Shown here: positions 1 to 62,318 of the stretch, piece by piece
Layout: each line of letters opens with the position of its first letter
Numbering within the stretch: the first letter of the stretch is position 1
Position numbers and translations under genes: made by a program
The notes under the pieces: model-generated
Database searches by the model: none
The model's input: the letters and a program-made list of their open reading frames with translations, nothing else
What the model was told of the DNA's origin: nothing
Assembly: GCA_023475265.1 (NCBI GenBank)
Contig: JAMCWE010000164.1
Coordinates: 1 to 62,318 of the forward strand
From: Bacteroidota bacterium
GTDB taxonomy: Bacteria > Bacteroidota > Ignavibacteria > Ignavibacteriales > Ignavibacteriaceae
DNA: 62,318 bases
Direction: 5' to 3'

Positions 1-165
1 GTAATCCCTTGAACACGGTATAGAGTTCTTCTTACCTAGTGTAAGTCCGCTCTCTCATCTGTTAAGCCAGTTTTTTATAACGAAAAATAATTTATCTTTA
101 TTAACAATCTCAACATACGAGTGTAAGAGTTAGAAAAATATTTTTAAAAATTAAATGGGGTTCTG
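1..165. other. Left-edge non-coding stretch
   Basis: No reading frame of convincing length is present on either strand before the first gene, and I see no RNA gene or strong hairpin. It may be the 3' flank of a gene outside the window. The last 10 bases before the first ATG (GGGGTTCTG) contain a G-rich stretch that could act as a weak ribosome binding site. Confidence 0.4.
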
Positions 166-1302
166 ATGAAACAAAATAGAAGAGATTTTTTTAAAACAAC
201 AGGATTATTAGCCGGTTCTGCTTTGGTATCCGGTTATACAAATAATTTATTAACAGAAAAAATTATCGGAAATAAAATGTCGGGTAAAATAAAATTTAGA
301 TATAAGCCTTACACATTGGAATTAAAACACGTCTTCACTGTTGCAACTAATTCCAGAACAACAACTCCGGTTGTATTAACTGAAATTGAATATGAAGGAA
401 TTATAGGATACGGAGAAGCATCAATGCCGCCGTATCTCGGGGAATCGCATCAAACAGTTCTAGATTTTCTTTCCAAGGTTGACTTCGCCAAATATGAAAA
501 TATTTTTGATCTTGAAACAATATTAGCCGACATCGATTCAATTGCTCCAGGAAATCCGGCAGCAAAAGCATCGGTTGATATTGCATTGCATGACCTTATC
601 GGCAAGCTTATGAACCAGCCGTGGTATAACATCTGGGGATTGAACAAAGATAAAACTCCTTATACATCTTTTACAATCGGAATTGATAAACCGGATGTAG
701 TAAGACAAAAAGTAAAAGAAGCCGATGAATACAAAATCTTAAAAGTTAAGCTCGGAAGAGATAACGACAGAGAGATGATCGAAACCATTCGGTCGGTTAC
801 GGATAAACCGATAACTGCTGATGCGAATCAAGGCTGGACGGACAGACAATACGCGCTTGATATGATCAATTGGTTAAATGAAAAAAATGTTTTGTTCGTT
901 GAGCAGCCAATGCCAAAAATACAAGTTGAAGATCTTAAATGGTTAACACAACATAGCCCGCTGCCGACAATCGGAGACGAATCAGTGCAAAGATTAAGTG
1001 ATGTTGTAAAAGCACGGGAAATTTTTTCCGGTATAAATATCAAACTGATGAAAAGTACAGGCATGCGTGAGGCATATAAAATGATAACACTTGCAAGAGC
1101 TTTGGGAATGAAAGTGATGTTAGGATGTATGACAGAAACTTCATGCGCAATTTCGGCAGCAGCGCAGCTTTCCCCTTTAGTAGATTGGGCTGATCTTGAC
1201 GGAGCCCTTCTAATTAGCAATGATGTTTATGAAGGGACAAAAATAATTGACGGGAAAGTTACGCTAAGTCCGCTTCCGGGAATTGGTGCAAAAAAGATTT
1301 AG
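166..1302 (+). CDS. Dipeptide (L-Ala-D/L-Glu type) epimerase, enolase superfamily, Tat-exported
   Basis: Enolase-superfamily enzyme of the muconate-lactonizing / dipeptide epimerase subgroup, which inverts the alpha carbon of L-Ala-D-Glu-like dipeptides during murein peptide recycling. The N-terminus carries a twin-arginine motif (RRDFFKTTG, residues 5-13) followed by a hydrophobic stretch, so folded export to the periplasm is likely; most family members are cytosolic. The N-terminal cap covers about residues 41-160. In the barrel I see the KVK base motif at 193-195, metal ligands Asp219 (DANQ), Glu246 (VEQP) and Asp271 (GDES), and the opposite-face lysine in NIKLMK (293-296). An internal Met38 could give a cytosolic form. 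Length is normal. Substrate specificity is inferred from the motifs only. The gene stands alone, with 128 bases to the next gene. Confidence 0.85.
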   Translation: MKQNRRDFFKTTGLLAGSALVSGYTNNLLTEKIIGNKMSGKIKFRYKPYTLELKHVFTVATNSRTTTPVVLTEIEYEGIIGYGEASMPPYLGESHQTVLDFLSKVDFAKYENIFDLETILADIDSIAPGNPAAKASVDIALHDLIGKLMNQPWYNIWGLNKDKTPYTSFTIGIDKPDVVRQKVKEADEYKILKVKLGRDNDREMIETIRSVTDKPITADANQGWTDRQYALDMINWLNEKNVLFVEQPMPKIQVEDLKWLTQHSPLPTIGDESVQRLSDVVKAREIFSGINIKLMKSTGMREAYKMITLARALGMKVMLGCMTETSCAISAAAQLSPLVDWADLDGALLISNDVYEGTKIIDGKVTLSPLPGIGAKKI

Positions 1303-1436
1303 TGAATAGTTATCTTTTTAAAAGTTGATGAGTTAAATAATTTCATTATTTAATAATATGTTATATACATCATACTTAGATTTTTTATTGAAAAAAAATT
1401 ATTAAATTTACCCGGCGACTTTAATTAGAGGTGATT

Positions 1437-2096
1437 ATGCCGAAGAATTTTGTTTCGAATAAAGATGAAACAGTAAGGATGTTCGAAAATGATTTCATGG
1501 AGGCTTTGTCTCATGTCCATCCTTCTGTTCCAGTTATAATTTATTTGCCTGTTATTTTATATTTTATATACAAATCATTTGTGATGTCTAAAATAACTGT
1601 GTTAAATATTTTAATGCTGATTGTTATAGGTATTATTGTTTGGACTTTTACTGAATATACGCTTCATCGATTCATTTTCCATTATAAAGCTAAGTCAGCT
1701 TTTGGTGAAAAAATTCACTTTATATTTCATGGCGTTCATCATGATTATCCAAGCGATTCTAAGAGACTTGTAATGCCTCCATCAGTTAGTATTCCTTTGG
1801 CAATTTTGTTTTATTTCATTTTTGATTCTCTTTTAGGCAAAAGTTATGTCGCTCCATTTTTTGTCGGATTTTTAACCGGATATTTATTTTATGACATTAC
1901 ACATTACGCTGTTCATCATTTTAATATTCATAATAAATTTTGGCTTGCATTAAAAAAACATCATATGAAACATCATTATCAGAATTCGGAATTGGGATTT
2001 GGCGTTAGCTCACCGGTGTGGGATAAAATTATTGGTACGGATTTTCCAGAAACTAAAAACGAAAAGAACAATTTACAAATGGAAGAAATTAATTAA
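1437..2096 (+). CDS. Fatty acid hydroxylase / sterol desaturase family membrane protein
   Basis: Integral membrane di-iron hydroxylase of the FA2H/ERG3 superfamily. The histidine clusters that bind the metals are present in order: HRFIFH, then HFIFHGVHH, then HYAVHHFNIH and KHHMKHH near the C-terminus. Four or so hydrophobic segments separate them, as in the family. Hydroxylation of lipid acyl chains, for example 2-hydroxylation of sphingolipid or other fatty acids, is the expected role; the exact substrate cannot be read from sequence. A GTG at 1431 extends the frame by two codons, but AGAGGTGAT sits directly before the ATG at 1437, so I chose 1437. About 60 bases separate it from the response regulator downstream. 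Confidence 0.85.
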   Translation: MPKNFVSNKDETVRMFENDFMEALSHVHPSVPVIIYLPVILYFIYKSFVMSKITVLNILMLIVIGIIVWTFTEYTLHRFIFHYKAKSAFGEKIHFIFHGVHHDYPSDSKRLVMPPSVSIPLAILFYFIFDSLLGKSYVAPFFVGFLTGYLFYDITHYAVHHFNIHNKFWLALKKHHMKHHYQNSELGFGVSSPVWDKIIGTDFPETKNEKNNLQMEEIN

Positions 2097-2154
2097 ATTA
2101 CTTAAATAAAAGGGAATAAATGACAATACTTCAACAATTGCTGTAATTTTTACT

Positions 2155-2523
2155 GTGGAAAAGAAAAAAATATTAATCGTAGAAGATAACCTTGAAACAC
2201 AATTAATTTTTAAAATCTATTTAAGAGATAAATATGATGTTTATGTGGCTGATGATGCAGAGAAAGGAATTGAATCTTTAAGAAATAATAAATACGACCT
2301 TTTATTACTTGATATAAATCTTCCTGGTAAATTAAGCGGGGAAGATGTTCTTAAAGAAGTAAGAAACGGTTTAAATTTATCGAACTTTCCTGTATTTGTA
2401 GTTACAGCATATGCCTTGAAAGGGGACAAAGAAAAATTTTTACAACTGGGAGCTAATAAGTACATTCCAAAACCTGTTGAAAAATCCACGCTGCGCAAGG
2501 AAATTGAAGAAGTTTTACCATAA
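2155..2523 (+). CDS. Single-domain response regulator (CheY-like receiver)
   Basis: A stand-alone receiver of about 122 residues with no output domain. Acidic pocket residues Glu10-Asp11, phosphoacceptor Asp53 (LLLLDINLPG), Thr84 (VVTAY) and Lys106 (IPKPV) are all present, so it should be phosphorylatable. The region around the acceptor (DINL) and the VTAY-L-GDKEKF segment closely resemble the receiver at the end of the hybrid kinase ending at 17545, suggesting related signalling partners. The start is a GTG at 2155. A better-looking ATG with an AGGGA leader at 2120 encodes only eight residues in another frame and stops at 2146. The gene runs into the GH9 gene 11 bases later. Confidence 0.85.
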   Translation: MEKKKILIVEDNLETQLIFKIYLRDKYDVYVADDAEKGIESLRNNKYDLLLLDINLPGKLSGEDVLKEVRNGLNLSNFPVFVVTAYALKGDKEKFLQLGANKYIPKPVEKSTLRKEIEEVLP

Positions 2524-2534
2524 TTTGTAAATTT

Positions 2535-4247
2535 GTGAGATCCACTTTGAAATTAAATAAAATTTTTAAAAGTGTTTGCTTTGAAAATAAAATTGACCTT
2601 CAAATAAATAAATTTTTAATCTGCATTATTTTCCCATTATTTGCTTCTAGCTGCGCTGCCTCAGGAAATATAAATCAAATTTATATTAGAGCAAATCAAG
2701 TAGGTTATCTTCCTAATGATTTGAAAACAGCAGTGGTTTTTTCAGAAAATCCTATAACCGATCTAAAATTTGAAGTTAAAAATCTAACTAACAATAAAAC
2801 AGTATTTAACGACAACTTGAAAAAATCAAAACTTTCTTACAGCAAATTTAAATATTGCTATTACGCAGATTTTTCAAATCTAACAGCTCAAGGTAATTAT
2901 AAAATTGAAGTTGACGGAACTAATTCATATCCATTAAAAATAGGAAAGAATCTGTATAATAAAGTTGTAGATTCTTTAATGCTTTTTTTTAGAGAACAAA
3001 GATGCGGCCCGACAAATCCAATTTTACATAAACCATGTCACCTTTCCGATGTTGTTAGATTAATTGGAGATGAAGGACATAAAGGCGGAGTAGATTTAAC
3101 AGGCGGCTGGCATGATGCTGGTGATTATATTAAGTTTCTCTCTACTGCCGCTTACACAACTTACATGCTGATGTTTTCATATGAGTTTGATAAATCCAAA
3201 TTTAATTTTGATGAAGACAAAGACGGCATACCGGATGTGCTGGAAGAAGCAAAGGTTGGCTTAGATTGGCTTTTAAGATGCAATTATTCCAAATATAAGC
3301 TGGTAACACAGGTTATGGATTTAAGGGACCATGAAGTTGGATGGAGATTGCCTGAAAACGATACTCTTCAATATGATCGTCCGGGGTTTGTTGGGATGGG
3401 AAAAAATCAGATCGGAATATTTGCCGCTACTATGGCTTTAGCATCGCGGGTGTGGTCGGAAAGATTTAAGAAATATGACTTTGCAAAACAATGTTTAGAT
3501 GCCGCTGAAAATTTATATTCAATTCGAGATCAAGTTCCGAATATTGATACAAGCGGAACCGGTATGTATCGTGATAATACTTTTTGGGGAAAGCTTGCGC
3601 TTAGTGCAGTTGAACTTTATCTCACTACTAATCAACAAAAATATTTAACCGATGCTGTTACTTATGCGGATAGTGCCGGTTCTGATTATTGGTGGAGTTA
3701 TGGAAATATAAATTCATTGGCAGATTATAGATTAGGAAAAATTTATCCAAGATTTTCAAAATATATTTTGAATAATCTGATTAGCTTCAATTTGAATAAA
3801 GATTCCTCTGCATTTAATGTGGGACTTGCCTATAGCTGGGGAACAACAAATGCTTTATTAGGAGTATCGCTTCAAGCAATTCTTTATAAAAATTTGACCG
3901 GCAGCAGTGCATATGATTCATTAGCTCTGGATCAAAGAGATTATGTGCTTGGGAGAAATCCATGGGGATTAAGTTTTATTTATAATATAGGCACAGATTT
4001 TCCGAAACATTTGCATTCTCAAGTAGCGTATTTTCATGGCGGATATTTGCCTGGCGCTTTAACTGCTGGACCAGCACCTGAATATATTCTAAGTCAATAT
4101 CAAATGAAAAGAGAAAATCATAAGTATGATTTTTTTAATTCGGAAACTGTAAAATATTATGATGATCGATGGGATTATATAACTAATGAACCGACAATTA
4201 CCGGGAATGCAACTGCATTATTTGTTTACGGATATTATTCTCACTGA
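2535..4247 (+). CDS. Glycoside hydrolase family 9 lipoprotein (endoglucanase type)
   Basis: Inverting beta-glycanase of family GH9. Residues about 48-140 form the Ig-like CelD_N domain (RANQVGYLP), followed by the alpha/alpha-barrel catalytic domain to the C-terminus. The catalytic DAGD motif is at 194-197 (GGWHDAGDY) and the proton donor is most likely Glu552 (TNEPTITGNA). The substrate-binding segments LGRNPWG and the HSQVAYFHGG region are also recognisable. The N-terminus is long for a signal, but Cys40 follows a hydrophobic segment (LFASSC), so this is probably an outer-membrane lipoprotein; the GTG start at 2535 may therefore be too far upstream. It lies just before a polysaccharide-synthase locus, and glycanases often accompany such loci, but beta-1,4-glucan as substrate is inference. 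Confidence 0.88.
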   Translation: MRSTLKLNKIFKSVCFENKIDLQINKFLICIIFPLFASSCAASGNINQIYIRANQVGYLPNDLKTAVVFSENPITDLKFEVKNLTNNKTVFNDNLKKSKLSYSKFKYCYYADFSNLTAQGNYKIEVDGTNSYPLKIGKNLYNKVVDSLMLFFREQRCGPTNPILHKPCHLSDVVRLIGDEGHKGGVDLTGGWHDAGDYIKFLSTAAYTTYMLMFSYEFDKSKFNFDEDKDGIPDVLEEAKVGLDWLLRCNYSKYKLVTQVMDLRDHEVGWRLPENDTLQYDRPGFVGMGKNQIGIFAATMALASRVWSERFKKYDFAKQCLDAAENLYSIRDQVPNIDTSGTGMYRDNTFWGKLALSAVELYLTTNQQKYLTDAVTYADSAGSDYWWSYGNINSLADYRLGKIYPRFSKYILNNLISFNLNKDSSAFNVGLAYSWGTTNALLGVSLQAILYKNLTGSSAYDSLALDQRDYVLGRNPWGLSFIYNIGTDFPKHLHSQVAYFHGGYLPGALTAGPAPEYILSQYQMKRENHKYDFFNSETVKYYDDRWDYITNEPTITGNATALFVYGYYSH

Positions 4248-4437
4248 AAAAAAATTCAAATATTAGAATTTCAATTAAAAAAGCGTTTTGTAGCATTCTA
4301 ATACAATAATTCCTTGTTGTCTCTCTTTAAATCAATTTGCCTGATGAAATTATATGCAATTTAGCAATTCTGCATACTATTATTCGGCATAATATTTGGA
4401 AAATTTAAAAAAATTATGATAAGGTTGTTTGAAAGAA

Positions 4438-5694
4438 ATGAAAAAGAAAATACAATTAGTCCAATCGGGTTTATCTCTTGTTGATAATGCTTGGGGCGGA
4501 TTTTACAGAGGCGGAACCTATTTATTAATAGGCCCGAGAAAATCCGGCAGGACGTTGGTTGGATTACAATATGCTCTGGAATGTGCAAGCCAAAAGGAAG
4601 TTTGCTTGTATTTTACAAGTATGCGTCCAAAAGATTTGATGATTCAAGCAGCTTCAATAGATTTTGATTTACAACATTACATGAATCAAAACCTTATTAT
4701 TGTTGTAAGAGTGGCTCCTCCTTCGGACCTTTATGAAGTTGGCAATCCTGATGATTTTTTAGTAGAATATTTAAATGATATTGTAACAGTTGTAGAGCAA
4801 TATCAGCCAAACAAAATTGTATTTGATGAATTAACACCTTTCATTGGATTTAATAATATAAATCTTCTTCAGGATGTTTTTGTTCAAACTATTGAATCGA
4901 TTGAAGAAAACGCAATAACAAGTTTATTTATTCTTGGCGATCCGGCAACATCACTTGCTAATTCAATTGTTGATGCAATGGCTACTTATTCAACCGGAAT
5001 TATTTATCTGCAAAAAAGTGAAGACGATTCAAATCAAACTCAAAACGGAGTAATGACAATTACTCCTAACATTGGTCATACCGAAGGAAGATTTAAAGCG
5101 AATTATTATATTGAACCGTATAGAGGTATTATTGTGGATTTTCAAAAACCACAAACAAAACCACAAACAAAACCGCAATATAATCATGAAAGGATAAATC
5201 CTGCTGAATCAAAATATAAATCGCTTGCAGAAATTGATTTACCGGTTGAAAATATTTCTTTTTCTAATTTCTATTCCTTAAATGATTTTTATTTGATATT
5301 GAATAATCAAATAGCATTATTTAAAAGTACCGGCCAGGTATTTACAATTCTTTCATTTAAACTTGAACAAGCAGCAGAAAAATTAGGGCTTTTAACTATA
5401 ACACAATTACAAAGTTCAATTAGATTAGCATGCGACCGGAAAGATAAAATATGTGTATTGAGCAATAAAGTAATTATTTTGGTTACCAAAGATGATCCAA
5501 AAACAATAATGAATTTAATTGCAAAAGTAAAAGCAAACCTTCCAAACAACGATCCGAACTATTTAAAGAATGTTATTCCATACATATCTGTATTCACTGT
5601 AAAAGTAGATGAAAGTATTCAAAACGCAGAAGATATTTTTCAGCAGATAACATCTGACGTAGAAATAGAAAAGAATAAATTAGGATTCTATTAG
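4438..5694 (+). CDS. KaiC/RecA-like ATPase fold with C-terminal GGDEF-like degenerate domain
   Basis: Residues 10-240 (numbered from the upstream TTG at 4429) match the KaiC/RadA-like P-loop fold: GPRKSGRT at 35-42 is a Walker A with arginine in the usual lysine position, and KIVFDE at 129-134 is a Walker B. Residues about 280-415 have the alternating pattern of a nucleotide-cyclase fold (ALFKSTGQVFTILSFKL, later a hairpin region where GGDEF would lie that reads LSNKV), so a dead GGDEF domain is my best guess. No membrane segment or signal is seen. Stop and next start are 11 bases apart, making an operon with the TPR/barrel gene. A regulator of polysaccharide export is plausible, but no function is established. 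TTG 4429 is an alternative start. Confidence 0.6.
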   Translation: MKKKIQLVQSGLSLVDNAWGGFYRGGTYLLIGPRKSGRTLVGLQYALECASQKEVCLYFTSMRPKDLMIQAASIDFDLQHYMNQNLIIVVRVAPPSDLYEVGNPDDFLVEYLNDIVTVVEQYQPNKIVFDELTPFIGFNNINLLQDVFVQTIESIEENAITSLFILGDPATSLANSIVDAMATYSTGIIYLQKSEDDSNQTQNGVMTITPNIGHTEGRFKANYYIEPYRGIIVDFQKPQTKPQTKPQYNHERINPAESKYKSLAEIDLPVENISFSNFYSLNDFYLILNNQIALFKSTGQVFTILSFKLEQAAEKLGLLTITQLQSSIRLACDRKDKICVLSNKVIILVTKDDPKTIMNLIAKVKANLPNNDPNYLKNVIPYISVFTVKVDESIQNAEDIFQQITSDVEIEKNKLGFY

Positions 5695-5705
5695 CAGATA
5701 TTTTT

Positions 5706-8576
5706 ATGAATAAAATAACTTTAATCTTTTTTATTCTCATTGCCGTATTCTTCTATTCATCAAATCTAAGATCACAATCAATTGCCGATGCAATGAAGCA
5801 GGAAGCTTTACAGGAAATGAGCGTTGGCAGATTCGGTGAAGCAATAGATTTATTGAATAGATATATTTCTGCGCATCCCCAACAAGCCGATGGATATAAT
5901 TTGCGCGGTGAATGTTATGAAAAAAGGCAGCAGTTTGAAAACTCTGTTTATGATTACAGATCAGCAAGAAAACTGGAGCCAAATAACAAAGAAATAAATG
6001 CTAATCTTGCCAGAGCTACAAGCACCTGGTACTCTCTTTTATATAATGATATCGAAGGTTATAAAAGAGAAATCGCAATAAACCCAAATAATCCTGAAAA
6101 TTACCTGTCAATCGGTAAAGCATATAAAAATTTAGGTCAGTGGCCGGTTGCAGAAGAATGGTATGATAAATATTTAACAATGACTCATGCTTCACCGGAT
6201 GAGATTATTCGTTATTCTGAAATTTTAGCAAAGAATAATCATATCGCAAAAGGCTGGCCAATATTGAAGAGATATACAGAAGAATATCCAAATGATCAGC
6301 GGTTGTGGTCACGATTTGGATATTTTTCTTTATGGTTAGGAAAAACTCATATTGCAATTCAAGCTTTTGAAAGCGCCCTCGCCTTGAAACCATACTTCAA
6401 AGAAGCAATGGATGGATTAGATGAAGCAAGAGGTAAAGGTTATGTTTATACTGTTAATGATACTTCATATAAATATTTTAATTATGGATTGCCTCCTGCA
6501 AGGGCGAAGTTTGTTTATCCGATTGATAAATATTACCGGATAGTAAAAAAAGTTCCTAATGATAATGACACAAGATTTCGTTTATTAAAAGCATTAATAG
6601 AAGCAAATAGATTTGAAGAAGCTTCACAACAAATTCAATATTTGCAAAACGCTAAATATGATTCATCAGAAGTTGCTGCTATTTCTAACCAGGTCGATTC
6701 ATTAAGTAATGTTATTTATAAAGAAAAAGTAATAACATACAAAGCAAAACTTGCTGCCGATTCTACAGATAAAGATGCCGTGGAAAATCTTGGATTATAT
6801 TACTCTCGATTACAGGATTATGATACTGCTATAGCAGTGTATTCAAGCTATCTAAATAAATATCCAAATGATACTGATATTCTTTTTAGGTATGTTCAAG
6901 CGCAAGCTGATAATCGGGATTATTTTAAAGCTCAAGATAAATTACAAATATTATTAAAAAAGGATCCTCAGAATCTAAAGTATCAATTGTTTATGGGTGA
7001 ACTTGATGTTTGGACAGGTCAAAATCTTGACGATGCAAAAAATTATTTAACTAATGTTTTAAATAAGGAACCGGACAATATTGCTGGACTTATTGCGATG
7101 AGTTCGCTGAGTATGCGAAATAATAATTTTGTTGATGCAGAAAATTATATGGACAAAATCAAAACTTTAAATCCTGGTAGTTCTGATCTTAAGAGCCTTC
7201 AGGCAGCGATGACAATGAATAAATTCAGATATCAGCAGGAACAAAATTATGCACTGCTTAGTCAAGCAGAAACACTTTATGGAGAACATAATTGCCAGGA
7301 TGCTTTACCTTTATATGAAGAATTCTTAGCAAGTTCCGCACAAAATAATTTGATTGAAAAAGAATATGCCGATGTGAATGTGTGTGCAGGCAATTATCAA
7401 AAAGCAATTGATATTTATGCAGACTTGTTAAATCAAGGTTATGATTTTAATATCGATGTTGCAAGAGCGACGGCATATTTTGTAATGGGAGATTCTGTAA
7501 ATGCTCTTGCAAATTTCCAAAGATTAGCGAAAGACAGCTCCGATAATTTTAATGTTAATTTATATTTGGGTGATTCTTATTTCAGAATGCATGAATATAG
7601 CAAAGCTGAAGATGTTTATGATAACATGAAAGAAAAAATGAAATTAGATTCCTCGCAAGTTGCAATGATCGATCAAAGGTATAACTGGATGCCAGTTACC
7701 GGTTTTAGAGGATTCTTAAATACATTTCCTACATATACGTTAGTAACACCATATGGTTCGTATTATGCTGATAATCTTGGAATAAAAAATAGCATTCAAG
7801 GTTTACGTATTGATCTTGGAATTACTTCTTTCTTTTCAGTTGGTGCCGAAGCATTTAGAACAACTTTAGCTTCGGATTTAGCTCAAGTTAATACTAATAC
7901 TCTACGGTGGGATTTAACATTCAGATTAGCTGAAGCTCTAACCTTTGGAGTAAATTTTGGAAATACATATTACAGTAATACATACTCACAACCTGTTGCT
8001 GATGTTTACGCCAGATCTGAAGTTCCAAATAAATATGCGATTTATGGATCTTATTCGAAATTAGATGCCTCTCAATTAATTTTTTCTCCTTATTTAATTG
8101 CTTTAAGAATAGATGCAAATACATTCAGAGCAGGCGGATATTATCAGTTTAAATCCGGATTGAAAACTTCTATTGATTATTCTTACATGAGTTTTTCCGA
8201 TGGAAATATTGGGAATACTTTAGCATTTAGAATTGGAAAATATTTCTATCCTGATTTCCTTTTTGGTTACGAATATTATGGATCAGGTTTCCGGAAAACT
8301 TCAATCGTTTATTTTTCACCTTCAAGTTATTCTTCCCACAACATAACTGCTGACTGGGATGTTATTAAAGATTCTACTTCCACAGTTACTATCGGCGGCT
8401 TAATTGGATTTGTTTCAAACACAAATTTTATACTTAGGCAAGCTTACGGTATTGCAACTTTTAGATTAGCCGATCGTTTTACACTTCAAGGTAGAATTAG
8501 CGGCGGCAGCAGCTTACAAAATTATGTCGGTTATAGCTCGTGGACTATTGGTTTAACAGCTTACTGGTCACTATAA
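5706..8576 (+). CDS. TPR protein with C-terminal outer-membrane beta-barrel (YaiO/PgaA-like exopolysaccharide porin)
   Basis: The signal peptide covers residues 1-25 (MNKITLIFFILIAVFFYSS). Residues about 30-680 are a long array of tetratricopeptide repeats (units such as EALQEMSVGRFGEAIDLL, NPENYLSIGKAYKNLGQW and DALPLYEEFL). From about residue 690 to the C-terminus the sequence alternates aromatic beta-strands ending in WTIGLTAYWSL, typical of a YaiO-type barrel with a terminal aromatic-hydrophobic residue pattern. A periplasmic TPR scaffold plus barrel is the design of PgaA, BcsC and AlgK/AlgE, which carry nascent polysaccharide across the outer membrane. It sits between the KaiC-like gene and a processive GT2, supporting the same role here. 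The barrel assignment is by pattern only. Confidence 0.72.
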   Translation: MNKITLIFFILIAVFFYSSNLRSQSIADAMKQEALQEMSVGRFGEAIDLLNRYISAHPQQADGYNLRGECYEKRQQFENSVYDYRSARKLEPNNKEINANLARATSTWYSLLYNDIEGYKREIAINPNNPENYLSIGKAYKNLGQWPVAEEWYDKYLTMTHASPDEIIRYSEILAKNNHIAKGWPILKRYTEEYPNDQRLWSRFGYFSLWLGKTHIAIQAFESALALKPYFKEAMDGLDEARGKGYVYTVNDTSYKYFNYGLPPARAKFVYPIDKYYRIVKKVPNDNDTRFRLLKALIEANRFEEASQQIQYLQNAKYDSSEVAAISNQVDSLSNVIYKEKVITYKAKLAADSTDKDAVENLGLYYSRLQDYDTAIAVYSSYLNKYPNDTDILFRYVQAQADNRDYFKAQDKLQILLKKDPQNLKYQLFMGELDVWTGQNLDDAKNYLTNVLNKEPDNIAGLIAMSSLSMRNNNFVDAENYMDKIKTLNPGSSDLKSLQAAMTMNKFRYQQEQNYALLSQAETLYGEHNCQDALPLYEEFLASSAQNNLIEKEYADVNVCAGNYQKAIDIYADLLNQGYDFNIDVARATAYFVMGDSVNALANFQRLAKDSSDNFNVNLYLGDSYFRMHEYSKAEDVYDNMKEKMKLDSSQVAMIDQRYNWMPVTGFRGFLNTFPTYTLVTPYGSYYADNLGIKNSIQGLRIDLGITSFFSVGAEAFRTTLASDLAQVNTNTLRWDLTFRLAEALTFGVNFGNTYYSNTYSQPVADVYARSEVPNKYAIYGSYSKLDASQLIFSPYLIALRIDANTFRAGGYYQFKSGLKTSIDYSYMSFSDGNIGNTLAFRIGKYFYPDFLFGYEYYGSGFRKTSIVYFSPSSYSSHNITADWDVIKDSTSTVTIGGLIGFVSNTNFILRQAYGIATFRLADRFTLQGRISGGSSLQNYVGYSSWTIGLTAYWSL

Positions 8577-8989
8577 TCTAAAGATCGTAAAACATTCCAC
8601 ACTAACCAGACAAAAAATATCTTATTCATTAAAATGATTAATTGCATTTAGTTCACCTAATTTAAGATTTTGTGAGCTAATACAATTTAATATTATAAAA
8701 TGATATTTAAATTACTCTATAGTTTTAGTTGAATGATTATAATAATCATCAACTACATTAAAACTATTTGACAATTTCTATTTTTATAAGATTTACTTTT
8801 AACCTCAATCATTTAACACTTTCGTAATTTATAAAATTTTAACCTTGGTTTAATTTGATACAGGCCAAAAACAAAATCTTAATCTGTGACAAGATCGAAT
8901 GTTAATACAGCTAAAAGTAATTGGTAAAATAATGATTTACGTGGCATCATAATTGAAGTTTTGTTAAGAAAAATTATAATAAATGACTA
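8577..8989. other. Intergenic region with long imperfect dyad
   Basis: The 413 bases between the porin gene and the GT2 gene hold no convincing ORF. The main structure is the dyad at 8719-8767, described separately. Immediately after it, TTGACA at about 8768 precedes an AT-rich stretch that could serve as a promoter for the downstream synthase gene, but promoter consensus in this lineage is not established and I do not call one. Confidence 0.5.
8719..8767. promoter_or_regulatory. Long imperfect palindrome upstream of GT2 synthase gene
   Basis: The core ATGATTATAATAATCAT (8733-8749) is a perfect palindrome. It extends outward as TAGTTG/CAACTA with one bulged A, and further as ATAGTTTTA (8719-8727) against TAAAACTAT (8759-8767). 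It lacks a T-tract immediately after the stem, so it is less likely to be a simple terminator and could be an operator or an mRNA structure in front of the synthase gene. Confidence 0.45.
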
Positions 8990-10393
8990 ATGGAACTAAA
9001 TCAAGAAATAAAACGTTTGGCAATTGTTCTCGAAAACCGCGAACCAAATCAAACTGATGTTGACAAACCAAAAAGATATTTACGGAGAATTTTAATTAAT
9101 GGAATAATCTCTGTTCTTTTAATCTTGATTATAATTTATACTCTTCCACTTACGGTATTATCAGTTAAATCTCTATTCGAATATGCAACAATTGTCGCTC
9201 TAGTAATTTTCTTATTCGTATTGTTGTTCAGATATTTTGCAATTCTTTTACTGGCTTACCTTTACATAAATCAATATACTTACACAGCGCCGTTAGGAGG
9301 TTATTTTCCATTTGTTTCGATTTTAGTCCCGGTATTTAATGAAGAAAAAGTAGTTGCTGATTCTATAAAATCTCTGCTCAATCTTAATTATCCGAATTAT
9401 GAAATCATAGTAATTAATGACGGTTCTTCTGATCGCACAAAAGAAGTTGCAGAAACTTTGGTTGGATATCAAAAAGGTAAATTTTCTGATGTGAAAGTTT
9501 CTTTAATAAATAAACCGAATGGAGGAAAAGCAAAAGCTTTAAATGCCGGCATAAAGCTTTCAAAAGCTGAAATCGTTTTATGCATGGATGGTGATTCGCA
9601 GCTTTCTCCGGATTCTGTTAAACTTGCAGTTAGACATTTTTCAAACAGAGAGATTGGGGCTGTTGCGGGTAATGTTAAAGTTTTAAATAGAGGGAAATTA
9701 TTTACAGATCTTCAAGCGCTAGAATATATTGAAGGTCTAAACATGGCGAGAAGCGCTCAGAGTTATGTAAGATTAGTAAATATAATTCCTGGCCCTATTG
9801 GTTTCTTTAGAAAAAAAGCTATTGAAGAAGCTGGTTTTTATTCAAGTGATACTTTTGCTGAAGATGCAGATCTTACTCTTAAAATACTTGCAAACGGCTG
9901 GAAGATTTATTATGAACCGAATTCAATTTCATATACAGAAGCCCCTACAAAACTTCAGCAGCTTCTAAAACAAAGATACCGATGGACTAGAGGGATACTC
10001 CAGTCAATTAGAAAACACAGAAAGCTAATGGTTAATCCAAGTATTAATTTCGGAGATACTTTTATTCTTTGGACAATGTTTTATGAAGCTTTAATATGGC
10101 CGGCAATGAATATTGCAGCTAACTTGTTTTTCATAATTGCTGCGTTGGCATTTGGTTTTTCTTCTCTAATATTTTTCTGGTGGGCAGGTTTAGCGCTTTT
10201 AGATTTGGTAACTGCTCTTTATTGTATTGCAGTTGAAAAAGAAGAATTTAGACTAGTTGGTTATTCAATAATTTATAGAATGTTTTTTATTCTTATAATC
10301 GATATTTGTAAAGCGATGTCTACAATCGAAGAATTCCTTGGTATTAGAATGACCTGGGGAAAACTCGAAAGAGTAGGCACAGCTAAAGCGTAG
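8990..10393 (+). CDS. Processive family 2 glycosyltransferase (PgaC/IcaA/cellulose-synthase type)
   Basis: Inner-membrane polysaccharide synthase of family GT2. Two membrane spans (about 34-57 and 63-95) precede the cytosolic catalytic domain, with three or four more spans after residue 355. The donor-binding and catalytic signature is complete: NDGSSD (Asp144), DGD at 200-202, AEDAD (291-294, equivalent to the TED base) and QRYRW at 328-332 for the acceptor channel. Complete D,D,D,QxxRW motifs indicate a processive beta-glycan synthase such as those making poly-N-acetylglucosamine or cellulose-like polymers. No PilZ domain is fused. Together with the TPR/barrel gene upstream and the deacetylase-fold gene downstream it forms a synthase-dependent secretion locus; the sugar made is unknown. 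Confidence 0.88.
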   Translation: MELNQEIKRLAIVLENREPNQTDVDKPKRYLRRILINGIISVLLILIIIYTLPLTVLSVKSLFEYATIVALVIFLFVLLFRYFAILLLAYLYINQYTYTAPLGGYFPFVSILVPVFNEEKVVADSIKSLLNLNYPNYEIIVINDGSSDRTKEVAETLVGYQKGKFSDVKVSLINKPNGGKAKALNAGIKLSKAEIVLCMDGDSQLSPDSVKLAVRHFSNREIGAVAGNVKVLNRGKLFTDLQALEYIEGLNMARSAQSYVRLVNIIPGPIGFFRKKAIEEAGFYSSDTFAEDADLTLKILANGWKIYYEPNSISYTEAPTKLQQLLKQRYRWTRGILQSIRKHRKLMVNPSINFGDTFILWTMFYEALIWPAMNIAANLFFIIAALAFGFSSLIFFWWAGLALLDLVTALYCIAVEKEEFRLVGYSIIYRMFFILIIDICKAMSTIEEFLGIRMTWGKLERVGTAKA

Positions 10394-10425
10394 ATTTTAA
10401 AATTTAATTACTCAAGAGGTCACTT

Positions 10426-10944
10426 ATGGAACTGATTCCTATTTTGTCAACAATAATTCTGGTTGCTACGATCAGTACTTTTTTACTAGCAATCGGAGCT
10501 TATGTTCTCTATAAAGTTAGAGAAAGAAAGGGGCAAATAGCGGTTGCACCTCAACCATCTGAAGTAAAAGCTGAATTAGTTACACCGGCTTCTGCGCCAG
10601 CCGTTATGCCATCAGATAAGCAGAGAGCTGTTCCACAACAAGCTTATATTGATAGACAGCCTATAATTATTCAGCAGCAAGCACCACAAGGCCAGGCGCC
10701 GATGCAGCAGCAAAGACCTCAACCTTATTCAGTTTATGGCCAAGCTTACGGCTCACGTACGCCGCAGCCAAAGCAATTTTCTCAGTCTACATATAATCAG
10801 CAAAAAAGTTATCAAGGACCAGGAACGGGAAATAATAGAACTGAAGAAAGATTAGGCCGGGATGCAAAATTTATGAAATATACTGAAGAAGGTTATGTAT
10901 CGACTAAAGATGATAAAGAATCTGGAGCCTTAAAGTGGCGATAA
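10426..10944 (+). CDS. Small single-span membrane protein with Gln/Pro-rich tail
   Basis: Unknown protein. One transmembrane segment at about 5-30 (IPILSTIILVATISTFLLAIGAYVLY) is followed by a basic stretch and a low-complexity region rich in Gln, Pro and Ala from about 40 to 130 (repeated QQQ and PQ clusters), then a short ordered C-terminus (EERLGRDAKFMKYTEEGYVS). It begins 32 bases after the synthase gene with AAGAGG upstream and overlaps the next gene by 10 bases, so it is part of the same operon. A small accessory or linker subunit of the synthase complex is a reasonable inference; no homology is recognised. Confidence 0.65.
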   Translation: MELIPILSTIILVATISTFLLAIGAYVLYKVRERKGQIAVAPQPSEVKAELVTPASAPAVMPSDKQRAVPQQAYIDRQPIIIQQQAPQGQAPMQQQRPQPYSVYGQAYGSRTPQPKQFSQSTYNQQKSYQGPGTGNNRTEERLGRDAKFMKYTEEGYVSTKDDKESGALKWR

Positions 10945-12833
10945 CAACAAAAAAGCGTGGCGGTGTAAACCAAGCTTTAATTGTTTTGAGCGGAATAACG
11001 ATCCTTGTCGGATCAATTTTAATTTATTTATATATCCTGCGCGGTGTATTTGGAAGATTCAATGCTGCCGAATTACTACCGAATACAAAAATAATAAAGG
11101 AAGCTCTTTATGGTGAAAAACCTACAATAGGAATTCTTTATTCAAAATATACCGAGAACATGCTTCCTGTCGGAAGTACTTGGTTAAATGATAATGTCTC
11201 TACCTGGAAAAAATTTCTATCTAATTCGAATTTTAATTATGATGTAATCGCCGATTCTACAATTGAACTTGGAATGGCAAACAAATATAAGCTGTTAATT
11301 CTTCCCGGATCTAAATCACTTAGCGATAAAGAAATTATGCAGCTTAAAAAATATATTAATAATGGGGGAAGCGTTTTTGCTACAAGCGGAACCGCATCAT
11401 ATTCAAATGATGGTAAGTGGAGAGGCTGGGATTTCTTCTCTGAAGTTTTCGGTTTAAAATTCAGTAAAGAAATTTCACCTTCTGAATTTACTAAGATTCA
11501 TACCCTTCGCGGCGGACTTCCAATTACTGCAAATATTCCGGCTGGGTATCCTCTGAGAGTAGCTACGTGGGATCGTCCCATGTCAGTAGAAGTTTTAGAT
11601 CCCCGGACTGTTCAAGCTAGTTTTTGGTATAACTACAGACTTCAAGATGGATTAACAAGAGATCAAATTAAAAAGAGCGCCGGTATTGTTTATGGAACTT
11701 ATGGCGCTGGCCGATTTGTTTGGATGGGATTTGAAATTAGCTCAGTTATTGGAGCTCAAGAAGATTATATCTATTTCGATAGATTATTTAATAATTGTAT
11801 GAATTGGTTATCGTATAATCCAATTGCTTTTGTTCGAGATTGGCCGGCAAATTATAACGCTGCGGCAGTTATTGTTCCTACTTTATCAAAAGATATTAAT
11901 AACATAAATAATCTTCTTAGAATTTTGAATTCCGAAAAAGTTCCGGCAACATTCTTCGTCGATCCAACACAAGCTGAATTAAATAAAGGAGTAATTAAAC
12001 CGCTGGTTAGATATGGAGAAATCGGTTCGTTGGTTGATATCGGATACTTAACATCAGTAAGCGACACCATAAATAAACTAAATGATTTTGACACACAGAA
12101 AGATAAATTAAGCAATGCTAAAACTTCTTTAGAAACTATTTCCGGTTCCAAGGTACTTGGTTGTATGCCATATTATGGAATTTATGATCAAAATACTATT
12201 CAAGCTTTAATCCAATCAAAGTATAAATATATTTTTACGGATTCTCTAACTGACAGATCAGTTCCCAAAACTATAATAAGAGGAGATAGTCTGCTTGTGT
12301 CAATGTCAAAAACCGGACGGGATGATTACGAAGTTATTAGAGATTTCGGTTTGACTGATCCAAATTTTCAATTCTATACTTACCAAGAAGATTTAGATAG
12401 AATATTATTTGAAGGCGGATTGTATTCATTAAAATTGCATACTGATTATCAATGCAAACCTGAAAATATTGGAGTTGTAAAAAAAGTAATTGAAGATCTT
12501 AAAAGAAAAGGTTTTTGGATTACTACTTTATCCCAAGTTGAAAACTGGTGGGCACGAAGAAATTATGTAGAGGTGCGAGTTAATAAACGCGGCGACACAA
12601 GAATTTCTTTAACAATTTCTAATCCGGGTAAACAAATAGTAAATGATTTAGTTATTCAATTGGATATGAGTGAAGCTGCAAAAAATATAAGTCTTAGCGC
12701 AGAAATTATCGGAACAAAGATCGCCAAATACCGATATGATAAAAACGCTCACATTATTTATGTCTATATAAATGACTTATTGCCAGATGAATCTCGTACA
12801 TATTATTTTGATTATTTTAAACCGAGCACTTAA
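10935..12833 (+). CDS. Membrane-anchored GATase-like / NodB-like (apparently inactive polysaccharide deacetylase) protein
   Basis: A membrane span near the N-terminus (about 14-36) is followed by a class I glutamine-amidotransferase-like domain at about 55-290 (ILPGSKSLSDKEI, then NNGGSVFATSG) without an obvious catalytic Cys. A NodB-like barrel lies at about 305-535 and an Ig-like beta domain closes the protein at about 540-632. The NodB fold is recognisable by VPATFFVDP, MPYYG, SLKLHTD and GFWITTLSQV, but motif 1 (usually TFDD) reads VPTLSKD and motif 2 (usually HxxxH) reads GEIGSLVDIGY, so the metal ligands are missing. Active PgaB-type enzymes deacetylate secreted glycan; this one may only bind it. 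The start is a GTG inside the end of the preceding gene, a 10-base overlap. Confidence 0.7.
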   Translation: MAITTKKRGGVNQALIVLSGITILVGSILIYLYILRGVFGRFNAAELLPNTKIIKEALYGEKPTIGILYSKYTENMLPVGSTWLNDNVSTWKKFLSNSNFNYDVIADSTIELGMANKYKLLILPGSKSLSDKEIMQLKKYINNGGSVFATSGTASYSNDGKWRGWDFFSEVFGLKFSKEISPSEFTKIHTLRGGLPITANIPAGYPLRVATWDRPMSVEVLDPRTVQASFWYNYRLQDGLTRDQIKKSAGIVYGTYGAGRFVWMGFEISSVIGAQEDYIYFDRLFNNCMNWLSYNPIAFVRDWPANYNAAAVIVPTLSKDINNINNLLRILNSEKVPATFFVDPTQAELNKGVIKPLVRYGEIGSLVDIGYLTSVSDTINKLNDFDTQKDKLSNAKTSLETISGSKVLGCMPYYGIYDQNTIQALIQSKYKYIFTDSLTDRSVPKTIIRGDSLLVSMSKTGRDDYEVIRDFGLTDPNFQFYTYQEDLDRILFEGGLYSLKLHTDYQCKPENIGVVKKVIEDLKRKGFWITTLSQVENWWARRNYVEVRVNKRGDTRISLTISNPGKQIVNDLVIQLDMSEAAKNISLSAEIIGTKIAKYRYDKNAHIIYVYINDLLPDESRTYYFDYFKPST

Positions 12834-13151
12834 TACTTATTTATATGGTTGGAAGAAAAACGGGATAAAAATCCAAATAAAAAATCACTGATGAAAATTG
12901 GATAATAAAAACACAATAATTAGATTCTTTATCACACTAACAAACGGAAATATCTTAGCTTGGTAAAAGATTTGAAACAAAAATTACCAAACTAAATTCC
13001 AGAGATAAAATGAAACCTAAAAAAATATTATCTGATTTGATTTTTCTTAGCCTTCAAGAATTTTCACCAAAATTATTTTCCAAATACGTTGATTCAAGAA
13101 AAGTAATTTTTATGACTAATTATTTTTGCTAATTGTAGATCTCTAAATTTT
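12834..13151. other. Intergenic region with inverted repeat
   Basis: No gene is called in these 318 bases. A dyad TTAGCTTGGTAA (12955-12966) and TTACCAAACTAA (12984-12995) with one mismatch is present. A 40-codon frame at 13010-13132 (MKPKKILSDL at its start) has no recognisable family and no good ribosome binding site, so I leave it uncalled. Confidence 0.4.
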
Positions 13152-14138
13152 ATGAAGAAACAGATACTTATACAGTTTATAATTTTTTCAACTGCAATTA
13201 TTTACTTTACAGGATGTACCGATTTATTCTTAAATCCTTCGTCAAGTAATAGCGGAACAAACAACCTAAAAATAAATATTAATAGCCCTGTTTCTAATGA
13301 TACAATAAATTATTCAAATACAAATATTAGTTATGATATTACACAAGATGTTGGAATAAATTTTATTGAACTTTATGTTAACGGAACAATATATAAATGG
13401 AACCCACCCAATACAGATGGCTCTAAACCGGTGATCCCGCTTTCTTTTGATTCAACTTATCTTAATAAAAGAATTAGCTATTATCTAATTTATTATGATA
13501 AAGATGGCTTTTCAGCACGCAGTGATACGATGAATAATATTTTAATTTCAGATATAAAATATCCGCCTTCGGCACCATATTCTTTTACATTTTTAAGATT
13601 GTCTAGCACAGCAATTAATTTATCATGGAAAGATTCCATAATTGCCAATCCTCCCGGTTATGAAATTTGGAGAAAAAGAGGATTCTATGGTGACTTTGTA
13701 ATTCAACTTGTTTCTGGGCCGAATACAAATAATATTAATGATGAAAATGCTGCCGATACTACAGTTTATTATTATAAAATCCGCAGCATAAATACAATAG
13801 GAACATCTTCCTTTAGCAGCATAATTAATACTTATGGTGATGGTGCTGCACATTCAATTGCACCGCCAACCGGATTAACAGCAGCTGCTTCAAGTTCAAC
13901 TAAAGTAGTGCTTACATGGACTGATGATATTTCCGTTGAAAATTATTTTAAAATAGAAAGAAGATATCCTTGGTCATCATATGTTGGTATTGGAATCGTA
14001 AATCGTGGTACTACACAATTTGTTGATAGCGCAAATGGACTTACGCCATCTACTGGTTACTATTATAGGATTAAAGCGTATTCAAGCAGCGATTCTTCAT
14101 GGTCTAATGAGGTATATGTACAAACGCCTTGGCAATAA
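13152..14138 (+). CDS. Lipoprotein with Ig-like and two fibronectin type III domains
   Basis: Signal peptide II with the lipid-accepting Cys22 (YFTGC). After a Ser/Asn-rich linker, residues about 40-130 form a bacterial Ig-like domain (INSPVSNDTINYSNTNISYDI). Two fibronectin type III repeats follow at about 137-225 (PPSAPYSFTFLRLSSTAINLSW) and 234-328 (APPTGLTAAASSSTKVVLTW). Such lipoproteins are surface or periplasmic adhesion and carbohydrate-binding modules. It follows the polysaccharide locus and precedes the hybrid sensor protein, so a role at the surface polymer is plausible but unproven. Start and signal are unambiguous. Confidence 0.75.
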   Translation: MKKQILIQFIIFSTAIIYFTGCTDLFLNPSSSNSGTNNLKININSPVSNDTINYSNTNISYDITQDVGINFIELYVNGTIYKWNPPNTDGSKPVIPLSFDSTYLNKRISYYLIYYDKDGFSARSDTMNNILISDIKYPPSAPYSFTFLRLSSTAINLSWKDSIIANPPGYEIWRKRGFYGDFVIQLVSGPNTNNINDENAADTTVYYYKIRSINTIGTSSFSSIINTYGDGAAHSIAPPTGLTAAASSSTKVVLTWTDDISVENYFKIERRYPWSSYVGIGIVNRGTTQFVDSANGLTPSTGYYYRIKAYSSSDSSWSNEVYVQTPWQ

Positions 14139-14206
14139 ACTTTGGATTATGTACAAATTATTGATAACAAAATGTTTAAGTTTAAAATAATATTCAAAAA
14201 TAATTT

Positions 14207-17200
14207 TTGTGGTTCATTTTGAATTCATCACATAAATTAAATAAAATTCTTTTCGATTCGTTAAATTATAACATTACTGATTCATTCATAGTAATAGATC
14301 ATAATGGCGATGTGCTTTCACTGAACCATAAAGCTGAAACTTTCTTGGGAGTTTCAGAAAAGGTGAAAAATATTTCCAGCATTTTTGAAGAACAATCATT
14401 AATCAAATTAAATGATTTAATTGAAGAAGTGTTTGTTAATAATTCTCCCGTCGTCCAGAATATCCAGCTAGTTTTGAAAAATAAATCTGAGTTAAACACT
14501 CAAATAATTATTAACTCTTATAAGGAAGAAGATGAACTTTTCATTTTCTGTACCTTTAGGCAGCAAGAATATAAACTTAATTTTAAGGGATTATCTAATC
14601 TAAAAGTTCAATCAAATAATTTTGAAGATATTGTTACTAATAAATCGATAATTAAAGAGATTGAAAAAATAAAATCTTTTTATCCATTTACATTTATCGG
14701 GAAAGAAAAAATATCGAAAGAAGTCAATCAATTTGATGAGCTTTTTTGGATAAAAGATATTAACGGAATTTATATTCTAGTTAACAGCAAGCTTGCTTCA
14801 AGCCTAGCCCTTAAGCCTTCTCAAGTTGAAGGAAAACAATATCAATCATTCCTGCCTCCATATCAAGTTGATTTTTGTTCAGCTATTGAAAAATATATTA
14901 AGGATACCGTAAATTGTGTAGTCATGGAAGGGATTCCTTTTGTTGGAATAAGTGACCCGGATAAATTTCAAACAATTGAAATTCCGTTAAGTGATTCTGA
15001 TAATAATGTTATTGCTATAATTGGAATTGCTCAAAAAATAGAAAAGAAAATTGAAAATGAACAATTCGATGTTTTCTATAATTCTTCAATTAATTTAATT
15101 GAAAATTTTGACAAAGCTCTTGCGTTTATTGATACAAAAGGAATGATAAAGCATGGAAGTAAAGAATTTTGTAAATTGTTTTCGGAAGAAATTATAGATT
15201 TAAGAAATTATCCTTATGAAAAAGTATTCCCATTAAAAATAACTGAGCGAATACAGCAATTTTTAAGCTCTTCAAATGTCTCTGAAAAATTTGAAACTAC
15301 AATAGAAAGAGTATCAAGCAAAAAAATAGAAGAGAGCTTTAATTTTTATTTAAATAAAATTCTCGATGAGAAAAACACGAATGAAGGTTTTTCAATTTTA
15401 ATTGAAGAAACTATAAATGAAGATAACTTAGAAAAATTAATTAACAATAGAGGAAGAATGTTTGAAATTTTAATTCAAAATAATCCTGAACCTATTTTTA
15501 TTTATGATACTGAAAATCTGAGGTTCATTGAAGTTAATGATTCTGCATTAGCTCTTTACGGATATCGAAAGGATGAATTCCTTCAGATGGATCTTACTGA
15601 TCTTTATTCACCTGAAGATATTCAAACATTGTTAGATTCTTCTAATCTTTCCGCGCGAATGGGAAAATTTAACGGGCCATTCAAGCACAAGAAAAAAGAT
15701 GGCGCTTATGTCTATGTGGAAATAAGTAAAATTGGTTTTAAGTATAATGAAAAGGATGCTCATTTTAATATAATTAGGGATGTTACAAATCAATTAGAAC
15801 TGAATAGAAAAAATCAACTTTTTAAAACTGCTTTTGATAACACAAATGATCTTCTTTTTGTTACCGATAATGTTGGACTTATTACTTTTAGTAATCAATC
15901 AGTTAAGCAGCTATTGGGATATCAAAAAAGTGAAATAGAAAATTCTTCCTTTACAGCCCTGGTAAAAAATGATGATCGAGGAACTATCAACTCTTCAATA
16001 TTCCAATCTCATTTAAAAGATTCCGTAACCATATTAACAGAATTAAAGAAATCCGACGGTAAATTTGTTGATGTTGAAATAAACGCTTCACCAATTTTAA
16101 ATTATAAAGGTGATGTCGATTCTTTCAGCATACTTTGTAAAATAGAGAAAAAAGCGGAAGAAGCCGGCGAAGAAAAAATTAAAGAAGTAATTAGGGAAGT
16201 TGTAGTAGAAAAAACTTCACAAGGCGAAGTATCAAATGTAAATATTCCGGACCTGAATTTATTACCAAACTTGTTCCATGAATTATTAACACCTATAAAT
16301 GTAATTCTAGGTTTTGTTCAAGAATTATCAGGAGATATTAAAAATCCGACTTCCGAACAAAAAGAAGCGGCAGATATTATTAATCAAAACCGTGACCGTC
16401 TTCTGAATATTATGAATTCGGTAATTGAATATTCCAACATAAAACAAAATAACTATGAGCTTGTTCCGCAAGAAATTGGAATTACCGAAGTAATAGATCA
16501 GCTGCATAATGATTTTAATGATATTTCGAATGCACGTGATATGGAATTTGCTTATGGAAAAATATCTTCTTCATTAAAATTTGAATCCGACAAACATAAG
16601 TTTCAAGCTTTGATTTCCCTTCTTTTGAAGATTGCTATTCATCTTGATAAAGAAAAGAAAATTTATTTTTCAGCATATCAATCTGACGACGAATATTTCG
16701 TTATCTCTATGAAAGATAATTATTCTACTATTTCTAAGAACATGCTGAATAACTTTAAAACAATTTTTGAAACTGAAAATGATTCTATAGCAAAAGATTT
16801 TGGAATTTCACGACTTTCGATACTTTTGGCAAAAACTCTTTTAAAATTACTTAATGGCAGATTTGAAATAAACGAAATAGACAAAAATAAATTTGACTGT
16901 GGCTTTATCTTCTCAATAAGTTTTGCAAAGGTGATTGAATCTAAAAAAGAAATTGAAGAAACTAAAATTGAGGAAAAGCCTTCAGCAAGCGAGCCTGTTG
17001 AAGAATTTAATGCAACTGTTCAAGAAGAATTTACGCCGGTAGATCGCAAAATGCTGCATGAGCTTGAACCAGCTCCTGCCGAAGAGGAACCGGAAGAAAA
17101 AATTGAAGAAACTCCTCCTGAAATTATTAAAGCCAAACCTTTAGAAAAAACTTTTGATAAGCTGCCTCTATCTTCGTTTACTTGTCTTTATATTGAAGAT

Positions 17201-17545
17201 CAGATTGATTCGCAAATTCTCTTTAAAGTTCAAATGAAAGAGCTTAAAGAAATAAAATTTGCAGTTAGCTTTGAAGAAGCTTTGCCTCTGCTGGATAGCT
17301 GCCATTTCGATTTCATCGTCATGGATATAAACCTCCAGGGCGAGTACAACGGCCTAGATGCATTAAGAATTATTCATAAAATGCCTGGCTATGAAAATAT
17401 TCCAATCGTTGCTGTTACAGCTTACGTTCTGCCCGGTGATAAAGAAAAATTTATTGCTGCTGGCTTCAATGATTTTATCTCCAAGCCGATCTTCCGCGAA
17501 AAGATGATCGATTCTTTGGAGAAGATCTTTTTGCTTCATGTTTAA
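14207..17545 (+). CDS. Multi-PAS hybrid histidine-kinase-like protein with degenerate ATPase domain and C-terminal receiver
   Basis: Soluble 1,112-residue signalling protein with no membrane span. PAS-like domains lie at about 12-110, 175-275, 295-400, 424-535 and 540-650. A HisKA dimerisation helix carries His691 (FHELLTPIN). The ATPase region at about 795-920 keeps the overall pattern (DFGISRLSILLAKTLLKLLNG) but lacks the N-box asparagine (it reads SLLLKIAIH) and the G1 DxGxG (it reads KDNYSTIS). An acidic linker precedes a receiver at about 982-1110 with phosphoacceptor Asp1040 (VMDINL) and SKPI lysine. Autophosphorylation is doubtful, so it may be a phosphotransfer or sensory scaffold. 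The receiver is similar to that of the stand-alone regulator at 2155. The TTG start at 14207 is uncertain; TTG 14219 is an alternative. Confidence 0.75.
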   Translation: MWFILNSSHKLNKILFDSLNYNITDSFIVIDHNGDVLSLNHKAETFLGVSEKVKNISSIFEEQSLIKLNDLIEEVFVNNSPVVQNIQLVLKNKSELNTQIIINSYKEEDELFIFCTFRQQEYKLNFKGLSNLKVQSNNFEDIVTNKSIIKEIEKIKSFYPFTFIGKEKISKEVNQFDELFWIKDINGIYILVNSKLASSLALKPSQVEGKQYQSFLPPYQVDFCSAIEKYIKDTVNCVVMEGIPFVGISDPDKFQTIEIPLSDSDNNVIAIIGIAQKIEKKIENEQFDVFYNSSINLIENFDKALAFIDTKGMIKHGSKEFCKLFSEEIIDLRNYPYEKVFPLKITERIQQFLSSSNVSEKFETTIERVSSKKIEESFNFYLNKILDEKNTNEGFSILIEETINEDNLEKLINNRGRMFEILIQNNPEPIFIYDTENLRFIEVNDSALALYGYRKDEFLQMDLTDLYSPEDIQTLLDSSNLSARMGKFNGPFKHKKKDGAYVYVEISKIGFKYNEKDAHFNIIRDVTNQLELNRKNQLFKTAFDNTNDLLFVTDNVGLITFSNQSVKQLLGYQKSEIENSSFTALVKNDDRGTINSSIFQSHLKDSVTILTELKKSDGKFVDVEINASPILNYKGDVDSFSILCKIEKKAEEAGEEKIKEVIREVVVEKTSQGEVSNVNIPDLNLLPNLFHELLTPINVILGFVQELSGDIKNPTSEQKEAADIINQNRDRLLNIMNSVIEYSNIKQNNYELVPQEIGITEVIDQLHNDFNDISNARDMEFAYGKISSSLKFESDKHKFQALISLLLKIAIHLDKEKKIYFSAYQSDDEYFVISMKDNYSTISKNMLNNFKTIFETENDSIAKDFGISRLSILLAKTLLKLLNGRFEINEIDKNKFDCGFIFSISFAKVIESKKEIEETKIEEKPSASEPVEEFNATVQEEFTPVDRKMLHELEPAPAEEEPEEKIEETPPEIIKAKPLEKTFDKLPLSSFTCLYIEDQIDSQILFKVQMKELKEIKFAVSFEEALPLLDSCHFDFIVMDINLQGEYNGLDALRIIHKMPGYENIPIVAVTAYVLPGDKEKFIAAGFNDFISKPIFREKMIDSLEKIFLLHV

Positions 17546-17657
17546 TCACGGAATTTATTTTCACGGATCAATCATTGCTTTCAATTCCTTCCGAAAAAAT
17601 AATTCTTCACCGGATGATTTTTCGTCACTGATAAATCCCCGCCTCTTTCTTATTTTA

Positions 17658-17673
17658 CCATACAGATGTATGG
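17658..17673. promoter_or_regulatory. Perfect 16-bp palindrome, candidate LexA operator
   Basis: CCATACAGATGTATGG has two perfect 7-bp arms around a GA centre and lies about 78 bases before the lexA start. LexA genes are usually autoregulated through such a dyad. The motif is neither the proteobacterial CTGT-N8-ACAG nor the Gram-positive GAAC-N4-GTTC box, so its identity is inferred from position and symmetry only. Confidence 0.45.
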
Positions 17674-17750
17674 CATTACTTAAACCACATTCAAAATTAT
17701 AAATTCTACATTCTACATTGAAAGTGTAACTGACCAACCGGAGGTGTATT

Positions 17751-17963
17751 ATGTCAAAAGAAATAACCGAAATTCAGAAACGCATTTTAAATTTTCTCAT
17801 TGAACAAAAAGCCGGAAAGGGAATTCCGCCAACGCTTGCGGAGATTGCAAAGCATTTCGGATATAAGAACCGCGCTACAGTTCTAAAGCATCTGGCAGCG
17901 CTTGAAAAAATGATTTATAAAAAAGAATCCGAAGCTTTCACGCCGCATCGAGTTGACGCTTGA
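17751..17963 (+). CDS. lexA: LexA N-terminal DNA-binding domain (upstream fragment of a split lexA)
   Basis: Seventy residues with the LexA winged helix: ITEIQKRILNFLIEQKAGKG, GIPPTLAEIAKHFGYKNRATVLKHLAALEK. The classical LexA starts this way and continues without a break into the autoprotease domain. Here the frame ends TPHRVDA-stop, while the remaining part of LexA continues in another frame from about 17945. An excellent GGAGGTG lies before the ATG. The most economical explanation is a small deletion near 17946 (a lost GC dinucleotide would restore a TPRIELTLEDKF junction) or a sequencing error; a genuine two-gene LexA or programmed frameshift is less likely but possible. Confidence 0.75.
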   Translation: MSKEITEIQKRILNFLIEQKAGKGIPPTLAEIAKHFGYKNRATVLKHLAALEKMIYKKESEAFTPHRVDA

Positions 17964-18390
17964 AGATAAATTTTTTGTCCCGCGCCCGGTCCTTGGTGAA
18001 GTTGCTGCCGGCAATCCGTTGACAATTTATCCGGATGCAATTGATACGGTTGAGCTTCCGACTGTGGCCAGAATGCCTAAGGATTCTTTTCTGCTGAGAG
18101 TGAAAGGCGACAGCTTAAAAGACGCCTACATTTTTAGCGGCGATATTGTAATTGTTAATCCCAATCTTGAGCCGAAGAACGGGCAGATTGTAGTTGCAAT
18201 CTTTGATGACGCTGCGGTTGTGAAACGATTTTATAAAAAGAAAAACGAATCCTCTTCCGTAACCAAGATTGAATTGCTGTCGGAAAATCCGGATTACAAG
18301 CCAATCATTATAGAAAAAAATTATCTGAAGTTTAAGATTGTCGGTGTCGTTGTCGGAATTTACAGAAGCATGGAAAAGAAGGCAGGGTAA
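17953..18390 (+). CDS. lexA: LexA C-terminal S24 autoprotease domain (downstream fragment of split lexA)
   Basis: This carries the self-cleavage half of LexA, which is inactivated on contact with RecA filaments to derepress the SOS response. The Ala-Gly scissile site is intact (EVAAGNPL), as are the nucleophile serine (VKGDSLKDA) and the general-base lysine (AAVVKRFYKK). The C-terminal strands are complete. The frame overlaps the upstream half by 11 bases and its only available start is a TTG at 17953 without a ribosome binding site, so it is probably not translated independently. Both halves together equal a normal LexA of about 200 residues. All catalytic residues being preserved argues for a very recent mutation or a sequencing artefact. 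Confidence 0.75.
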   Translation: MTLEDKFFVPRPVLGEVAAGNPLTIYPDAIDTVELPTVARMPKDSFLLRVKGDSLKDAYIFSGDIVIVNPNLEPKNGQIVVAIFDDAAVVKRFYKKKNESSSVTKIELLSENPDYKPIIIEKNYLKFKIVGVVVGIYRSMEKKAG

Positions 18391-18653
18391 GTCAATTAAC
18401 AATTAAAAATTCAAAATGAAAAATTAAAAACCGTATATGCACAGGTAAATTGCATGCATGATTATAATTTAGAGTTCAAGATCAAGTTTAAGTTTCAAAC
18501 TGCACCATGAATTATAATCCCGGATGTTAAATACTTATCCATGTTTCTGTATAACGTAAATTATTACTGAAGTTTTTGTTAACCAGGTCTCAAAACTATT
18601 AAAAAGTTATTTCTATTGTTGCTCATTCCATTAAGCAAAAGAAGGCGTTCAAG

Positions 18654-20528
18654 ATGATCATCAGGCTACTTTTTGAAAAGATAAATCAAAATTTCATTTC
18701 AATAATAAAATTCATATCAGTATTACTTGTTTTTATTTTCTTTGCGGCTTCTCCGGAATTGTCTGCTCAGGTTTTATCTGAATATCGGCTAAACGATATT
18801 ATTGTTACTGCAAGCAGAACTCCAACTTCATTTTCAGATCTTACAAGAAATGTTATTATAATCGGACCGGAAGAAATTAAAGATGCACCGGTAAACAGCG
18901 TTCAAGGATTGCTTCAATATGCGGCTGGAGTTGATTTACAGCAGCGGGGTGTTGACGGTGTGCAAGGCGATGTAAGCATTAGAGGCGGTTCATTTGAAGA
19001 GACTTTAATTATGATTGACGGTGTTAGCGTAAACGATCCGCAGACCGGTCATCATAATTTAAATTTGCCTGTTACACTTGATGACATTCAACGAATTGAA
19101 ATCTTAAAAGGTCCCGGTTCAAGCGTGTACGGCGCAAATGCCTTCAGCGGAATAATTAATATTATTACAAAAAAGAGCAGTGCCAAATCGCTTTCACTTG
19201 AAACGAGCGGCGGGCAGAACGGCTACTACGACGGCTTAATTCACGCATCTCTGCCGGTTGGAATTTTGAATAATCATATTTCTTTGTCCAAACAAAAATC
19301 CGATGGATACATGCACAACACCGAATTTGATATAACCGATTTTACTTACGGCTCATCGATTAGCAGCGGCAGCAGCAATGTGAATTTATTGTTCGGATAT
19401 AATGATAAGAAGTTTGGAGCGAACAGTTATTACTCGGTGCTTTTCCCAAATCAATGGGAACATACCACCACTAAGCTGCTGAATTTAAACGGCAGCTTTG
19501 GCAGCGAATCATTTTTAGTTTTGCCTAAAGTTTACTGGCGGCATAATGACGACAATTATATTCTCGACTATACTAATCCGGCGTTTTACGAGAACAATCA
19601 CCATACAGATGTTTACGGCGCTGAAGTTCAGGCTTCTATTGTGTCAAATATCGGCATTACTTCTTTCGGCGGCGAATATAACACCGATAAAATTGTAAGC
19701 AACAATCTCGGAAATCATTCTCGTGTGAAGAAAGGAATTTTTGCCGAACAGAAAATTTCTCCACTGGATGATTTTACAGTAATCGCCGACGCATATGCGT
19801 ATGATTATTCCGATATCGGCTGGAAGCTCTGGCCAGGAATCAATCTCGGATATAATGTTGCAAAGGATGTAAGATTGTACGGCTCCATTGGTGAAGCGTT
19901 CCGCATTCCAACTTATACTGAGCTCTATTATTCTTCTCCGGCAAGTGTAGGAAATCCAAACCTTCAGACTGAAGAAACGGTTGACTACGAAATCGGATTA
20001 AACACTTTGCATCCGGAGTACAATGCAAGAGCAAGCATCTTTTACAAGCAAGGAAAAAATTTAATAGATTGGGTAAGAGCAAGCAGCACGCAGCCGTGGA
20101 CAGCGAGAAATATTACAAAGATTAATACTGCCGGAGTGGAACTAAACCTGGAAGTTGATCCTTCGGCATTGATAAAAAATTTCCCAATTTACAAAGCAAG
20201 CTTAGATTATACTTATTTAAACTCAAGCCAGGTTGCGGATGAATTCCAATCACAATACCTGCTGCAGTATCTTCGTCATCAATTAATTGTGAATGTTGAA
20301 AACAATTGGTGGGCAGGCATTCGGCAAAGCTGGGAATTACGTTATGAAAGCCGGGTAAACGCTGCTGACAATTTTCTTGTCGATACGCAGTTGTCCCGCA
20401 GCTTTAATCAATGGAAAATTTTTGTGAAAGCAACAAACCTGTTTGATAAATCTTATTACGAAGTAAGCGGGGTGCCGCTGCCGGGAAGATGGATTACCGC
20501 GGGAATCAAATTAAATATAGGTGAATGA
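18654..20528 (+). CDS. TonB-dependent outer-membrane receptor (BtuB/siderophore type)
   Basis: Signal segment at about 15-40 ending ELSAQ, a TonB-box-like start (LNDIIVTASRTP), a plug domain at about 50-165 (NVIIIGPEEIKDAPVNSVQ, then VSIRGGSFEETLIMIDG and ILKGPGSSVYGANAFSGIINI), and a beta-barrel to the C-terminus, which ends in a strand GRWITAGIKLNIGE. At 624 residues it is of the BtuB/CirA size class and lacks a carboxypeptidase-regulatory domain. Substrate is unknown: I find no cobalamin riboswitch in the 263-base upstream spacer. It precedes the sigma-factor operon by 99 bases, but nothing shows co-transcription. Confidence 0.85.
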   Translation: MIIRLLFEKINQNFISIIKFISVLLVFIFFAASPELSAQVLSEYRLNDIIVTASRTPTSFSDLTRNVIIIGPEEIKDAPVNSVQGLLQYAAGVDLQQRGVDGVQGDVSIRGGSFEETLIMIDGVSVNDPQTGHHNLNLPVTLDDIQRIEILKGPGSSVYGANAFSGIINIITKKSSAKSLSLETSGGQNGYYDGLIHASLPVGILNNHISLSKQKSDGYMHNTEFDITDFTYGSSISSGSSNVNLLFGYNDKKFGANSYYSVLFPNQWEHTTTKLLNLNGSFGSESFLVLPKVYWRHNDDNYILDYTNPAFYENNHHTDVYGAEVQASIVSNIGITSFGGEYNTDKIVSNNLGNHSRVKKGIFAEQKISPLDDFTVIADAYAYDYSDIGWKLWPGINLGYNVAKDVRLYGSIGEAFRIPTYTELYYSSPASVGNPNLQTEETVDYEIGLNTLHPEYNARASIFYKQGKNLIDWVRASSTQPWTARNITKINTAGVELNLEVDPSALIKNFPIYKASLDYTYLNSSQVADEFQSQYLLQYLRHQLIVNVENNWWAGIRQSWELRYESRVNAADNFLVDTQLSRSFNQWKIFVKATNLFDKSYYEVSGVPLPGRWITAGIKLNIGE

Positions 20529-20627
20529 AATAGCGATGTAGAAGTTTGATTAATCAAACTTCTACAATTAATAATTTACAACTCTCCGTAACTTTTCGCC
20601 ATCTCATCTGTCTATTTCAATAAACGA

Positions 20628-21131
20628 ATGAATAAAATTATTCTGCAAAACAAAAAAGAAAATATCTCGCTGCCGGAGCTTTATGAAAGATATTCAAAAG
20701 ATATCTTCAAATATTCATTCAGCATCTTAAAGAATAATGAAGAAGCGGAAGATGCAGTTCATGAAGTCTTTGTAAAATATGCGGAGAGCGAGAATTCATT
20801 CAAGGGCGAATGCAGCTATAAAACCTGGCTCTTAATTATAACAAGGAATTATTGCTTCAGCAGGATAAGAAATAAAAACTTTAGGAATGAAGATATTGAC
20901 GATGAGAATTTCAGAGGAAGCTTTGAACCGGATTACGATTCGCATATCTCTTTACGCGATGCATTGATGAAATTATCCGAAGAGCATAATGAGCTTATCT
21001 ATCTGAAAGAGTATGAAGGATTTTCTTACAAAGAGATTGCTGAAATTACAAAGCTAAGCCTGGAAAATGTGAAGATAAAATTATTCAGAGCAAGACAAGA
21101 ATTAAGAAAAATTTTGAAAGGTGATGGTTAA
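20628..21131 (+). CDS. ECF-family RNA polymerase sigma factor
   Basis: Sigma-70 family, extracytoplasmic-function group, 167 residues. Region 2 (about 15-80) has the usual pattern YSKDIFKYSFSILKNNEEAEDAVHEVFVKY, and region 4 (about 105-160) has ELIYLKEYEGFSYKEIAEITKLSLENVKIKLFRARQEL split by a helix-turn-helix. The next gene encodes a zinc anti-sigma factor whose start overlaps or abuts this stop, the normal paired arrangement. It should direct transcription of an envelope-stress or surface regulon that probably includes the following two secreted proteins. Confidence 0.9.
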   Translation: MNKIILQNKKENISLPELYERYSKDIFKYSFSILKNNEEAEDAVHEVFVKYAESENSFKGECSYKTWLLIITRNYCFSRIRNKNFRNEDIDDENFRGSFEPDYDSHISLRDALMKLSEEHNELIYLKEYEGFSYKEIAEITKLSLENVKIKLFRARQELRKILKGDG

Positions 21132-21132
21132 G

Positions 21133-22077
21133 ATGAAACATTATGAATTAGAAATAAGCCAGTTTATGGATAACGAATTACCAGCGGATGAACAGAAAGA
21201 ACTGTTCATACATTTATCCGGATGTGAAGATTGCCGGGAAACTCTTTCTGATTTTATGGAGACGAAGAAAGAATCCAAATCGTTTTATAATGAATTAGAT
21301 GCAGAATTAAAATCTGTAAAACTGTCTGCTGCTGTTCAACAGAAGAGAGAGAAAAATATTTATAAGACTTCATTTTACTTTTCTGCGGCAGCATCGATTA
21401 TCCTCGGAATTTTATTTCTTATGCGTCAATCAAATAGCGCTCAGATTGAGAAGCAATATTTAATGCTTGAGGCAAAATATAACGAGCTTAATATAGAACA
21501 TGATTCAGTTAAAAAGGAAAAGATAAAAACCGGACTGGAAGCAAAAAGCTTATCGTTCGCTGTAGATAAAAATAAAATAATGAAGAAACACCCTATCAAT
21601 CAGCTTATTACTGATTCTAATAAGTCAGAAGCTATTGATTCTCAAAACAATCCGATTGCTTATAATGAAGTTAATGTCCAAAACCCTGGTCCAATACATT
21701 TTGTTGGGGTAAATAATGCATACAACCAAAAGGATATAAATGCGATCGTTAAAAATGTTCTCGACTCTTTGCAGAGGCCGGAATTTTATACAAGAGATTT
21801 ATTCTACCGAAAAACTCCTTATGTTAAGAATGGGAAAATTTTAATTGATACTTCCTTCGTACGCGACTTATTTCTGCGGAAACATTTAGATAAATACTTT
21901 TATAGTCCTTCATCAAAGCATAGAGAAGAAAATTTAGCAATTAATAAAACGGTAAAAGATTCGTCACCTGATATCCATGGAAATAATTATTTCAAGCCTT
22001 TAAGAAGGTCTCAAAATATTCGTGTAGTACAGGTGACAAAAAATGATTTTCTAACACCGCAAATAGTAGGCAATTAA
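21133..22077 (+). CDS. Zinc-finger transmembrane anti-sigma factor
   Basis: The N-terminal domain (MKHYELEISQFMDNELPADE) contains the zf-HC2 motif HLSGCEDC, which binds zinc and holds the ECF sigma factor. A single membrane span follows at about 80-103 (FYFSAAASIILGILFLM) and a periplasmic domain of about 200 residues with a heptad-like stretch (YLMLEAKYNELNIEHDSVKKEK) makes up the rest. I chose ATG 21133, preceded by AAAGGTGATGG; ATG 21124 overlaps the sigma stop and would add three residues. The anti-sigma role is well supported. A membrane-anchored anti-sigma of this kind is normally cleaved by site-1/site-2 or PrsW-type proteases; a PrsW homologue is encoded at 32775-33734, but no direct link is shown. 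Confidence 0.85.
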   Translation: MKHYELEISQFMDNELPADEQKELFIHLSGCEDCRETLSDFMETKKESKSFYNELDAELKSVKLSAAVQQKREKNIYKTSFYFSAAASIILGILFLMRQSNSAQIEKQYLMLEAKYNELNIEHDSVKKEKIKTGLEAKSLSFAVDKNKIMKKHPINQLITDSNKSEAIDSQNNPIAYNEVNVQNPGPIHFVGVNNAYNQKDINAIVKNVLDSLQRPEFYTRDLFYRKTPYVKNGKILIDTSFVRDLFLRKHLDKYFYSPSSKHREENLAINKTVKDSSPDIHGNNYFKPLRRSQNIRVVQVTKNDFLTPQIVGN

Positions 22078-22078
22078 A

Positions 22079-23350
22079 TTGAACCGAGTAAAATATTTAT
22101 TATTTACAATTGTTGTCTCTTTAATTTCTTTCATTACTGCTTTAGCCCAATCTAGTAATTATGTCCTGGATTTTAAAGCTGTAATAAAATCAAACGATGG
22201 AATACAAAAGCTTGTCTTATTCAACCGCGGGAATATTGATGACGTAATTGAAGGTTATATTCTTATCACTAGAGGCAATCATAATATTGAAGGCCGCATT
22301 CAAAAAGGCGGGTTTAATTTTCTTGATCCTAAAGTTTTTGAATTAGGTTTGGCAAGCCTTCAACGTACGTGGGTAAAAAATAACTTCCCTATAAAAGATA
22401 TAGAAACCATGACAAACGGTGTTGATGTAGAAAAAGTTTATTCTTTTGAAATAACACCGGAGATTTTAAACACCCAAAGCGATACCTTAAGTTTTTTTAT
22501 AAAGGGTGTCTTTTACGATCTTACAAAACAAAATGATAAGTATAGTGAATTTAATTTGAACTACGACGTAAATCTAAGTTATAAGCTTTTTAAAGTTCCA
22601 TTTAATAAATCTATCCCGCTGGATTTTTTCAATGAACAATTTAAAGATTATAGCTGTTCAGTTATATTTTCAAAAATTAAAAAGCCGGAAGAATATTTAT
22701 CTATACAAAACAATCAGCCCTTGTTTAACGGCATTAAGCAGTCTGCTGCCGAGTCCACTCTGCCGCCTGATGCACGGTTTAAAATCGGGGCGGAATATAT
22801 GAGAACCAATGCGGACAATCAAACTCACAGCATAGTTTTTTCACCTTCCGGTTATTTGATGAGGATACAGCAGCATTCCTTAATCCCGGTTAATGAGTTG
22901 GTCGATAAACAATTTGATCAAAAAGTAGATTTGCCGGTTGATGCTTACCATGCAGAGTTATCTTTCCCTTTTCAACTTTATAATAAAGAAAAGTCTGAGC
23001 TTTATAAAAGCTATAAAACCAAAAAAGAAATATTCAGATCGAAGTATAATGTTGTGGTAGTACCGATTGCCTTAGATGCGGACACGCTTACTGCGGATTT
23101 ATTTTTAAACTACTCCAAGATAACGCTGAATGATAACATTCCAAGATGGACGCCGATAAAGAAGCGGGTAAAATTAATTCAAGGGCTTCCCCTGGCAATA
23201 GATCTTCCAAAAGAAAACTGGAGCGCTAACTTTACGAGAGACGGCGAAAGATATGATATATATGGTTACTCTGATTATGAAAGATATGTAAATGAGTATT
23301 TATTAATTTCATTCGATTCAATAAAACAAATTAATGGGAACCAAAAATGA
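22079..23350 (+). CDS. Secreted protein of unknown function, in ECF sigma operon
   Basis: Signal peptide at 1-23 (YLLFTIVVSLISFITALA). The mature protein of about 400 residues is rich in beta-strand pattern and charged residues; I recognise no domain or catalytic motif. The gene starts with a TTG one base after the anti-sigma stop and overlaps the next gene by four bases (ATGA), so it is translationally coupled within the sigma/anti-sigma operon. It could be an effector of that regulon or an additional sensor that modulates the anti-sigma factor in the periplasm; neither can be decided from sequence. Confidence 0.7.
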   Translation: MNRVKYLLFTIVVSLISFITALAQSSNYVLDFKAVIKSNDGIQKLVLFNRGNIDDVIEGYILITRGNHNIEGRIQKGGFNFLDPKVFELGLASLQRTWVKNNFPIKDIETMTNGVDVEKVYSFEITPEILNTQSDTLSFFIKGVFYDLTKQNDKYSEFNLNYDVNLSYKLFKVPFNKSIPLDFFNEQFKDYSCSVIFSKIKKPEEYLSIQNNQPLFNGIKQSAAESTLPPDARFKIGAEYMRTNADNQTHSIVFSPSGYLMRIQQHSLIPVNELVDKQFDQKVDLPVDAYHAELSFPFQLYNKEKSELYKSYKTKKEIFRSKYNVVVVPIALDADTLTADLFLNYSKITLNDNIPRWTPIKKRVKLIQGLPLAIDLPKENWSANFTRDGERYDIYGYSDYERYVNEYLLISFDSIKQINGNQK

Positions 23351-23919
23351 AAAAAATATTTATAATTATTTTTATCTCAGCGATTTCTCTTTTTGCTCAA
23401 GAAAATAATAAAGGAAGAATCAGTCTGGTTTTTAACGGCGGAAAAATTGATTTGCCTATAAATACCGTAACAATAATGAAGCAGAATAACATTATTATAA
23501 GTGTAAGGGCTGAACACAATGATAGTACTTCTCAACAAATGGTTTCGCTTGAATTAGGATTTAGAAAATTATCAACTGAAGGAGGTGGAATAAACGAAAG
23601 CTTCAGAATTGATATTAATGTAAGAGATAATTCTAAATTATCGGGCAAAGATTTATCCGTGTGGTGGTTTGATTATAATAAAGATCCTTTAAAAGAAAAA
23701 GAAGCAAAAGAATCTGCCCATTACGGAGTTTTTAATAAAGGAGAAAGAGTCAGCTGGGAAATAAATACTCTTTCGCTTAGAATTAATGCAACAAAAATAA
23801 TTTACGATGGTAATAATCTGAAAATCATAGGTGAATTTAGTGGTACTTTTAGGTCAACTTTAGCAAAGGATAAAGAAATTTCTGAAATCAAAGACGGTAA
23901 ATTCGAAATAATAATTTAG
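23347..23919 (+). CDS. Small secreted protein of unknown function, last gene of ECF operon
   Basis: Signal peptide at 1-17 (MKKIFIIIFISAISLFA). The mature 170 residues show beta-strand alternation (GRISLVFNGGKIDLPINTVT, VSLELGFRKL, LKIIGEFSGTF), suggesting a small beta-sandwich. No family is recognised. It overlaps the gene before it by ATGA, and the inverted repeat at 23930-23963 lies just beyond its stop. Confidence 0.7.
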   Translation: MKKIFIIIFISAISLFAQENNKGRISLVFNGGKIDLPINTVTIMKQNNIIISVRAEHNDSTSQQMVSLELGFRKLSTEGGGINESFRIDINVRDNSKLSGKDLSVWWFDYNKDPLKEKEAKESAHYGVFNKGERVSWEINTLSLRINATKIIYDGNNLKIIGEFSGTFRSTLAKDKEISEIKDGKFEIII

Positions 23920-23929
23920 CTTAATCAAG

Positions 23930-23963
23930 ATACCCAATCCCGATTCAATCGGGAGGGAGGTAT
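23930..23963. terminator. Inverted repeat between convergent genes, probable bidirectional terminator
   Basis: TCCCGATT (23938-23945), a single C, then AATCGGGA (23947-23954) is a perfect stem, extended by ATACC (23930-23934) pairing with GGTAT (23959-23963). It lies between genes that converge from both sides. The T-tract after it is interrupted, so termination is likely but not certain. Confidence 0.5.
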
Positions 23964-24040
23964 TTCATTTCTTCAATTTTATCCTTTTTAAGCAAAATTC
24001 AACTATTTCAAATCAAAATAGCTGTATTTCATTTTTTTAT

Positions 24041-24207
24041 AAGCCTGTAAAGTATAGAACAGCCTTGTAAAGAAAGTTTATAGCCCTGCTAAGAATTTAA
24101 TAGAGCTGTTATAAAAGTCAATAACATTATAAGCTAAGTTTATAGTGCTATGAAGAAAGTTATTAGTACTGTATGGAAGGTTTATAAAGCTATTTAAAAA
24201 TATTAAT
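24041..24207. repeat. Degenerate tandem repeat, period about 21 bp
   Basis: About seven recognisable units start at 24041, 24061, 24082, 24102, 24123, 24144 and 24164, with a decayed eighth at 24186. Units vary around AGCCTTGTAAAGAAAGTTTAT and are 20-22 bp long. They fill the space between the probable terminator and the convergent HIT gene. No ORF runs through them on either strand. Confidence 0.6.
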
Positions 24208-24554
24208 CATCCCGGAGGCCATTTCATTTGTCTGCCGCCTAACAGATGCATGTGCAGATGATAGACATCCTGCCCACCGTTGTTTCCACAATTAAAGACT
24301 AATCTAAAACCATTCTGATCAATTTTCATTTCCTTTGCAATTTTGTTTGCGGCATCAAATAATTCGCCAAGAATCTGCGAGTGCTTTCTTCCATCGATGT
24401 CTGTTACTTTTGCTATTTCAAGTTTTGGAATAATTAATACATGAACTGGCGCCTGCGGTTTGATATCCCTAAATGCGAGCACGTTGTCGGTTTCATAAAC
24501 GATGTCGGCAGGAATTTCGCGCTTTATAATTTTTGAAAAGATTGTGTCGCTCAT
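24207..24554 (-). CDS. HIT family nucleotide-binding hydrolase (HinT type)
   Basis: Full-length histidine-triad protein of 115 residues. The triad HLHMHLLGG near the C-terminus is complete, and the N-terminal FSKIIKREIPADIVYETDNVLAFRDIKPQAPVHVLIIPK is characteristic of the HinT branch, which hydrolyses adenosine phosphoramidates such as AMP-lysine. The gene follows the NtrC-type regulator by two bases and probably forms an operon with it. Its 3' end reaches the tandem-repeat region. Confidence 0.92.
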   Translation of the reverse strand: MSDTIFSKIIKREIPADIVYETDNVLAFRDIKPQAPVHVLIIPKLEIAKVTDIDGRKHSQILGELFDAANKIAKEMKIDQNGFRLVFNCGNNGGQDVYHLHMHLLGGRQMKWPPG

Positions 24555-24556
24555 TG

Positions 24557-25912
24557 TTATTCTTCCTTCTCGATTCCGAATTTTTTCATTTTATTATACA
24601 AATGACTGCGCTGAATATCAAGCACCTCGGCAGTCTTGCTTATGTTCCAGTCATTTGCTTTTAGCTGTTTAATAATGAATGCCTTCTCGGCTTTATCTTT
24701 AAATTCCTGGAATGAATTGCTTGTGTCGATTATATCTCCAAGAGAAGTCTTACCGGTTGAGAATAAAAATTCAATATCTTTTTTTGAAATTTCCTTCTTA
24801 TCAATTAAGATGATAATTCTTTCAATTGCATTACGCAGCTCTCTAACGTTACCGCTCCATGAAAGTGATTGTAAAAACCTTATTGTATCTTCTGAAAAAC
24901 GGACAGCAGGTTTTTTGTGTCTTGCAGCAATATCACTTGCAAAATGGGAGATAAGTATTTGAATGTCTTCAATTCTTTCTCTCAAAGGTGGAATTTGAAT
25001 TGGTATAACATTCAACCGGTGAAAAAGATCTTCTCTAAAATTCCCTTTCTCAATTTCTTCTTTTAGATTTTTATTAGTAGCTGAAATTATTCTAACATCA
25101 ACTACAATTTTTTTTGTGCTGCCGACTCGCTCTATTTTCCCGTCTTCAATTGCACGCAAAACTTTGGCTTGAGCTTGTAAACTCATATCTCCGACTTCAT
25201 CCAGGAAAATTGTACCTTTGTTTGCAAGCTCGAACTTTCCAATCCGCTGCTGTATCGCGCCGGTGAATGAACCTTTCTCGTGTCCGAAGAGTTCCGATTC
25301 AATTAATTCATTTGGAATGGCGGCGCAGTTCACTTCGATAAAAGGTTTGTCTTTCCTTTGACTTTTGTTGTGTATCGCTCTAGCAACGAGCTCTTTACCT
25401 GTCCCATTCTCACCGGTAATAAGAACACGAGTATCAATCGGTGCTACACGATCGATTATTTCCAAAATATTTTTGATGACTTTACTATCACCAAGAATTT
25501 CTCCCTCAGCTTGCAGCGACTTCTTAATTTCTTTATTCTCGGTAAGTAAGTTGTATTGATCAACAGCGTTCCTTACACTTATTAAAAGCTTGTCCCTGTC
25601 AATTGGCTTTTCTATAAAATCAAAAGCGCCAAGCTTTGTTGCTTTAATTGCATTCTCAATACTGCCGTGAGCAGATATGATTATAACCGATGCATTCGAA
25701 TTATTTTCCTTGATCCTTTTGAGAACTTCAAACCCGCTCATCTCCGGCATTTGAATATCAAGAAGCAGACAAGCGAATTCATTAGCAAAGAATTTTTCCA
25801 ATCCTGCTTTTGAGCTGTTTGAATATTCAACCGGATAATCTTCATATTCGAGGATCATTTTTATGCTTTCGCAAATTTCCTTTTCGTCATCTATAATTAA
25901 TATTGTGTTCAT
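24557..25912 (-). CDS. NtrC-family sigma-54-dependent response regulator
   Basis: Receiver at about 5-120 (ILIIDDEKE, phosphoacceptor in LLLDIQMPEM, KPID lysine), AAA+ ATPase at about 140-375 with Walker A (ITGENGTGKE), the sigma-54 contact loop GSFTGA, Walker B (GTIFLDEVG) and arginine finger region, and a C-terminal Fis-type helix-turn-helix (NISKTAEVLDIQRSHLYNKMKKF). It should activate sigma-54 promoters when phosphorylated. The ATG at 25912 overlaps the stop of the upstream gene by four bases, which supports this start over the TTG at 25927. No cognate kinase is adjacent; the HisKA_2 kinase at 53160 is the only kinase with an intact catalytic domain in the window. Confidence 0.93.
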   Translation of the reverse strand: MNTILIIDDEKEICESIKMILEYEDYPVEYSNSSKAGLEKFFANEFACLLLDIQMPEMSGFEVLKRIKENNSNASVIIISAHGSIENAIKATKLGAFDFIEKPIDRDKLLISVRNAVDQYNLLTENKEIKKSLQAEGEILGDSKVIKNILEIIDRVAPIDTRVLITGENGTGKELVARAIHNKSQRKDKPFIEVNCAAIPNELIESELFGHEKGSFTGAIQQRIGKFELANKGTIFLDEVGDMSLQAQAKVLRAIEDGKIERVGSTKKIVVDVRIISATNKNLKEEIEKGNFREDLFHRLNVIPIQIPPLRERIEDIQILISHFASDIAARHKKPAVRFSEDTIRFLQSLSWSGNVRELRNAIERIIILIDKKEISKKDIEFLFSTGKTSLGDIIDTSNSFQEFKDKAEKAFIIKQLKANDWNISKTAEVLDIQRSHLYNKMKKFGIEKEE

Positions 25913-26562
25913 AAATGGTATCTGCAATAAAATAGTGAAAGAATAATCATTACTTGAGAGGGGAGAATATTCTTATCTCTTTTAAGAACCCTGCCGAAAA
26001 TATTTCCTAAAATGTTTGTTCGTAAATCTCTACTATCTATCGAATTCTGAACTTCGAAATCTTGTTCAAATACTTCTACAAAATAACCAATAACCTTTCC
26101 TAAATCAAAAATATTTGATGAATAGGAAATGAAAGCGCTGCCGAAGAAATGCGCCAGCTTATCTTTATCTCCATAATTATCTGATGGAGTATCGAAGAAA
26201 AGTCTTTTGGGTAGGTTTTCATCTTTCTTCTGAAATATTTCTTCTTGTGCTGATGGCAGTCGATAGGTAATAATTTCTCCGATAAGTGGAACCTTCAGTT
26301 TAACTTTGTTATAAGGTATTGCGGAAAAAGTTAATGCGAACAAAGCTTCTTGAAAATTAAATTTCTCATAGCTAAGCGCTCGAAGATAAATCGTATCTGT
26401 CAGCGCTAAATCATTATTTGTTTCTTTAAGTGAATTGTAGTAATCCGAGGCAACAAAATTTGAAATATAATTTATTGCTTTGGATAATTTGCTTTGCTGA
26501 CAAAATGCCGAAGTCGGAAGAATAATTATCAATAATAAAAAAACAATCCGGTAATTCAACAT
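25909..26562 (-). CDS. Secreted or periplasmic protein, DUF2279/YfiM-like
   Basis: Signal peptide at 1-21 (IVFLLLIIILPTSAFC) with a cysteine at the end that could be lipid-modified. The C-terminal half has the pattern DKLAHFFGSAFISY followed by an acidic EVFEQDFEVQ segment, reminiscent of DUF2279/YfiM-type proteins. Function is unknown. It is translationally coupled (ATGA) to the NtrC-type regulator downstream, an unusual partner for a regulator and possibly a sensor of its stimulus. Confidence 0.55.
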   Translation of the reverse strand: MLNYRIVFLLLIIILPTSAFCQQSKLSKAINYISNFVASDYYNSLKETNNDLALTDTIYLRALSYEKFNFQEALFALTFSAIPYNKVKLKVPLIGEIITYRLPSAQEEIFQKKDENLPKRLFFDTPSDNYGDKDKLAHFFGSAFISYSSNIFDLGKVIGYFVEVFEQDFEVQNSIDSRDLRTNILGNIFGRVLKRDKNILPSQVMIILSLFYCRYHL

Positions 26563-26595
26563 ATACCAAGGGGGGATTTTAAAGAAGACATATTT

Positions 26596-28251
26596 TTAAG
26601 TTTGAATAACTCCAAGATTAAACTTTGGCATATCAGGATTATTGTTTGCTGCTTCAATTGCCATCGAAACATATTCTCTAGTTAATGCGGGATCAATTAT
26701 TTCATCAATCCATAATCTTGCAGCAGCATAAAGTGGATTACTTGAGCCGTCATATGAATTCATAATTTCATCTAATAATTTTTTCTTATCTGATTCTGAA
26801 AATGTTTTCCCGCTTTTTTCAACTTGTTTTAATTTTATATCAAGCAGAACACTGCTTGCCTGAGCGCCTCCCATTACAGCAATTTTTGCATTTGGATATG
26901 CAAAGATAAATCTCGGATCATAAGCCTTGCCGCACATTGCATAGTTGCCTGCGCCAAAACTGTTGCCAACAATTATTGTAATTTTAGGAACCACAGAGTT
27001 TGCAACTGCGTTTACCATCTTAGCGCCGTCTTTGATAATTCCTCCATGCTCTGCGCGACTGCCGACCATAAAGCCGGTTACATCTTGTAAAAATAAAAGA
27101 GGAATTTTTCTTTGGTTGCAGTTCATAATGAATCGTGCAGCTTTATCAGCGCTGTCTGAATAAATAACTCCACCTACTTGCATTTCACCCGTTTCAGTTT
27201 TAATAACGCTTCGCTGATTTGCAACAATGCCAACAGCCCATCCGTCAATTCTTGCATAAGCAGTAATTATTGTTTTGCCGAAACCAGCTTTGTATTCATC
27301 TATTTCCGAATCGTCAACAATTCTAGAAATTAATTCATACATGTCATAAGTTTTGATCGGGTCCTCCGGAAGAATTCCATAAATTTCTTTTGGAGAATAT
27401 AGCGGAGGTTTACTTTCAATTCTATTAAATCCGGCTTTTTGATTTTCACTAAATTTATCCGAAAGATTTCTTAATTGATTTATACACGCAGTATCATCTT
27501 TTGCTATATAATCTGTAACTCCGGAAATATTTGATTGAACTTTTGCGCCGCCTAAACTTTCGTTATCAATCACCTCACCAATTGCAGCTCTAACCAAATG
27601 AGAACCGGCAAGAAATACGGAACCTTCTCCTTCAACAATTAGAGCTTCATCGCTCATAATTGGTAAATAAGCGCCGCCCGCAACACAAGGACCCATGATA
27701 GCGGAGATTTGCGGAATTCCCATCGAAGACATAATAGCATTGTTGCGGAAAACTCTTCCGAAATGTTCTTTGTCAGGAAATATCTCATCTTGAAGAGGAA
27801 GAAAAACTCCGGCGCTGTCTACTAAATAAATTATGGGTAAATGATTTTCCATCGCAATTTCTTGAGCGCGAAGATTTTTTTTGACGGTAATTGGGAACCA
27901 GGCACCGGCTTTAACAGTTGCATCATTAGCGACAATTACAAAATATTTTCCTTTTATTTTTCCAATTCCATAAATAGTACCGGAAGACGGCGCTCCGCCG
28001 TATTCTCCATACATATTAAAAGCAGCAAAAGTACTTAACTCAAAAAAATCTTTTTCATTATCGATTAGTTTTGCAATTCTTTCGCGGGCAGTTAATTTAC
28101 CTTTCGCTTTGTGTTTTTCAATTGCTTTAATTCCTCCGCCTAATTTAATTTTTTCTTTTTCAGCATTTAGTTTTCTTACTAGATTTTTATAGAAATCCTC
28201 ACGCATCAGGTAAGTTTTATTTTCAGTAATCTGATTTCCAATTTTGCTCAT
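26596..28251 (-). CDS. Acyl-CoA carboxylase, carboxyltransferase (beta) subunit
   Basis: Carboxyltransferase of the propionyl-/methylcrotonyl-CoA carboxylase family, 551 residues, with N-terminal and C-terminal crotonase-like halves (GGGIKAIEKHKAKGKLTARER, then PCVAGGAYLPIMSDE, later GSRAEHGGIIKDGAKMVNAV and GNSFGAGNYAMCGKAYDPRF). The ILPEDPIKTYDMYELI segment is typical of the methylcrotonyl-CoA carboxylase branch. It needs a biotin carboxylase/carrier (alpha) subunit, which is not in the window. The adjacent acyl-CoA dehydrogenase on the same strand suggests branched-chain (leucine) catabolism, while the MeaB gene suggests propionate; which acyl-CoA is used cannot be settled here. Confidence 0.9.
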   Translation of the reverse strand: MSKIGNQITENKTYLMREDFYKNLVRKLNAEKEKIKLGGGIKAIEKHKAKGKLTARERIAKLIDNEKDFFELSTFAAFNMYGEYGGAPSSGTIYGIGKIKGKYFVIVANDATVKAGAWFPITVKKNLRAQEIAMENHLPIIYLVDSAGVFLPLQDEIFPDKEHFGRVFRNNAIMSSMGIPQISAIMGPCVAGGAYLPIMSDEALIVEGEGSVFLAGSHLVRAAIGEVIDNESLGGAKVQSNISGVTDYIAKDDTACINQLRNLSDKFSENQKAGFNRIESKPPLYSPKEIYGILPEDPIKTYDMYELISRIVDDSEIDEYKAGFGKTIITAYARIDGWAVGIVANQRSVIKTETGEMQVGGVIYSDSADKAARFIMNCNQRKIPLLFLQDVTGFMVGSRAEHGGIIKDGAKMVNAVANSVVPKITIIVGNSFGAGNYAMCGKAYDPRFIFAYPNAKIAVMGGAQASSVLLDIKLKQVEKSGKTFSESDKKKLLDEIMNSYDGSSNPLYAAARLWIDEIIDPALTREYVSMAIEAANNNPDMPKFNLGVIQT

Positions 28252-28293
28252 AAACTATTTTAGATTTTAATTATGCAAAAAATTATTTAATCT

Positions 28294-29457
28294 TTACTTG
28301 TTCAATAATTCTCTGGCAATTACCATCCTTTGAATTTCAGATGTACCTTCGCCAATTGTAAGAAGCTTTACGTCTCGATAAAACTTTTCAACCGGATAAT
28401 CTTTAATGAATCCATAACCTCCAAAAATCTGCACAGCTTCATTTGCTGCTTTTTCGGCAATTTCACTTGCAAATAATTTTGCCATCGCCGCTTCTTTTTG
28501 ATTTGGAATGCCTTTGTCTTTCATTATTGCAGCGCGGTATGTTAAGAGACGAGCTGCTTCAATATTTGTTTGCATTTCAGCAATCTTAAATTGAATTGCT
28601 TGAAACTCATTTAATTTTTTTCCGAACTGCTGCCTTTCATTACTATATTTTAAAACAGCATTCAAAGCCCCTTGCGCCAGGCCAACGCTTAAAGCGGCAA
28701 TTGATATTCTTCCGCCTTCAAGTATCTGCAACGCTTGAATAAATCCTTCACCTTCAGCGCCAATTAAATTTTCAGCAGGAACTTTGCAATTATCGAATGT
28801 AAGTTGTGTAGTATCGCTTGCACGCATGCCCAGTTTATTTTCTTTCTTACCGGCAGTAAATCCATCCATACCTTTTTCAAGTATGAAAGCAGAAATCCCT
28901 TTTTTACTTTTTGCTTTGTCGGTAATTGCCATTACAACTGCTGTTTCCCCAACTGTTCCATGAGTTGTAAAAGTTTTGCTTCCGTTTAGAATATAATAGC
29001 CGTCTTTTTTTTCAGCGATAGATTTTAATCCGGCAGCGTCGCTTCCTGAAGATGATTCTGTTAATCCCCATGCACCGATTTTTTCTCCGGATGCTAAATC
29101 CGGAATATATTTTCTTCGTTGATCTTCATTTCCAAATTTGAAAATATGATTTGTGCATAAACCATTGTGGGCGGCAACAGAGAGCGCTATGGAAGGATCC
29201 ACTTTTGCAAGCTCTTCGATTATAATTGCAAACTCAATATAACCTAACCCGGAGCCGCCGTATTCTTCAGGAATAACAATTCCCAAAAATCCTAATGCAA
29301 CTAATTTTTTCATTATCTCCATTGGGAACTTTTGTGATTCGTCATATTCCATAATTACCGGACGAATATTTTTTTCGGCAAAATCCCGAACGGTATTTTT
29401 AATTATAATTTGATTTTCATTTAGGTCGGTTAAAAAGGCGCCTTCCATTACTTCCAT
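28294..29457 (-). CDS. Acyl-CoA dehydrogenase (short/branched-chain type)
   Basis: FAD-dependent acyl-CoA dehydrogenase of normal length (387 residues). FAD and substrate motifs are visible: WGLTESSSGSDAAG, the C-terminal catalytic region GEGTSEIQRMVIARELL, and the middle beta-domain GSKTFTTHGTVGE. The glutamate of EGTSE is in the position used as the base by isovaleryl- and other branched-chain enzymes. With the carboxylase downstream it would perform the dehydrogenation step before carboxylation in leucine degradation. Gap to the carboxylase is 42 bases. Confidence 0.92.
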   Translation of the reverse strand: MEVMEGAFLTDLNENQIIIKNTVRDFAEKNIRPVIMEYDESQKFPMEIMKKLVALGFLGIVIPEEYGGSGLGYIEFAIIIEELAKVDPSIALSVAAHNGLCTNHIFKFGNEDQRRKYIPDLASGEKIGAWGLTESSSGSDAAGLKSIAEKKDGYYILNGSKTFTTHGTVGETAVVMAITDKAKSKKGISAFILEKGMDGFTAGKKENKLGMRASDTTQLTFDNCKVPAENLIGAEGEGFIQALQILEGGRISIAALSVGLAQGALNAVLKYSNERQQFGKKLNEFQAIQFKIAEMQTNIEAARLLTYRAAIMKDKGIPNQKEAAMAKLFASEIAEKAANEAVQIFGGYGFIKDYPVEKFYRDVKLLTIGEGTSEIQRMVIARELLNK

Positions 29458-29578
29458 TGAATATTCCTTTCATATTATTTTGGTTTTATCAGTTTGTAAC
29501 TGAAGTTGTTCATTTAACCGGATTAATCTTTTGGATAAATCCAGCTAAGAAAAGTAATGCATATTTACAAAATTAAAG

Positions 29579-30544
29579 TTAAAGTTGATTTTTGAAATTT
29601 TCTATTATTTCATCAGCAATGTGATATGGAGATAAATTACCAAGAACAACTTTTTCGAGCGAAGAATTTAATGAGTTCTTTCCGGCTTCATTCCATAACT
29701 TGTTTCTAATTTTATCTTCAACAATTTCCTTTATTCTAATTTTAGTTCTGTGTTCTCTTCTTTCTAAAAATTTACCTGATAGAAGTAAATAATCTTTATG
29801 CCTATTTATTTCATTAGCAATTTCTTCTAATCCTTTATTTTCAACAGCAATTGCCGGAATGATGTTTGGCATCCAAGAATATTGATCATGATCTTTCATC
29901 ATCAAAATTGTTTTCAATGCTGATACAGCTTGCTCAGAAGAAGGTCTATCACTTTTATTAACAACAAAGAAGTCTGCAATTTCCATTAAGCCGGCTTTCA
30001 TGGCCTGCACAACATCGCCGGATTCCGGTACAAGAACAACAATTGTAGTGTCTGCCGCTTGTGCAATATCCAATTCTGATTGGCCAACGCCGACAGTTTC
30101 CATAATAATATAAGCGTATCCGGCTACGTCTAAAACGTCTGCGGCATCGTTTGCTTTTTTGCTTAATCCGCCAAGGCTGCCGCGGGTTGCCATGCTTCTA
30201 ATAAAAACTTTTGGATCTTGTCCAATATCTGTCATTCTAATTCTATCTCCCAGCAATGCGCCGCCAGTGAAAGGGCTTGTAGGATCAACTGCAATAATTC
30301 CGACAGATTTATTTTGCTTACGAAATAATTTTGTTAACTGATTAGTAATTGTACTTTTGCCTGCGCCTGGAGGGCCGGTGATTCCAATTCGATATGCATT
30401 ACCAACATGGTTATAAATTTTCTTTAAAAGTTCTGCCGATCTTAAATTATTAGATTCAACGATAGAAATTGATCGTGCGACAGATCTTTTTTCATTCTTT
30501 AATAAATTTTCTATAAGTGAGCTACTGATGTTCGATTCTTCCAA
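29579..30544 (-). CDS. meaB: Methylmalonyl-CoA mutase-associated GTPase MeaB
   Basis: G3E-family P-loop GTPase that protects and reactivates B12-dependent methylmalonyl-CoA mutase. Walker A GPPGAGKST is at 57-65; switch regions (VDPTSPFTGGALLGDRIRM, ETVGVGQSE) and the NKSD guanine motif are present. The usual length of about 320 residues is matched. Neither mutase subunit lies in the window, so the mutase must be elsewhere. Its presence with the carboxylase gene implies propionyl-CoA metabolism. Confidence 0.93.
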   Translation of the reverse strand: MEESNISSSLIENLLKNEKRSVARSISIVESNNLRSAELLKKIYNHVGNAYRIGITGPPGAGKSTITNQLTKLFRKQNKSVGIIAVDPTSPFTGGALLGDRIRMTDIGQDPKVFIRSMATRGSLGGLSKKANDAADVLDVAGYAYIIMETVGVGQSELDIAQAADTTIVVLVPESGDVVQAMKAGLMEIADFFVVNKSDRPSSEQAVSALKTILMMKDHDQYSWMPNIIPAIAVENKGLEEIANEINRHKDYLLLSGKFLERREHRTKIRIKEIVEDKIRNKLWNEAGKNSLNSSLEKVVLGNLSPYHIADEIIENFKNQL

Positions 30545-30571
30545 GTCTTATTCTACTATTAATAAATAAAA

Positions 30572-31492
30572 TTAATTCTGGGTTTTAAAATATTCAATTG
30601 TTTTTTGCAGACCTTCTTCCAAAGTAGTTGATGGTCTCCAGCCAAAACGTTTGAAGATTTTATCTGAGCTAATTACACTTCTCAATTGTTCACCAGGTGC
30701 AGCCGGACCGTGTTTCTCAACTTGACCATTCCTTATATTTTTATTCAAAATAAGAAATAATTCATTCACGTTTGTTTCTTTACCGGTTCCTACATTATAT
30801 ATATCGCTTTGATTATCTTTAATAGATAGTAGGTTTGCTTTTACAACATCGCCAACAAAAACATAATCTCTGGTTTGCATCCCGTTTCCATTAATAACTG
30901 GCTGCACACTTTTTAAAAGCTTACTTGTAAATATTGCTACCACACCGGCTTCACCAAATGGATTTTGTCTTGGCCCGTAAATATTAGCATAACGTAAAAC
31001 GGTATAGTTAAGATCATATTGCGCTTTGTAAAAGAATAAATATTTTTCTACTGCAAGTTTTGAAATTCCGTAAGGCGAAAGAGGGGAGATGGGATGATTT
31101 TCATCTGCAGGAAAATAGTTTTGTTCACCATAAATTGCACCGCCGGTTGACGAGAACATAAATTTTTTAACTTTAGTTCTTACACAATTCTGAAGAAGAT
31201 TAATAGTTCCTAAGATATTTGTATTAGCATCAAACGCCGGATCGGCTACGGATTTTCTAACATCCATTTGTGCAGCATGATGATTAACAACATCAAATTT
31301 TTCCCTTTCAAAAAGCTCCGATAAATTTTTATCGCAAATGTCAGCTTTAATAAATTTTGCTTTTGGATTTATGTTTTTTTCAAATCCCGTTGAGAGATTG
31401 TCTAAGATAAAAACTTCGTTATCTTGTTCAATTAAAGCATCAGCAATTTGAGATGCGATAAAACCAGCGCCACCTGTTACTAATATTTTCAA
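30572..31492 (-). CDS. NAD-dependent sugar-nucleotide epimerase/dehydratase (UDP-glucose 4-epimerase-like)
   Basis: Extended short-chain dehydrogenase of 306 residues. The Rossmann motif GGAGFIASQI starts the protein and the catalytic YGISK sits in LSPYGISKLAVEKY, with a Ser-Thr pair upstream (FSSTGGAIYGE). This is the pattern of GalE-like epimerases that supply UDP-galactose or UDP-GalNAc for surface glycans; exact specificity is not deducible. It overlaps nadD by four bases and ends the group begun by the nadD pair, an uncommon combination. Confidence 0.85.
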   Translation of the reverse strand: MKILVTGGAGFIASQIADALIEQDNEVFILDNLSTGFEKNINPKAKFIKADICDKNLSELFEREKFDVVNHHAAQMDVRKSVADPAFDANTNILGTINLLQNCVRTKVKKFMFSSTGGAIYGEQNYFPADENHPISPLSPYGISKLAVEKYLFFYKAQYDLNYTVLRYANIYGPRQNPFGEAGVVAIFTSKLLKSVQPVINGNGMQTRDYVFVGDVVKANLLSIKDNQSDIYNVGTGKETNVNELFLILNKNIRNGQVEKHGPAAPGEQLRSVISSDKIFKRFGWRPSTTLEEGLQKTIEYFKTQN

Positions 31493-32076
31493 AAGTTTCT
31501 CTCCTTGTATAATTTAAATTTATGAATATAATCATTTACTTTTGGCGGAACTAAAAAATTAATTGGCTGGTCATTATTAACTCGCTGCCTAATTTCACTT
31601 GAACTAATTTCTATTGTTGGTGTATCAACAAAAATAACTGAATGAAAGTATTTATCTTTTTTTGTTGGTTCAATTGAAGTTTTTCTGCGGACAACAATTA
31701 ATTTAACCAATTCTAAAATTTCATCGGGATCTTTCCATGTATTGAAATCAAAAATATTATCATAACCAATTATAAGTTCCATTTTGTCGTACTTCTTTTT
31801 TAGATTTCGCAAAGTTTCAATTGTATAAGAGACTGAATCCCTTTTTAATTCAATATCAGAATAATCAAAATAAGGAATACTTTCAATAGCTAATTGAACC
31901 ATTTTTAATCTATGTTCAGAACTCAAACTTACTATTTCTATTTTATGTGGAGAAACATTAGCGGGAATAAAAATAATTTTTTCAAGGTCCCTAATTTCTT
32001 TAACTGCTTGAGCAGTAATTAAATGTCCGTTGTGTATAGGATCGAAAGTGCCCCCAAAAATTCCAACTGGCTTCAT
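31489..32076 (-). CDS. nadD: Nicotinate-nucleotide adenylyltransferase
   Basis: Nucleotidyltransferase that adenylates nicotinic acid mononucleotide in NAD biosynthesis. The dinucleotide-binding motif GIFGGTFDPIHNGHL is at the N-terminus and SSSEIRQR at the C-terminus; both are diagnostic. Length of 195 residues is normal. It overlaps both its neighbours by four bases (stop/start), so three genes are translationally coupled. Confidence 0.95.
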   Translation of the reverse strand: MKPVGIFGGTFDPIHNGHLITAQAVKEIRDLEKIIFIPANVSPHKIEIVSLSSEHRLKMVQLAIESIPYFDYSDIELKRDSVSYTIETLRNLKKKYDKMELIIGYDNIFDFNTWKDPDEILELVKLIVVRRKTSIEPTKKDKYFHSVIFVDTPTIEISSSEIRQRVNNDQPINFLVPPKVNDYIHKFKLYKERNF

Positions 32077-32771
32077 TTAAGAAGTTCCTTATATTCAATG
32101 AATAAGTTTGTAAAACGCTCGTGCATATTTTGGCTGCAGTAGGAAAGACTTTCCTTCTTTGATAATTCCACGTAAAGATTTTTGAAATCAATTATATCAT
32201 TAATGGCTAAATAATTTCCAAGTACGTGAAGGAAATTATCGTGCTTGCCAATTCGAGCTAGAAGATTGTCGTAATTCAGTGAATCCCAATTCAAATCCAA
32301 AAACAATTCCTTATTGAAAGAATTAAAACCGATAAAAACAATTTTATCCCGATTTGTTTTTCCAATTACTATAGCTTCATCTTCAATTGAAAGAAGATTA
32401 AATGCTTTTTGAATATCTGTAAATGAAATTCCAATTGAGTTTGAGAATATCAGAAGATTATTACTGCTATTGCTGAAATATTTATCGGACATTAATTTCA
32501 ATAATTCGATTTTATGATTTAAATCTCCGAAAATTATTTCTTCATTGTTACTTCTAAATTCTTTTGGAATAAAACTTTTATCATTATCATCAAAACAAAA
32601 AATAATTCGGTAAGATTTCGAACAATTATCCAAAATTTCCTTATGATTTAAAAGCAGCGATGAATAAAGTTGATATGAATTTTCGTTATTAAAATTGTCG
32701 AAGTTTGGAACAGCTTCTTTATTAAAAAGCAGTGAAGAAGAAAATAAATAAATTGATGAATTCGATTTCAT
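32073..32771 (-). CDS. DUF2064/TIGR04282-like glycosyltransferase-fold protein, degenerate
   Basis: 232 residues without a signal peptide. The middle part follows the layout of TIGR04282 (DUF2064) GT-A-fold proteins: a FGDLNHKIELLKLM helix, LLIFSNSIGISFTDIQKAFNLL where the family has a GxDxPxL motif, EDEAIVIGKTNRDKIVFIGF for the ..VGPxxDGGYYLIGL strand, and LDLNWDS for the final WST. The acidic metal-binding residues of the family are largely replaced, so catalysis is doubtful. It is coupled to nadD by a four-base overlap and is separated from the PrsW gene by three bases. Confidence 0.5.
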   Translation of the reverse strand: MKSNSSIYLFSSSLLFNKEAVPNFDNFNNENSYQLYSSLLLNHKEILDNCSKSYRIIFCFDDNDKSFIPKEFRSNNEEIIFGDLNHKIELLKLMSDKYFSNSSNNLLIFSNSIGISFTDIQKAFNLLSIEDEAIVIGKTNRDKIVFIGFNSFNKELFLDLNWDSLNYDNLLARIGKHDNFLHVLGNYLAINDIIDFKNLYVELSKKESLSYCSQNMHERFTNLFIEYKELLK

Positions 32772-32774
32772 TTA

Positions 32775-33734
32775 TTAATTAATTTGAATTTGAGTAAGTA
32801 AATTTTGAATAAATGATCTATAATATTCTACATCTTTCTCATAAAATTCTCTGCTTGAACCAAAGGAATTTTTCAATTCCATTTTTCTAAAAGCTAAAGT
32901 TGTTGCTGCTCTAATATATAATTTCCTAATTCTTTCATCAACCCAGCCGAGCCTATTTCGTTTGGAGGAATTTAAAATTTCTAAATGCTCTACCGGAATT
33001 AAACCGCTTATTACTTCTTCCAAAAGCTCCTGGTAGATTATTTTTTTTTCGTTCAATATTGCAACTGAAAAAATGATTAAAAAAATTATTACTGTAAAGA
33101 ACATAAAAATAAACCCTAACATTGTAGTTGATTCGAAGCTTACAGTAAAGTTCCATGCAAAATGAATGAACATTGCTATTACCAGTCCAAGGATAGGAAA
33201 AATTATTTTATAAAAAATATTTTTAAATTTTGCATATCCTAAAAATGCACCAAAAGTTGCAGTTGAAACACAATGCATAATTCCGGAAAATAAAGTTCTA
33301 ATCAAAACAATGGTTAACCATTCTGAAAGTGTTGTACCGTAAGCAACAAAATATAGAAAGTTTTCAGTCATACCGAAACCCAATCCGATTGCACCGCCGT
33401 ATACAATTCCATCAGTTATATTATCAAATTTTTTGTTGGAAAAAGTAATTAATAAAAATAATCCTTTTGTTAATTCTTCAATAAAAGGTGCGACTAAAAT
33501 TGTTTCAGTTCTATCAAGGGTTGTTTGACTATGAATTACAAAAGAAAGAACTGATGCGATAATGCTGCTGCCTATAATTGCAAAAAAAATTGCACCAATA
33601 GCACCCCATAAATAATTCTGCAATACTAAACCAAAAGGTTCCCGGTCATATCTATCAAATTTCCAGATGATGATTAAATAGATCATCATTGGGATAATTG
33701 CTGCAAGCGCTGAAGATAAATATAACATTGACAA
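32775..33734 (-). CDS. PrsW-family intramembrane metalloprotease
   Basis: Seven to eight membrane spans across residues 1-235. The family motifs are complete: EE at 86-87 (PFIEELTKG), Glu124 (GMTENFLYF), His154 (IMHCVSTATFG) and His191 (IHFAWNF). In Bacillus, PrsW makes the first cut of the anti-sigma RsiW; other members act on unknown membrane proteins. The anti-sigma factor at 21133 is a theoretical target, but the genes are not adjacent. It follows the ABC permease gene by four bases and continues into the next gene, so all are likely in one transcript. Confidence 0.85.
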   Translation of the reverse strand: MSMLYLSSALAAIIPMMIYLIIIWKFDRYDREPFGLVLQNYLWGAIGAIFFAIIGSSIIASVLSFVIHSQTTLDRTETILVAPFIEELTKGLFLLITFSNKKFDNITDGIVYGGAIGLGFGMTENFLYFVAYGTTLSEWLTIVLIRTLFSGIMHCVSTATFGAFLGYAKFKNIFYKIIFPILGLVIAMFIHFAWNFTVSFESTTMLGFIFMFFTVIIFLIIFSVAILNEKKIIYQELLEEVISGLIPVEHLEILNSSKRNRLGWVDERIRKLYIRAATTLAFRKMELKNSFGSSREFYEKDVEYYRSFIQNLLTQIQIN

Positions 33735-33738
33735 TTTA

Positions 33739-34983
33739 TTATTTCTCTTTTAACCAATTAATAAGTTCTTTTAATGAAGGACGCTTACCATATGATAGGA
33801 TTCCAATTTTAAAAATTTTCCCCGAAATCGAAATTGATAAATGAATTGATCCAATCATAATTACTGTTGATGAAAAAATTTCCCACAATGGAATTGGTCC
33901 TATATTAAGTCTTAATATCATAATTGCCGGAATAGTAAAAGGTATGTAGGAAAAAATATGAACCATCAACGAATCAGGATTTTGAATTGCCGGAATTGCA
34001 ACTACTATTGGAAGCATTATTATTAGACTTAAGTAACTTGTTATTTGCTGTGCTTCTTGTTCGGTTGAAACAATTGAACCGATTCCGACAAAAATAGAAG
34101 TATAAAAAATAAATCCTAATGCAAAATAACCGAATATCGGCAAAATATTATTGAACACGTACATAGGCACAAGTGAAGTTCCTGCTAATACAATTCCCAT
34201 TATAGTCCAGATTAGAACTTGCGCCAAACCTAAAGAACTTAAACCTAAAACCTTTCCTGCAAGAAGTTCATTTGGTGTACAACTTGAAACTAAAATTTCT
34301 ATAAGACGGTTTGATTTCTCCTCGACTAAACTTCTGATCAGCATTCCGCCTGATGAAAGTATCATCATCATTAAAAGAATAATAAAAACGAAAGACGTAA
34401 AAAATAAAATTAGAAAATCTGATTTAGATCCTTCACCACTTTTTTCAATCTTGATTGGTTTAACCTCAATTTTATTTGAAATGTATTTCATGATTGACGG
34501 ATTGGTACCTTCTTTAGAAAGCTTAGTTTCGATTCTTGCTAAGTTGAAAGATTCTTCAAGTTTATTTAAGTCTTTAAAATTCCCGGCATTTTTACTTCGA
34601 TATTCAATCTTAACTGAATCTGTTCCTCCATTTAAGATTAATAAATAACCTTCTAATTTTCCCGATAAAGCTTCTTCATCGGATTTTTTTTTAATTTCAG
34701 ATAAATTTTTTTGCGTACCGGCTAAGTTTATAAGTAAATAATTTGGCTGTCCATTATTTAATTTATATTTCTCTATACTATTTCTCATTGGATTGAAATA
34801 AGTGCCGGAAGTATCGACAACCCCAATCGTTTTAATTGAATTATCTTCTTGGTTAGATAATAAAGTTGGTAAGATTGCAAATGTAATTATTATTGTTGGT
34901 GTGAGAATTAGAGATATTAAAAAAGTTTTAGTAAATACTTTTTCATAGAATTCCCATTTTGCAACTATTAAAGCTTTCTTCAT
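33739..34983 (-). CDS. ABC-2 type exporter permease (NatB/YhaP-like)
   Basis: The layout is typical of the NatB group: one N-terminal span (about 20-42, FLISLILTPTIIITFAILP), a large extracytoplasmic domain at about 45-185, and a C-terminal block of five or so spans ending near 395. The conserved segment LVEEKSNRLIEILVSSCTPNELLAGKVLGL lies between spans. It is co-directional with the ABC ATPase four bases upstream. Sodium, antibiotic or lipid export are all possible substrates for the group. Confidence 0.88.
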   Translation of the reverse strand: MKKALIVAKWEFYEKVFTKTFLISLILTPTIIITFAILPTLLSNQEDNSIKTIGVVDTSGTYFNPMRNSIEKYKLNNGQPNYLLINLAGTQKNLSEIKKKSDEEALSGKLEGYLLILNGGTDSVKIEYRSKNAGNFKDLNKLEESFNLARIETKLSKEGTNPSIMKYISNKIEVKPIKIEKSGEGSKSDFLILFFTSFVFIILLMMMILSSGGMLIRSLVEEKSNRLIEILVSSCTPNELLAGKVLGLSSLGLAQVLIWTIMGIVLAGTSLVPMYVFNNILPIFGYFALGFIFYTSIFVGIGSIVSTEQEAQQITSYLSLIIMLPIVVAIPAIQNPDSLMVHIFSYIPFTIPAIMILRLNIGPIPLWEIFSSTVIMIGSIHLSISISGKIFKIGILSYGKRPSLKELINWLKEK

Positions 34984-34987
34984 TTTA

Positions 34988-35884
34988 CTAATTAATATTT
35001 TGCTTTATAGCATCAATAAATATTTTATTTAATGTTGGTTCGATAACAGAAAAATGTGTTACATTTACTCTATTAACAACCGACCTAAGAAAATCTGCGG
35101 GATAAACATCATCTCTCAATTGAATTTCCGCATAATTACTGTAACTATCAATATGAATTATTGACGGATGAGAATTTAAAAAAGAAATATCACCGGAGAA
35201 TTCTATTTTTATATTGTTAGTCCCAAATTTTTTTTTGATCTTAGACAAACTTCCGCTGCAAACATCTTTTCCTTTATTCATCAGTAAAATATCTGAGCAT
35301 AATTTTTCAGCGGTATCCATTTGATGAGTTGATAGCATGATAATCTTTCCTGAATTAACAAATGAAATTAAAATTTCTTTAATCAATTGTTGGTTGATCG
35401 GATCAAATCCGCTGAACGGTTCATCAAGAATTAAAAGTTTCGGATTATGAATAATCGCAGTTATAAATTGAACTTTTTGTTGATTGCCTTTGGAAAGTTC
35501 TTCGATCTTTTTATCCTTAAATTTTTCGATCTCCAGTTTCTTCAGCCATTTTATTGATTCATCGAAAGCTACTTTCTTATCCAGATTTTTCAATCCAGCA
35601 AAATATATAATTGTGTTTATCACTTTACTTTTCTTATACAATCCTCTTTCTTCAGGTAAATATCCGATTAAATTAAAAAAATCTTTGTTAATAGGTTTAT
35701 CATCAAAACGAATAAAACCTGAAGTTGGTTTTATAATATTTAACACTGTTCTTATCGTAGTTGTTTTACCGGCGCCGTTTGGTCCAAGTAAGCCAAAAAT
35801 TTTCCCTGGTGAAATAGAGAAGGTAATATTATCTACAGCCGTAGTATCTTTAAATATTTTTGTTAGATTTTGAACAATCAGCAT
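34988..35884 (-). CDS. ABC transporter ATP-binding protein (NatA-like)
   Basis: Walker A GPNGAGKTT (34-42), Q-loop region (IGYLPEERGLY), signature LSKGNQQKVQ, Walker B LLILDEPFSGFD and the H-loop (STHQMDTAEK) are all present, so it should hydrolyse ATP. It pairs with the permease whose start lies four bases downstream. Its start is the first of the minus-strand operon, facing the YceD gene across a 256-base divergent spacer that contains a perfect tandem duplication. Confidence 0.92.
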   Translation of the reverse strand: MLIVQNLTKIFKDTTAVDNITFSISPGKIFGLLGPNGAGKTTTIRTVLNIIKPTSGFIRFDDKPINKDFFNLIGYLPEERGLYKKSKVINTIIYFAGLKNLDKKVAFDESIKWLKKLEIEKFKDKKIEELSKGNQQKVQFITAIIHNPKLLILDEPFSGFDPINQQLIKEILISFVNSGKIIMLSTHQMDTAEKLCSDILLMNKGKDVCSGSLSKIKKKFGTNNIKIEFSGDISFLNSHPSIIHIDSYSNYAEIQLRDDVYPADFLRSVVNRVNVTHFSVIEPTLNKIFIDAIKQNIN

Positions 35885-35983
35885 TAATGATCAAAAAAAA
35901 GTAAATTGGAAAAAAATATCTTAACTAATATAATTGATAATAAAAAGCCTTCAAATTTATTTTAATGAACATTAAAGTTTAAT

Positions 35984-36045
35984 GTTGATTATTAATTATC
36001 GAAGAATTGAAAACGTTGATTATTAATTATCGAAGAATTGAAAAC
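35984..36045. repeat. Perfect 31-bp tandem duplication in divergent promoter region
   Basis: Positions 35984-36014 and 36015-36045 are identical copies of a 31-base unit that begins GTTGATTATTAATTATCG. They lie between the ABC exporter operon (minus) and the yceD operon (plus), where both promoters must be. Each copy contains an AT-rich palindromic core (ATTAAT). Confidence 0.9.
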
Positions 36046-36140
36046 ATAGAATCAAATTCTATTTATAGTATTATTTGATTATAATTCTTTGTATGGCTAT
36101 ATTTTCCATCGCTTTTTTGCTCTTTTTGTGAGATGCTGCT

Positions 36141-36647
36141 ATGAAAATTAAAATTTCTAACCTTAAAGACGGCATTCATAATTTTAGTTTTGAAGAACCG
36201 GTTGGAGATATTGGATTAGAAAAACCGTTCATTGGTAATATATTGGTAGATGTTGAATTGAATAAATTGCATAATCAAGTCGTTTTAGATGCAAAACTTA
36301 CGATGAATGCAAATTTTGATTGTGATAGATGCAATACAAATTTCAATTCAACGTTAAATAACAATTATAAGATGGTTTATCTCATTGGTACAGAACCAGA
36401 AGATTCGGAGTCAATAAATTTGACTTATTTATCAGTTGATTCTGATAAAATTGAATTAAATAATGATGTAAGAGATTTTGCGCTTCTGACTATACCGATG
36501 AAAAAGCTTTGCAAAGAAAATTGTAAAGGCTTATGTGCGAAATGTGGAAAAGATTTGAATGATGGAGATTGCGGCTGTAATCAAGATAAAGTAGATGACA
36601 GATGGTTACCATTAATGGAATTAAAAAATAAATTAAATAATAATTAA
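36141..36647 (+). CDS. YceD/DUF177 family protein
   Basis: The DUF177 protein usually encoded directly before rpmF; in plants and bacteria it is linked to 23S rRNA accumulation. Here it has the conserved central region with CDRCNTNF, and a C-terminal cluster of cysteines ([23 protein letters not shown]) that should bind zinc. Twelve bases separate its stop from rpmF. The first gene of the fatty-acid operon. Confidence 0.88.
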
Positions 36648-36658
36648 CAGGACGAATA

Positions 36659-36838
36659 ATGCCAAATCCTAAACGTAGATGGTCAAAAAGTAGAAGAGAT
36701 AAACGAAGAACACATTATAAAGCTACAGTACCAGCTCTGGGCACTTGTTCTAATTGCGGTGAAATGAAATTATCCCATCGCGCTTGCCCTTCTTGCGGAT
36801 ATTATAATGAACGTTCGATGTTTATTCCTAAAAGCTAA
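36659..36838 (+). CDS. rpmF: 50S ribosomal protein L32
   Basis: A 59-residue frame starting [17 protein letters not shown], with two CxxC pairs (CSNCGE and CPSCGY) that form the zinc ribbon of the C+ form of L32. The protein belongs to the large ribosomal subunit near the peptidyl-transferase region. ACAGGACG precedes the ATG. The conserved yceD-rpmF-plsX order confirms the call. It is easily missed because of its length. Confidence 0.97.
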
Positions 36839-36858
36839 CTTTAATATAAATCCTTCTA

Positions 36859-37890
36859 ATGAACAATTCTGATTCTAAAACCAGATGCAGAATAGTTATT
36901 GATGCAATGGGGGGCGATTATGCCCCTCAGAATGCTGTTGTTGGAGCAATCCAAGCATATAACGAAAATGGGAAGTTCGATTTGTATTTAGTTGGCAAAA
37001 AAAATGAAATTCAAAAAGTAATTGCTTCTAATAACCTGTCTTTTAACCCTGACAATATAATCCATGCTGATGAAGTAATTGAAATGGGTGATCAGCCTAC
37101 CGCATCGCTTAAATCAAAACCTAATTCATCAATTGTAGTAGGAGCGGAACTTGTAAGAGATAAAAAAGCTGATGCATTTGTTAGTGCCGGAAATACTGGC
37201 GCTATGATGGCTGCATCGACTTTAATTATCGGAAGGATACCTGGAGTTGGAAGACCAACAATTGGTCAAGCTATGCCAAATCAATCCGGTATTTCCACTT
37301 TGTTCGATGTTGGAGCCAGCGTTGATTCTAAACCAAAACATTTACTTGAATACGCTTTAATGGGAACTATTTTCACTAGAGAAATTTATGGTATCGAAAA
37401 TCCAAAAGTTGGAATTTTAAGTGTGGGTGAAGAAGAATCAAAAGGAAATGAAGTGTCGTTGGCGGCGGCAGAATTAATTAAAAAGACAAATCTTAATTTT
37501 GTTGGCAATGTTGAAGGAAGAGATATTCTCAAAGGAACAGTTCACGTTGTAGTTTGTGATGGGTTTGTTGGGAACATTCTAATAAAGTTTGGTGAAAGTG
37601 TTCTCGACTTTTTGAAATTTAAGTTTAAAGAATTTGCTGGTAAAAGTTTTATAAACAAATTAAAAATTGCTCTCGTTAGAAGCAGTATGAGAGAGATACT
37701 TAAAGATTTCGATTACCAAGAATACGGCGGTGTTCCTTTGCTTGGCGTTAATGGAATAAGTATAATTGGACACGGTTCAAGCACTCCAAAAGCAATTAAG
37801 AATATGGTTCTTCGTGCGTTTGAAATGCATGAAAAAAAATTAGTGTCCAAAATTGAAAGCTCAATCAAACAATATTCAAATTTAAATTAA
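36859..37890 (+). CDS. plsX: Phosphate acyltransferase PlsX
   Basis: Converts acyl-ACP to acyl-phosphate for glycerolipid synthesis, a soluble peripheral membrane enzyme. The diagnostic IDAMGGDYAP at the start, SAGNTGAMMA and the C-terminal PLLGVNG and GHGSS segments are all present. Length of 343 residues matches the family. It lies between rpmF and fabH. Confidence 0.96.
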   Translation: MNNSDSKTRCRIVIDAMGGDYAPQNAVVGAIQAYNENGKFDLYLVGKKNEIQKVIASNNLSFNPDNIIHADEVIEMGDQPTASLKSKPNSSIVVGAELVRDKKADAFVSAGNTGAMMAASTLIIGRIPGVGRPTIGQAMPNQSGISTLFDVGASVDSKPKHLLEYALMGTIFTREIYGIENPKVGILSVGEEESKGNEVSLAAAELIKKTNLNFVGNVEGRDILKGTVHVVVCDGFVGNILIKFGESVLDFLKFKFKEFAGKSFINKLKIALVRSSMREILKDFDYQEYGGVPLLGVNGISIIGHGSSTPKAIKNMVLRAFEMHEKKLVSKIESSIKQYSNLN

Positions 37891-37902
37891 GACAGGATCA
37901 TA

Positions 37903-38904
37903 ATGGAAGATAAGAAAATAAGCGCTGTCGTAACTGGTTTGGGAATGTACGTTCCGGATAGAATTTATGACAACGCATACTTTGAGAAAATTGTAGATAC
38001 AAGTGATGAATGGATTAGATCAAGAACCGGTATTAGAGAAAGAAGAATTCTTGAGAACGGCGCAACTAGTTTATTAGCTTCAAAAGCTGCTGAAGATTTA
38101 TTAAAAACTAAAAATATGTCAGCAGATGAAATTGATGTTATTATTGTAGCCACTGTTACTCCCGATATGTTTTTTCCGGCGACTGCATGTTTAGTTCAAG
38201 AAAATATTGGAGCTAAAAATGCTTGGGGATTTGATCTTTCTGCGGCATGTTCGGGATTCTTGTTTGCATTCCAAACTGGATGTTCATTAGTTGAAAGCGG
38301 TAGATATAAAAAAGTTATGGTAATTGGCGCTGATAAAATGAGTTCAATAGTTGATTATAAAGATCGAAATAATTGTATCTTATTCGGTGATGCCGGAGCT
38401 GCAATTCTTTTAGAGCCATCTGAAGATATTAAATATGGTTTGCAGGATTCACTACTTAGAGTTGATGGATCCGGAAAAGATGTCTTGTATATGAAAGGCG
38501 GTGGAAGTTTAAATCCCCCAACTCATGAAACTATTGATCAAAACATGCATGTTATTTACCAGGATGGGAAAGCAGTTTTCAAAGTTGCCGTTAAGGGAAT
38601 GGCTGATATTTCTTATGACTTAATGAAAAAAAATAATCTAAATGGTGAAGACATCGCTTACCTTGTACCACATCAAGCAAATTTAAGAATTATTGATGCA
38701 ACCGCAGAGAGAATGGGAATAAATAGAGATAAAGTGATGATAAACATTGATAAATATGGCAATACAACAGCTGCAACAATTCCGTCATGCTTGGTTGAAT
38801 ATTATAGAGATGGCAAACTTAAAAAAGGCGACAAGATAATCCTTGCAGCTTTTGGTGCCGGATTTACCTGGGGTGCAAGCTACTTAGTTTGGAGTATGGA
38901 CTAA
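37903..38904 (+). CDS. fabH: 3-oxoacyl-ACP synthase III
   Basis: Initiates fatty-acid chains by condensing acetyl-CoA (or a branched-chain acyl-CoA) with malonyl-ACP. The catalytic triad is complete: Cys116 (LSAACSGFL), His in LVPHQANLRI and Asn in KYGNTTAAT. N-terminal ITGxG-like start and DEWIRSRTGIRERR are typical. The gene is 12 bases after plsX. Confidence 0.96.
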   Translation: MEDKKISAVVTGLGMYVPDRIYDNAYFEKIVDTSDEWIRSRTGIRERRILENGATSLLASKAAEDLLKTKNMSADEIDVIIVATVTPDMFFPATACLVQENIGAKNAWGFDLSAACSGFLFAFQTGCSLVESGRYKKVMVIGADKMSSIVDYKDRNNCILFGDAGAAILLEPSEDIKYGLQDSLLRVDGSGKDVLYMKGGGSLNPPTHETIDQNMHVIYQDGKAVFKVAVKGMADISYDLMKKNNLNGEDIAYLVPHQANLRIIDATAERMGINRDKVMINIDKYGNTTAATIPSCLVEYYRDGKLKKGDKIILAAFGAGFTWGASYLVWSMD

Positions 38905-38971
38905 TATTTTTTATTATTTAGAATAATCTAAAGTTCAATTATTATATAACTATCGAAAATTAAATTCCTTT

Positions 38972-39886
38972 ATGCCTAAAAAAGCTTTTCTATTTCCAGG
39001 TCAAGGATCGCAATACGTTGGTATGGCTAATGATCTGTTTGAAAATTCAGTCGAAGCAAAAGAAATGATCAAGACTGCGGATGAAGCATTAGGAATTAAT
39101 TTATCTTATATAATGTTTAATGGTCCAGAAGATCAATTAAGGCAAACGGAATTTACACAACCAGCTATATTTTTGCATAGTGTGGTTTTAGCAAGCATAA
39201 TTCGAACAGTTCATGTTGATGCTGCGGCTGGACATTCACTGGGCGAATACTCTGCTTTAGTTTCTGCAAATGCAATTCAATTTTATGATGCGATAAAGTT
39301 AGTTAGAGCTAGAGGTAAAGCAATGCAGCAAGCTGGCATTGATAATCCCGGAACAATGGCTGCAGTTATTGGGTTAACGACAGAAAAAGTTTCTCAATGT
39401 TGCATTGAAGCTTCATCATTTGGAATAGTTCAATGTGCTAATTTTAATTCGCCTGGACAAATTGTAATTTCCGGTTCTGTTGATGGTGTAAAAAAGGCCA
39501 TGGAAATTTGTAAGTCGAATGGAGCTAAATTAGTAAAAGAACTTGTCGTAAGCGGAGCGTTTCATTCACCATTAATGGAATCTGCAAAAAAAAGTTTATC
39601 TGATGAATTAAATCAGACATATATTTATGATGCTAGATTCCCTGTTTATGCAAATGTTACTGCTTCACCAGTTACTGATAAAAATGAAATAAAAAAATTA
39701 TTATATGATCAGCCTACTTCTCCGGTTCGTTGGGAAGAAACAATTGTCAATATGATAAAAGATGGAATTGAAGAATTTTATGAAGTTGGTCCAGGGAAAG
39801 TGCTTCAAGGTTTAGTAAAAAGAATAAATCCTGACGTTAAATGTTTTTCAATTGATACGTTTTCTGATGTGGAGAAGTATTTATAA
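38972..39886 (+). CDS. fabD: Malonyl-CoA:ACP transacylase
   Basis: Loads malonyl groups onto ACP. LFPGQGSQYVGM at the N-terminus, nucleophile Ser89 in AAGHSLGEYSA, and the second catalytic histidine in SGAFHSPLM are present, so it should be active. The 67-base spacer from fabH is the longest in this part of the operon. Its last base is shared with the start of the DUF3109 gene. Confidence 0.95.
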   Translation: MPKKAFLFPGQGSQYVGMANDLFENSVEAKEMIKTADEALGINLSYIMFNGPEDQLRQTEFTQPAIFLHSVVLASIIRTVHVDAAAGHSLGEYSALVSANAIQFYDAIKLVRARGKAMQQAGIDNPGTMAAVIGLTTEKVSQCCIEASSFGIVQCANFNSPGQIVISGSVDGVKKAMEICKSNGAKLVKELVVSGAFHSPLMESAKKSLSDELNQTYIYDARFPVYANVTASPVTDKNEIKKLLYDQPTSPVRWEETIVNMIKDGIEEFYEVGPGKVLQGLVKRINPDVKCFSIDTFSDVEKYL

Positions 39887-40500
39887 TGACTCAAAAATTT
39901 TCAAAAAAAATAAATGGAATTTTCATAGATCCAATTATTTTTACGTTTAGCTTCCATTGTAAATGCAGCGGCGAATGCTGTTGGTACGGCGTTTACACTG
40001 AATTAAAAGAATATAATTCGATTTTAAGTATAAAGGAAAAAATCATCCCGATATTGGATGATACACAAACAACCGATATAGATAAATGGTTTGAAGAACC
40101 AGAAAAAGATGAAGACTTTGAATCGGGTGTTGCTGTTGGTACAGAACTATTCAATAATAAATGTGTTTTTTTAGATAAAAATGGATTATGTTCTCTTCAA
40201 AAATTAGCTAATATTGAAGGCGGACATAAGTGGAAATACAAACCGCTTTATTGTATATTGTTTCCGCTAACTATTTTTGAAGGTGCGCTTACCATCGATG
40301 ACGAACATATTGACCGGCTAAAGACTTGTAATAAAAATCCAATTGTAAAATCAACAATTTTTGAAGCTTGTAAAGAAGAGTTAAAATATTTTTTTGGTGA
40401 AAAGGGATTTGCTGAATTAGAAGAATATAAAAAAGAATATCTAAATTCACTGGGAACTCAAACTAACTTTATTCCTAATAACTCTAGAGAGGTAGCATGA
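39886..40500 (+). CDS. DUF3109 family cysteine-rich protein
   Basis: About 204 residues; the cysteine pattern FHCKCSGECCWYG, then NKCVFLDKNGLC and KPLYCILFPLTIF resembles YkgJ/DUF3109 zinc- or iron-sulfur-binding proteins. Function is unknown in the family. It starts inside the fabD stop and its stop overlaps fabG by four bases, so it is locked into the fatty-acid operon. That position suggests a role linked to lipid synthesis or acyl carrier maturation, but this is only an inference. Confidence 0.8.
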   Translation: MTQKFSKKINGIFIDPIIFTFSFHCKCSGECCWYGVYTELKEYNSILSIKEKIIPILDDTQTTDIDKWFEEPEKDEDFESGVAVGTELFNNKCVFLDKNGLCSLQKLANIEGGHKWKYKPLYCILFPLTIFEGALTIDDEHIDRLKTCNKNPIVKSTIFEACKEELKYFFGEKGFAELEEYKKEYLNSLGTQTNFIPNNSREVA

Positions 40501-41240
40501 ATTTAAAACACAGGAGAGCAATTGTTACTGGAGGATCTAGAGGAATCGGGAAAGCCGTAGTTTTGGAACTTGCTTCAAAAGGTTGCGACGTTGTTTTTAC
40601 TTATCATAGTTCTGTGGAAGCAGCAAAAAGCGTTGAGATTGAATCAGAAAAACTTGGCGTAAAAATTTTCGGAATTCAAGCTGATGCGGCACAATATTCT
40701 GAAGCTGAAAAAACGATTAATTTTACTTTGGAAAAGTTGGGAGGTTTAGATATTTTAGTAAACAATGCTGGAATTACTAAAGATAATCTTTTAATAAGAA
40801 TGAGCGAAAAAGATTTTGATGCTGTTATTTCAGCAAATCTTAAAAGTGTTTTTAATTATACAAAAGCTTCTTTGAAACAAATGATCAGTCAGCGATATGG
40901 AAGGATTATAAATATTTCTTCAGTTGTTGCATTGATCGGAAATCCCGGTCAAGCAAATTATGTTGCATCTAAATCTGGGGTAATTGGATTTACAAAATCC
41001 ACTGCAAAAGAATTAGCTTCAAGAAATATAACTGTAAACGCTGTTGCGCCAGGCTATATTTCAACTGACATGACGGAAAAATTGAACGAGAAACAAAAAG
41101 AGGCGATAATTAATTTAATTCCACTAAAAAGAATTGGAGCTCCGGAAGATGTTGCAAAAGTTGTATCTTTCTTAGCTTCCGATCAAGCTGATTATTTAAC
41201 CGGTCAGGTTATTTCAGTTGATGGTGGAATGGCAATGTGA
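40497..41240 (+). CDS. fabG: 3-oxoacyl-ACP reductase
   Basis: Short-chain dehydrogenase that performs the first reduction of elongation. TGGSRGIGKA binds NADPH, NNAG is present, and the catalytic serine (INISSVV), Tyr155 and Lys159 (ANYVASKSG) are intact. The C-terminus DYLTGQVISVDGGMAM is typical of FabG. It overlaps the DUF3109 gene by four bases and leads into acpP. Confidence 0.95.
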   Translation: MNLKHRRAIVTGGSRGIGKAVVLELASKGCDVVFTYHSSVEAAKSVEIESEKLGVKIFGIQADAAQYSEAEKTINFTLEKLGGLDILVNNAGITKDNLLIRMSEKDFDAVISANLKSVFNYTKASLKQMISQRYGRIINISSVVALIGNPGQANYVASKSGVIGFTKSTAKELASRNITVNAVAPGYISTDMTEKLNEKQKEAIINLIPLKRIGAPEDVAKVVSFLASDQADYLTGQVISVDGGMAM

Positions 41241-41292
41241 ACTTTATTTAATTTAATTCATTAATCTTTATAATTAATAATAGGAGAATAAT

Positions 41293-41526
41293 ATGGACGT
41301 TGAAGCAAAAGTAAAAGAAATAATTATTGACAAACTTGGTGTTGAAGAATCTCAAATAACACCAGAAGCTTCTTTTACTAACGATTTGGGCGCAGACTCT
41401 CTGGATATTGTAGAATTGGTTATGGGCTTTGAAAGTGCATTTCAAATTTCTATACCGGACGAAGATGCAGAAAAAATTGGAACGGTTGGGGACGCAGTTA
41501 AATATTTAAAAGAAAAATTAGGCTAG
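41293..41526 (+). CDS. acpP: Acyl carrier protein
   Basis: 77-residue acidic ACP. The 4'-phosphopantetheine attachment site is Ser36 in [23 protein letters not shown] precedes the ATG. A hairpin at 41536-41561 follows the stop. Confidence 0.97.
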
Positions 41527-41535
41527 GAGTTTATG

Positions 41536-41561
41536 AAGTCGAGAATTTCTTTTCTCGACTT
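41536..41561 (+). terminator. Stem-loop between acpP and fabF, likely attenuator
   Basis: AAGTCGAGAA (41536-41545) and TTCTCGACTT (41552-41561) form a perfect 10-bp stem with a 6-base loop, followed by a short, interrupted T-stretch. A partial terminator here would let acpP message exceed that of fabF, as is common; read-through must occur because fabF has no other evident promoter. Confidence 0.5.
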
Positions 41562-41631
41562 TTCATTAGCTGATCTTTACACTCCTAAACTATTCTATGT
41601 TTAGCATAAAAATTTTTACTCGGAGTGAAAT

Positions 41632-42879
41632 ATGAAAAAGAGGAGAGTGGTTGTTACTGGTCTTGGCGCAATTACTCCTATTGGAATTGGTATTCATGAT
41701 TTTTGGAATGGTCTGATGAAAGGTGAGAATGGAGTCGGTCCAATAACCAAATTTGATGCGTCTAATTTCGAAACGCAATTTGCTGCCGAAGTAAAAAATT
41801 TTAATCCTGAAGAATATTTGGATAAAAAGGCCATAAAAAGAATGGACCCTTTTACACAATATTCGCTTGCAGCCGCTGGAATGGCAATTAAAGATTCTGA
41901 ATTAAATCTTGATATAATAGATAAAGATAAGTTCGGAGTCATTTTTGGAAGCGGGATTGGCGGAATGGTTACTAATCAACAGCAACATTGGAATTATTTT
42001 GAAGCGAAAAACCCGAGAGTATTAAGCCCGTTTTTCGTTACGATGATGATCTCCGATATAGCTGCCGGACAAATTTCAATTAGATATGGCTTAAAAGGTC
42101 CGAATTATGCCACTACATCCGCGTGTGCAACTTCTTCTCATTCAATTGCCGATGCTTTCATTTTAATCCAACGCGGTAGTGCTGAACTAATGTTATGTGG
42201 TGGTTCGGAAGCTGCAATTACTGAAATGGCGATCGGTGGATTTAATGCAATGAAAGCATTATCACGATGGAATGATAGATACCTCGAAGCTTCAAGACCA
42301 TTCGATAAAGATAGAAATGGATTTGTTATGGGCGAGGGCGCTGGTGCAATAATCCTAGAAGAATATGAGCATGCACTTTCCAGAGGGGCAAAAATTTATT
42401 GTGAGCTTGCGGGAGTTGGACTTACTGGAGATGCTTATCATATAACCGCACCGGCTCCTGGCGGCGAAGGCGCAGTAAGATCAATGAAAGAAGCAATCAG
42501 AGATGCAGAAATCAGCAGTAATGATTTAGATTATATAAATGCTCATGGAACCTCAACTCCTTATAATGATGTTAATGAAACTAACGCTATTAAAACTGTA
42601 TTTAATAGCCATGCTTACGACTTAATTGTCAGTTCAACAAAATCAATGACTGGGCATCTCCTTGGGGCCGCTGGGGGAATTGAAGCAATAGCAACTATAT
42701 TAGCAATTGAAAATAATTGTGCGCCTCCCACAATAAACTTAACAAACCCCGACCCTGAATGCGATTTGAATTATAGCCCACTAAAACCAACTCCCAAAAT
42801 AATTAACTCTGCGATAAGTAATACTTTTGGATTCGGCGGACACAACGCATCTCTTTTGTTCAAAAAGATTGAGGAATAA
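41632..42879 (+). CDS. fabF: 3-oxoacyl-ACP synthase II
   Basis: Elongating condensing enzyme of 415 residues. Cys165 in TTSACATSSHS is the nucleophile; the two histidines are in NAHGTSTPYND and TKSMTGHLLGAAGG. The C-terminal NTFGFGGHNASL is typical. GGAGTG sits before the ATG. Two bases separate it from rnc. Confidence 0.96.
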   Translation: MKKRRVVVTGLGAITPIGIGIHDFWNGLMKGENGVGPITKFDASNFETQFAAEVKNFNPEEYLDKKAIKRMDPFTQYSLAAAGMAIKDSELNLDIIDKDKFGVIFGSGIGGMVTNQQQHWNYFEAKNPRVLSPFFVTMMISDIAAGQISIRYGLKGPNYATTSACATSSHSIADAFILIQRGSAELMLCGGSEAAITEMAIGGFNAMKALSRWNDRYLEASRPFDKDRNGFVMGEGAGAIILEEYEHALSRGAKIYCELAGVGLTGDAYHITAPAPGGEGAVRSMKEAIRDAEISSNDLDYINAHGTSTPYNDVNETNAIKTVFNSHAYDLIVSSTKSMTGHLLGAAGGIEAIATILAIENNCAPPTINLTNPDPECDLNYSPLKPTPKIINSAISNTFGFGGHNASLLFKKIEE

Positions 42880-42881
42880 GT

Positions 42882-43679
42882 TTGAGTAAATTATTATCGT
42901 GGCTGTTAGAAAAGTTAAAACAGAGAGAAGAAAAAAATAAATCCAAATATATTTCGCGTCTTCTCACTCCGGAAAAATTCAGTGAATTAGAAAAAATAAT
43001 TGGATTCAGCATTAAGAATAGAACTTATTTTATTCAAGCTTTAATGCACAGATCATTCTTAGAACATAACAGCGGGTATGATGTTTCAAATGAACGTTTA
43101 GAATTTTTGGGTGATTCTATACTTAATCTTGCAGTTGCCGAATATCTTTACGAAGAGTTTCCTGATAAAGATGAAGGTTTCTTGACGAAGGTTAGAGCAA
43201 AATTGGTAAATAGAATTGCCTTAGCTGATGCTGCTGACGGAATTAACTTAGCGAGTTTTCTTTTAATTAGTAAAAACCTTTCTAATAATTTTAAAAATAG
43301 CTCTCGAACTGTATTGGCAGATGCTTTTGAAGCATTGATTGGAGCTGTTTATCTTGATAACGGCTTGAGTGCTGCCAAAGATTTTATCGGACGGGTTCTT
43401 ATAGATTATAATATGAAAGAAGGAGTTTATTTAATTGATGAAAATTTTAAAAGTCAACTTTTGGAATTTTCACAAGCAAATAAAATGGAAAATCCGGTTT
43501 ATAACGTAATTAAAGAAGAAGGACCTCAGCATAACAGAACTTTTACAGTTCACGTAACTATTAATAATATTGAATATGGGATTGGTAAAGGGAAGAATAA
43601 AAAATCTGCCGAACAAAATGCTGCTCATGACGCATTAAATAATTTGATCAAAGAAGATTCCAAAGATTCTACCATTTAA
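42882..43679 (+). CDS. rnc: Ribonuclease III
   Basis: Double-strand-specific endonuclease acting on rRNA precursors and structured RNA. The signature ERLEFLGDSILNL (71-83) supplies two of the metal ligands, and DAFEALIGAVYLD the others. The dsRNA-binding domain covers about 185-258 (SQLLEFSQANKMENPVYNVIKEEGPQHNRTF, shown only in part). The TTG start directly follows fabF, the conserved order in this lineage. The N-terminal 20 residues are rich in lysine and somewhat longer than usual. Confidence 0.95.
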   Translation: MSKLLSWLLEKLKQREEKNKSKYISRLLTPEKFSELEKIIGFSIKNRTYFIQALMHRSFLEHNSGYDVSNERLEFLGDSILNLAVAEYLYEEFPDKDEGFLTKVRAKLVNRIALADAADGINLASFLLISKNLSNNFKNSSRTVLADAFEALIGAVYLDNGLSAAKDFIGRVLIDYNMKEGVYLIDENFKSQLLEFSQANKMENPVYNVIKEEGPQHNRTFTVHVTINNIEYGIGKGKNKKSAEQNAAHDALNNLIKEDSKDSTI

Positions 43680-43783
43680 ATTTTCTATTCGTAAAGTTTA
43701 TTCATTAAAAACATTTTACAGGTCTAAAAGTTTACTTATTTTTAATAATAATTTTTAATATTTTTTGAAAGTGCAGTTCATTT

Positions 43784-46678
43784 ATGAATAATTTTAAAAA
43801 TCCAGATCAATTTGTAGACAGACACATTGGTCCCAATCCTGAAGAAATAAAAAAAATGCTTCAGCAGATCGGCGTACAAACGCTTGATGAATTAATTGAT
43901 GAAACAATTCCTTCTAAAATTCGACTTAAAGAAGAACTAAATTTAGATGAACCTGTTAGTGAAAATGAATTTTTAGAAAACCTTAGAAAAATTTCTAAAA
44001 AAAATAAAATTTTCAAATCTTATATTGGAATGGGATATAATCCAACAATTACTCCGGCAGTTATTCAACGAAATGTTCTGGAAAATCCTGGATGGTACAC
44101 TCAATATACACCTTATCAAGCGGAAATTTCACAGGGAAGATTAGAAGCATTAATAAATTTTCAGACTATGGTTATCGACCTTACAGGATTAAGCATAGCA
44201 AATGCATCTCTTCTTGATGAAGGAACTGCAGCAGCAGAAGCAATGTCTATGTTTTTTTCAAATAGAAAAAATGAAAAGCTAAATTCAAATATTTTCTTTG
44301 TATCGGAAGAATGTTTTCCTCAAACTATTGATGTGCTAAAAACTCGAGCAATTCCATTAGGTATAGAATTACAAATTGGTAATCATACAAAATTAGAATT
44401 GAATGATAAAATATTTGGAATGCTTCTGCAATATCCTGCTGGCAGCGGTGAAGTTTATGATTACAAAGATTTGATTGCACAAGCTCATCAAAAAAATATT
44501 TTTGCTGTAGTTGCCGCAGATTTATTGAGCTTAGCACTTTTACTTCCACCGGGCGAATTTGGTGCAGACGCTGCAGTTGGTAACACACAAAGATTTGGCG
44601 TACCAATGGGATATGGCGGTCCACATGCAGCTTATTTTGCAACTAAAGAAGAATTTAAAAGAATTATTCCAGGTAGGATTATTGGAATTTCTGTTGACGC
44701 AAATGGAAATAATGCATACAGAATGGCGCTTCAAACTCGTGAGCAGCATATTAGAAGAGAAAAGGCAACAAGTAATATTTGTACATCTCAAGTTCTGTTA
44801 GCAATCATGGCCGGGATGTATGCAGTTTATCATGGACCAAAAGGAATTAGATCAATTGCTGAGAGAATTCATAAACTTACTAATGTTTTAGAATCTTCAC
44901 TTCAAAAACTTGGATATAATCAAGCAAATAAAAATTATTTTGATACTCTCAATATTTTATTTGATGAAAATGGAAAAGAAAAAATAAATTCGATTAGAAA
45001 TTCAGCTTTGAAGAATGGAATTAATTTCGGATATACAAAAGACTCCGTTGGTATTTCATTAAATGAAGTTACCAGTTTCGAAGATGTAGTTGAAATTATT
45101 TCGATCTTTTCAGAAAATGCTGATAAAAATTTAAGTAAAACAGAAATCCAAAAAATTGCTGAAGATTTGAAAATTAATATTCCCGAAAATCTTCAAAGAA
45201 AAAGTGAATATTTAACTCATCCAGTATTCAATACATTTCATTCAGAAACTGAAATGATGAGATATCTGAAAAGATTGGAGAATAAGGATCTTTCTTTAGT
45301 TCATTCGATGATTCCGCTTGGTTCATGTACAATGAAATTAAATGCTGCAGTTGAAATGATGGGAATTACCTGGCCTGAGTTTTGCAATCTCCATCCATTC
45401 GCACCAAATGATCAGGCAGATGGTTATGCTGAAATCTTTAAAGAGCTTGAAAAAGATTTGTGTGAAATTACAGGATTTTCTGCTGTTTCATTTCAGCCAA
45501 ATTCTGGCGCACAAGGTGAATATTCTGGCCTCATGGTAATAAGAAATTATTTTCAAAGCAAAGGTGAAGGTCATCGAAATGTTGTGGTAATACCTTCATC
45601 AGCGCATGGAACTAATCCTGCAAGTGCAGTAATGGCAGGAATGAAAGTAGTTGTGGCTAATTGTGATAATCGCGGAAATGTTGATCTGAATGATCTTCGA
45701 AAAAAAATTGAAGAAAATAAAAATAATCTTGCTGCACTGATGATAACATATCCATCAACGCACGGAGTATTTGAAGAAGAAATAAAAGAGATATGCGCGA
45801 TCATCCATGAAAATGGCGGACAAGTTTATATGGACGGCGCTAACATGAATGCACAAGTTGGATTAACAAGTCCTGCTACAATTGGTGCAGATGTCTGTCA
45901 TTTAAATTTGCATAAAACTTTTTGTATTCCGCACGGCGGCGGTGGTCCAGGAATGGGACCAATTGCAGTTGCTGCTCATTTGGTACAATTCCTTCCAAAT
46001 CATTCAGTTGTAAACCTTGGTCATGAAAAAGGAATGACTGCAGTATCATCAGCGCCATGGGGGAGTGCAGATATATTGATTATATCCTTTGCTTATATTA
46101 AAATGATGGGAGCCAAAGGATTGACGCAGGCTTCTATTGCTGCAATATTGAATGCAAATTATATTAAATCAAAATTAGAACCATACTTCAAAGTTCTATA
46201 CACCGGCAGTAAAGGTAAAGTTGCACATGAATTAATATTCGATATGAGAAGTTTTAAAGTTAGTGCTCAGATTGAAGTTGAAGATATTGCAAAAAGATTA
46301 ATGGATTATGGATATCATGCGCCAACTGTTTCTTTCCCTGTTGCCGGCACTTTAATGGTTGAGCCGACTGAAAGTGAATCAAAAGCAGAGCTTGATAAAT
46401 TTTGTGAAGCATTAATTTCAATACATGAAGAAATTAAAGAAATAGAAAACGGAATATCAGATATACACGATAACGTTCTTAAGAATGCACCTCATACAGC
46501 AGCATCAGTAATTGCGGATGCATGGAATCATAAATACTCAAGAGAAAAAGCTGCGTTTCCAATACATTGGACAAGAATAAATAAATTTTGGCCAAGTGTC
46601 GGAAGAATAAATAATGCTTACGGAGACCGTAATTTGGTGTGCAGTTGTCTACTTATATCGGATTACGTAGAAAAATAA
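43784..46678 (+). CDS. gcvP: Glycine dehydrogenase (decarboxylating), P-protein
   Basis: Single-chain P-protein of the glycine cleavage system, 964 residues, with the two homologous halves fused. The start [17 protein letters not shown] is typical. The pyridoxal-phosphate lysine is about 711 in [17 protein letters not shown], and the glycine-rich loop follows it. Both active-site halves look intact. The H, T and L proteins are not in the window. Confidence 0.95.
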
Positions 46679-46762
46679 TTCCTTAACATTTAAAGATAGC
46701 AGCAAGTTATAATAGAATGTACTGCTATTAATTTCATCAATAAATAAATTCACTTTTTCTGA

Positions 46763-48094
46763 ATGATAAAATATTTTATCACAATTCTATTTTTTTCATT
46801 AATTCCAATCCATGTTTTTTCTCAAACAGGAGATACAACTTATTTCAATGGTAATTATTCAATAAAAGTTGATTCAATAAAAATTGATGGGATTAAAATT
46901 ACTGATCCGGATGTAATCTTAAGAGAATTAACTTTTGGAATTGGGGATACTGTAACATCTAAAATTGTCAATTATAATCTAAACAGAATTTATAGCCTCG
47001 GCATTTTTACTCACGTTAATATGATTCCATTCAGTTATAAAGAAAAAAATATTTTACTAATTTCTGTTGAAGAAAGCTGGTACATTTATCCAATTCCATT
47101 TGTGGAATTTCAAGATAGAGATTGGCAAAAAATTTCTTACGGTTTGAATTTGATGATCAGAAATTTTCGTGGTGAAAATGAAACTCTTAGAGCTACTGCT
47201 TCTTTTGGCTATGATCCGAAATTCATAATATATTATGACCGACCATACTTTATAAAAAAGCAAAGCATATATTTAACACTTGAGCTAGCTTATCAAAATT
47301 CAAAAAATAAAAGTTATACTGCTCAAAATATTTTTGGCGGAGATTTCAATCAGAAATTTATTACGGGTACAATAGATTTAGGTAAACGTTTCAACTTATT
47401 TAATAGGTTCGATATTTTTTTCGGATATAATTACATCGAAAGTCCAATTTTTATTAAAGGGATTTCAGCTTCTGATAATAGGATTGATAGGCAAATTTTA
47501 TTTGGAGCGAGCTACACATTTGACACAAGAGATCTATTCCAATTTCCAAGCACAGGCACTTACTTCTATATTGATTTTCAGTTTAAAGGATTAGGGATGG
47601 AAAATATAAATTATCAAGTTGCTGACCTGGATTTAAGAAAATACTTTTTGCTTTCGGATGACCTTAGATTGAAATGGAGATTTTCAACACGGTTAACTTT
47701 TGGCAAGCTCGTTCCGTATTATGATTACTCTTATTTTGGATATCAAGAAAGAATAAGAGGTTACTTTACAACTGAAATGGAAGGGAATGATTTATACTTT
47801 AGTTCCTTGGAAATGAATTATCCAATTATAAAAGATATAAATATTGATTTCGATTTCTTGCCCATTATTCCCAAATCTTTATTGTCATATCGTTTTGCCG
47901 TTTACCTTGAACTTTTTATGGATACCGGTACAACAAGACTTTGGGGGCAGCCACTTAGTATAAAAAATTTATATTCCGGATATGGTACCGGATTAGTTTT
48001 TCTAATTCTTCCATATAGTGAACTTAGAACTGAATTTGCAATTAACGATTATGGAAAAACACAATTTATACTCGGACTCGGATTATCTTTCTAA
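46763..48094 (+). CDS. POTRA-plus-barrel outer-membrane protein (BamA/TamA-like)
   Basis: Signal peptide at about 1-20 (FITILFFSLIPIHVFS). One POTRA domain covers about 27-100 (SIKIDGIKITDPDVILREL, then YNLNRIYSLGIFTHVNM). From residue 115 to the end there is a beta-barrel with surface-antigen-type strands, including the conserved RIRGY-like tip (ERIRGYFT) and the final strand QFILGLGLSF. Size is below BamA, with a single POTRA, so it is more like a short TamA or omp85-like transporter than the essential assembly factor. Substrate unknown. The 3' end overlaps rsmE by 44 bases if ATG 48051 is used. Confidence 0.8.
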   Translation: MIKYFITILFFSLIPIHVFSQTGDTTYFNGNYSIKVDSIKIDGIKITDPDVILRELTFGIGDTVTSKIVNYNLNRIYSLGIFTHVNMIPFSYKEKNILLISVEESWYIYPIPFVEFQDRDWQKISYGLNLMIRNFRGENETLRATASFGYDPKFIIYYDRPYFIKKQSIYLTLELAYQNSKNKSYTAQNIFGGDFNQKFITGTIDLGKRFNLFNRFDIFFGYNYIESPIFIKGISASDNRIDRQILFGASYTFDTRDLFQFPSTGTYFYIDFQFKGLGMENINYQVADLDLRKYFLLSDDLRLKWRFSTRLTFGKLVPYYDYSYFGYQERIRGYFTTEMEGNDLYFSSLEMNYPIIKDINIDFDFLPIIPKSLLSYRFAVYLELFMDTGTTRLWGQPLSIKNLYSGYGTGLVFLILPYSELRTEFAINDYGKTQFILGLGLSF

Positions 48095-48776
48095 TATTGA
48101 ACTTTATTATACAACTCCTAATTTATGTTCTGATAATGAAGCTTCAATAATTGGGGATGATTATCAGCATATAACAAAGGTAATGCGGCATAAAACCGGG
48201 GATCAAATTTTTGTTACAAATGGGTTAGGAAAAATTTTTATTGGTGGAATAAAAGCAATCGATAAAAATTCGGTTACAATTTCTGTTATCCAACAAAAAG
48301 TATATAAAAATAAATTTGAAAAAGTTTTTTTCTGCCTTCCTAAATTAAAAAGCCAGGAGAGGTTTGAGTTTGCGCTGGAAAAATGTACAGAGCTTGGAAT
48401 AACTAATTTTATAGTATTCGAATCTGCTAGGACAGTGTCCAAGTCAAAGAAAATAGATCGTTGGGATAAAATAATTATTTCGGCAATGAAGCAATCATTA
48501 AGAAGCTTTAAACCTATTATTATTTCTTCTAATTCATTGAATGAGATAACAGAAAAGGAAGGGGAGAAAATTGTATTTGAACAAAATTCAGACAAAAATT
48601 TTTTAGCTTTGAATATTGATTCCCTAAAGAATTATTTTTTTATTTTTGGTCCTGAAGGGGGATTGACTGAGGATGAATTAGATCTTTTTGATAAGAAAAA
48701 TATTTTTAGATTGGCAGATAATCGCCTACGTACTGAAACAGCAGTTATTAAGTGTGCATCTCTCCTAACAGTTTAA
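48051..48776 (+). CDS. rsmE: 16S rRNA (uracil-1498-N3)-methyltransferase
   Basis: SPOUT-class methyltransferase that modifies U1498 in 16S rRNA. The PUA-like N-terminus (ELYYTTPN..., HITKVMRHKTGDQIFVTNG) and the SAM-binding knot (FIFGPEGGLTEDELDLF, then RLADNRLRTETAVI) are diagnostic. The start is unclear: the family normally begins near ELYYTTPN, just after the upstream gene's stop, where only ATT is in frame. ATG 48051 gives a 12-residue extension within the upstream gene; the ORF can extend as far as 48018. Confidence 0.88.
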   Translation: MEKHNLYSDSDYLSNIELYYTTPNLCSDNEASIIGDDYQHITKVMRHKTGDQIFVTNGLGKIFIGGIKAIDKNSVTISVIQQKVYKNKFEKVFFCLPKLKSQERFEFALEKCTELGITNFIVFESARTVSKSKKIDRWDKIIISAMKQSLRSFKPIIISSNSLNEITEKEGEKIVFEQNSDKNFLALNIDSLKNYFFIFGPEGGLTEDELDLFDKKNIFRLADNRLRTETAVIKCASLLTV

Positions 48777-48805
48777 AACTAAATTATAAGTGCTGTAAAT
48801 ATATT

Positions 48806-48982
48806 TTATATGCTTTTGTGTTCCGTTTTTGTTGAACGAAGTAAATTAAAAACAAGAAGTATAACTGCAACAATAAGAATTATGTGAAGCAGTCCCCCCA
48901 TTGAAAGTTTGAAAATAATACCAGCGAGCCAAAGTAAAAAGAGAAGAGAAATAATTGTCCAGAGCATAATGTTACCGTTCAT
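48806..48982 (-). CDS. Small membrane protein, lmo0937/DUF5670 family
   Basis: A 58-residue frame whose core MLWTIISLLFLLWLAGIIFK and SMGGLLHIILIVAVILLVF closely follows the lmo0937-type family of two-span membrane proteins (pattern MLWTI..LLVLWLLG..GGxIHxLL). ATG 48967 is the internal start equivalent to most homologues; ATG 48982 extends by five residues. The role in stress envelopes is unknown for the family. It converges on the rsmE gene. Confidence 0.75.
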   Translation of the reverse strand: MNGNIMLWTIISLLFLLWLAGIIFKLSMGGLLHIILIVAVILLVFNLLRSTKTEHKSI

Positions 48983-49184
48983 TAATAAAATCCGACGTCA
49001 AAATTAAAACAATTTAATTCCTGTACAGTGCACAATATCACAGTAAAACTTATTTAGAATCGCTCATTGTAAATTATAAAACGGTTGAGGAATTTTTTAT
49101 TTTGTAAAAATAAATTTGTTAAGTGCATTTATTGAATTAAAAATTGATATTCGGAAAGCAAAAAGTTCAACTAATGATTTGAAG

Positions 49185-49380
49185 AACGCAAAAGAAGAAA
49201 TACAAAATAGAATATTGAAGAATGAAATTGTGATTTGATATTCTTGGAAAGCATTTAAAAAGAAGAGAAATGCATTATATAGGAAAGGAAATGCATTTTG
49301 CAAGAAAAGAAATGCATCTTTTAAGAAGGAAAATGCATTATAAGAAACAAAAAATGTAATAAAAGAAACTTTAATCGCAT
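49185..49380. repeat. Phased tandem repeat, exact 21-bp period, ATGCAT core
   Basis: ATGCAT recurs at 49270, 49291, 49312 and 49333, with degenerate copies AAGCAT at 49249 and ATGTAA at 49354: six marks at exactly 21-base spacing. Further decayed units reach back to about 49185 and forward to the ATCGCAT at 49374. The intervals are purine-rich (AAGAAAAGAA type), giving A-tracts two helical turns apart. Confidence 0.8.
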
Positions 49381-49403
49381 TTTTCCAATTTTAGAATGCG
49401 ATT
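49373..49403. repeat. Inverted repeat, 9-bp arms
   Basis: AATCGCATT (49373-49381) and AATGCGATT (49395-49403) are perfect complements with a 13-base loop. It ends the phased repeat array and precedes the terminator of the TonB receptor gene. A second terminator or part of the repeat family are both possible. Confidence 0.6.
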
Positions 49404-49434
49404 TTAGATAAAAAATAAGCTTTTTAAAAAAGAA

Positions 49435-49466
49435 AAAAGCCTTCGGATTTTATACCGAAGGCTTTT
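49435..49466 (-). terminator. Rho-independent terminator of the TonB receptor gene
   Basis: AAAAGCCTTCGG (49435-49446) and CCGAAGGCTTTT (49455-49466) form a 12-bp stem with an 8-base loop. Read on the minus strand the stem is followed by a T-run, 33 bases after the receptor stop codon. Strong and unambiguous. Confidence 0.92.
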
Positions 49467-49498
49467 CTTCAAATTATAAATTTGAATTTACACTTGAG

Positions 49499-52400
49499 CT
49501 AAAAAGTGTATCTTAAACCAAGCTGCATTGTCCATCTTGAAGTAAGATCATTGTAATTCCATGGTAAATTGTTTGCCGGAGCTTTAAATCCATAAACAGG
49601 AATAGATTTGCCAGGAACTGATTTGGTATCCATTCCGGAATATGATACAATAGAGTTATTATTATATCCACCGCTTACGTCCCAGCCCCAGTCGCTGTTA
49701 ATAAGATTAAGAAGATTCAAAATATCCAATGAAATTTGGAAATGATGCTGTTCACCAAATGCAGGAATATCTTGAGTTATTCTCATATCAACTTCATTTC
49801 GCCATGGATAAGTTGTAGCGTTTCTTTCTGAAATCTGACCACGATGAGATGAAAGGTAAGAATTATTATTAATAAAACTTTCCAATGCATCATATGTGCT
49901 TTGAGGAGCTTTAGTATATACGCCACTGCTATTAACTGAACCCAATTCAATATCGGCATCATTCTTTGGAATATAGAATAAATCGTTTCCATAAAAGCCA
50001 TCGTGATTTAGATCGCCGTTAACCGTAAATCCAAATGGAGTTCCGGATTGACCATTATAGAACAATGTTATACTAGTTGTAGAATTTTCAAAGAACTGAT
50101 GGCTATAAGTAACAGATGCGAATATACGATGTCTGATTTCAAAATCAGAAGTAGTTAATGCAGGATCATTCGGATCGTTAGATATTGGATTATAATTCAT
50201 TTGAGATTGCGCTTGAGAAGACAATACCCCATTCTGATCAAATGATCTTTGATAATTATAACCAACGTTTCCGGATATTCCCAAAGCAACTGATCTTTGT
50301 AGTTGTACGCTGAAATTATATTGATAACCTTTGCTGGTATTTGTTAAATAATAAATTCCAAAAAAGTTACCATTGCCGCTATTAGTATATCCATATAAAG
50401 GTCTTCCATCCGGCAAAGTACCGGTTTGAGCTTTTAAGTTAACTTCCTGATACATCATATCATTTATAGTTTTTGAGTATTGCGCCTCTACAGTACCAGT
50501 GATTTCAAATGGTAATTGATGATCCACTGCAACGTCAAAACGTAATACCTGAGGCATCTTCAAATCAGGATTAACTAAATCTATTTCTGAAGTATACTTT
50601 GCTGCACCGGTTCCAGGGGATCCCAAGCCAGGTTGATTATTTGGATCAGCCGAGAATTGAGTTCCTTTAAAGCCATCAACTTCTGCTATCATAGTTCCGG
50701 TATTTCCATAATTGTTCGACATCCATACATAAGGAACGCGGCCAGTAAAGATACCAAGTCCGCCTCTTAATTGAGTTGTATGATCGCCATTCATATCCCA
50801 GTTAAACCCTACACGAGGTGACCATAAAATATTTCCGCTTGGAACATCAGATGTATGGAAACCAGGGAAATAATAACTAAGTGAATCATTCTCGGTTGGT
50901 TTCGTTGGGAATGTTGGGATGTCAATTCTTAAACCGTACGTTAATTTGAAATTAGGCATTGGCGACCATTCGTCCTGTGCATAAAAACCATATTGATTTA
51001 CACTAAATTGTGCAGCAGGTTCAGGATCGCCTGTTCGTGAATAAACTCTCTGGAAGAAGCTTGGATTGTTTAAACCAACATTGCTGCCGGTTTGGTACAA
51101 ATTAGAAATATAATTGACTTTGTACTGATAATAACCCCAATATGAACGAATAAATAAATTTTTGAATGAGAAAAATTCATTATGAGTTCCGAATGTAAAA
51201 ACATGATTTCCGGTAGCATAAGTAAAGTTATCAGTAAATTCAAAAATATTTTGATCAAGTTTATTAGCAGAAGAGAATCTATCAGTACCGGTATAAAGTG
51301 TAAAGCCGCCTGGCATAACAACATTTATTTCCGGTGAAGCGGCAAGCGTAGGACCTCTTTGATCTCTAATAATTGTATAACCTAAAATCAATTCATTAGA
51401 CATTTGATTGCCAATTGTGCTGTTGAGCTGTAATACTGTTGAGTTAGTATTATTTGTAATTCTATAATTATAAGTATCAAAGCTCATAGCAAAATTGCTT
51501 GATCTATTATTCAAATTATCTTGATATGAATGAACAAAATTATTTCTTAAAGTAAGTTTGTTATTCTCATTTAAGTTGTAATCAAATCGTAAAAAGAATT
51601 TTGTACTTGGTTGATTAACATCTGTAGCTCCATAACTTCCAGCGTTAAAACCATGTGCTGCTAATAAAGTTTTTAAACTGTCTGCCCAAGCTTGTGCTTC
51701 AGCCGGTCCGGAAGCTAAACCAACATTTGAGAGAGGTACTGTATGTTGTGTTAATTCAACGTTTGTAAAGAAGAATAATTTATCTTTCATGATAGGACCG
51801 CCCAAACGTGCACCATATTGATAGTCAGAGAAGTCAGCATATTTGGATTTAGTGGTAGGACTTAAACCAACCAGAGATTGATTTCTTCCGTAACCATAAA
51901 CTGATCCTTGATAGTCATTATTACCGCTACGAGTAATGGCATTGATTCCACCGCCGGTAAATCCACCATATCTAACATCGTAAGGTGCAACGACAACCTG
52001 GAACTCATCTACTGCATCCATACTAATTGGATTAGCGCCGGTTTGACCGCCAGGAGTTCCGGTTGAACCTAAACCGAAAAGATCGTTGTATTGAGTTCCG
52101 TCTATTTGAATATTATTATATCGATTGTTTCTTCCAGCAATTTGCGAATTTGTTCCGCTTGCTAATGGGGATAATTTTGCAAAGCTTTGAAAGGAACGAC
52201 TTATTGTCGGGATTTCTTGCATTTGTTTAGAAGAAATGTTTTGAAATGCACCGGTACGATCACTGCTTATTATTGCATTTCTACGACCTACTACAGTTAC
52301 TTCTGATAATTTTACAGCAGAAGTGGATAGTGTAAAATTTAAAGTTAGATTTTGTCCTAAAGTTAAGTAAACATTTTCTTTTTTTTGAGTTTCATAACCA

Positions 52401-52669
52401 ATATATGAAACTGTAACTGTATAAGGACCACCTACTCTGAGACCTAAAAGATTGAATGCCCCATTATCTCGTGTAGTAAGACCATATTGTGTGCCCGAAG
52501 GTTCATGAACCGCAACTACAGTTGCAGAAGGCAATGGTTCTCCATTTTGATCTGTAACAACCCCATTGATTGCTGCAGAAGTTATACCTTGTGCAAAAAC
52601 CAAAGAATTTACAGACAGAATAAAGGCTGCAATTGCAAGGAAAAGAAGTCTAGTAAAAGATAACCTCAT
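49499..52669 (-). CDS. Large TonB-dependent receptor with carboxypeptidase-regulatory domain (Oar-like)
   Basis: 1,056 residues. Signal peptide at about 1-26 (FLAIAAFILSVNSLVFAQG). CarboxypepD_reg/CNA-B-like domain at about 30-115 (AAINGVVTDQNGEPLPSATV), then a plug (about 120-240, SSKQMQEIPTISRSFQSFAKL) and a large barrel to the C-terminal QLGLRYTF, which has the terminal phenylalanine required for barrel assembly. Oar-type receptors import polymers or peptides or act as surface proteins. AAGGAG lies 7 bases before the ATG and a strong terminator follows. No SusD partner is adjacent, so glycan uptake of the SusCD type is not supported. A 490-base upstream spacer must carry its promoter. Confidence 0.9.
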   Translation of the reverse strand: MRLSFTRLLFLAIAAFILSVNSLVFAQGITSAAINGVVTDQNGEPLPSATVVAVHEPSGTQYGLTTRDNGAFNLLGLRVGGPYTVTVSYIGYETQKKENVYLTLGQNLTLNFTLSTSAVKLSEVTVVGRRNAIISSDRTGAFQNISSKQMQEIPTISRSFQSFAKLSPLASGTNSQIAGRNNRYNNIQIDGTQYNDLFGLGSTGTPGGQTGANPISMDAVDEFQVVVAPYDVRYGGFTGGGINAITRSGNNDYQGSVYGYGRNQSLVGLSPTTKSKYADFSDYQYGARLGGPIMKDKLFFFTNVELTQHTVPLSNVGLASGPAEAQAWADSLKTLLAAHGFNAGSYGATDVNQPSTKFFLRFDYNLNENNKLTLRNNFVHSYQDNLNNRSSNFAMSFDTYNYRITNNTNSTVLQLNSTIGNQMSNELILGYTIIRDQRGPTLAASPEINVVMPGGFTLYTGTDRFSSANKLDQNIFEFTDNFTYATGNHVFTFGTHNEFFSFKNLFIRSYWGYYQYKVNYISNLYQTGSNVGLNNPSFFQRVYSRTGDPEPAAQFSVNQYGFYAQDEWSPMPNFKLTYGLRIDIPTFPTKPTENDSLSYYFPGFHTSDVPSGNILWSPRVGFNWDMNGDHTTQLRGGLGIFTGRVPYVWMSNNYGNTGTMIAEVDGFKGTQFSADPNNQPGLGSPGTGAAKYTSEIDLVNPDLKMPQVLRFDVAVDHQLPFEITGTVEAQYSKTINDMMYQEVNLKAQTGTLPDGRPLYGYTNSGNGNFFGIYYLTNTSKGYQYNFSVQLQRSVALGISGNVGYNYQRSFDQNGVLSSQAQSQMNYNPISNDPNDPALTTSDFEIRHRIFASVTYSHQFFENSTTSITLFYNGQSGTPFGFTVNGDLNHDGFYGNDLFYIPKNDADIELGSVNSSGVYTKAPQSTYDALESFINNNSYLSSHRGQISERNATTYPWRNEVDMRITQDIPAFGEQHHFQISLDILNLLNLINSDWGWDVSGGYNNNSIVSYSGMDTKSVPGKSIPVYGFKAPANNLPWNYNDLTSRWTMQLGLRYTF

Positions 52670-53159
52670 AATAACTCCTTGAGTTTGTTTATTTTAGATT
52701 GTGAATTATAATTTGATTTGAAATTGATATGCATTAAAAAAGAATCATTAAATGCTTTCTCAAATATCCGTTCTAAAAATATTATTTCCAAGTTTTTATA
52801 GGTAATTAATAATTTCTTAATAATAGAAGAACTTTTAATTTTTTATCTACTGAAAAAATTAGATCAGATATATCAAAGCATTAATTTTTTTATTCGTGTC
52901 GTGGTGAAAATAGTTGTTTAGCAAAATTTCTATCATTCAAAAAATTGTTGATCGAAATTATTAAAATTTACTTATTGAGGCAATAAAAATTTTACTTTCT
53001 CTATAAATTAATTTTTTTTAACAATTGAAGTAATTTATGGTATGTATTGTTTTAAAATCTTAGTTTCATATGCTATATTAACCCACAATGAATTTTATAA
53101 TATCGCTTTTAACTTATTAATTTTTATTTAATTGTAAAAATTGAAACCATCCTATATTT
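52670..53159. other. Divergent promoter region, nothing else recognised
   Basis: The 490 bases separate the start of the TonB receptor gene (minus) from that of the sensor kinase gene (plus). I find no ORF, RNA gene or strong dyad; it is simply very AT-rich. Promoters for both genes are expected here but cannot be assigned by eye. Confidence 0.5.
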
Positions 53160-54929
53160 ATGTCATTCTTCACTGAAATAAATACCGTAAAAGCCGGCTT
53201 AGTTTTCATTTTAATTTTGATAATAGGAATTGGCGTTGCTTCTTATCGAAATATTGATGAGGTTTTTAAAACCGCAGAATGGAGGGCTAATTCATATAAT
53301 GTACTTAATACAACCGAAGACATACTGACGCAAATAGTAAGTGCTGAAGAAGGGCAGAGAAGTTATCTTATTACTGAAGATGAATCCTATCTGGATCTGT
53401 ATAAAAAAAGTTATAATAATGTAAAGCTTGATCTTAGCAATTTAAAAATGTTATTGAAGGATAATAAAAGTCAAAGTGAAAGACTTATCCAGTTTGATAC
53501 TTTAATTTCATACCGCTTTAATAGTTTACAAGTTACCATCGATATTGTGAAAAAAGGGGATTTAAAGAGAGCCGCTGAAATTATAAAAAATAAAGTCGGT
53601 AGAAATTATATGCAGAGAATTTATGAAATGACTGCAAAGATTGAGGCGAATGAATATAACTTACTCCAAGCAAGAGATCAATTATTAATTATAAACGTTA
53701 AAAATACCTTTGTAACAATTATAATAGGTACATTGGTTAGCTGTATAATATTTCTAACTGTCTTTTATATACTGGATAGAGAAATAAATGAAAGAAAAAA
53801 AGTTGAAGTTGCCATTAGAAGAGAGATGGAATTTTCTGATAGATTATTAAATAGCAGCATCGATGGCATCGTTGCATTCGATAGTGAATGTAGATATACG
53901 TTATGGAATCCAGGCATGGAAACAATGACAGGAATCAACAAATCAAAAGCATTGGGGAAAAGTGCATTTGAAGTTTTGCCCTTTCTTAAAGAAATAGGTG
54001 AGGATAAATATTTTTATGAAACCTTAAAAGGAAATTATGTAATTGCAAAAGATCGTTGGTTCAGCATTCCGGAAACCGGTAAAGAAGGTTACTTCGAAGC
54101 TTACTATTCTCCGATTTTAGATTTTAATAAAAATGTTGTTGGCGGGATTTCAATTTTAAGAGATAGCACACAGCGTAAATTCGGATTTGAAGCATTAGAA
54201 CGGACTAAAGAAGAATTGGAAAGGCGTGTTATTGAAAGAACTTCAGCACTTTCTAAAGTTAATGAAGATTTAAGAAAAGAAATTTTAGAAAGGAAAAAGG
54301 CTGAAGAGCAGATAAGTAATTCATTGCAAGAAAAAGTTGTTTTGTTGAGGGAAATACATCATCGAGTTAAAAATAATTTGCAGGTTATTTCCAGTTTATT
54401 GAATCTTCAGTCAAGCTATATTGAAGACAAAAAAGCTTTAGAGATTTTTAGAGAAAGCCAAAACCGAATTCGATCGATGGCATTAATTCATGAAAAACTT
54501 TATCAATCAAAAGATCTAAATAAAATTGAATTTTCAGAATATGTTAAATCATTAATTAAAGATCTTTTTAGCTCATATAATGTTGACACAGAGAGAATTA
54601 TTTTAAAAAGCGAATTCGAAGGAATTTATTTTGAAATTGATATCGCAATCTTATGCGGATTAATCATAAACGAATTAGTTTCCAATTCTCTTAAACATGC
54701 TTTCCCTTCCGGTAGAAAAGGTGAAATATATATCGAATTGAAAAATGAAGAAAAAAAATATATACTTATTCTTAGAGATACTGGTATAGGTTTTCCTGCT
54801 GGTTTAGATTTTAGAAAAACCGAATCGCTTGGCCTTCAATTAGTAAATACTTTAACAGATCAGCTTGGCGGTAAAATTGAGTTGAATCAGAATGGCTGCA
54901 CTGAATTTAAAATTGTTTTTGAAGTATAA
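53160..54929 (+). CDS. Membrane sensor histidine kinase: CHASE3-PAS-HisKA_2
   Basis: Membrane spans at about 8-28 and 184-206 enclose a CHASE3 sensor domain (GQRSYLITEDESYLDLYKKSY). A PAS domain at about 220-340 (DRLLNSSIDGIVAFDSECRYTLWNPGMETMTG) is followed by a coiled coil (about 345-385) and a HisKA_2 domain with the phosphorylatable His pair at 400-401 (REIHHRVKNNLQ). The ATPase domain is intact: N box in INELVSNSLKHAF and G1 in DTGIGFPAG. It should autophosphorylate and pass phosphate to a separate regulator; none is adjacent. The stand-alone receiver at 2155 or the NtrC regulator are candidates only by absence of others. Confidence 0.9.
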   Translation: MSFFTEINTVKAGLVFILILIIGIGVASYRNIDEVFKTAEWRANSYNVLNTTEDILTQIVSAEEGQRSYLITEDESYLDLYKKSYNNVKLDLSNLKMLLKDNKSQSERLIQFDTLISYRFNSLQVTIDIVKKGDLKRAAEIIKNKVGRNYMQRIYEMTAKIEANEYNLLQARDQLLIINVKNTFVTIIIGTLVSCIIFLTVFYILDREINERKKVEVAIRREMEFSDRLLNSSIDGIVAFDSECRYTLWNPGMETMTGINKSKALGKSAFEVLPFLKEIGEDKYFYETLKGNYVIAKDRWFSIPETGKEGYFEAYYSPILDFNKNVVGGISILRDSTQRKFGFEALERTKEELERRVIERTSALSKVNEDLRKEILERKKAEEQISNSLQEKVVLLREIHHRVKNNLQVISSLLNLQSSYIEDKKALEIFRESQNRIRSMALIHEKLYQSKDLNKIEFSEYVKSLIKDLFSSYNVDTERIILKSEFEGIYFEIDIAILCGLIINELVSNSLKHAFPSGRKGEIYIELKNEEKKYILILRDTGIGFPAGLDFRKTESLGLQLVNTLTDQLGGKIELNQNGCTEFKIVFEV

Positions 54930-55045
54930 TCAAAAATAAAATAAGGTTTAGGATATCTCATTCACAATTTATCTCATCTAAAAATACAAACTTGTGATTG
55001 CAAATTTTGGAAGGTAATTCCATCGGTTAAATGAAAAATTAAAAA

Positions 55046-55399
55046 TCATTTCTTGTCCAAATTACTTGTCTCCTTTAGAACGTAATTCCACCACTCAGTT
55101 TTTATAATTTCATATTTTGGTTTTTGTTTATCATTTAACAATGATTCTATTTTACTTAGAAGTAATTCTGAATCGCTCTCTTTTTTATTAGTCTGTTTTA
55201 AATAGCTAATTAAAATATCTTTAACTTGTAAAGTTTGTTTATCTGAAAGTAAGATTTTTTGTTGAAGTTTTATCGAGGAAGTTTCAGCAATTTTATCATA
55301 TATTTTTAAAGTTGAATCGTTCTGGCAAAAGGATGTGCTGGCAAACATAAAAATAAAATAAAAAACTAATAAAGCATGATTAAATAATTTCTTTTTCAT
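55046..55399 (-). CDS. Small secreted protein of unknown function
   Basis: Signal peptide at 1-25 (LLVFYFIFMFASTSFC). The mature 92 residues are predicted helical, with Lys/Leu-rich stretches (LQQKILLSDKQTLQVKDILISYLKQ) resembling small periplasmic proteins with LTXXQ-like helices, but I do not recognise a family. It is a single gene facing the kinase gene tail to tail and back to back with the rnhC gene. Confidence 0.6.
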   Translation of the reverse strand: MKKKLFNHALLVFYFIFMFASTSFCQNDSTLKIYDKIAETSSIKLQQKILLSDKQTLQVKDILISYLKQTNKKESDSELLLSKIESLLNDKQKPKYEIIKTEWWNYVLKETSNLDKK

Positions 55400-55600
55400 T
55401 CAATCCAATTCCTTTGCAAAAGAATTTACAAAGAAAAGCTAACAGTACGGACAAACAAATACAATGTAGTTCGATTTATCTTAAAAAATCATTAAGTGTA
55501 ATTGAATTTATTCATCAATATTTAATTTTATGTGATAATCCTTAAAAAATTTTGAAGTTTACTCCGATAAATTTTATAGTTATAAAGTATTTAATTATTT

Positions 55601-56536
55601 TTGTACTCACAATTTCAACTTGATGTGAATTCAATAGAGCTAAAGGCTAAAGATTTAATCACTTCATATATCAATTCTATAAATAAAATTGATTATCCTG
55701 TATCAGTAATTGAGAAGAAACAATATAATTTTGAAGTTACTGTCAGCGGGAAAAGTGATCAAATAAAAGTTTTGGTTTATTTCGGAAAAAAAGGAATTAA
55801 AACCGTTTTACAAGGTAATGTTGATTCAAAGATTTATCACGAAATAAATAATTTATTGTTTGGTGAAAAATTATCACTTAATTCTTTAGATGATTTCAGC
55901 GAACCCGAAAATTATATTGGTACTGATGAATCTGGAAAAGGAGATTACTTCGGACCGCTTGTAATATGCGGAGTTTTCGCCGATAAAAAAAATTTGGCTG
56001 AGTTAAAAAAAATTGGTGTTAAGGATAGTAAAGAACTTTCTGATAACTTAATTAAAAAAATATCATTAGAGATAAAAGAAATTATTGGTAATAAATTTAG
56101 CATAATTATTATAACTCCGGAAAAATATAATCAGCTTCATGAAAAGATGAAAAATGTAAATAGAATTCTTGGCTGGGCACATGCTAAAGTATTGGAAAAT
56201 TTATTGGAAAAATTTGAAACCGGAGAAGCGATAAGTGATAAGTTCGGAGATGAAAATTATATTAGAAATTCTTTACAAGGTAAAGGGAAAAATATTTTAT
56301 TACATCAATACACAAAAGCAGAAAGATATACGGCTGTAGCAGCTGCTTCAATATTAGCGCGAGAAAAATTTTGTAATTGGTTCGATGTTCAAAAAAATAA
56401 ATATGGATTAGAATTACCAAAAGGCGCTTCATCTAAAGTAGATAATGAAGCTCGTTCAATTAAAGAAAAATTTGGATATGAAAAATTAAATGAATTGGTA
56501 AAATTACATTTCAAAACAACATTGAAGATTATTTAA
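55601..56536 (+). CDS. rnhC: Ribonuclease HIII
   Basis: The N-terminal TBP-like DUF3378 substrate-binding domain covers about 1-85, and the RNase H-fold from 104 on. Catalytic DEGK-type motif is DESGKGDYFGPL (Asp109, Glu110), with the third acidic residue in GVKDSKELSD. Removes RNA from RNA-DNA hybrids. Start is a TTG at 55601 with no good ribosome site; the frame has no ATG near the expected N-terminus. Confidence 0.92.
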   Translation: MYSQFQLDVNSIELKAKDLITSYINSINKIDYPVSVIEKKQYNFEVTVSGKSDQIKVLVYFGKKGIKTVLQGNVDSKIYHEINNLLFGEKLSLNSLDDFSEPENYIGTDESGKGDYFGPLVICGVFADKKNLAELKKIGVKDSKELSDNLIKKISLEIKEIIGNKFSIIIITPEKYNQLHEKMKNVNRILGWAHAKVLENLLEKFETGEAISDKFGDENYIRNSLQGKGKNILLHQYTKAERYTAVAAASILAREKFCNWFDVQKNKYGLELPKGASSKVDNEARSIKEKFGYEKLNELVKLHFKTTLKII

Positions 56537-56562
56537 TAATAATTAAGGAATAAAAGATAGAG

Positions 56563-57660
56563 ATGGTTTCAAACTCAAAAGTAAAAAGGATTGGAATATT
56601 AACAGGCGGTGGTGATTGTCCAGGGTTAAATGCAGTTATAAGAGGAGTGACCAAACCGGCGCAAGATTATGGAATGTCAGTTCTCGGAATCATTGATGGG
56701 TTCGAAGGACTTGTAGAAGGAAGAGCAAGAGAATTAAAAAATGATGACGTTTCAGGAATATTAGGAAGAGGCGGAACAATTCTTGGCTCTTCAAATAAAG
56801 GCGATCCGTTTCATTGGCCAGAAGCAAAAGACGGCAAAATTGAAATTGTTAACAGAGCTCAGTCAGCATTAAAAAATTATCAAGCATGGAATCTTGATGT
56901 GCTTATTGCAATTGGCGGTGACGGCACAATGCATATTTGTAAGAAGCTTGGTGAAATGGGAATGAATATGATTGGTGTTCCCAAAACAATTGATAATGAT
57001 CTTGAAGCAACGGATTTAACATTTGGGCATGATTCAGCAGTTTATGTTGTTGCCGAAGCGCTAGATAGATTACACACAACAGCATCTTCTCATCATCGAG
57101 TAATTGTTGTGGAAGTAATGGGTCGTTATGCCGGATGGATAGCTTTAAATGGCGGTTTAGCTGGCGGAGCTGATATAATTTTAATTCCAGAAATTCCATT
57201 TTCATGGGAAAAAGTTTACGACAAAATTTTAAAGCGCGAACTTATGGGTAAAAAATTCAGCTTGGTTTGTGTCGCCGAAGGCGCAAAACCACTTGATGGC
57301 GAAATGGTCGTGAAGGGACAAGATATAAAACGGCATGATCCGACACAACTTGGTGGAATAGGCGAATTGGTTGCTAAAAAAATTGAAGAAAATACAGAGC
57401 GAGAAACAAGAGTTACTGTACTTGGTCATTTACAGCGCGGCGGCAGCCCAACTCCATTTGATAGAATTTTATCCACAAAGTTTGGAACATTCGCAATTGA
57501 TTTAGCGGCAAGAAAAAAATTTGGCAGAATGGTAGCATTAAAAGGAAATGAAATAAAGAATGTTTTAATTGAAAATGCAATTTCACATCAGAAGCTTGTA
57601 AAACCGGATAATCAAAATGTAATTGCAGCAAAAGCTGTAGGGATATCCTTCGGCGAATAA
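56563..57660 (+). CDS. pfkA: 6-phosphofructokinase, group with Gly/Lys donor-site pair
   Basis: Glycolytic enzyme converting fructose 6-phosphate to the 1,6-bisphosphate. GILTGGGDCPGLNAVIRG, IGGDGTMH (118-123), PKTIDND (140-146) and MGRYAGWIAL are all present. The residue aligned to E. coli Gly104 is Gly121, typical of ATP-dependent enzymes, but that aligned to Gly124 is Lys141, typical of pyrophosphate-dependent enzymes. The same Gly/Lys pair occurs in ATP-dependent actinobacterial enzymes, so the donor cannot be assigned by sequence. Length of 365 fits the group. It is 27 bases after rnhC and about 100 bases before the tRNA gene. Confidence 0.9.
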   Translation: MVSNSKVKRIGILTGGGDCPGLNAVIRGVTKPAQDYGMSVLGIIDGFEGLVEGRARELKNDDVSGILGRGGTILGSSNKGDPFHWPEAKDGKIEIVNRAQSALKNYQAWNLDVLIAIGGDGTMHICKKLGEMGMNMIGVPKTIDNDLEATDLTFGHDSAVYVVAEALDRLHTTASSHHRVIVVEVMGRYAGWIALNGGLAGGADIILIPEIPFSWEKVYDKILKRELMGKKFSLVCVAEGAKPLDGEMVVKGQDIKRHDPTQLGGIGELVAKKIEENTERETRVTVLGHLQRGGSPTPFDRILSTKFGTFAIDLAARKKFGRMVALKGNEIKNVLIENAISHQKLVKPDNQNVIAAKAVGISFGE

Positions 57661-57761
57661 AATTATTGATATTAATTATTATTTTTGGACTGATCTATAT
57701 TGATTTTACGAACGGTTAAATTTATATTTGATCGCTTAAAAATTTAGGTTCTTTAGTTTTT

Positions 57762-57835
57762 GGGGTCGTAGTTCAGTTGGTTAGAACGCCTGCCTGTCAC
57801 GCAGGAGGTCACGGGTTCGAGTCCCGTCGGCCCCG
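57762..57835 (+). tRNA. tRNA-Asp (GUC)
   Basis: The complete cloverleaf is visible: acceptor GGGGTCG paired with CGGCCCC, D arm with GTTCAGTTGGTTAGAAC, anticodon arm CCTGC-CTGTCAC-GCAGG with anticodon GTC, and T arm ACGGG-TTCGAGT-CCCGT. Discriminator base is G at 57835; CCA is not encoded. A terminator follows at once. This gene is the boundary between the conserved part of the window and the accessory region. Confidence 0.98.
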
Positions 57836-57840
57836 CTTAG

Positions 57841-57877
57841 AAAAGCTTCAATTCTTGATGAATTGAGGCTTTTTTTG
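57841..57877 (+). terminator. Rho-independent terminator of tRNA-Asp
   Basis: AAAAGCTTCAATTC (57841-57854), a five-base loop TTGAT and GAATTGAGGCTTTT (57860-57873) form a 14-bp stem with one G-T pair, followed by a T-run to 57877. Confidence 0.92.
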
Positions 57878-57908
57878 TTTGCGCACATTCCTAAAATCCC
57901 ACTGTCAG

Positions 57909-57941
57909 TGTACCCACTGTGTACCCATTTTGTACCCACTT
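57909..57941. repeat. Three 11-bp direct repeats, TGTACCCA core
   Basis: TGTACCCACTG (57909), TGTACCCATTT (57920) and TGTACCCACTT (57931) are adjacent, with no spacing. They lie 74 bases beyond the tRNA and 32 beyond its terminator. Direct repeats of this size next to a tRNA 3' end are a common arrangement of arm-type binding sites for tyrosine integrases; on the minus strand the same sequence would translate into a KVGTKW-like string often found at integrase C-termini. Confidence 0.55.
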
Positions 57942-58014
57942 TTGCGGAGTACATCCTCATTAAAAATGATTGGATAATATGGTTAATTAAGTAGAATGAC
58001 ATTGTATATTAAAA

Positions 58015-58194
58015 TTAGTGATTGCCTTCCTCTTTAGCAACTAAAACCAGGGTAATTTTACCAGGCTTATAAAATACAGCAAACTCTTTGCCGATATTAA
58101 AACCTACCCTGGCCAGCTGGTAATTTTTAATTTTAATTTGCGGGACCTTTGAAAAGTCCCGCTTTGTCTGATGGCTGCTTTCATATACTTTCAT
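58015..58194 (-). CDS. SymE-like/AbrB-fold small protein, candidate toxin
   Basis: A 59-residue frame. Residues 18-52 (VPQIKIKNYQLARVGFNIGK and onward to KITLVLV) fit the SymE pattern P-x-I-x-I-x-x-x-x-L-x-x-A-G-F-x-x-G-x-x-F-x-V with a final beta-strand; SymE has the AbrB/MazE-like swapped-hairpin fold and is an SOS-induced RNA-interacting toxin in E. coli. Its ATG overlaps the stop of the upstream gene by four bases (ATGA). A GC-rich inverted repeat (58140-58162, GCGGGAC/GTCCCGC) lies within the gene. Whether it is toxic is unknown; it may equally be a transcription regulator of the fold. Confidence 0.6.
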   Translation of the reverse strand: MKVYESSHQTKRDFSKVPQIKIKNYQLARVGFNIGKEFAVFYKPGKITLVLVAKEEGNH

Positions 58195-58388
58195 TTTATA
58201 CCGTCCGGATCTGATTCTTCAAACTTCTTACCGCAAATTTCACACTGCTTTGTTTGAGCTATTACAATATTGTGGAGTGAATTTACAGAGTGAGTTTGAG
58301 AAATAATCCTAAGATTCTTTTTACAGTCGTGCGGCGGAATCCACTTGATTTTTTCGCACACATCTAAAAGCTTTTTTATCTCATCCAT
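58191..58388 (-). CDS. Small zinc-knuckle protein, partner of SymE-like ORF
   Basis: 65 residues: an N-terminal helix (MDEIKKLLDVCEKIKW), a His/Cys-containing PPHDCKK and a C-terminal CEICGKKF zinc knuckle. No family recognised. Because it overlaps the SymE-like gene by ATGA, the two are translationally coupled; possible roles are antitoxin, a second subunit or an unrelated nucleic-acid-binding protein. No ribosome site is evident before its ATG. Confidence 0.55.
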   Translation of the reverse strand: MDEIKKLLDVCEKIKWIPPHDCKKNLRIISQTHSVNSLHNIVIAQTKQCEICGKKFEESDPDGIK

Positions 58389-58443
58389 GTCGGTAATCCT
58401 TTCATTTTAGTTTATGATTAGTTTGGGCACACTACCCGCAAAA

Positions 58444-58706
58444 AACATATTTTGCCCGCCTAAACATCTCTTGGCGAAAAAATGTTAAGATAAGGTGATG
58501 GTGTTAGGCAAACATGAAAAGGAAGGCAAAGGCGAAGCAGCGTAAAGAAAAGGGCGAAAGTTTTTGCCGAATTCAACTAGGAAACAAGGAAAGAGAATGG
58601 TAAAAACTTTTGAACCTTTTTAGCTGCTTCGTTTTATATACCCTTGCCCGTTTAATGACAAGGTTCGGTTAAGACTAAGCTTTTAATTTGGCGGGCAAAA
58701 TATATT
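58444..58706. repeat. 263-bp element bounded by 17-bp inverted repeats (MITE-like)
   Basis: Left arm AACATATTTTGCCCGCC (58444-58460) matches the reverse complement of the right arm GGCGGGCAAAATATATT (58690-58706) in 16 of 17 bases. Inside are a smaller dyad (CGAAGCAGC near 58529 and GCTGCTTCG near 58623) and no gene longer than 29 codons. No target duplication is obvious at the ends. The GCCCGCC core recurs at 60968-61259. Confidence 0.5.
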
Positions 58707-58827
58707 CTAACAGTTACGACATTAGGGGTAACAAACAATATTAGAAATTGTGTTAGGTTACGAATGAAGAGGTAAGTGCAGAGTTATTCATGAGATTTTC
58801 TTGTAGGTGTGGAGTGAAACGACATAG

Positions 58828-58905
58828 CTACATTCGGTGACGCAAATGTTAAGATAAATGAAAGCTGTATTGAGCGAATGTAGTGATTGACGGCGAAGCC
58901 GTCAA
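58828..58905. repeat. Two adjacent dyads, one with perfect 8-bp stem and GAA loop
   Basis: CTACATTCG (58828-58836) pairs with CGAATGTAG (58875-58883) across 38 bases. It is followed by TTGACGGCGAAGCCGTCAA (58887-58905), a perfect hairpin with a 3-base loop. They have no T-run and are not at a gene end on either side, so they are not ordinary terminators. Confidence 0.6.
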
Positions 58906-58956
58906 ATAAACGAAGCGAAGTTATTATATGTTTTAAGATAATGGGACTGGACAATA

Positions 58957-58986
58957 AAAAAGCTTCCTCGAAAGAGGAAGCTTTTT
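58957..58986 (-). terminator. Strong terminator of the DUF6266-like gene
   Basis: AAAAAGCTTCCTC (58957-58969), GAAA tetraloop, GAGGAAGCTTTTT (58974-58986): a 13-bp perfect stem with A/T flanks that can terminate in both directions. It lies 24 bases beyond the stop of the minus-strand gene. Confidence 0.93.
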
Positions 58987-59009
58987 GGAAGGAGGAAATA
59001 GGGCAACAA

Positions 59010-59696
59010 CTATACGCTGGCTTTTGGTGAAGTAGAAGAGTACTGAACTACTTTACCGTCAGCGGTTTTGGAAGCAACCATAAGAAGCAAAATGTTCTTG
59101 GTATATTTTGCAGCGATGAGCTTCTGCTTAGCGTCGAAGTCGATCTGAAGATCGTAAGCCTGAGTGAAATCGAAGTTGGCTACTTCTTTGTTAAGAGAAA
59201 TTATCTGATAAGGCTCATCATCCGGATTGCTTGGATATGTGAAGCAAACAACTGCATTAGCAGATAAATTTACTTCCTCTGCGGAGAATACGGATTCTGT
59301 ATTCAAAGCAAGAAGTGAAACAGTGACTTTATCTGCGGCTACTGCTGCAACATTAACCGGTAGACTAAAACCACCAGGGGTGATTATGTTGTCTACAGTT
59401 GGCTTATCAGTACCGGAGTACTGAAAGTTGCTTTTGAAGATTGTGTTGAACACGGTCATACCGGATTCTTTGACGGTCTTCCAGATAGCAGCAAGAGTAG
59501 CAAGAGTCAAAATCGACTTTGCAAGGGCAACAGTGACAGAGAACTTTTGTCTGACTTCGGTTACTGCTGGATCGTTATTAACGTTAAAACTGGAAGGGCG
59601 AGCGGACATGATTGTCTTTCCGTCAACTGTTCTTGCAGAAAGATTGCCGAGTCTGCCTCTCATGTTTCCGATTACGTTTCCATTTAAGATAGCCAT
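59010..59696 (-). CDS. DUF6266-like protein
   Basis: 228 residues from the chosen start. The N-terminus MAILNGNVIGNMRGRLGNLSARTVDGKTIMSARPS follows the pattern of DUF6266 family members from Bacteroidota (GxxGxxxGKxGNxxxxxxxGxxxxRxxP, then NxNxPAVxxxRxxF). The remaining part is beta-rich (about 110-220), without signal peptide or membrane span. Function is unknown; the family is associated with mobile and phage-like regions. An upstream start at 59735 exists, but AGGTG lies at the right distance before the ATG at 59696. Confidence 0.65.
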   Translation of the reverse strand: MAILNGNVIGNMRGRLGNLSARTVDGKTIMSARPSSFNVNNDPAVTEVRQKFSVTVALAKSILTLATLAAIWKTVKESGMTVFNTIFKSNFQYSGTDKPTVDNIITPGGFSLPVNVAAVAADKVTVSLLALNTESVFSAEEVNLSANAVVCFTYPSNPDDEPYQIISLNKEVANFDFTQAYDLQIDFDAKQKLIAAKYTKNILLLMVASKTADGKVVQYSSTSPKASV

Positions 59697-59927
59697 GGGA
59701 ACACCTATAAATTTTGTGAATGAATACGGGTGCAATATTATCCTATAGCCTTGTGGAATTCACTGTAAAGTTGGGAAAGCGTTTGGAATGATGAATTACG
59801 ATTGGCGAATGATGAATTTGAAATGATGAATCCACAAGATTAAAGAAGCATGTTTGAGGCTTGGCAGAGGCTTGTTAGAGGTGGAGTAGAAGTGGAATTG
59901 AATGATGAATAATGAATAGAGGAATAA

Positions 59928-60236
59928 TTAAAATTTGATTGAAGGAAATGAGATTGGTTTTTTGGTGCGTTTGCGGAATAGGATAGTATTGATTGCGGAT
60001 TCTGAGAGATAATATTTTTGTGAAAGCTGGTAAACTGCATCGCCAAGATGCAGCTTGCAGCGCAAACTTCTGTATTCGTTTTTAATGATGAAATTGCGTA
60101 AGGCAATTTCATCAATCAAGCCATAGGCTTGGAGTTTCAGGAAAAGAGGATTGAAGAGAAGCTTTTCTAAATTTAAGGGATGTGAATTTCCACTTTCGCG
60201 GGAATGACTATCAATATTAGAATTAAATTTAGTCAT
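59928..60236 (-). CDS. Small helix-turn-helix protein, coupled to thermonuclease gene
   Basis: 102 residues. From about residue 35 the sequence (YGLIDEIALRNFIIKNEY, then LHLGDAVYQLSQKYYLSESAINTILFRKRT) has the helical pattern of a helix-turn-helix DNA-binding protein. The first 25 residues contain SHSRESGNSHP, which is the translation of a decayed dispersed palindrome (60187-60204), so the true N-terminus may be further in. The ATG lies inside the stop of the thermonuclease gene (8-base overlap), consistent with coupling. No family known to me. Confidence 0.5.
   Translation of the reverse strand: MTKFNSNIDSHSRESGNSHPLNLEKLLFNPLFLKLQAYGLIDEIALRNFIIKNEYRSLRCKLHLGDAVYQLSQKYYLSESAINTILFRKRTKKPISFPSIKF
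60187..60204. repeat. Decayed dispersed palindrome (TTCCCGCGAAAGCGGGAA type)
   Basis: Read on the minus strand, TTCCCGCGAAAGTGGAAA is one or two substitutions from the palindrome TTCCCGCGAAAGCGGGAA, which is dispersed in many bacterial genomes. Here it lies at the start of the small HTH gene and supplies its SRESGN residues. Confidence 0.5.
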
Positions 60237-60735
60237 TGGACCAAATGCCTCGATGTTGTTTCTTTGCTGTGCGGCGAAGGTTGTAAAACAAATCGTAATA
60301 TCTTTTACCTTTCGGGTAATGGCTGATACGGCATAAGCCGGCTTTGAGAAGCTCTGCTTGAATCCAGAGTGAATCTTTTCCGGTTACATCTGTAAGCCAA
60401 ACATAAGCTAAGAGTCTTCCGAAAATATCATAGGTGTTTTCGTCAAACGTAAGTTTGACTGGTTTGCCTAGAATTAAGGACCATGTGAAATGAAAAGCTG
60501 AGTCAGCGAAGGGTTCTGCGGACTTACCCATTCTTGCAATTTCAGGTGTGTTAATGCCAAGCATTCTTACATGCTGAGAATCGGAAAGAACAAAGGTATC
60601 GCCATCAATTACCCTTGCTACTTTGGCTTTGAGTGAATAACCGTAAGGAAGATGATGCGGCAGAGTTTGGCATTTGCCAACGTTAAAGAGTAGTAGAAAA
60701 AATACAATTAGCAGGATGGTTTTTGTTTTTTTCAT
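60229..60735 (-). CDS. Secreted thermonuclease-like (SNase) protein
   Basis: Staphylococcal-nuclease fold, about 168 residues. The signal peptide (KTKTILLIVFFLLLFNVGKC) is at the start. The OB-fold contains KVARVIDGDTFVLSDSQHVRMLGINTPE and YDIFGRLLAYVWL, so the metal/catalytic residues equivalent to Asp21, Arg35, Asp40, Glu43 and Arg87 are present. It should be an active secreted or periplasmic Ca-dependent nuclease. The frame extends to 60846, but the signal peptide begins at the ATG at 60735. Overlaps the HTH gene by eight bases. Confidence 0.88.
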   Translation of the reverse strand: MKKTKTILLIVFFLLLFNVGKCQTLPHHLPYGYSLKAKVARVIDGDTFVLSDSQHVRMLGINTPEIARMGKSAEPFADSAFHFTWSLILGKPVKLTFDENTYDIFGRLLAYVWLTDVTGKDSLWIQAELLKAGLCRISHYPKGKRYYDLFYNLRRTAKKQHRGIWSND

Positions 60736-60874
60736 AACGATTCTTTTTTGAGGGAAAGATATTTTGAGGAAATAAAAAGTGCAACAATTGATTATAGTGT
60801 ATTGTTTGTATTTGTTTTCAAAATTTGATTTCGTTTTGATTGACAAGGGAAAGTTGCTGTTGATTCTGTATTAA

Positions 60875-60975
60875 GGCGGCGGCAGGCGAAATGGAGCATA
60901 GGTATTTGCATTCACTAATAAAATATAATAAGCAAATACTTATGTGGAATTGAGCGGAGTCATCGACCCGCCGCC
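60875..60975. repeat. Nested inverted repeat, about 101 bp
   Basis: Inner arms CATAGGTATTTGC (60897-60909) and GCAAATACTTATG (60932-60944) match apart from one G-T pair. Outer arms GGCGGCGG (60875-60882) and CCGCCGCC (60968-60975) are perfect. An alternative stem, CGCCTGC (60977-60983) with GCAGGCG (61000-61006), overlaps the outer boundary. Confidence 0.65.
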
Positions 60976-61099
60976 CCGCCTGCACGTCCGTTTCGGCGGG
61001 CAGGCGTTCTTACAAATGTAAGGGAGCGGAATGTGGGAAGAAATTGTCCTCACCCCGCATGGAGCGACCGATGATGAGCTGATAAGGTTTCGTGCCGAG

Positions 61100-61189
61100 T
61101 TTACATAAATCAACATTATAGGACAGTCGACAGAAAGACAAGGGAAAGTAAAGATGATTTATTCTGTACTATAATGTTTTTTATGTAAA
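61100..61189. repeat. Long inverted repeat with 26-27 bp arms
   Basis: The arms 61100-61126 (beginning TTTACATAAATCAACATT) and 61164-61189 (ending TTTTTTATGTAAA) are near-perfect complements, with two or three differences, separated by a 37-base loop. No gene lies inside and no T-run follows. Confidence 0.7.
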
Positions 61190-61208
61190 TCTGGCTGACA
61201 ATGTTCGA

Positions 61209-61259
61209 CCCCGCCAAATATTCAATAGTCAAATCATATAATAAAATAATTTGGCGGGG
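61209..61259. repeat. Inverted repeat, CCCCGCCAAAT arms
   Basis: CCCCGCCAAAT (61209-61219) and ATTTGGCGGGG (61249-61259) are perfect 11-bp arms around a 29-base loop. The flanking letters (GCCAAATTATTTT on the minus strand) repeat those next to the right arm at 58680-58700. Confidence 0.75.
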
Positions 61260-61491
61260 CAGGTGAGGTGAGTTCATCTCATGTCAAGTATGTTTGCAAA
61301 TGTAGATTTATGTTTTTTTGCATTTTGTTTTTTTTGTGAAAGTGAAGTGAGGGCGGATTTTTTGTCAGTGGAACGAAGCAAGAAAAAAAGAAGTAAATTA
61401 CTTTTCTAACTTACTTTTTAGCTTGCGGAGTGTAGCAGCGAAAAATATGCCCGAACGAAACGTCAAAGCATTTTTTGCTTCGACTTTTAGT

Positions 61492-61788
61492 TTATTCTTT
61501 CAGAGTATCTTTTCTTGATATAAAATGATCTTGAATTAGATATGCTATGATAAATATTAGTACTGAAGAAATGCCTTCGAATATCATTTTTTGGCTAGCA
61601 AATGATAGTGATTCTTCAAACGTATTTATTTTGAGGATGTATTTTTCAGTTATGACTAAGAATAGGTAGCCAAGAATAAACCATAGGATTATTCCGTTGA
61701 ATACCCAAAGTAAGGCACTTCTATTTGCGCGTTTTGCTGAAGTGTAAAACATGTAACTTATTGAAAGGAGGCAAATAAAAATAAACAT
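61492..61788 (-). CDS. Small integral membrane protein of unknown function
   Basis: 98 residues with three membrane spans at about 1-17, 26-48 and 70-88. The segment KRANRSALLWVFNGIILWF resembles the short amphipathic loop of small three-span proteins of the phospholipase-D-N/PLDc_N type, but the match is weak. No ribosome site is seen. It is an orphan in an otherwise gene-poor stretch. Confidence 0.45.
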   Translation of the reverse strand: MFIFICLLSISYMFYTSAKRANRSALLWVFNGIILWFILGYLFLVITEKYILKINTFEESLSFASQKMIFEGISSVLIFIIAYLIQDHFISRKDTLKE

Positions 61789-62100
61789 GTTGAAACCTGT
61801 AGTTTGTTTGATGTAATAATATATTCAATTCGATCTGAAACTATAAGTAGCTCGCCTTTTGCATTCAAAGTCAATTATCGGTATATAATCAATCTTTATT
61901 GGAAATTAAATTATGAAATTTCTGGGAAAGAAAACAATTATTTTTTTGATATTTGAAATTATTGGCAGCAAGGAAAGTTGCGACGGCTTAGGAACGAGCC
62001 CAGGGCTTCGCGGCTGGGTGAGGGCATAAGTGCAATGAGCAAGCTAGGGCGATTCGACATAGCGATGCGAAGCAACAGGAGCAACGGGAATAAAATATAA
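61789..62100. other. Non-coding stretch before insertion sequence
   Basis: No gene is supported. A 38-codon frame at 61914-62030 is not convincing. From about 61970 the base composition becomes GC-richer (GACGGCTTAGGAACGAGCC, then GGCTTCGCGGCTGGG) in the same style as the stretch at 58860-58920, and it ends at the insertion-sequence boundary. Confidence 0.4.
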
Positions 62101-62318
62101 GGGCATCTCTAAAAACCTAAATACAAAGCAAACGCCAAAAAGTTAATAAAATATTGTTTACAAAGTTCGAGAAGATTCTTAATTTTTGCGTAAAAAAAGT
62201 AAGCAAAATATGAAAAATATAAACCCGCTTGGTCTATTTGATGATCATTTTTTAATGGAAAAGCTAACCAAACTTGGCGATCCTCTTCAAAGGCTAAATG
62301 ATTATATAGACTGGAAAA
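62101..62318 (+). mobile_element. Left end of an IS5-like insertion sequence (truncated by window edge)
   Basis: The candidate terminal repeat GGGCATCTCTAAAAACC starts at 62101, at the point where the GC-richer flank gives way to AT-rich DNA. The transposase gene begins 109 bases later. The right end and target duplication are outside the window. Confidence 0.6.
62210..62318 (+). CDS. IS5-family-like transposase, N-terminal fragment
   Basis: 36 codons before the window ends. The text NPLGLFDDHFLMEKLTKLGD then PLQRLNDYIDW is the characteristic start of DDE transposases of the IS5/ISL2-like group (LFDxxFxxEKLxxxGDPLxxLNxxIDW). No stop is present, and the catalytic DDE residues lie beyond the edge. 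Confidence 0.8.
   Translation, partial: MKNINPLGLFDDHFLMEKLTKLGDPLQRLNDYIDWK

Follow-up and report, generated by a model that had tools for sequence, protein, structure and literature searches.

The window, which is the whole 62,318-nucleotide stretch analysed here, carries five core genes on one strand that encode a KaiC-like protein, a TPR outer-membrane porin, a GT2 synthase, a one-helix membrane protein and a NodB-like pseudo-deacetylase. The first-pass annotation had described five contiguous and co-directional genes with a GH9 glycanase and an FN3 lipoprotein at their two sides; all of these ORFs were found at the positions it had given, and its domain calls were confirmed by Pfam and NCBIfam profile searches. 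The KaiC-like ORF is taken to start at an ATG at 4438, with a TTG at 4429. The features of the region are as follows:

2535..4247, + strand: GH9 glycanase with a CelD_N Ig domain (Pfam GH9, 5.4e-80; CelD_N, 1.8e-20)
4438..5694, + strand: KaiC-like putative pseudo-ATPase with a proposed C-terminal GGDEF-like domain (Pfam KaiC, E=1.8e-19; AF2)
4438..5151, + strand: RecA/KaiC-fold domain, residues 1-238 (VIA-align)
5278..5652, + strand: proposed GGDEF-like domain, residues 281-405 (AF2 topology; weak GGDEF_2 matches in distant homologues)
5706..8576, + strand: TPR periplasmic scaffold and predicted outer-membrane exopolysaccharide porin (many Pfam TPR models)
7737..8570, + strand: predicted 16-strand beta-barrel (AF2, mean pLDDT 91)
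8990..10393, + strand: GT2 processive synthase, PgaC/IcaA-like (Pfam GT2, E=6.6e-32; NCBIfam)
10426..10944, + strand: small protein with one TM helix, a Gln/Pro-rich linker and a conserved tail, a proposed BcsF-like adaptor (layout read from sequence)
10867..10896, + strand: tail motif KFMKYTEEGY, putatively cytosolic (pattern search)
10935..12833, + strand: membrane-anchored NodB-like pseudo-deacetylase (CE4, E=5.4e-6; 26.8 bits, gathering score 23.1)
13152..14138, + strand: FN3/Big_7 lipoprotein, lipobox FTGC read from sequence (Pfam fn3, 1.9e-8)
14207..17545, + strand: PAS hybrid histidine kinase (Pfam PAS, HisKA, Response_reg)

The close spacing or overlap originally claimed for these genes holds for the KaiC-like and TPR genes (a gap of 11 bp), the GT2 and small genes (32 bp) and the small and NodB-like genes, which overlap by 10 bp, but not for the intervals between the TPR and GT2 genes (413 bp) or the NodB-like and FN3 genes (318 bp). 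Conservation was counted in 54 loci from Ignavibacteriales relatives, with the loci whose stretch reaches a given gene as the denominator; two of the 54 (L080 and L083) end before the GT2 and small genes. These two genes are each on the same strand as the NodB-like gene in 52/52 loci, the TPR porin gene in 47/49 and the KaiC-like gene in 43/45. Gene order and strand are conserved across the Ignavibacteriales, far beyond chance, and the GH9 gene (in place in 39 of the 43 loci reaching it), the FN3 lipoprotein gene (49/52) and the PAS hybrid kinase gene (48/48) belong to this conserved block in this order. The same gene order was searched for in other genomes. Six distant loci in the phylum were compared: four have all five core genes arranged as in the relatives, and GH9 and FN3 were detected in none of the six. 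The KaiC-like gene was found in 55 of 59 relatives, 54 of which also have the NodB-like gene; three relatives lack both, one has KaiC alone and one NodB alone. The core genes thus co-occur in many genomes. Alignments used below contain 31 of 43 KaiC proteins (one row being the window's, with paralogues left out), 24 NodB-like proteins, 33 barrels, 10 GT2 proteins and 16 small proteins.

The GT2 protein is, judged by its sequence, a PgaC-class synthase. It is 29% identical to E. coli PgaC (162 bits) and 23% identical to BcsA (64 bits); the NCBIfam PgaC_IcaA model scores 200 bits, under its cut-off of 422, and the PgaC equivalog level is therefore not reached. The full D,D,D,QxxRW set reported for a processive enzyme was recovered, with NDGS, DGDS, EDAD and QxxRW complete in the 10 aligned sequences. 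All four exact motifs are present in 48 of 52 loci; three more loci carry a single variant motif, and the last, L084, has only a fragment of 6 residues and was scored as lacking them. No PilZ domain was detected in the GT2 protein by Pfam.

The TPR protein had been predicted to end in an outer-membrane barrel, and 16 strands are indeed predicted. The NCBIfam PgaA model scores only 77.5 bits against a cut-off of 366.65, with its best stretch within the TPR part, and the barrel had no useful sequence match in PDB or Pfam (Porin_4, BCSC_C and OMP_b-brl each appear in 1 of 33 members, with E values from 0.009 to 0.35); it was therefore assigned by fold search. The five top VIA-align Z scores belong to PgaA, PelB and three BcsC entries (PgaA 4y25, 26.0; PelB 9h80, 23.6; BcsC 9b8a, 23.2), and the first other porin is OmpG at 17.5. 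By Foldseek E value the PgaA/PelB/BcsC group ranks 1, 3, 6 and 26, interspersed with other porins. The TPR scaffold and 16-strand pore that characterise synthase-dependent secretion are both present in the predicted structure.

The NodB-like protein consists of a TM segment and a C-terminal beta domain, both read from sequence, and between them a GATase/beta-galactosidase-trimerisation-like part and an apparently dead CE4 domain. A profile search matched CE4 and beta-galactosidase chains (best E about 0.002), and a profile comparison with PgaB gave no match. The claim that no active deacetylase is encoded is supported: a search of 54 NodB-like proteins, four of them truncated copies, found no active-CE4 (deacetylase metal) motifs within the CE4 region. 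When a looser H[ST]xx[HND] pattern was run over the whole proteins, it fitted L053 and L072, in both cases beyond the CE4 region searched.

The KaiC-like protein had been described as a RecA-fold regulator. The RecA/KaiC fold is supported both by Pfam and by VIA-align, with KaiC 7s65_B residues 258-481 (Z 27.4, 215 aligned, rmsd 2.3); the description is amended by a second, C-terminal domain that is proposed to be GGDEF-like, and the protein is best compared with BcsE. The AF2 model (mean pLDDT 78, pTM 0.58) has low confidence in the linker between the two domains (residues 239-275), and no REC-like domain was seen in it. All VIA-align rows listed for the model cover residues 2-238, and hence describe the RecA part only. 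Although the fold resembles the KaiC circadian ATPase, the locus protein has a single RecA domain rather than two, an attached domain proposed to be GGDEF-like, and a Walker-A lysine mostly replaced by arginine. Among 43 KaiC proteins, two (L032 and L033) are truncated before this motif, and the remaining 41 have Arg in 35 cases, among them L068, which falls outside the search pattern, and Lys in 6; 4/4 distant members also have Arg. With the lysine kept in 6/41, some members may still bind or hydrolyse ATP. The catalytic glutamate pair of KaiC was not seen in the aligned stretch of the locus proteins.

The GGDEF-like assignment is a proposal that draws on the topology of the model, on RxxD in distant homologues and on a pair of weak Pfam matches. 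The AF2 secondary structure is H-E-H-H-E-E-H-H-E-H, with pLDDT of 79-90 in 10-residue blocks over residues 281-400. Pfam GGDEF_2 matches the same region in 2/4 distant homologues below its cut-off (E=0.0026 and 0.00056); these matches are weak because single members among 30 C-terminal domains match unrelated Pfam families with E values down to 0.002. The window's own C-terminal domain has no Pfam match, and no GGDEF model is among the first 25 of the 29 families matched by the 30 domains. The RxxD arginine is present in 4/4 distant members (as LRxxD) versus 0/42 readable Ignavibacteriales members (43 in all, one unreadable), where the position is D, S, E, A, N or T, and a canonical I-site in the window's protein was rejected. 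An hhalign comparison of the family and of the C-terminal domain with one E. coli BcsE gave no match (E=0.59 and 0.34); Pfam BcsE reaches E=0.11, which is noise level, in 1 of 31 KaiC-like members, and across the window's genome only E=0.33, elsewhere than the locus. A profile comparison of the C-terminal domain with the order's degenerate GAF-GAF-GGDEF protein also gave no match, and a control comparison with the unrelated NodB alignment scored at the same level.

The small Gln/Pro-rich membrane protein of the first-pass annotation was confirmed; the description is amended here by a conserved tail, and BcsF is the best comparison. The sequence starts with MELIPIL in 51 of 52 proteins and ends with W[RKQ] in all 52, and the first 34 residues are identical to their own consensus at no fewer than 28 positions in 53 copies. 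The tail, which we infer to be cytosolic, has the consensus KFMKYTSEGY; 51/53 copies fit the pattern, the other two reading KLMKVTSEGY and KFLKITSEGY, and a narrower pattern fits 37/52. Profile comparisons with BcsF and with E. coli PgaD gave no match. Two genomes, one on each side of the contrast, separate the helix from the tail. In G025, the NodB-like gene and an orthologous GT2 gene were not found, whereas the KaiC gene, the kinase beside it and the small gene, tail motif included, are kept; the helix there is identical to the consensus at 12/34 positions, versus a minimum of 28 in the 53 normal copies. In G167, KaiC was not found, the helix is kept (25/34) and the tail reads KLMQLPSDGY. 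Because G167 does without KaiC, the KaiC-like protein is not essential to the core. A further locus, L247, has both synthase and KaiC, but its helix matches at only 15/34 positions once aligned (5 without gaps), and a tail motif was not seen. Distant tails (FWEYTDEGF) are identical to the consensus at 3-5 of 10 positions, although two of the three loci concerned do carry KaiC.

In the usual description, c-di-GMP turns exopolysaccharide synthases on. In these bacteria c-di-GMP is probably not the signal, because almost no diguanylate cyclases were found in their genomes. There is one GGDEF match per genome in 57 of 59 relatives, and 28 of the 30 GGDEF loci read encode one degenerate protein without GG[DE]EF; 12 of 14 genomes outside the order that carry the NodB-like protein have no GGDEF match, although one distant host, G366, has an intact motif. 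No PilZ was detected in the window's genome at E<=0.1, with controls matched, and Rfam found only a tRNA, and no c-di-GMP riboswitch, in the window.

These data support the earlier reading of a non-standard exopolysaccharide secretion locus, and neither of the outcomes it had given as refuting, five genes that fail to co-occur elsewhere or a TPR protein with no predicted barrel, was observed. We put a probability of about 0.55 on a synthase-dependent secretion machine in which a BcsE/BcsF-like regulator has been placed on a PgaC/PgaA-type core. The parts of the machine itself, namely a PgaC-class GT2, a one-helix protein, a membrane-anchored periplasmic pseudo-deacetylase and a PgaA/PelB/BcsC-type pore, are recognised from sequence or predicted fold. 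The GT2 would polymerise a beta-linked glycan in the cytoplasm and thread the chain out; the dead CE4 protein would hold or guide it in the periplasm, like BcsB or PgaB, without deacetylating it; and the TPR region would couple this protein or the chain to the pore. The GH9 protein (among 33 copies exceeding 450 residues, DAGD and a C-terminal NE are each found in 32), which is also present in G167 (L175), is probably a glucanase of the locus that would trim the polymer. Our first guess for that polymer, at even odds, is a beta-1,4-linked glucan or glucan-like chain; a GlcNAc polymer is a possible but less likely second guess.

The proposed control of the machine is more tentative, and we place it somewhat below an even chance. 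Here the KaiC-like pseudo-ATPase with its degenerate GGDEF-like domain would be a BcsE-like cytosolic regulator of the synthase. The small protein's conserved tail would recruit it, as the BcsF tail recruits BcsE, while the conserved helix would pack against the membrane complex. This model is weakened because L247 keeps KaiC without the tail motif and because the Pfam background is high. According to two reports, BcsE is a degenerate NTPase-REC-GGDEF trio recruited via beta-strand addition by the BcsF tail (PMC11470070, PMC7439463). The locus protein would be this plan minus the receiver domain.

The likeness to E. coli type II Bcs lies in the RecA/NTPase-like and proposed GGDEF-like domains of one putatively cytosolic protein, the one-helix partner with a tail (the BcsF layout), the TPR barrel porin and the glycanase, here GH9. 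The Bcs glycanase, BcsZ, is a GH8 enzyme. In contrast to Bcs, a REC domain was not seen, the synthase has no PilZ match, and profile comparisons with BcsE and BcsF were negative; the names BcsB, BcsQ and BcsR are absent from the listed family matches of the locus products. The Pel system shares a resembling barrel (PelB, Z 23.6) and the proposed control by a degenerate GGDEF domain, but no Pel name is among the family matches listed for the locus (the best 25 for the TPR and GT2 proteins). PelD itself is membrane-bound and has a GAF-GGDEF architecture. The first-pass view that the gene set departs from known systems is supported: no PilZ was detected in the genome, no BcsB-type match is among those listed for the locus, no active-CE4 motif was seen in the deacetylase region, and a RecA-fold protein is added.

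Pga/Ica is the other close relative, through the GT2, the TPR plus 16-strand porin with PgaA as its best structural match, and the NodB-fold periplasmic protein. The locus differs from it in a NodB-like protein with neither active-CE4 motifs nor a PgaB profile match, in the lack of a PgaD match, and in the added KaiC-like regulator and tail-bearing membrane protein. It is conceivable, if rather unlikely, that the locus is an ordinary Pga-like system and the KaiC-like protein an unrelated signalling ATPase, for example one tied to the PAS hybrid kinase, with no BcsE-like docking. The PgaC/PgaA-like synthase and porin would fit this, as would the position of KaiC near the kinase in G025 too, the failure of BcsE and BcsF profiles to match, the lysine retained in 6/41 members and the tail-less small protein that accompanies KaiC in L247. 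However, neither active-deacetylase motifs nor a PgaD match were found. Moreover, the Walker arginine in 35/41 and four distant members, together with the proposed GGDEF-like domain, fits a pseudo-enzyme regulator, and G025 keeps the tail motif where KaiC remains without the synthase.

Control by c-di-GMP, with the GGDEF-like domain as an I-site receptor like PelD or BcsE, seems improbable. Both proteins are known degenerate GGDEF receptors (PMC7439463), and RxxD in 4/4 distant homologues and the intact motif of G366 point the same way; set against this are the arginine missing from 42/42 readable members of the order, the window's genome without a PilZ match, the single and mostly degenerate GGDEF match of the relatives and its absence from 12/14 genomes outside the order. 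Least probable is a glycan-degradation or envelope-glycosylation locus with GH9 at its centre and a GT2 that decorates lipids or proteins. GT2 enzymes are diverse, and M. roseus has several endoglucanase genes, including four GH9 (PMC3534657), but the barrel is closest to polysaccharide porins, the GT2 has the processive QxxRW signature, and GH9 was undetected where distant loci retain the five-gene core.

If the secretion machine with a BcsE/BcsF-like regulator is the correct reading, genomes almost devoid of diguanylate cyclases have kept the machinery together with a control domain of GGDEF shape, and the locus therefore poses the question of what such domains sense without the classical messenger. 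It also suggests that the BcsE/BcsF arrangement, a pseudo-ATPase and pseudo-cyclase on a one-helix tail, may reach beyond the cellulose of enterobacteria, and that the role of BcsB or PgaB as polymer guide can be taken over by a dead deacetylase. A bolder extension, which we regard as doubtful, is a separate phylum-wide secretion class, in which a pseudo-RecA/pseudo-GGDEF regulator on a BcsF-like tail would gate a PgaC-type synthase without c-di-GMP by reading another nucleotide or partner, with the dead deacetylase as periplasmic guide. No description of the locus was found in the titles or abstract openings of the first 10 to 20 matches to searches on KaiC, exopolysaccharide, GGDEF and Ignavibacteria, which covered a minority of subscription papers, and the text of PMC7112194 does not mention Ignavibacteri, KaiC, Rhodothermus, Bacteroidetes or GH9. 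Among the relatives are many genomes obtained from metagenomes of sediments, waters and bioreactors, settings where such a matrix would matter.

The genome holding the window is a 4.77 Mb draft of 270 contigs, the window being the 62,318-base contig C18, and all five core genes lie where the first-pass annotation had placed them. A stand-alone receiver protein (2155-2523) lies before the following genes.

2535-4247 (+): GH9 enzyme, upstream of the core (Pfam)
4438-5694 (+): KaiC-like protein
5706-8576 (+): TPR-OMP, a TPR periplasmic scaffold with an outer-membrane porin
8990-10393 (+): GT2 synthase
10426-10944 (+): small membrane protein
10935-12833 (+): NodB-like protein
13152-14138 (+): FN3 lipoprotein, downstream of the core (Pfam)
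14207-17545 (+): PAS hybrid kinase, downstream of the core (Pfam)

According to Pfam and NCBIfam, the first two core products contain a KaiC-family domain and TPR repeats, respectively. The best model for GT2 is PgaC_IcaA, with a score under that model's cut-off, and the NodB-like protein has ThuA/beta-galactosidase-trimerisation-like sequence ahead of its CE4 domain; the small protein gave no significant family match. We put the probability that this locus is an exopolysaccharide secretion machine at about 0.85. GT2 shares 29% identity with E. coli PgaC over 340 residues (162 bits) and 23% with BcsA (64 bits); its motifs are preserved in ten diverse members, and 48 of 52 loci contain them as exact strings. 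The first-pass annotation had made its reading depend on an outer-membrane barrel in the TPR protein, and such a barrel is predicted, with residues 645-956 folding into 16 strands (mean pLDDT 91). By Z score its best structural match is PgaA (Z 26.0, rmsd 3.0, 271 aligned), followed by PelB (Z 23.6, rmsd 3.9, 270 aligned) and BcsC (Z 23.2, rmsd 4.3, 278 aligned), with OmpG next at a distance (Z 17.5); ranking by Foldseek E-value puts PgaA in first place, BcsC in third and PelB in sixth, other porins taking the places between. The GH9 gene beside the core favours a beta-1,4 linkage for the polymer; a GlcNAc polymer would be compatible with the PgaC-like synthase.

Among the 80 retained of 122 relatives found with the NodB-like profile, titles read Ignavibacteriales, Ignavibacteriaceae, Melioribacteraceae, Stygiobacter electus or, for some, only "Bacteroidetes bacterium", from which we infer the order to be Ignavibacteriales. 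The NodB-like and KaiC-like (E<=1e-30) proteins are each present in 55 of 59 relatives, and together in 54. Both are absent from G013, G029 and G035, which represent three separate genera; G025 has KaiC alone, and G003, a fragmented assembly in which the locus runs off the contig, has the NodB-like protein alone. In the 54 NodB loci fetched, every tested neighbour pair is on one strand and gene order is the same. Counting only loci whose stretch reaches the gene in question, GT2 and the small gene are each found in 52/52, the PAS kinase in 48/48, TPR-OMP in 47/49, KaiC in 43/45, FN3 in 49/52 and GH9 in 39/43. The stand-alone receiver was the best match on the upstream side in L031 and L045 alone; at the other loci the PAS kinase receiver scored best, which could mask weaker upstream copies.

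The two covered loci missing KaiC and TPR-OMP belong to one genus (G040, G042), where a GH9-KaiC-TPR-OMP block lies on another contig, which suggests that the locus consists of two modules joined at the 413 bp gap between TPR-OMP and GT2. In 14 of 47 loci that gap holds an additional gene, 390-465 residues long; all three scanned match the SGNH/GDSL family, two of them over its cut-off, and these hydrolase-like genes suggest that the polymer may be acyl-modified in some species. In G017, the first TPR porin is followed by another TPR protein, 957 residues long (L067:11075-13948).

Features of other loci
L040:10183-11580, L051:8139-9425 and L062:7844-9070: extra gap genes (and in 11 other loci)
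L038:14716-16608 and L040:15932-16774: extra KaiC-like genes
L247:9224-10234: enlarged small membrane protein, 336 residues
L181:1480-3336: GAF-GAF protein with a degenerate GGDEF domain, by Pfam of the L181 copy (27 similar loci)

Outside the order, strong NodB-like matches were limited in the class sample (197 genomes, 33 of the 35 order members matching) to one genome, G167, and the phylum sample (392 genomes) contained longer relatives in 13 genomes of other families. Four of the six distant loci read (L245, L247, L249, L250) have all five core genes in the same order; in L246 the contig ends within GT2, and neither KaiC nor TPR-OMP was detected in L248. In none of the six was GH9 or FN3 detected, and the core is therefore the five genes and not their flanks. 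The G167 locus also has, on its downstream side, a GH18 enzyme bearing a secretion-tail domain (L175:17763-19232).

The NodB-like protein is probably a pseudo-enzyme that would guide the polymer. FDDG and H[ST]xx[HN], which we take to be the motifs of active CE4 enzymes, are absent from all 54 copies (four truncated), the latter from the region searched. Invariant residues in 24 aligned members include D368, D436-S-L, R441, R462-D-D, D486 and H502, which suggests a preserved binding surface, and the profile gives weak matches to CE4 structures and to beta-galactosidase trimerisation domains (E about 0.002). A related second copy follows in all but one of the six distant loci. Such divergent copies often follow the first (L043:13142-14890, L249:12907-14883, L250:12681-14621), and on reading, that of L249 also has no CE4 motifs.

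In the AF2 model of the KaiC-like protein, residues 1-238 form a RecA domain (Z 27.4 to KaiC), joined by a low-confidence linker to a C-terminal domain (281-405) with the order helix-strand-helix-helix-strand-strand-helix-helix-strand-helix, presumably that of a GGDEF domain. The Walker-A lysine position is Arg in 35 and Lys in 6 of 41 readable order members, and Arg in all four distant members. The latter also have LRxxD ahead of a degenerate GGDEF stretch; the RxxD Arg is replaced in 42/42 readable order members. The C-terminal domain did not match another degenerate GGDEF of the order, and GGDEF was not among the 25 families listed for 30 such domains. In two of the four distant homologues this region matches Pfam GGDEF_2 under the cut-off (E=0.0026 and 0.00056), but each match alone means little, since individual members in the scan of the 30 domains match unrelated families at E values down to 0.002. 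Upstream of the full-length gene, G027 and G031 carry one or two further KaiC-like genes that lack the GGDEF-like domain, which hints at mixed oligomers; in one of these copies the Walker motif is intact (GKT).

In 53 copies of the small protein, at least 28 of the first 34 residues are identical to the consensus; for five distant loci the figure is 23 to 27. The Gln/Pro-rich middle is variable, and the order conserves a tail, KFMKYTSEGY, together with a terminal W[RKQ]. Positive residues that follow the helix suggest that this tail lies inside the cell. According to PMC7439463 and PMC11470070, BcsE joins a pseudo-ATPase to a pseudo-cyclase, the plan proposed here for the KaiC-like protein, plus a REC domain, which is not seen here. 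BcsF, according to PMC11470070, is one helix with a tail adding a strand to the BcsE NTPase-like sheet, and the small protein has that helix-and-tail layout, but there is no profile match between them. To a model in which a BcsE-like KaiC protein is recruited by the tail of a BcsF-like small protein we give slightly less than even odds. Two exceptions fit a pairing in which the helix goes with the synthase and the tail with KaiC. G025, where the NodB-like protein was not found and no GT2 exceeds 29% identity, retains KaiC, the small gene and the kinase, with tail KFLRYTPLGY and a helix down to 12/34; G167, where KaiC was not found and GT2 is present, has helix 25/34 and tail KLMQLPSDGY. Each of the two is a single genome, so the pairing is a lead rather than a demonstration. 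L247 and the other distant loci speak against it: synthase and KaiC are both present in L247, but its enlarged small protein has a helix of 15/34 after alignment and no tail motif, and the other distant tails reach at most FWEYTDEGF (3 to 5 of 10).

Control by c-di-GMP appears unlikely, since PilZ was not found in the window's genome by a search that returns matches in E. coli and others, and GGDEF motifs are nearly all degenerate or absent. One GGDEF match per genome was obtained in 57 of 59 relatives, and 28 of the 30 loci read encode one conserved protein without GG[DE]EF; in L181 both GAF and GGDEF matches exceed their cut-offs, and the motif is lost. No GGDEF match was found in 12 of the 14 genomes outside the order that have the NodB-like protein. 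Nearly all relatives have a single copy of the GAF-GAF-degenerate-GGDEF protein, and intact GGDEF motifs are almost absent from the order. Of the 30 loci, just L183 and L184 encode GGDEF proteins of a different type; they come from G022 (8% contamination; GRNEF with EAL-like sequence) and G011 (intact GGDEF with HD-GYP-like sequence), the EAL and HD-GYP parts being read by eye, and may be foreign contigs.
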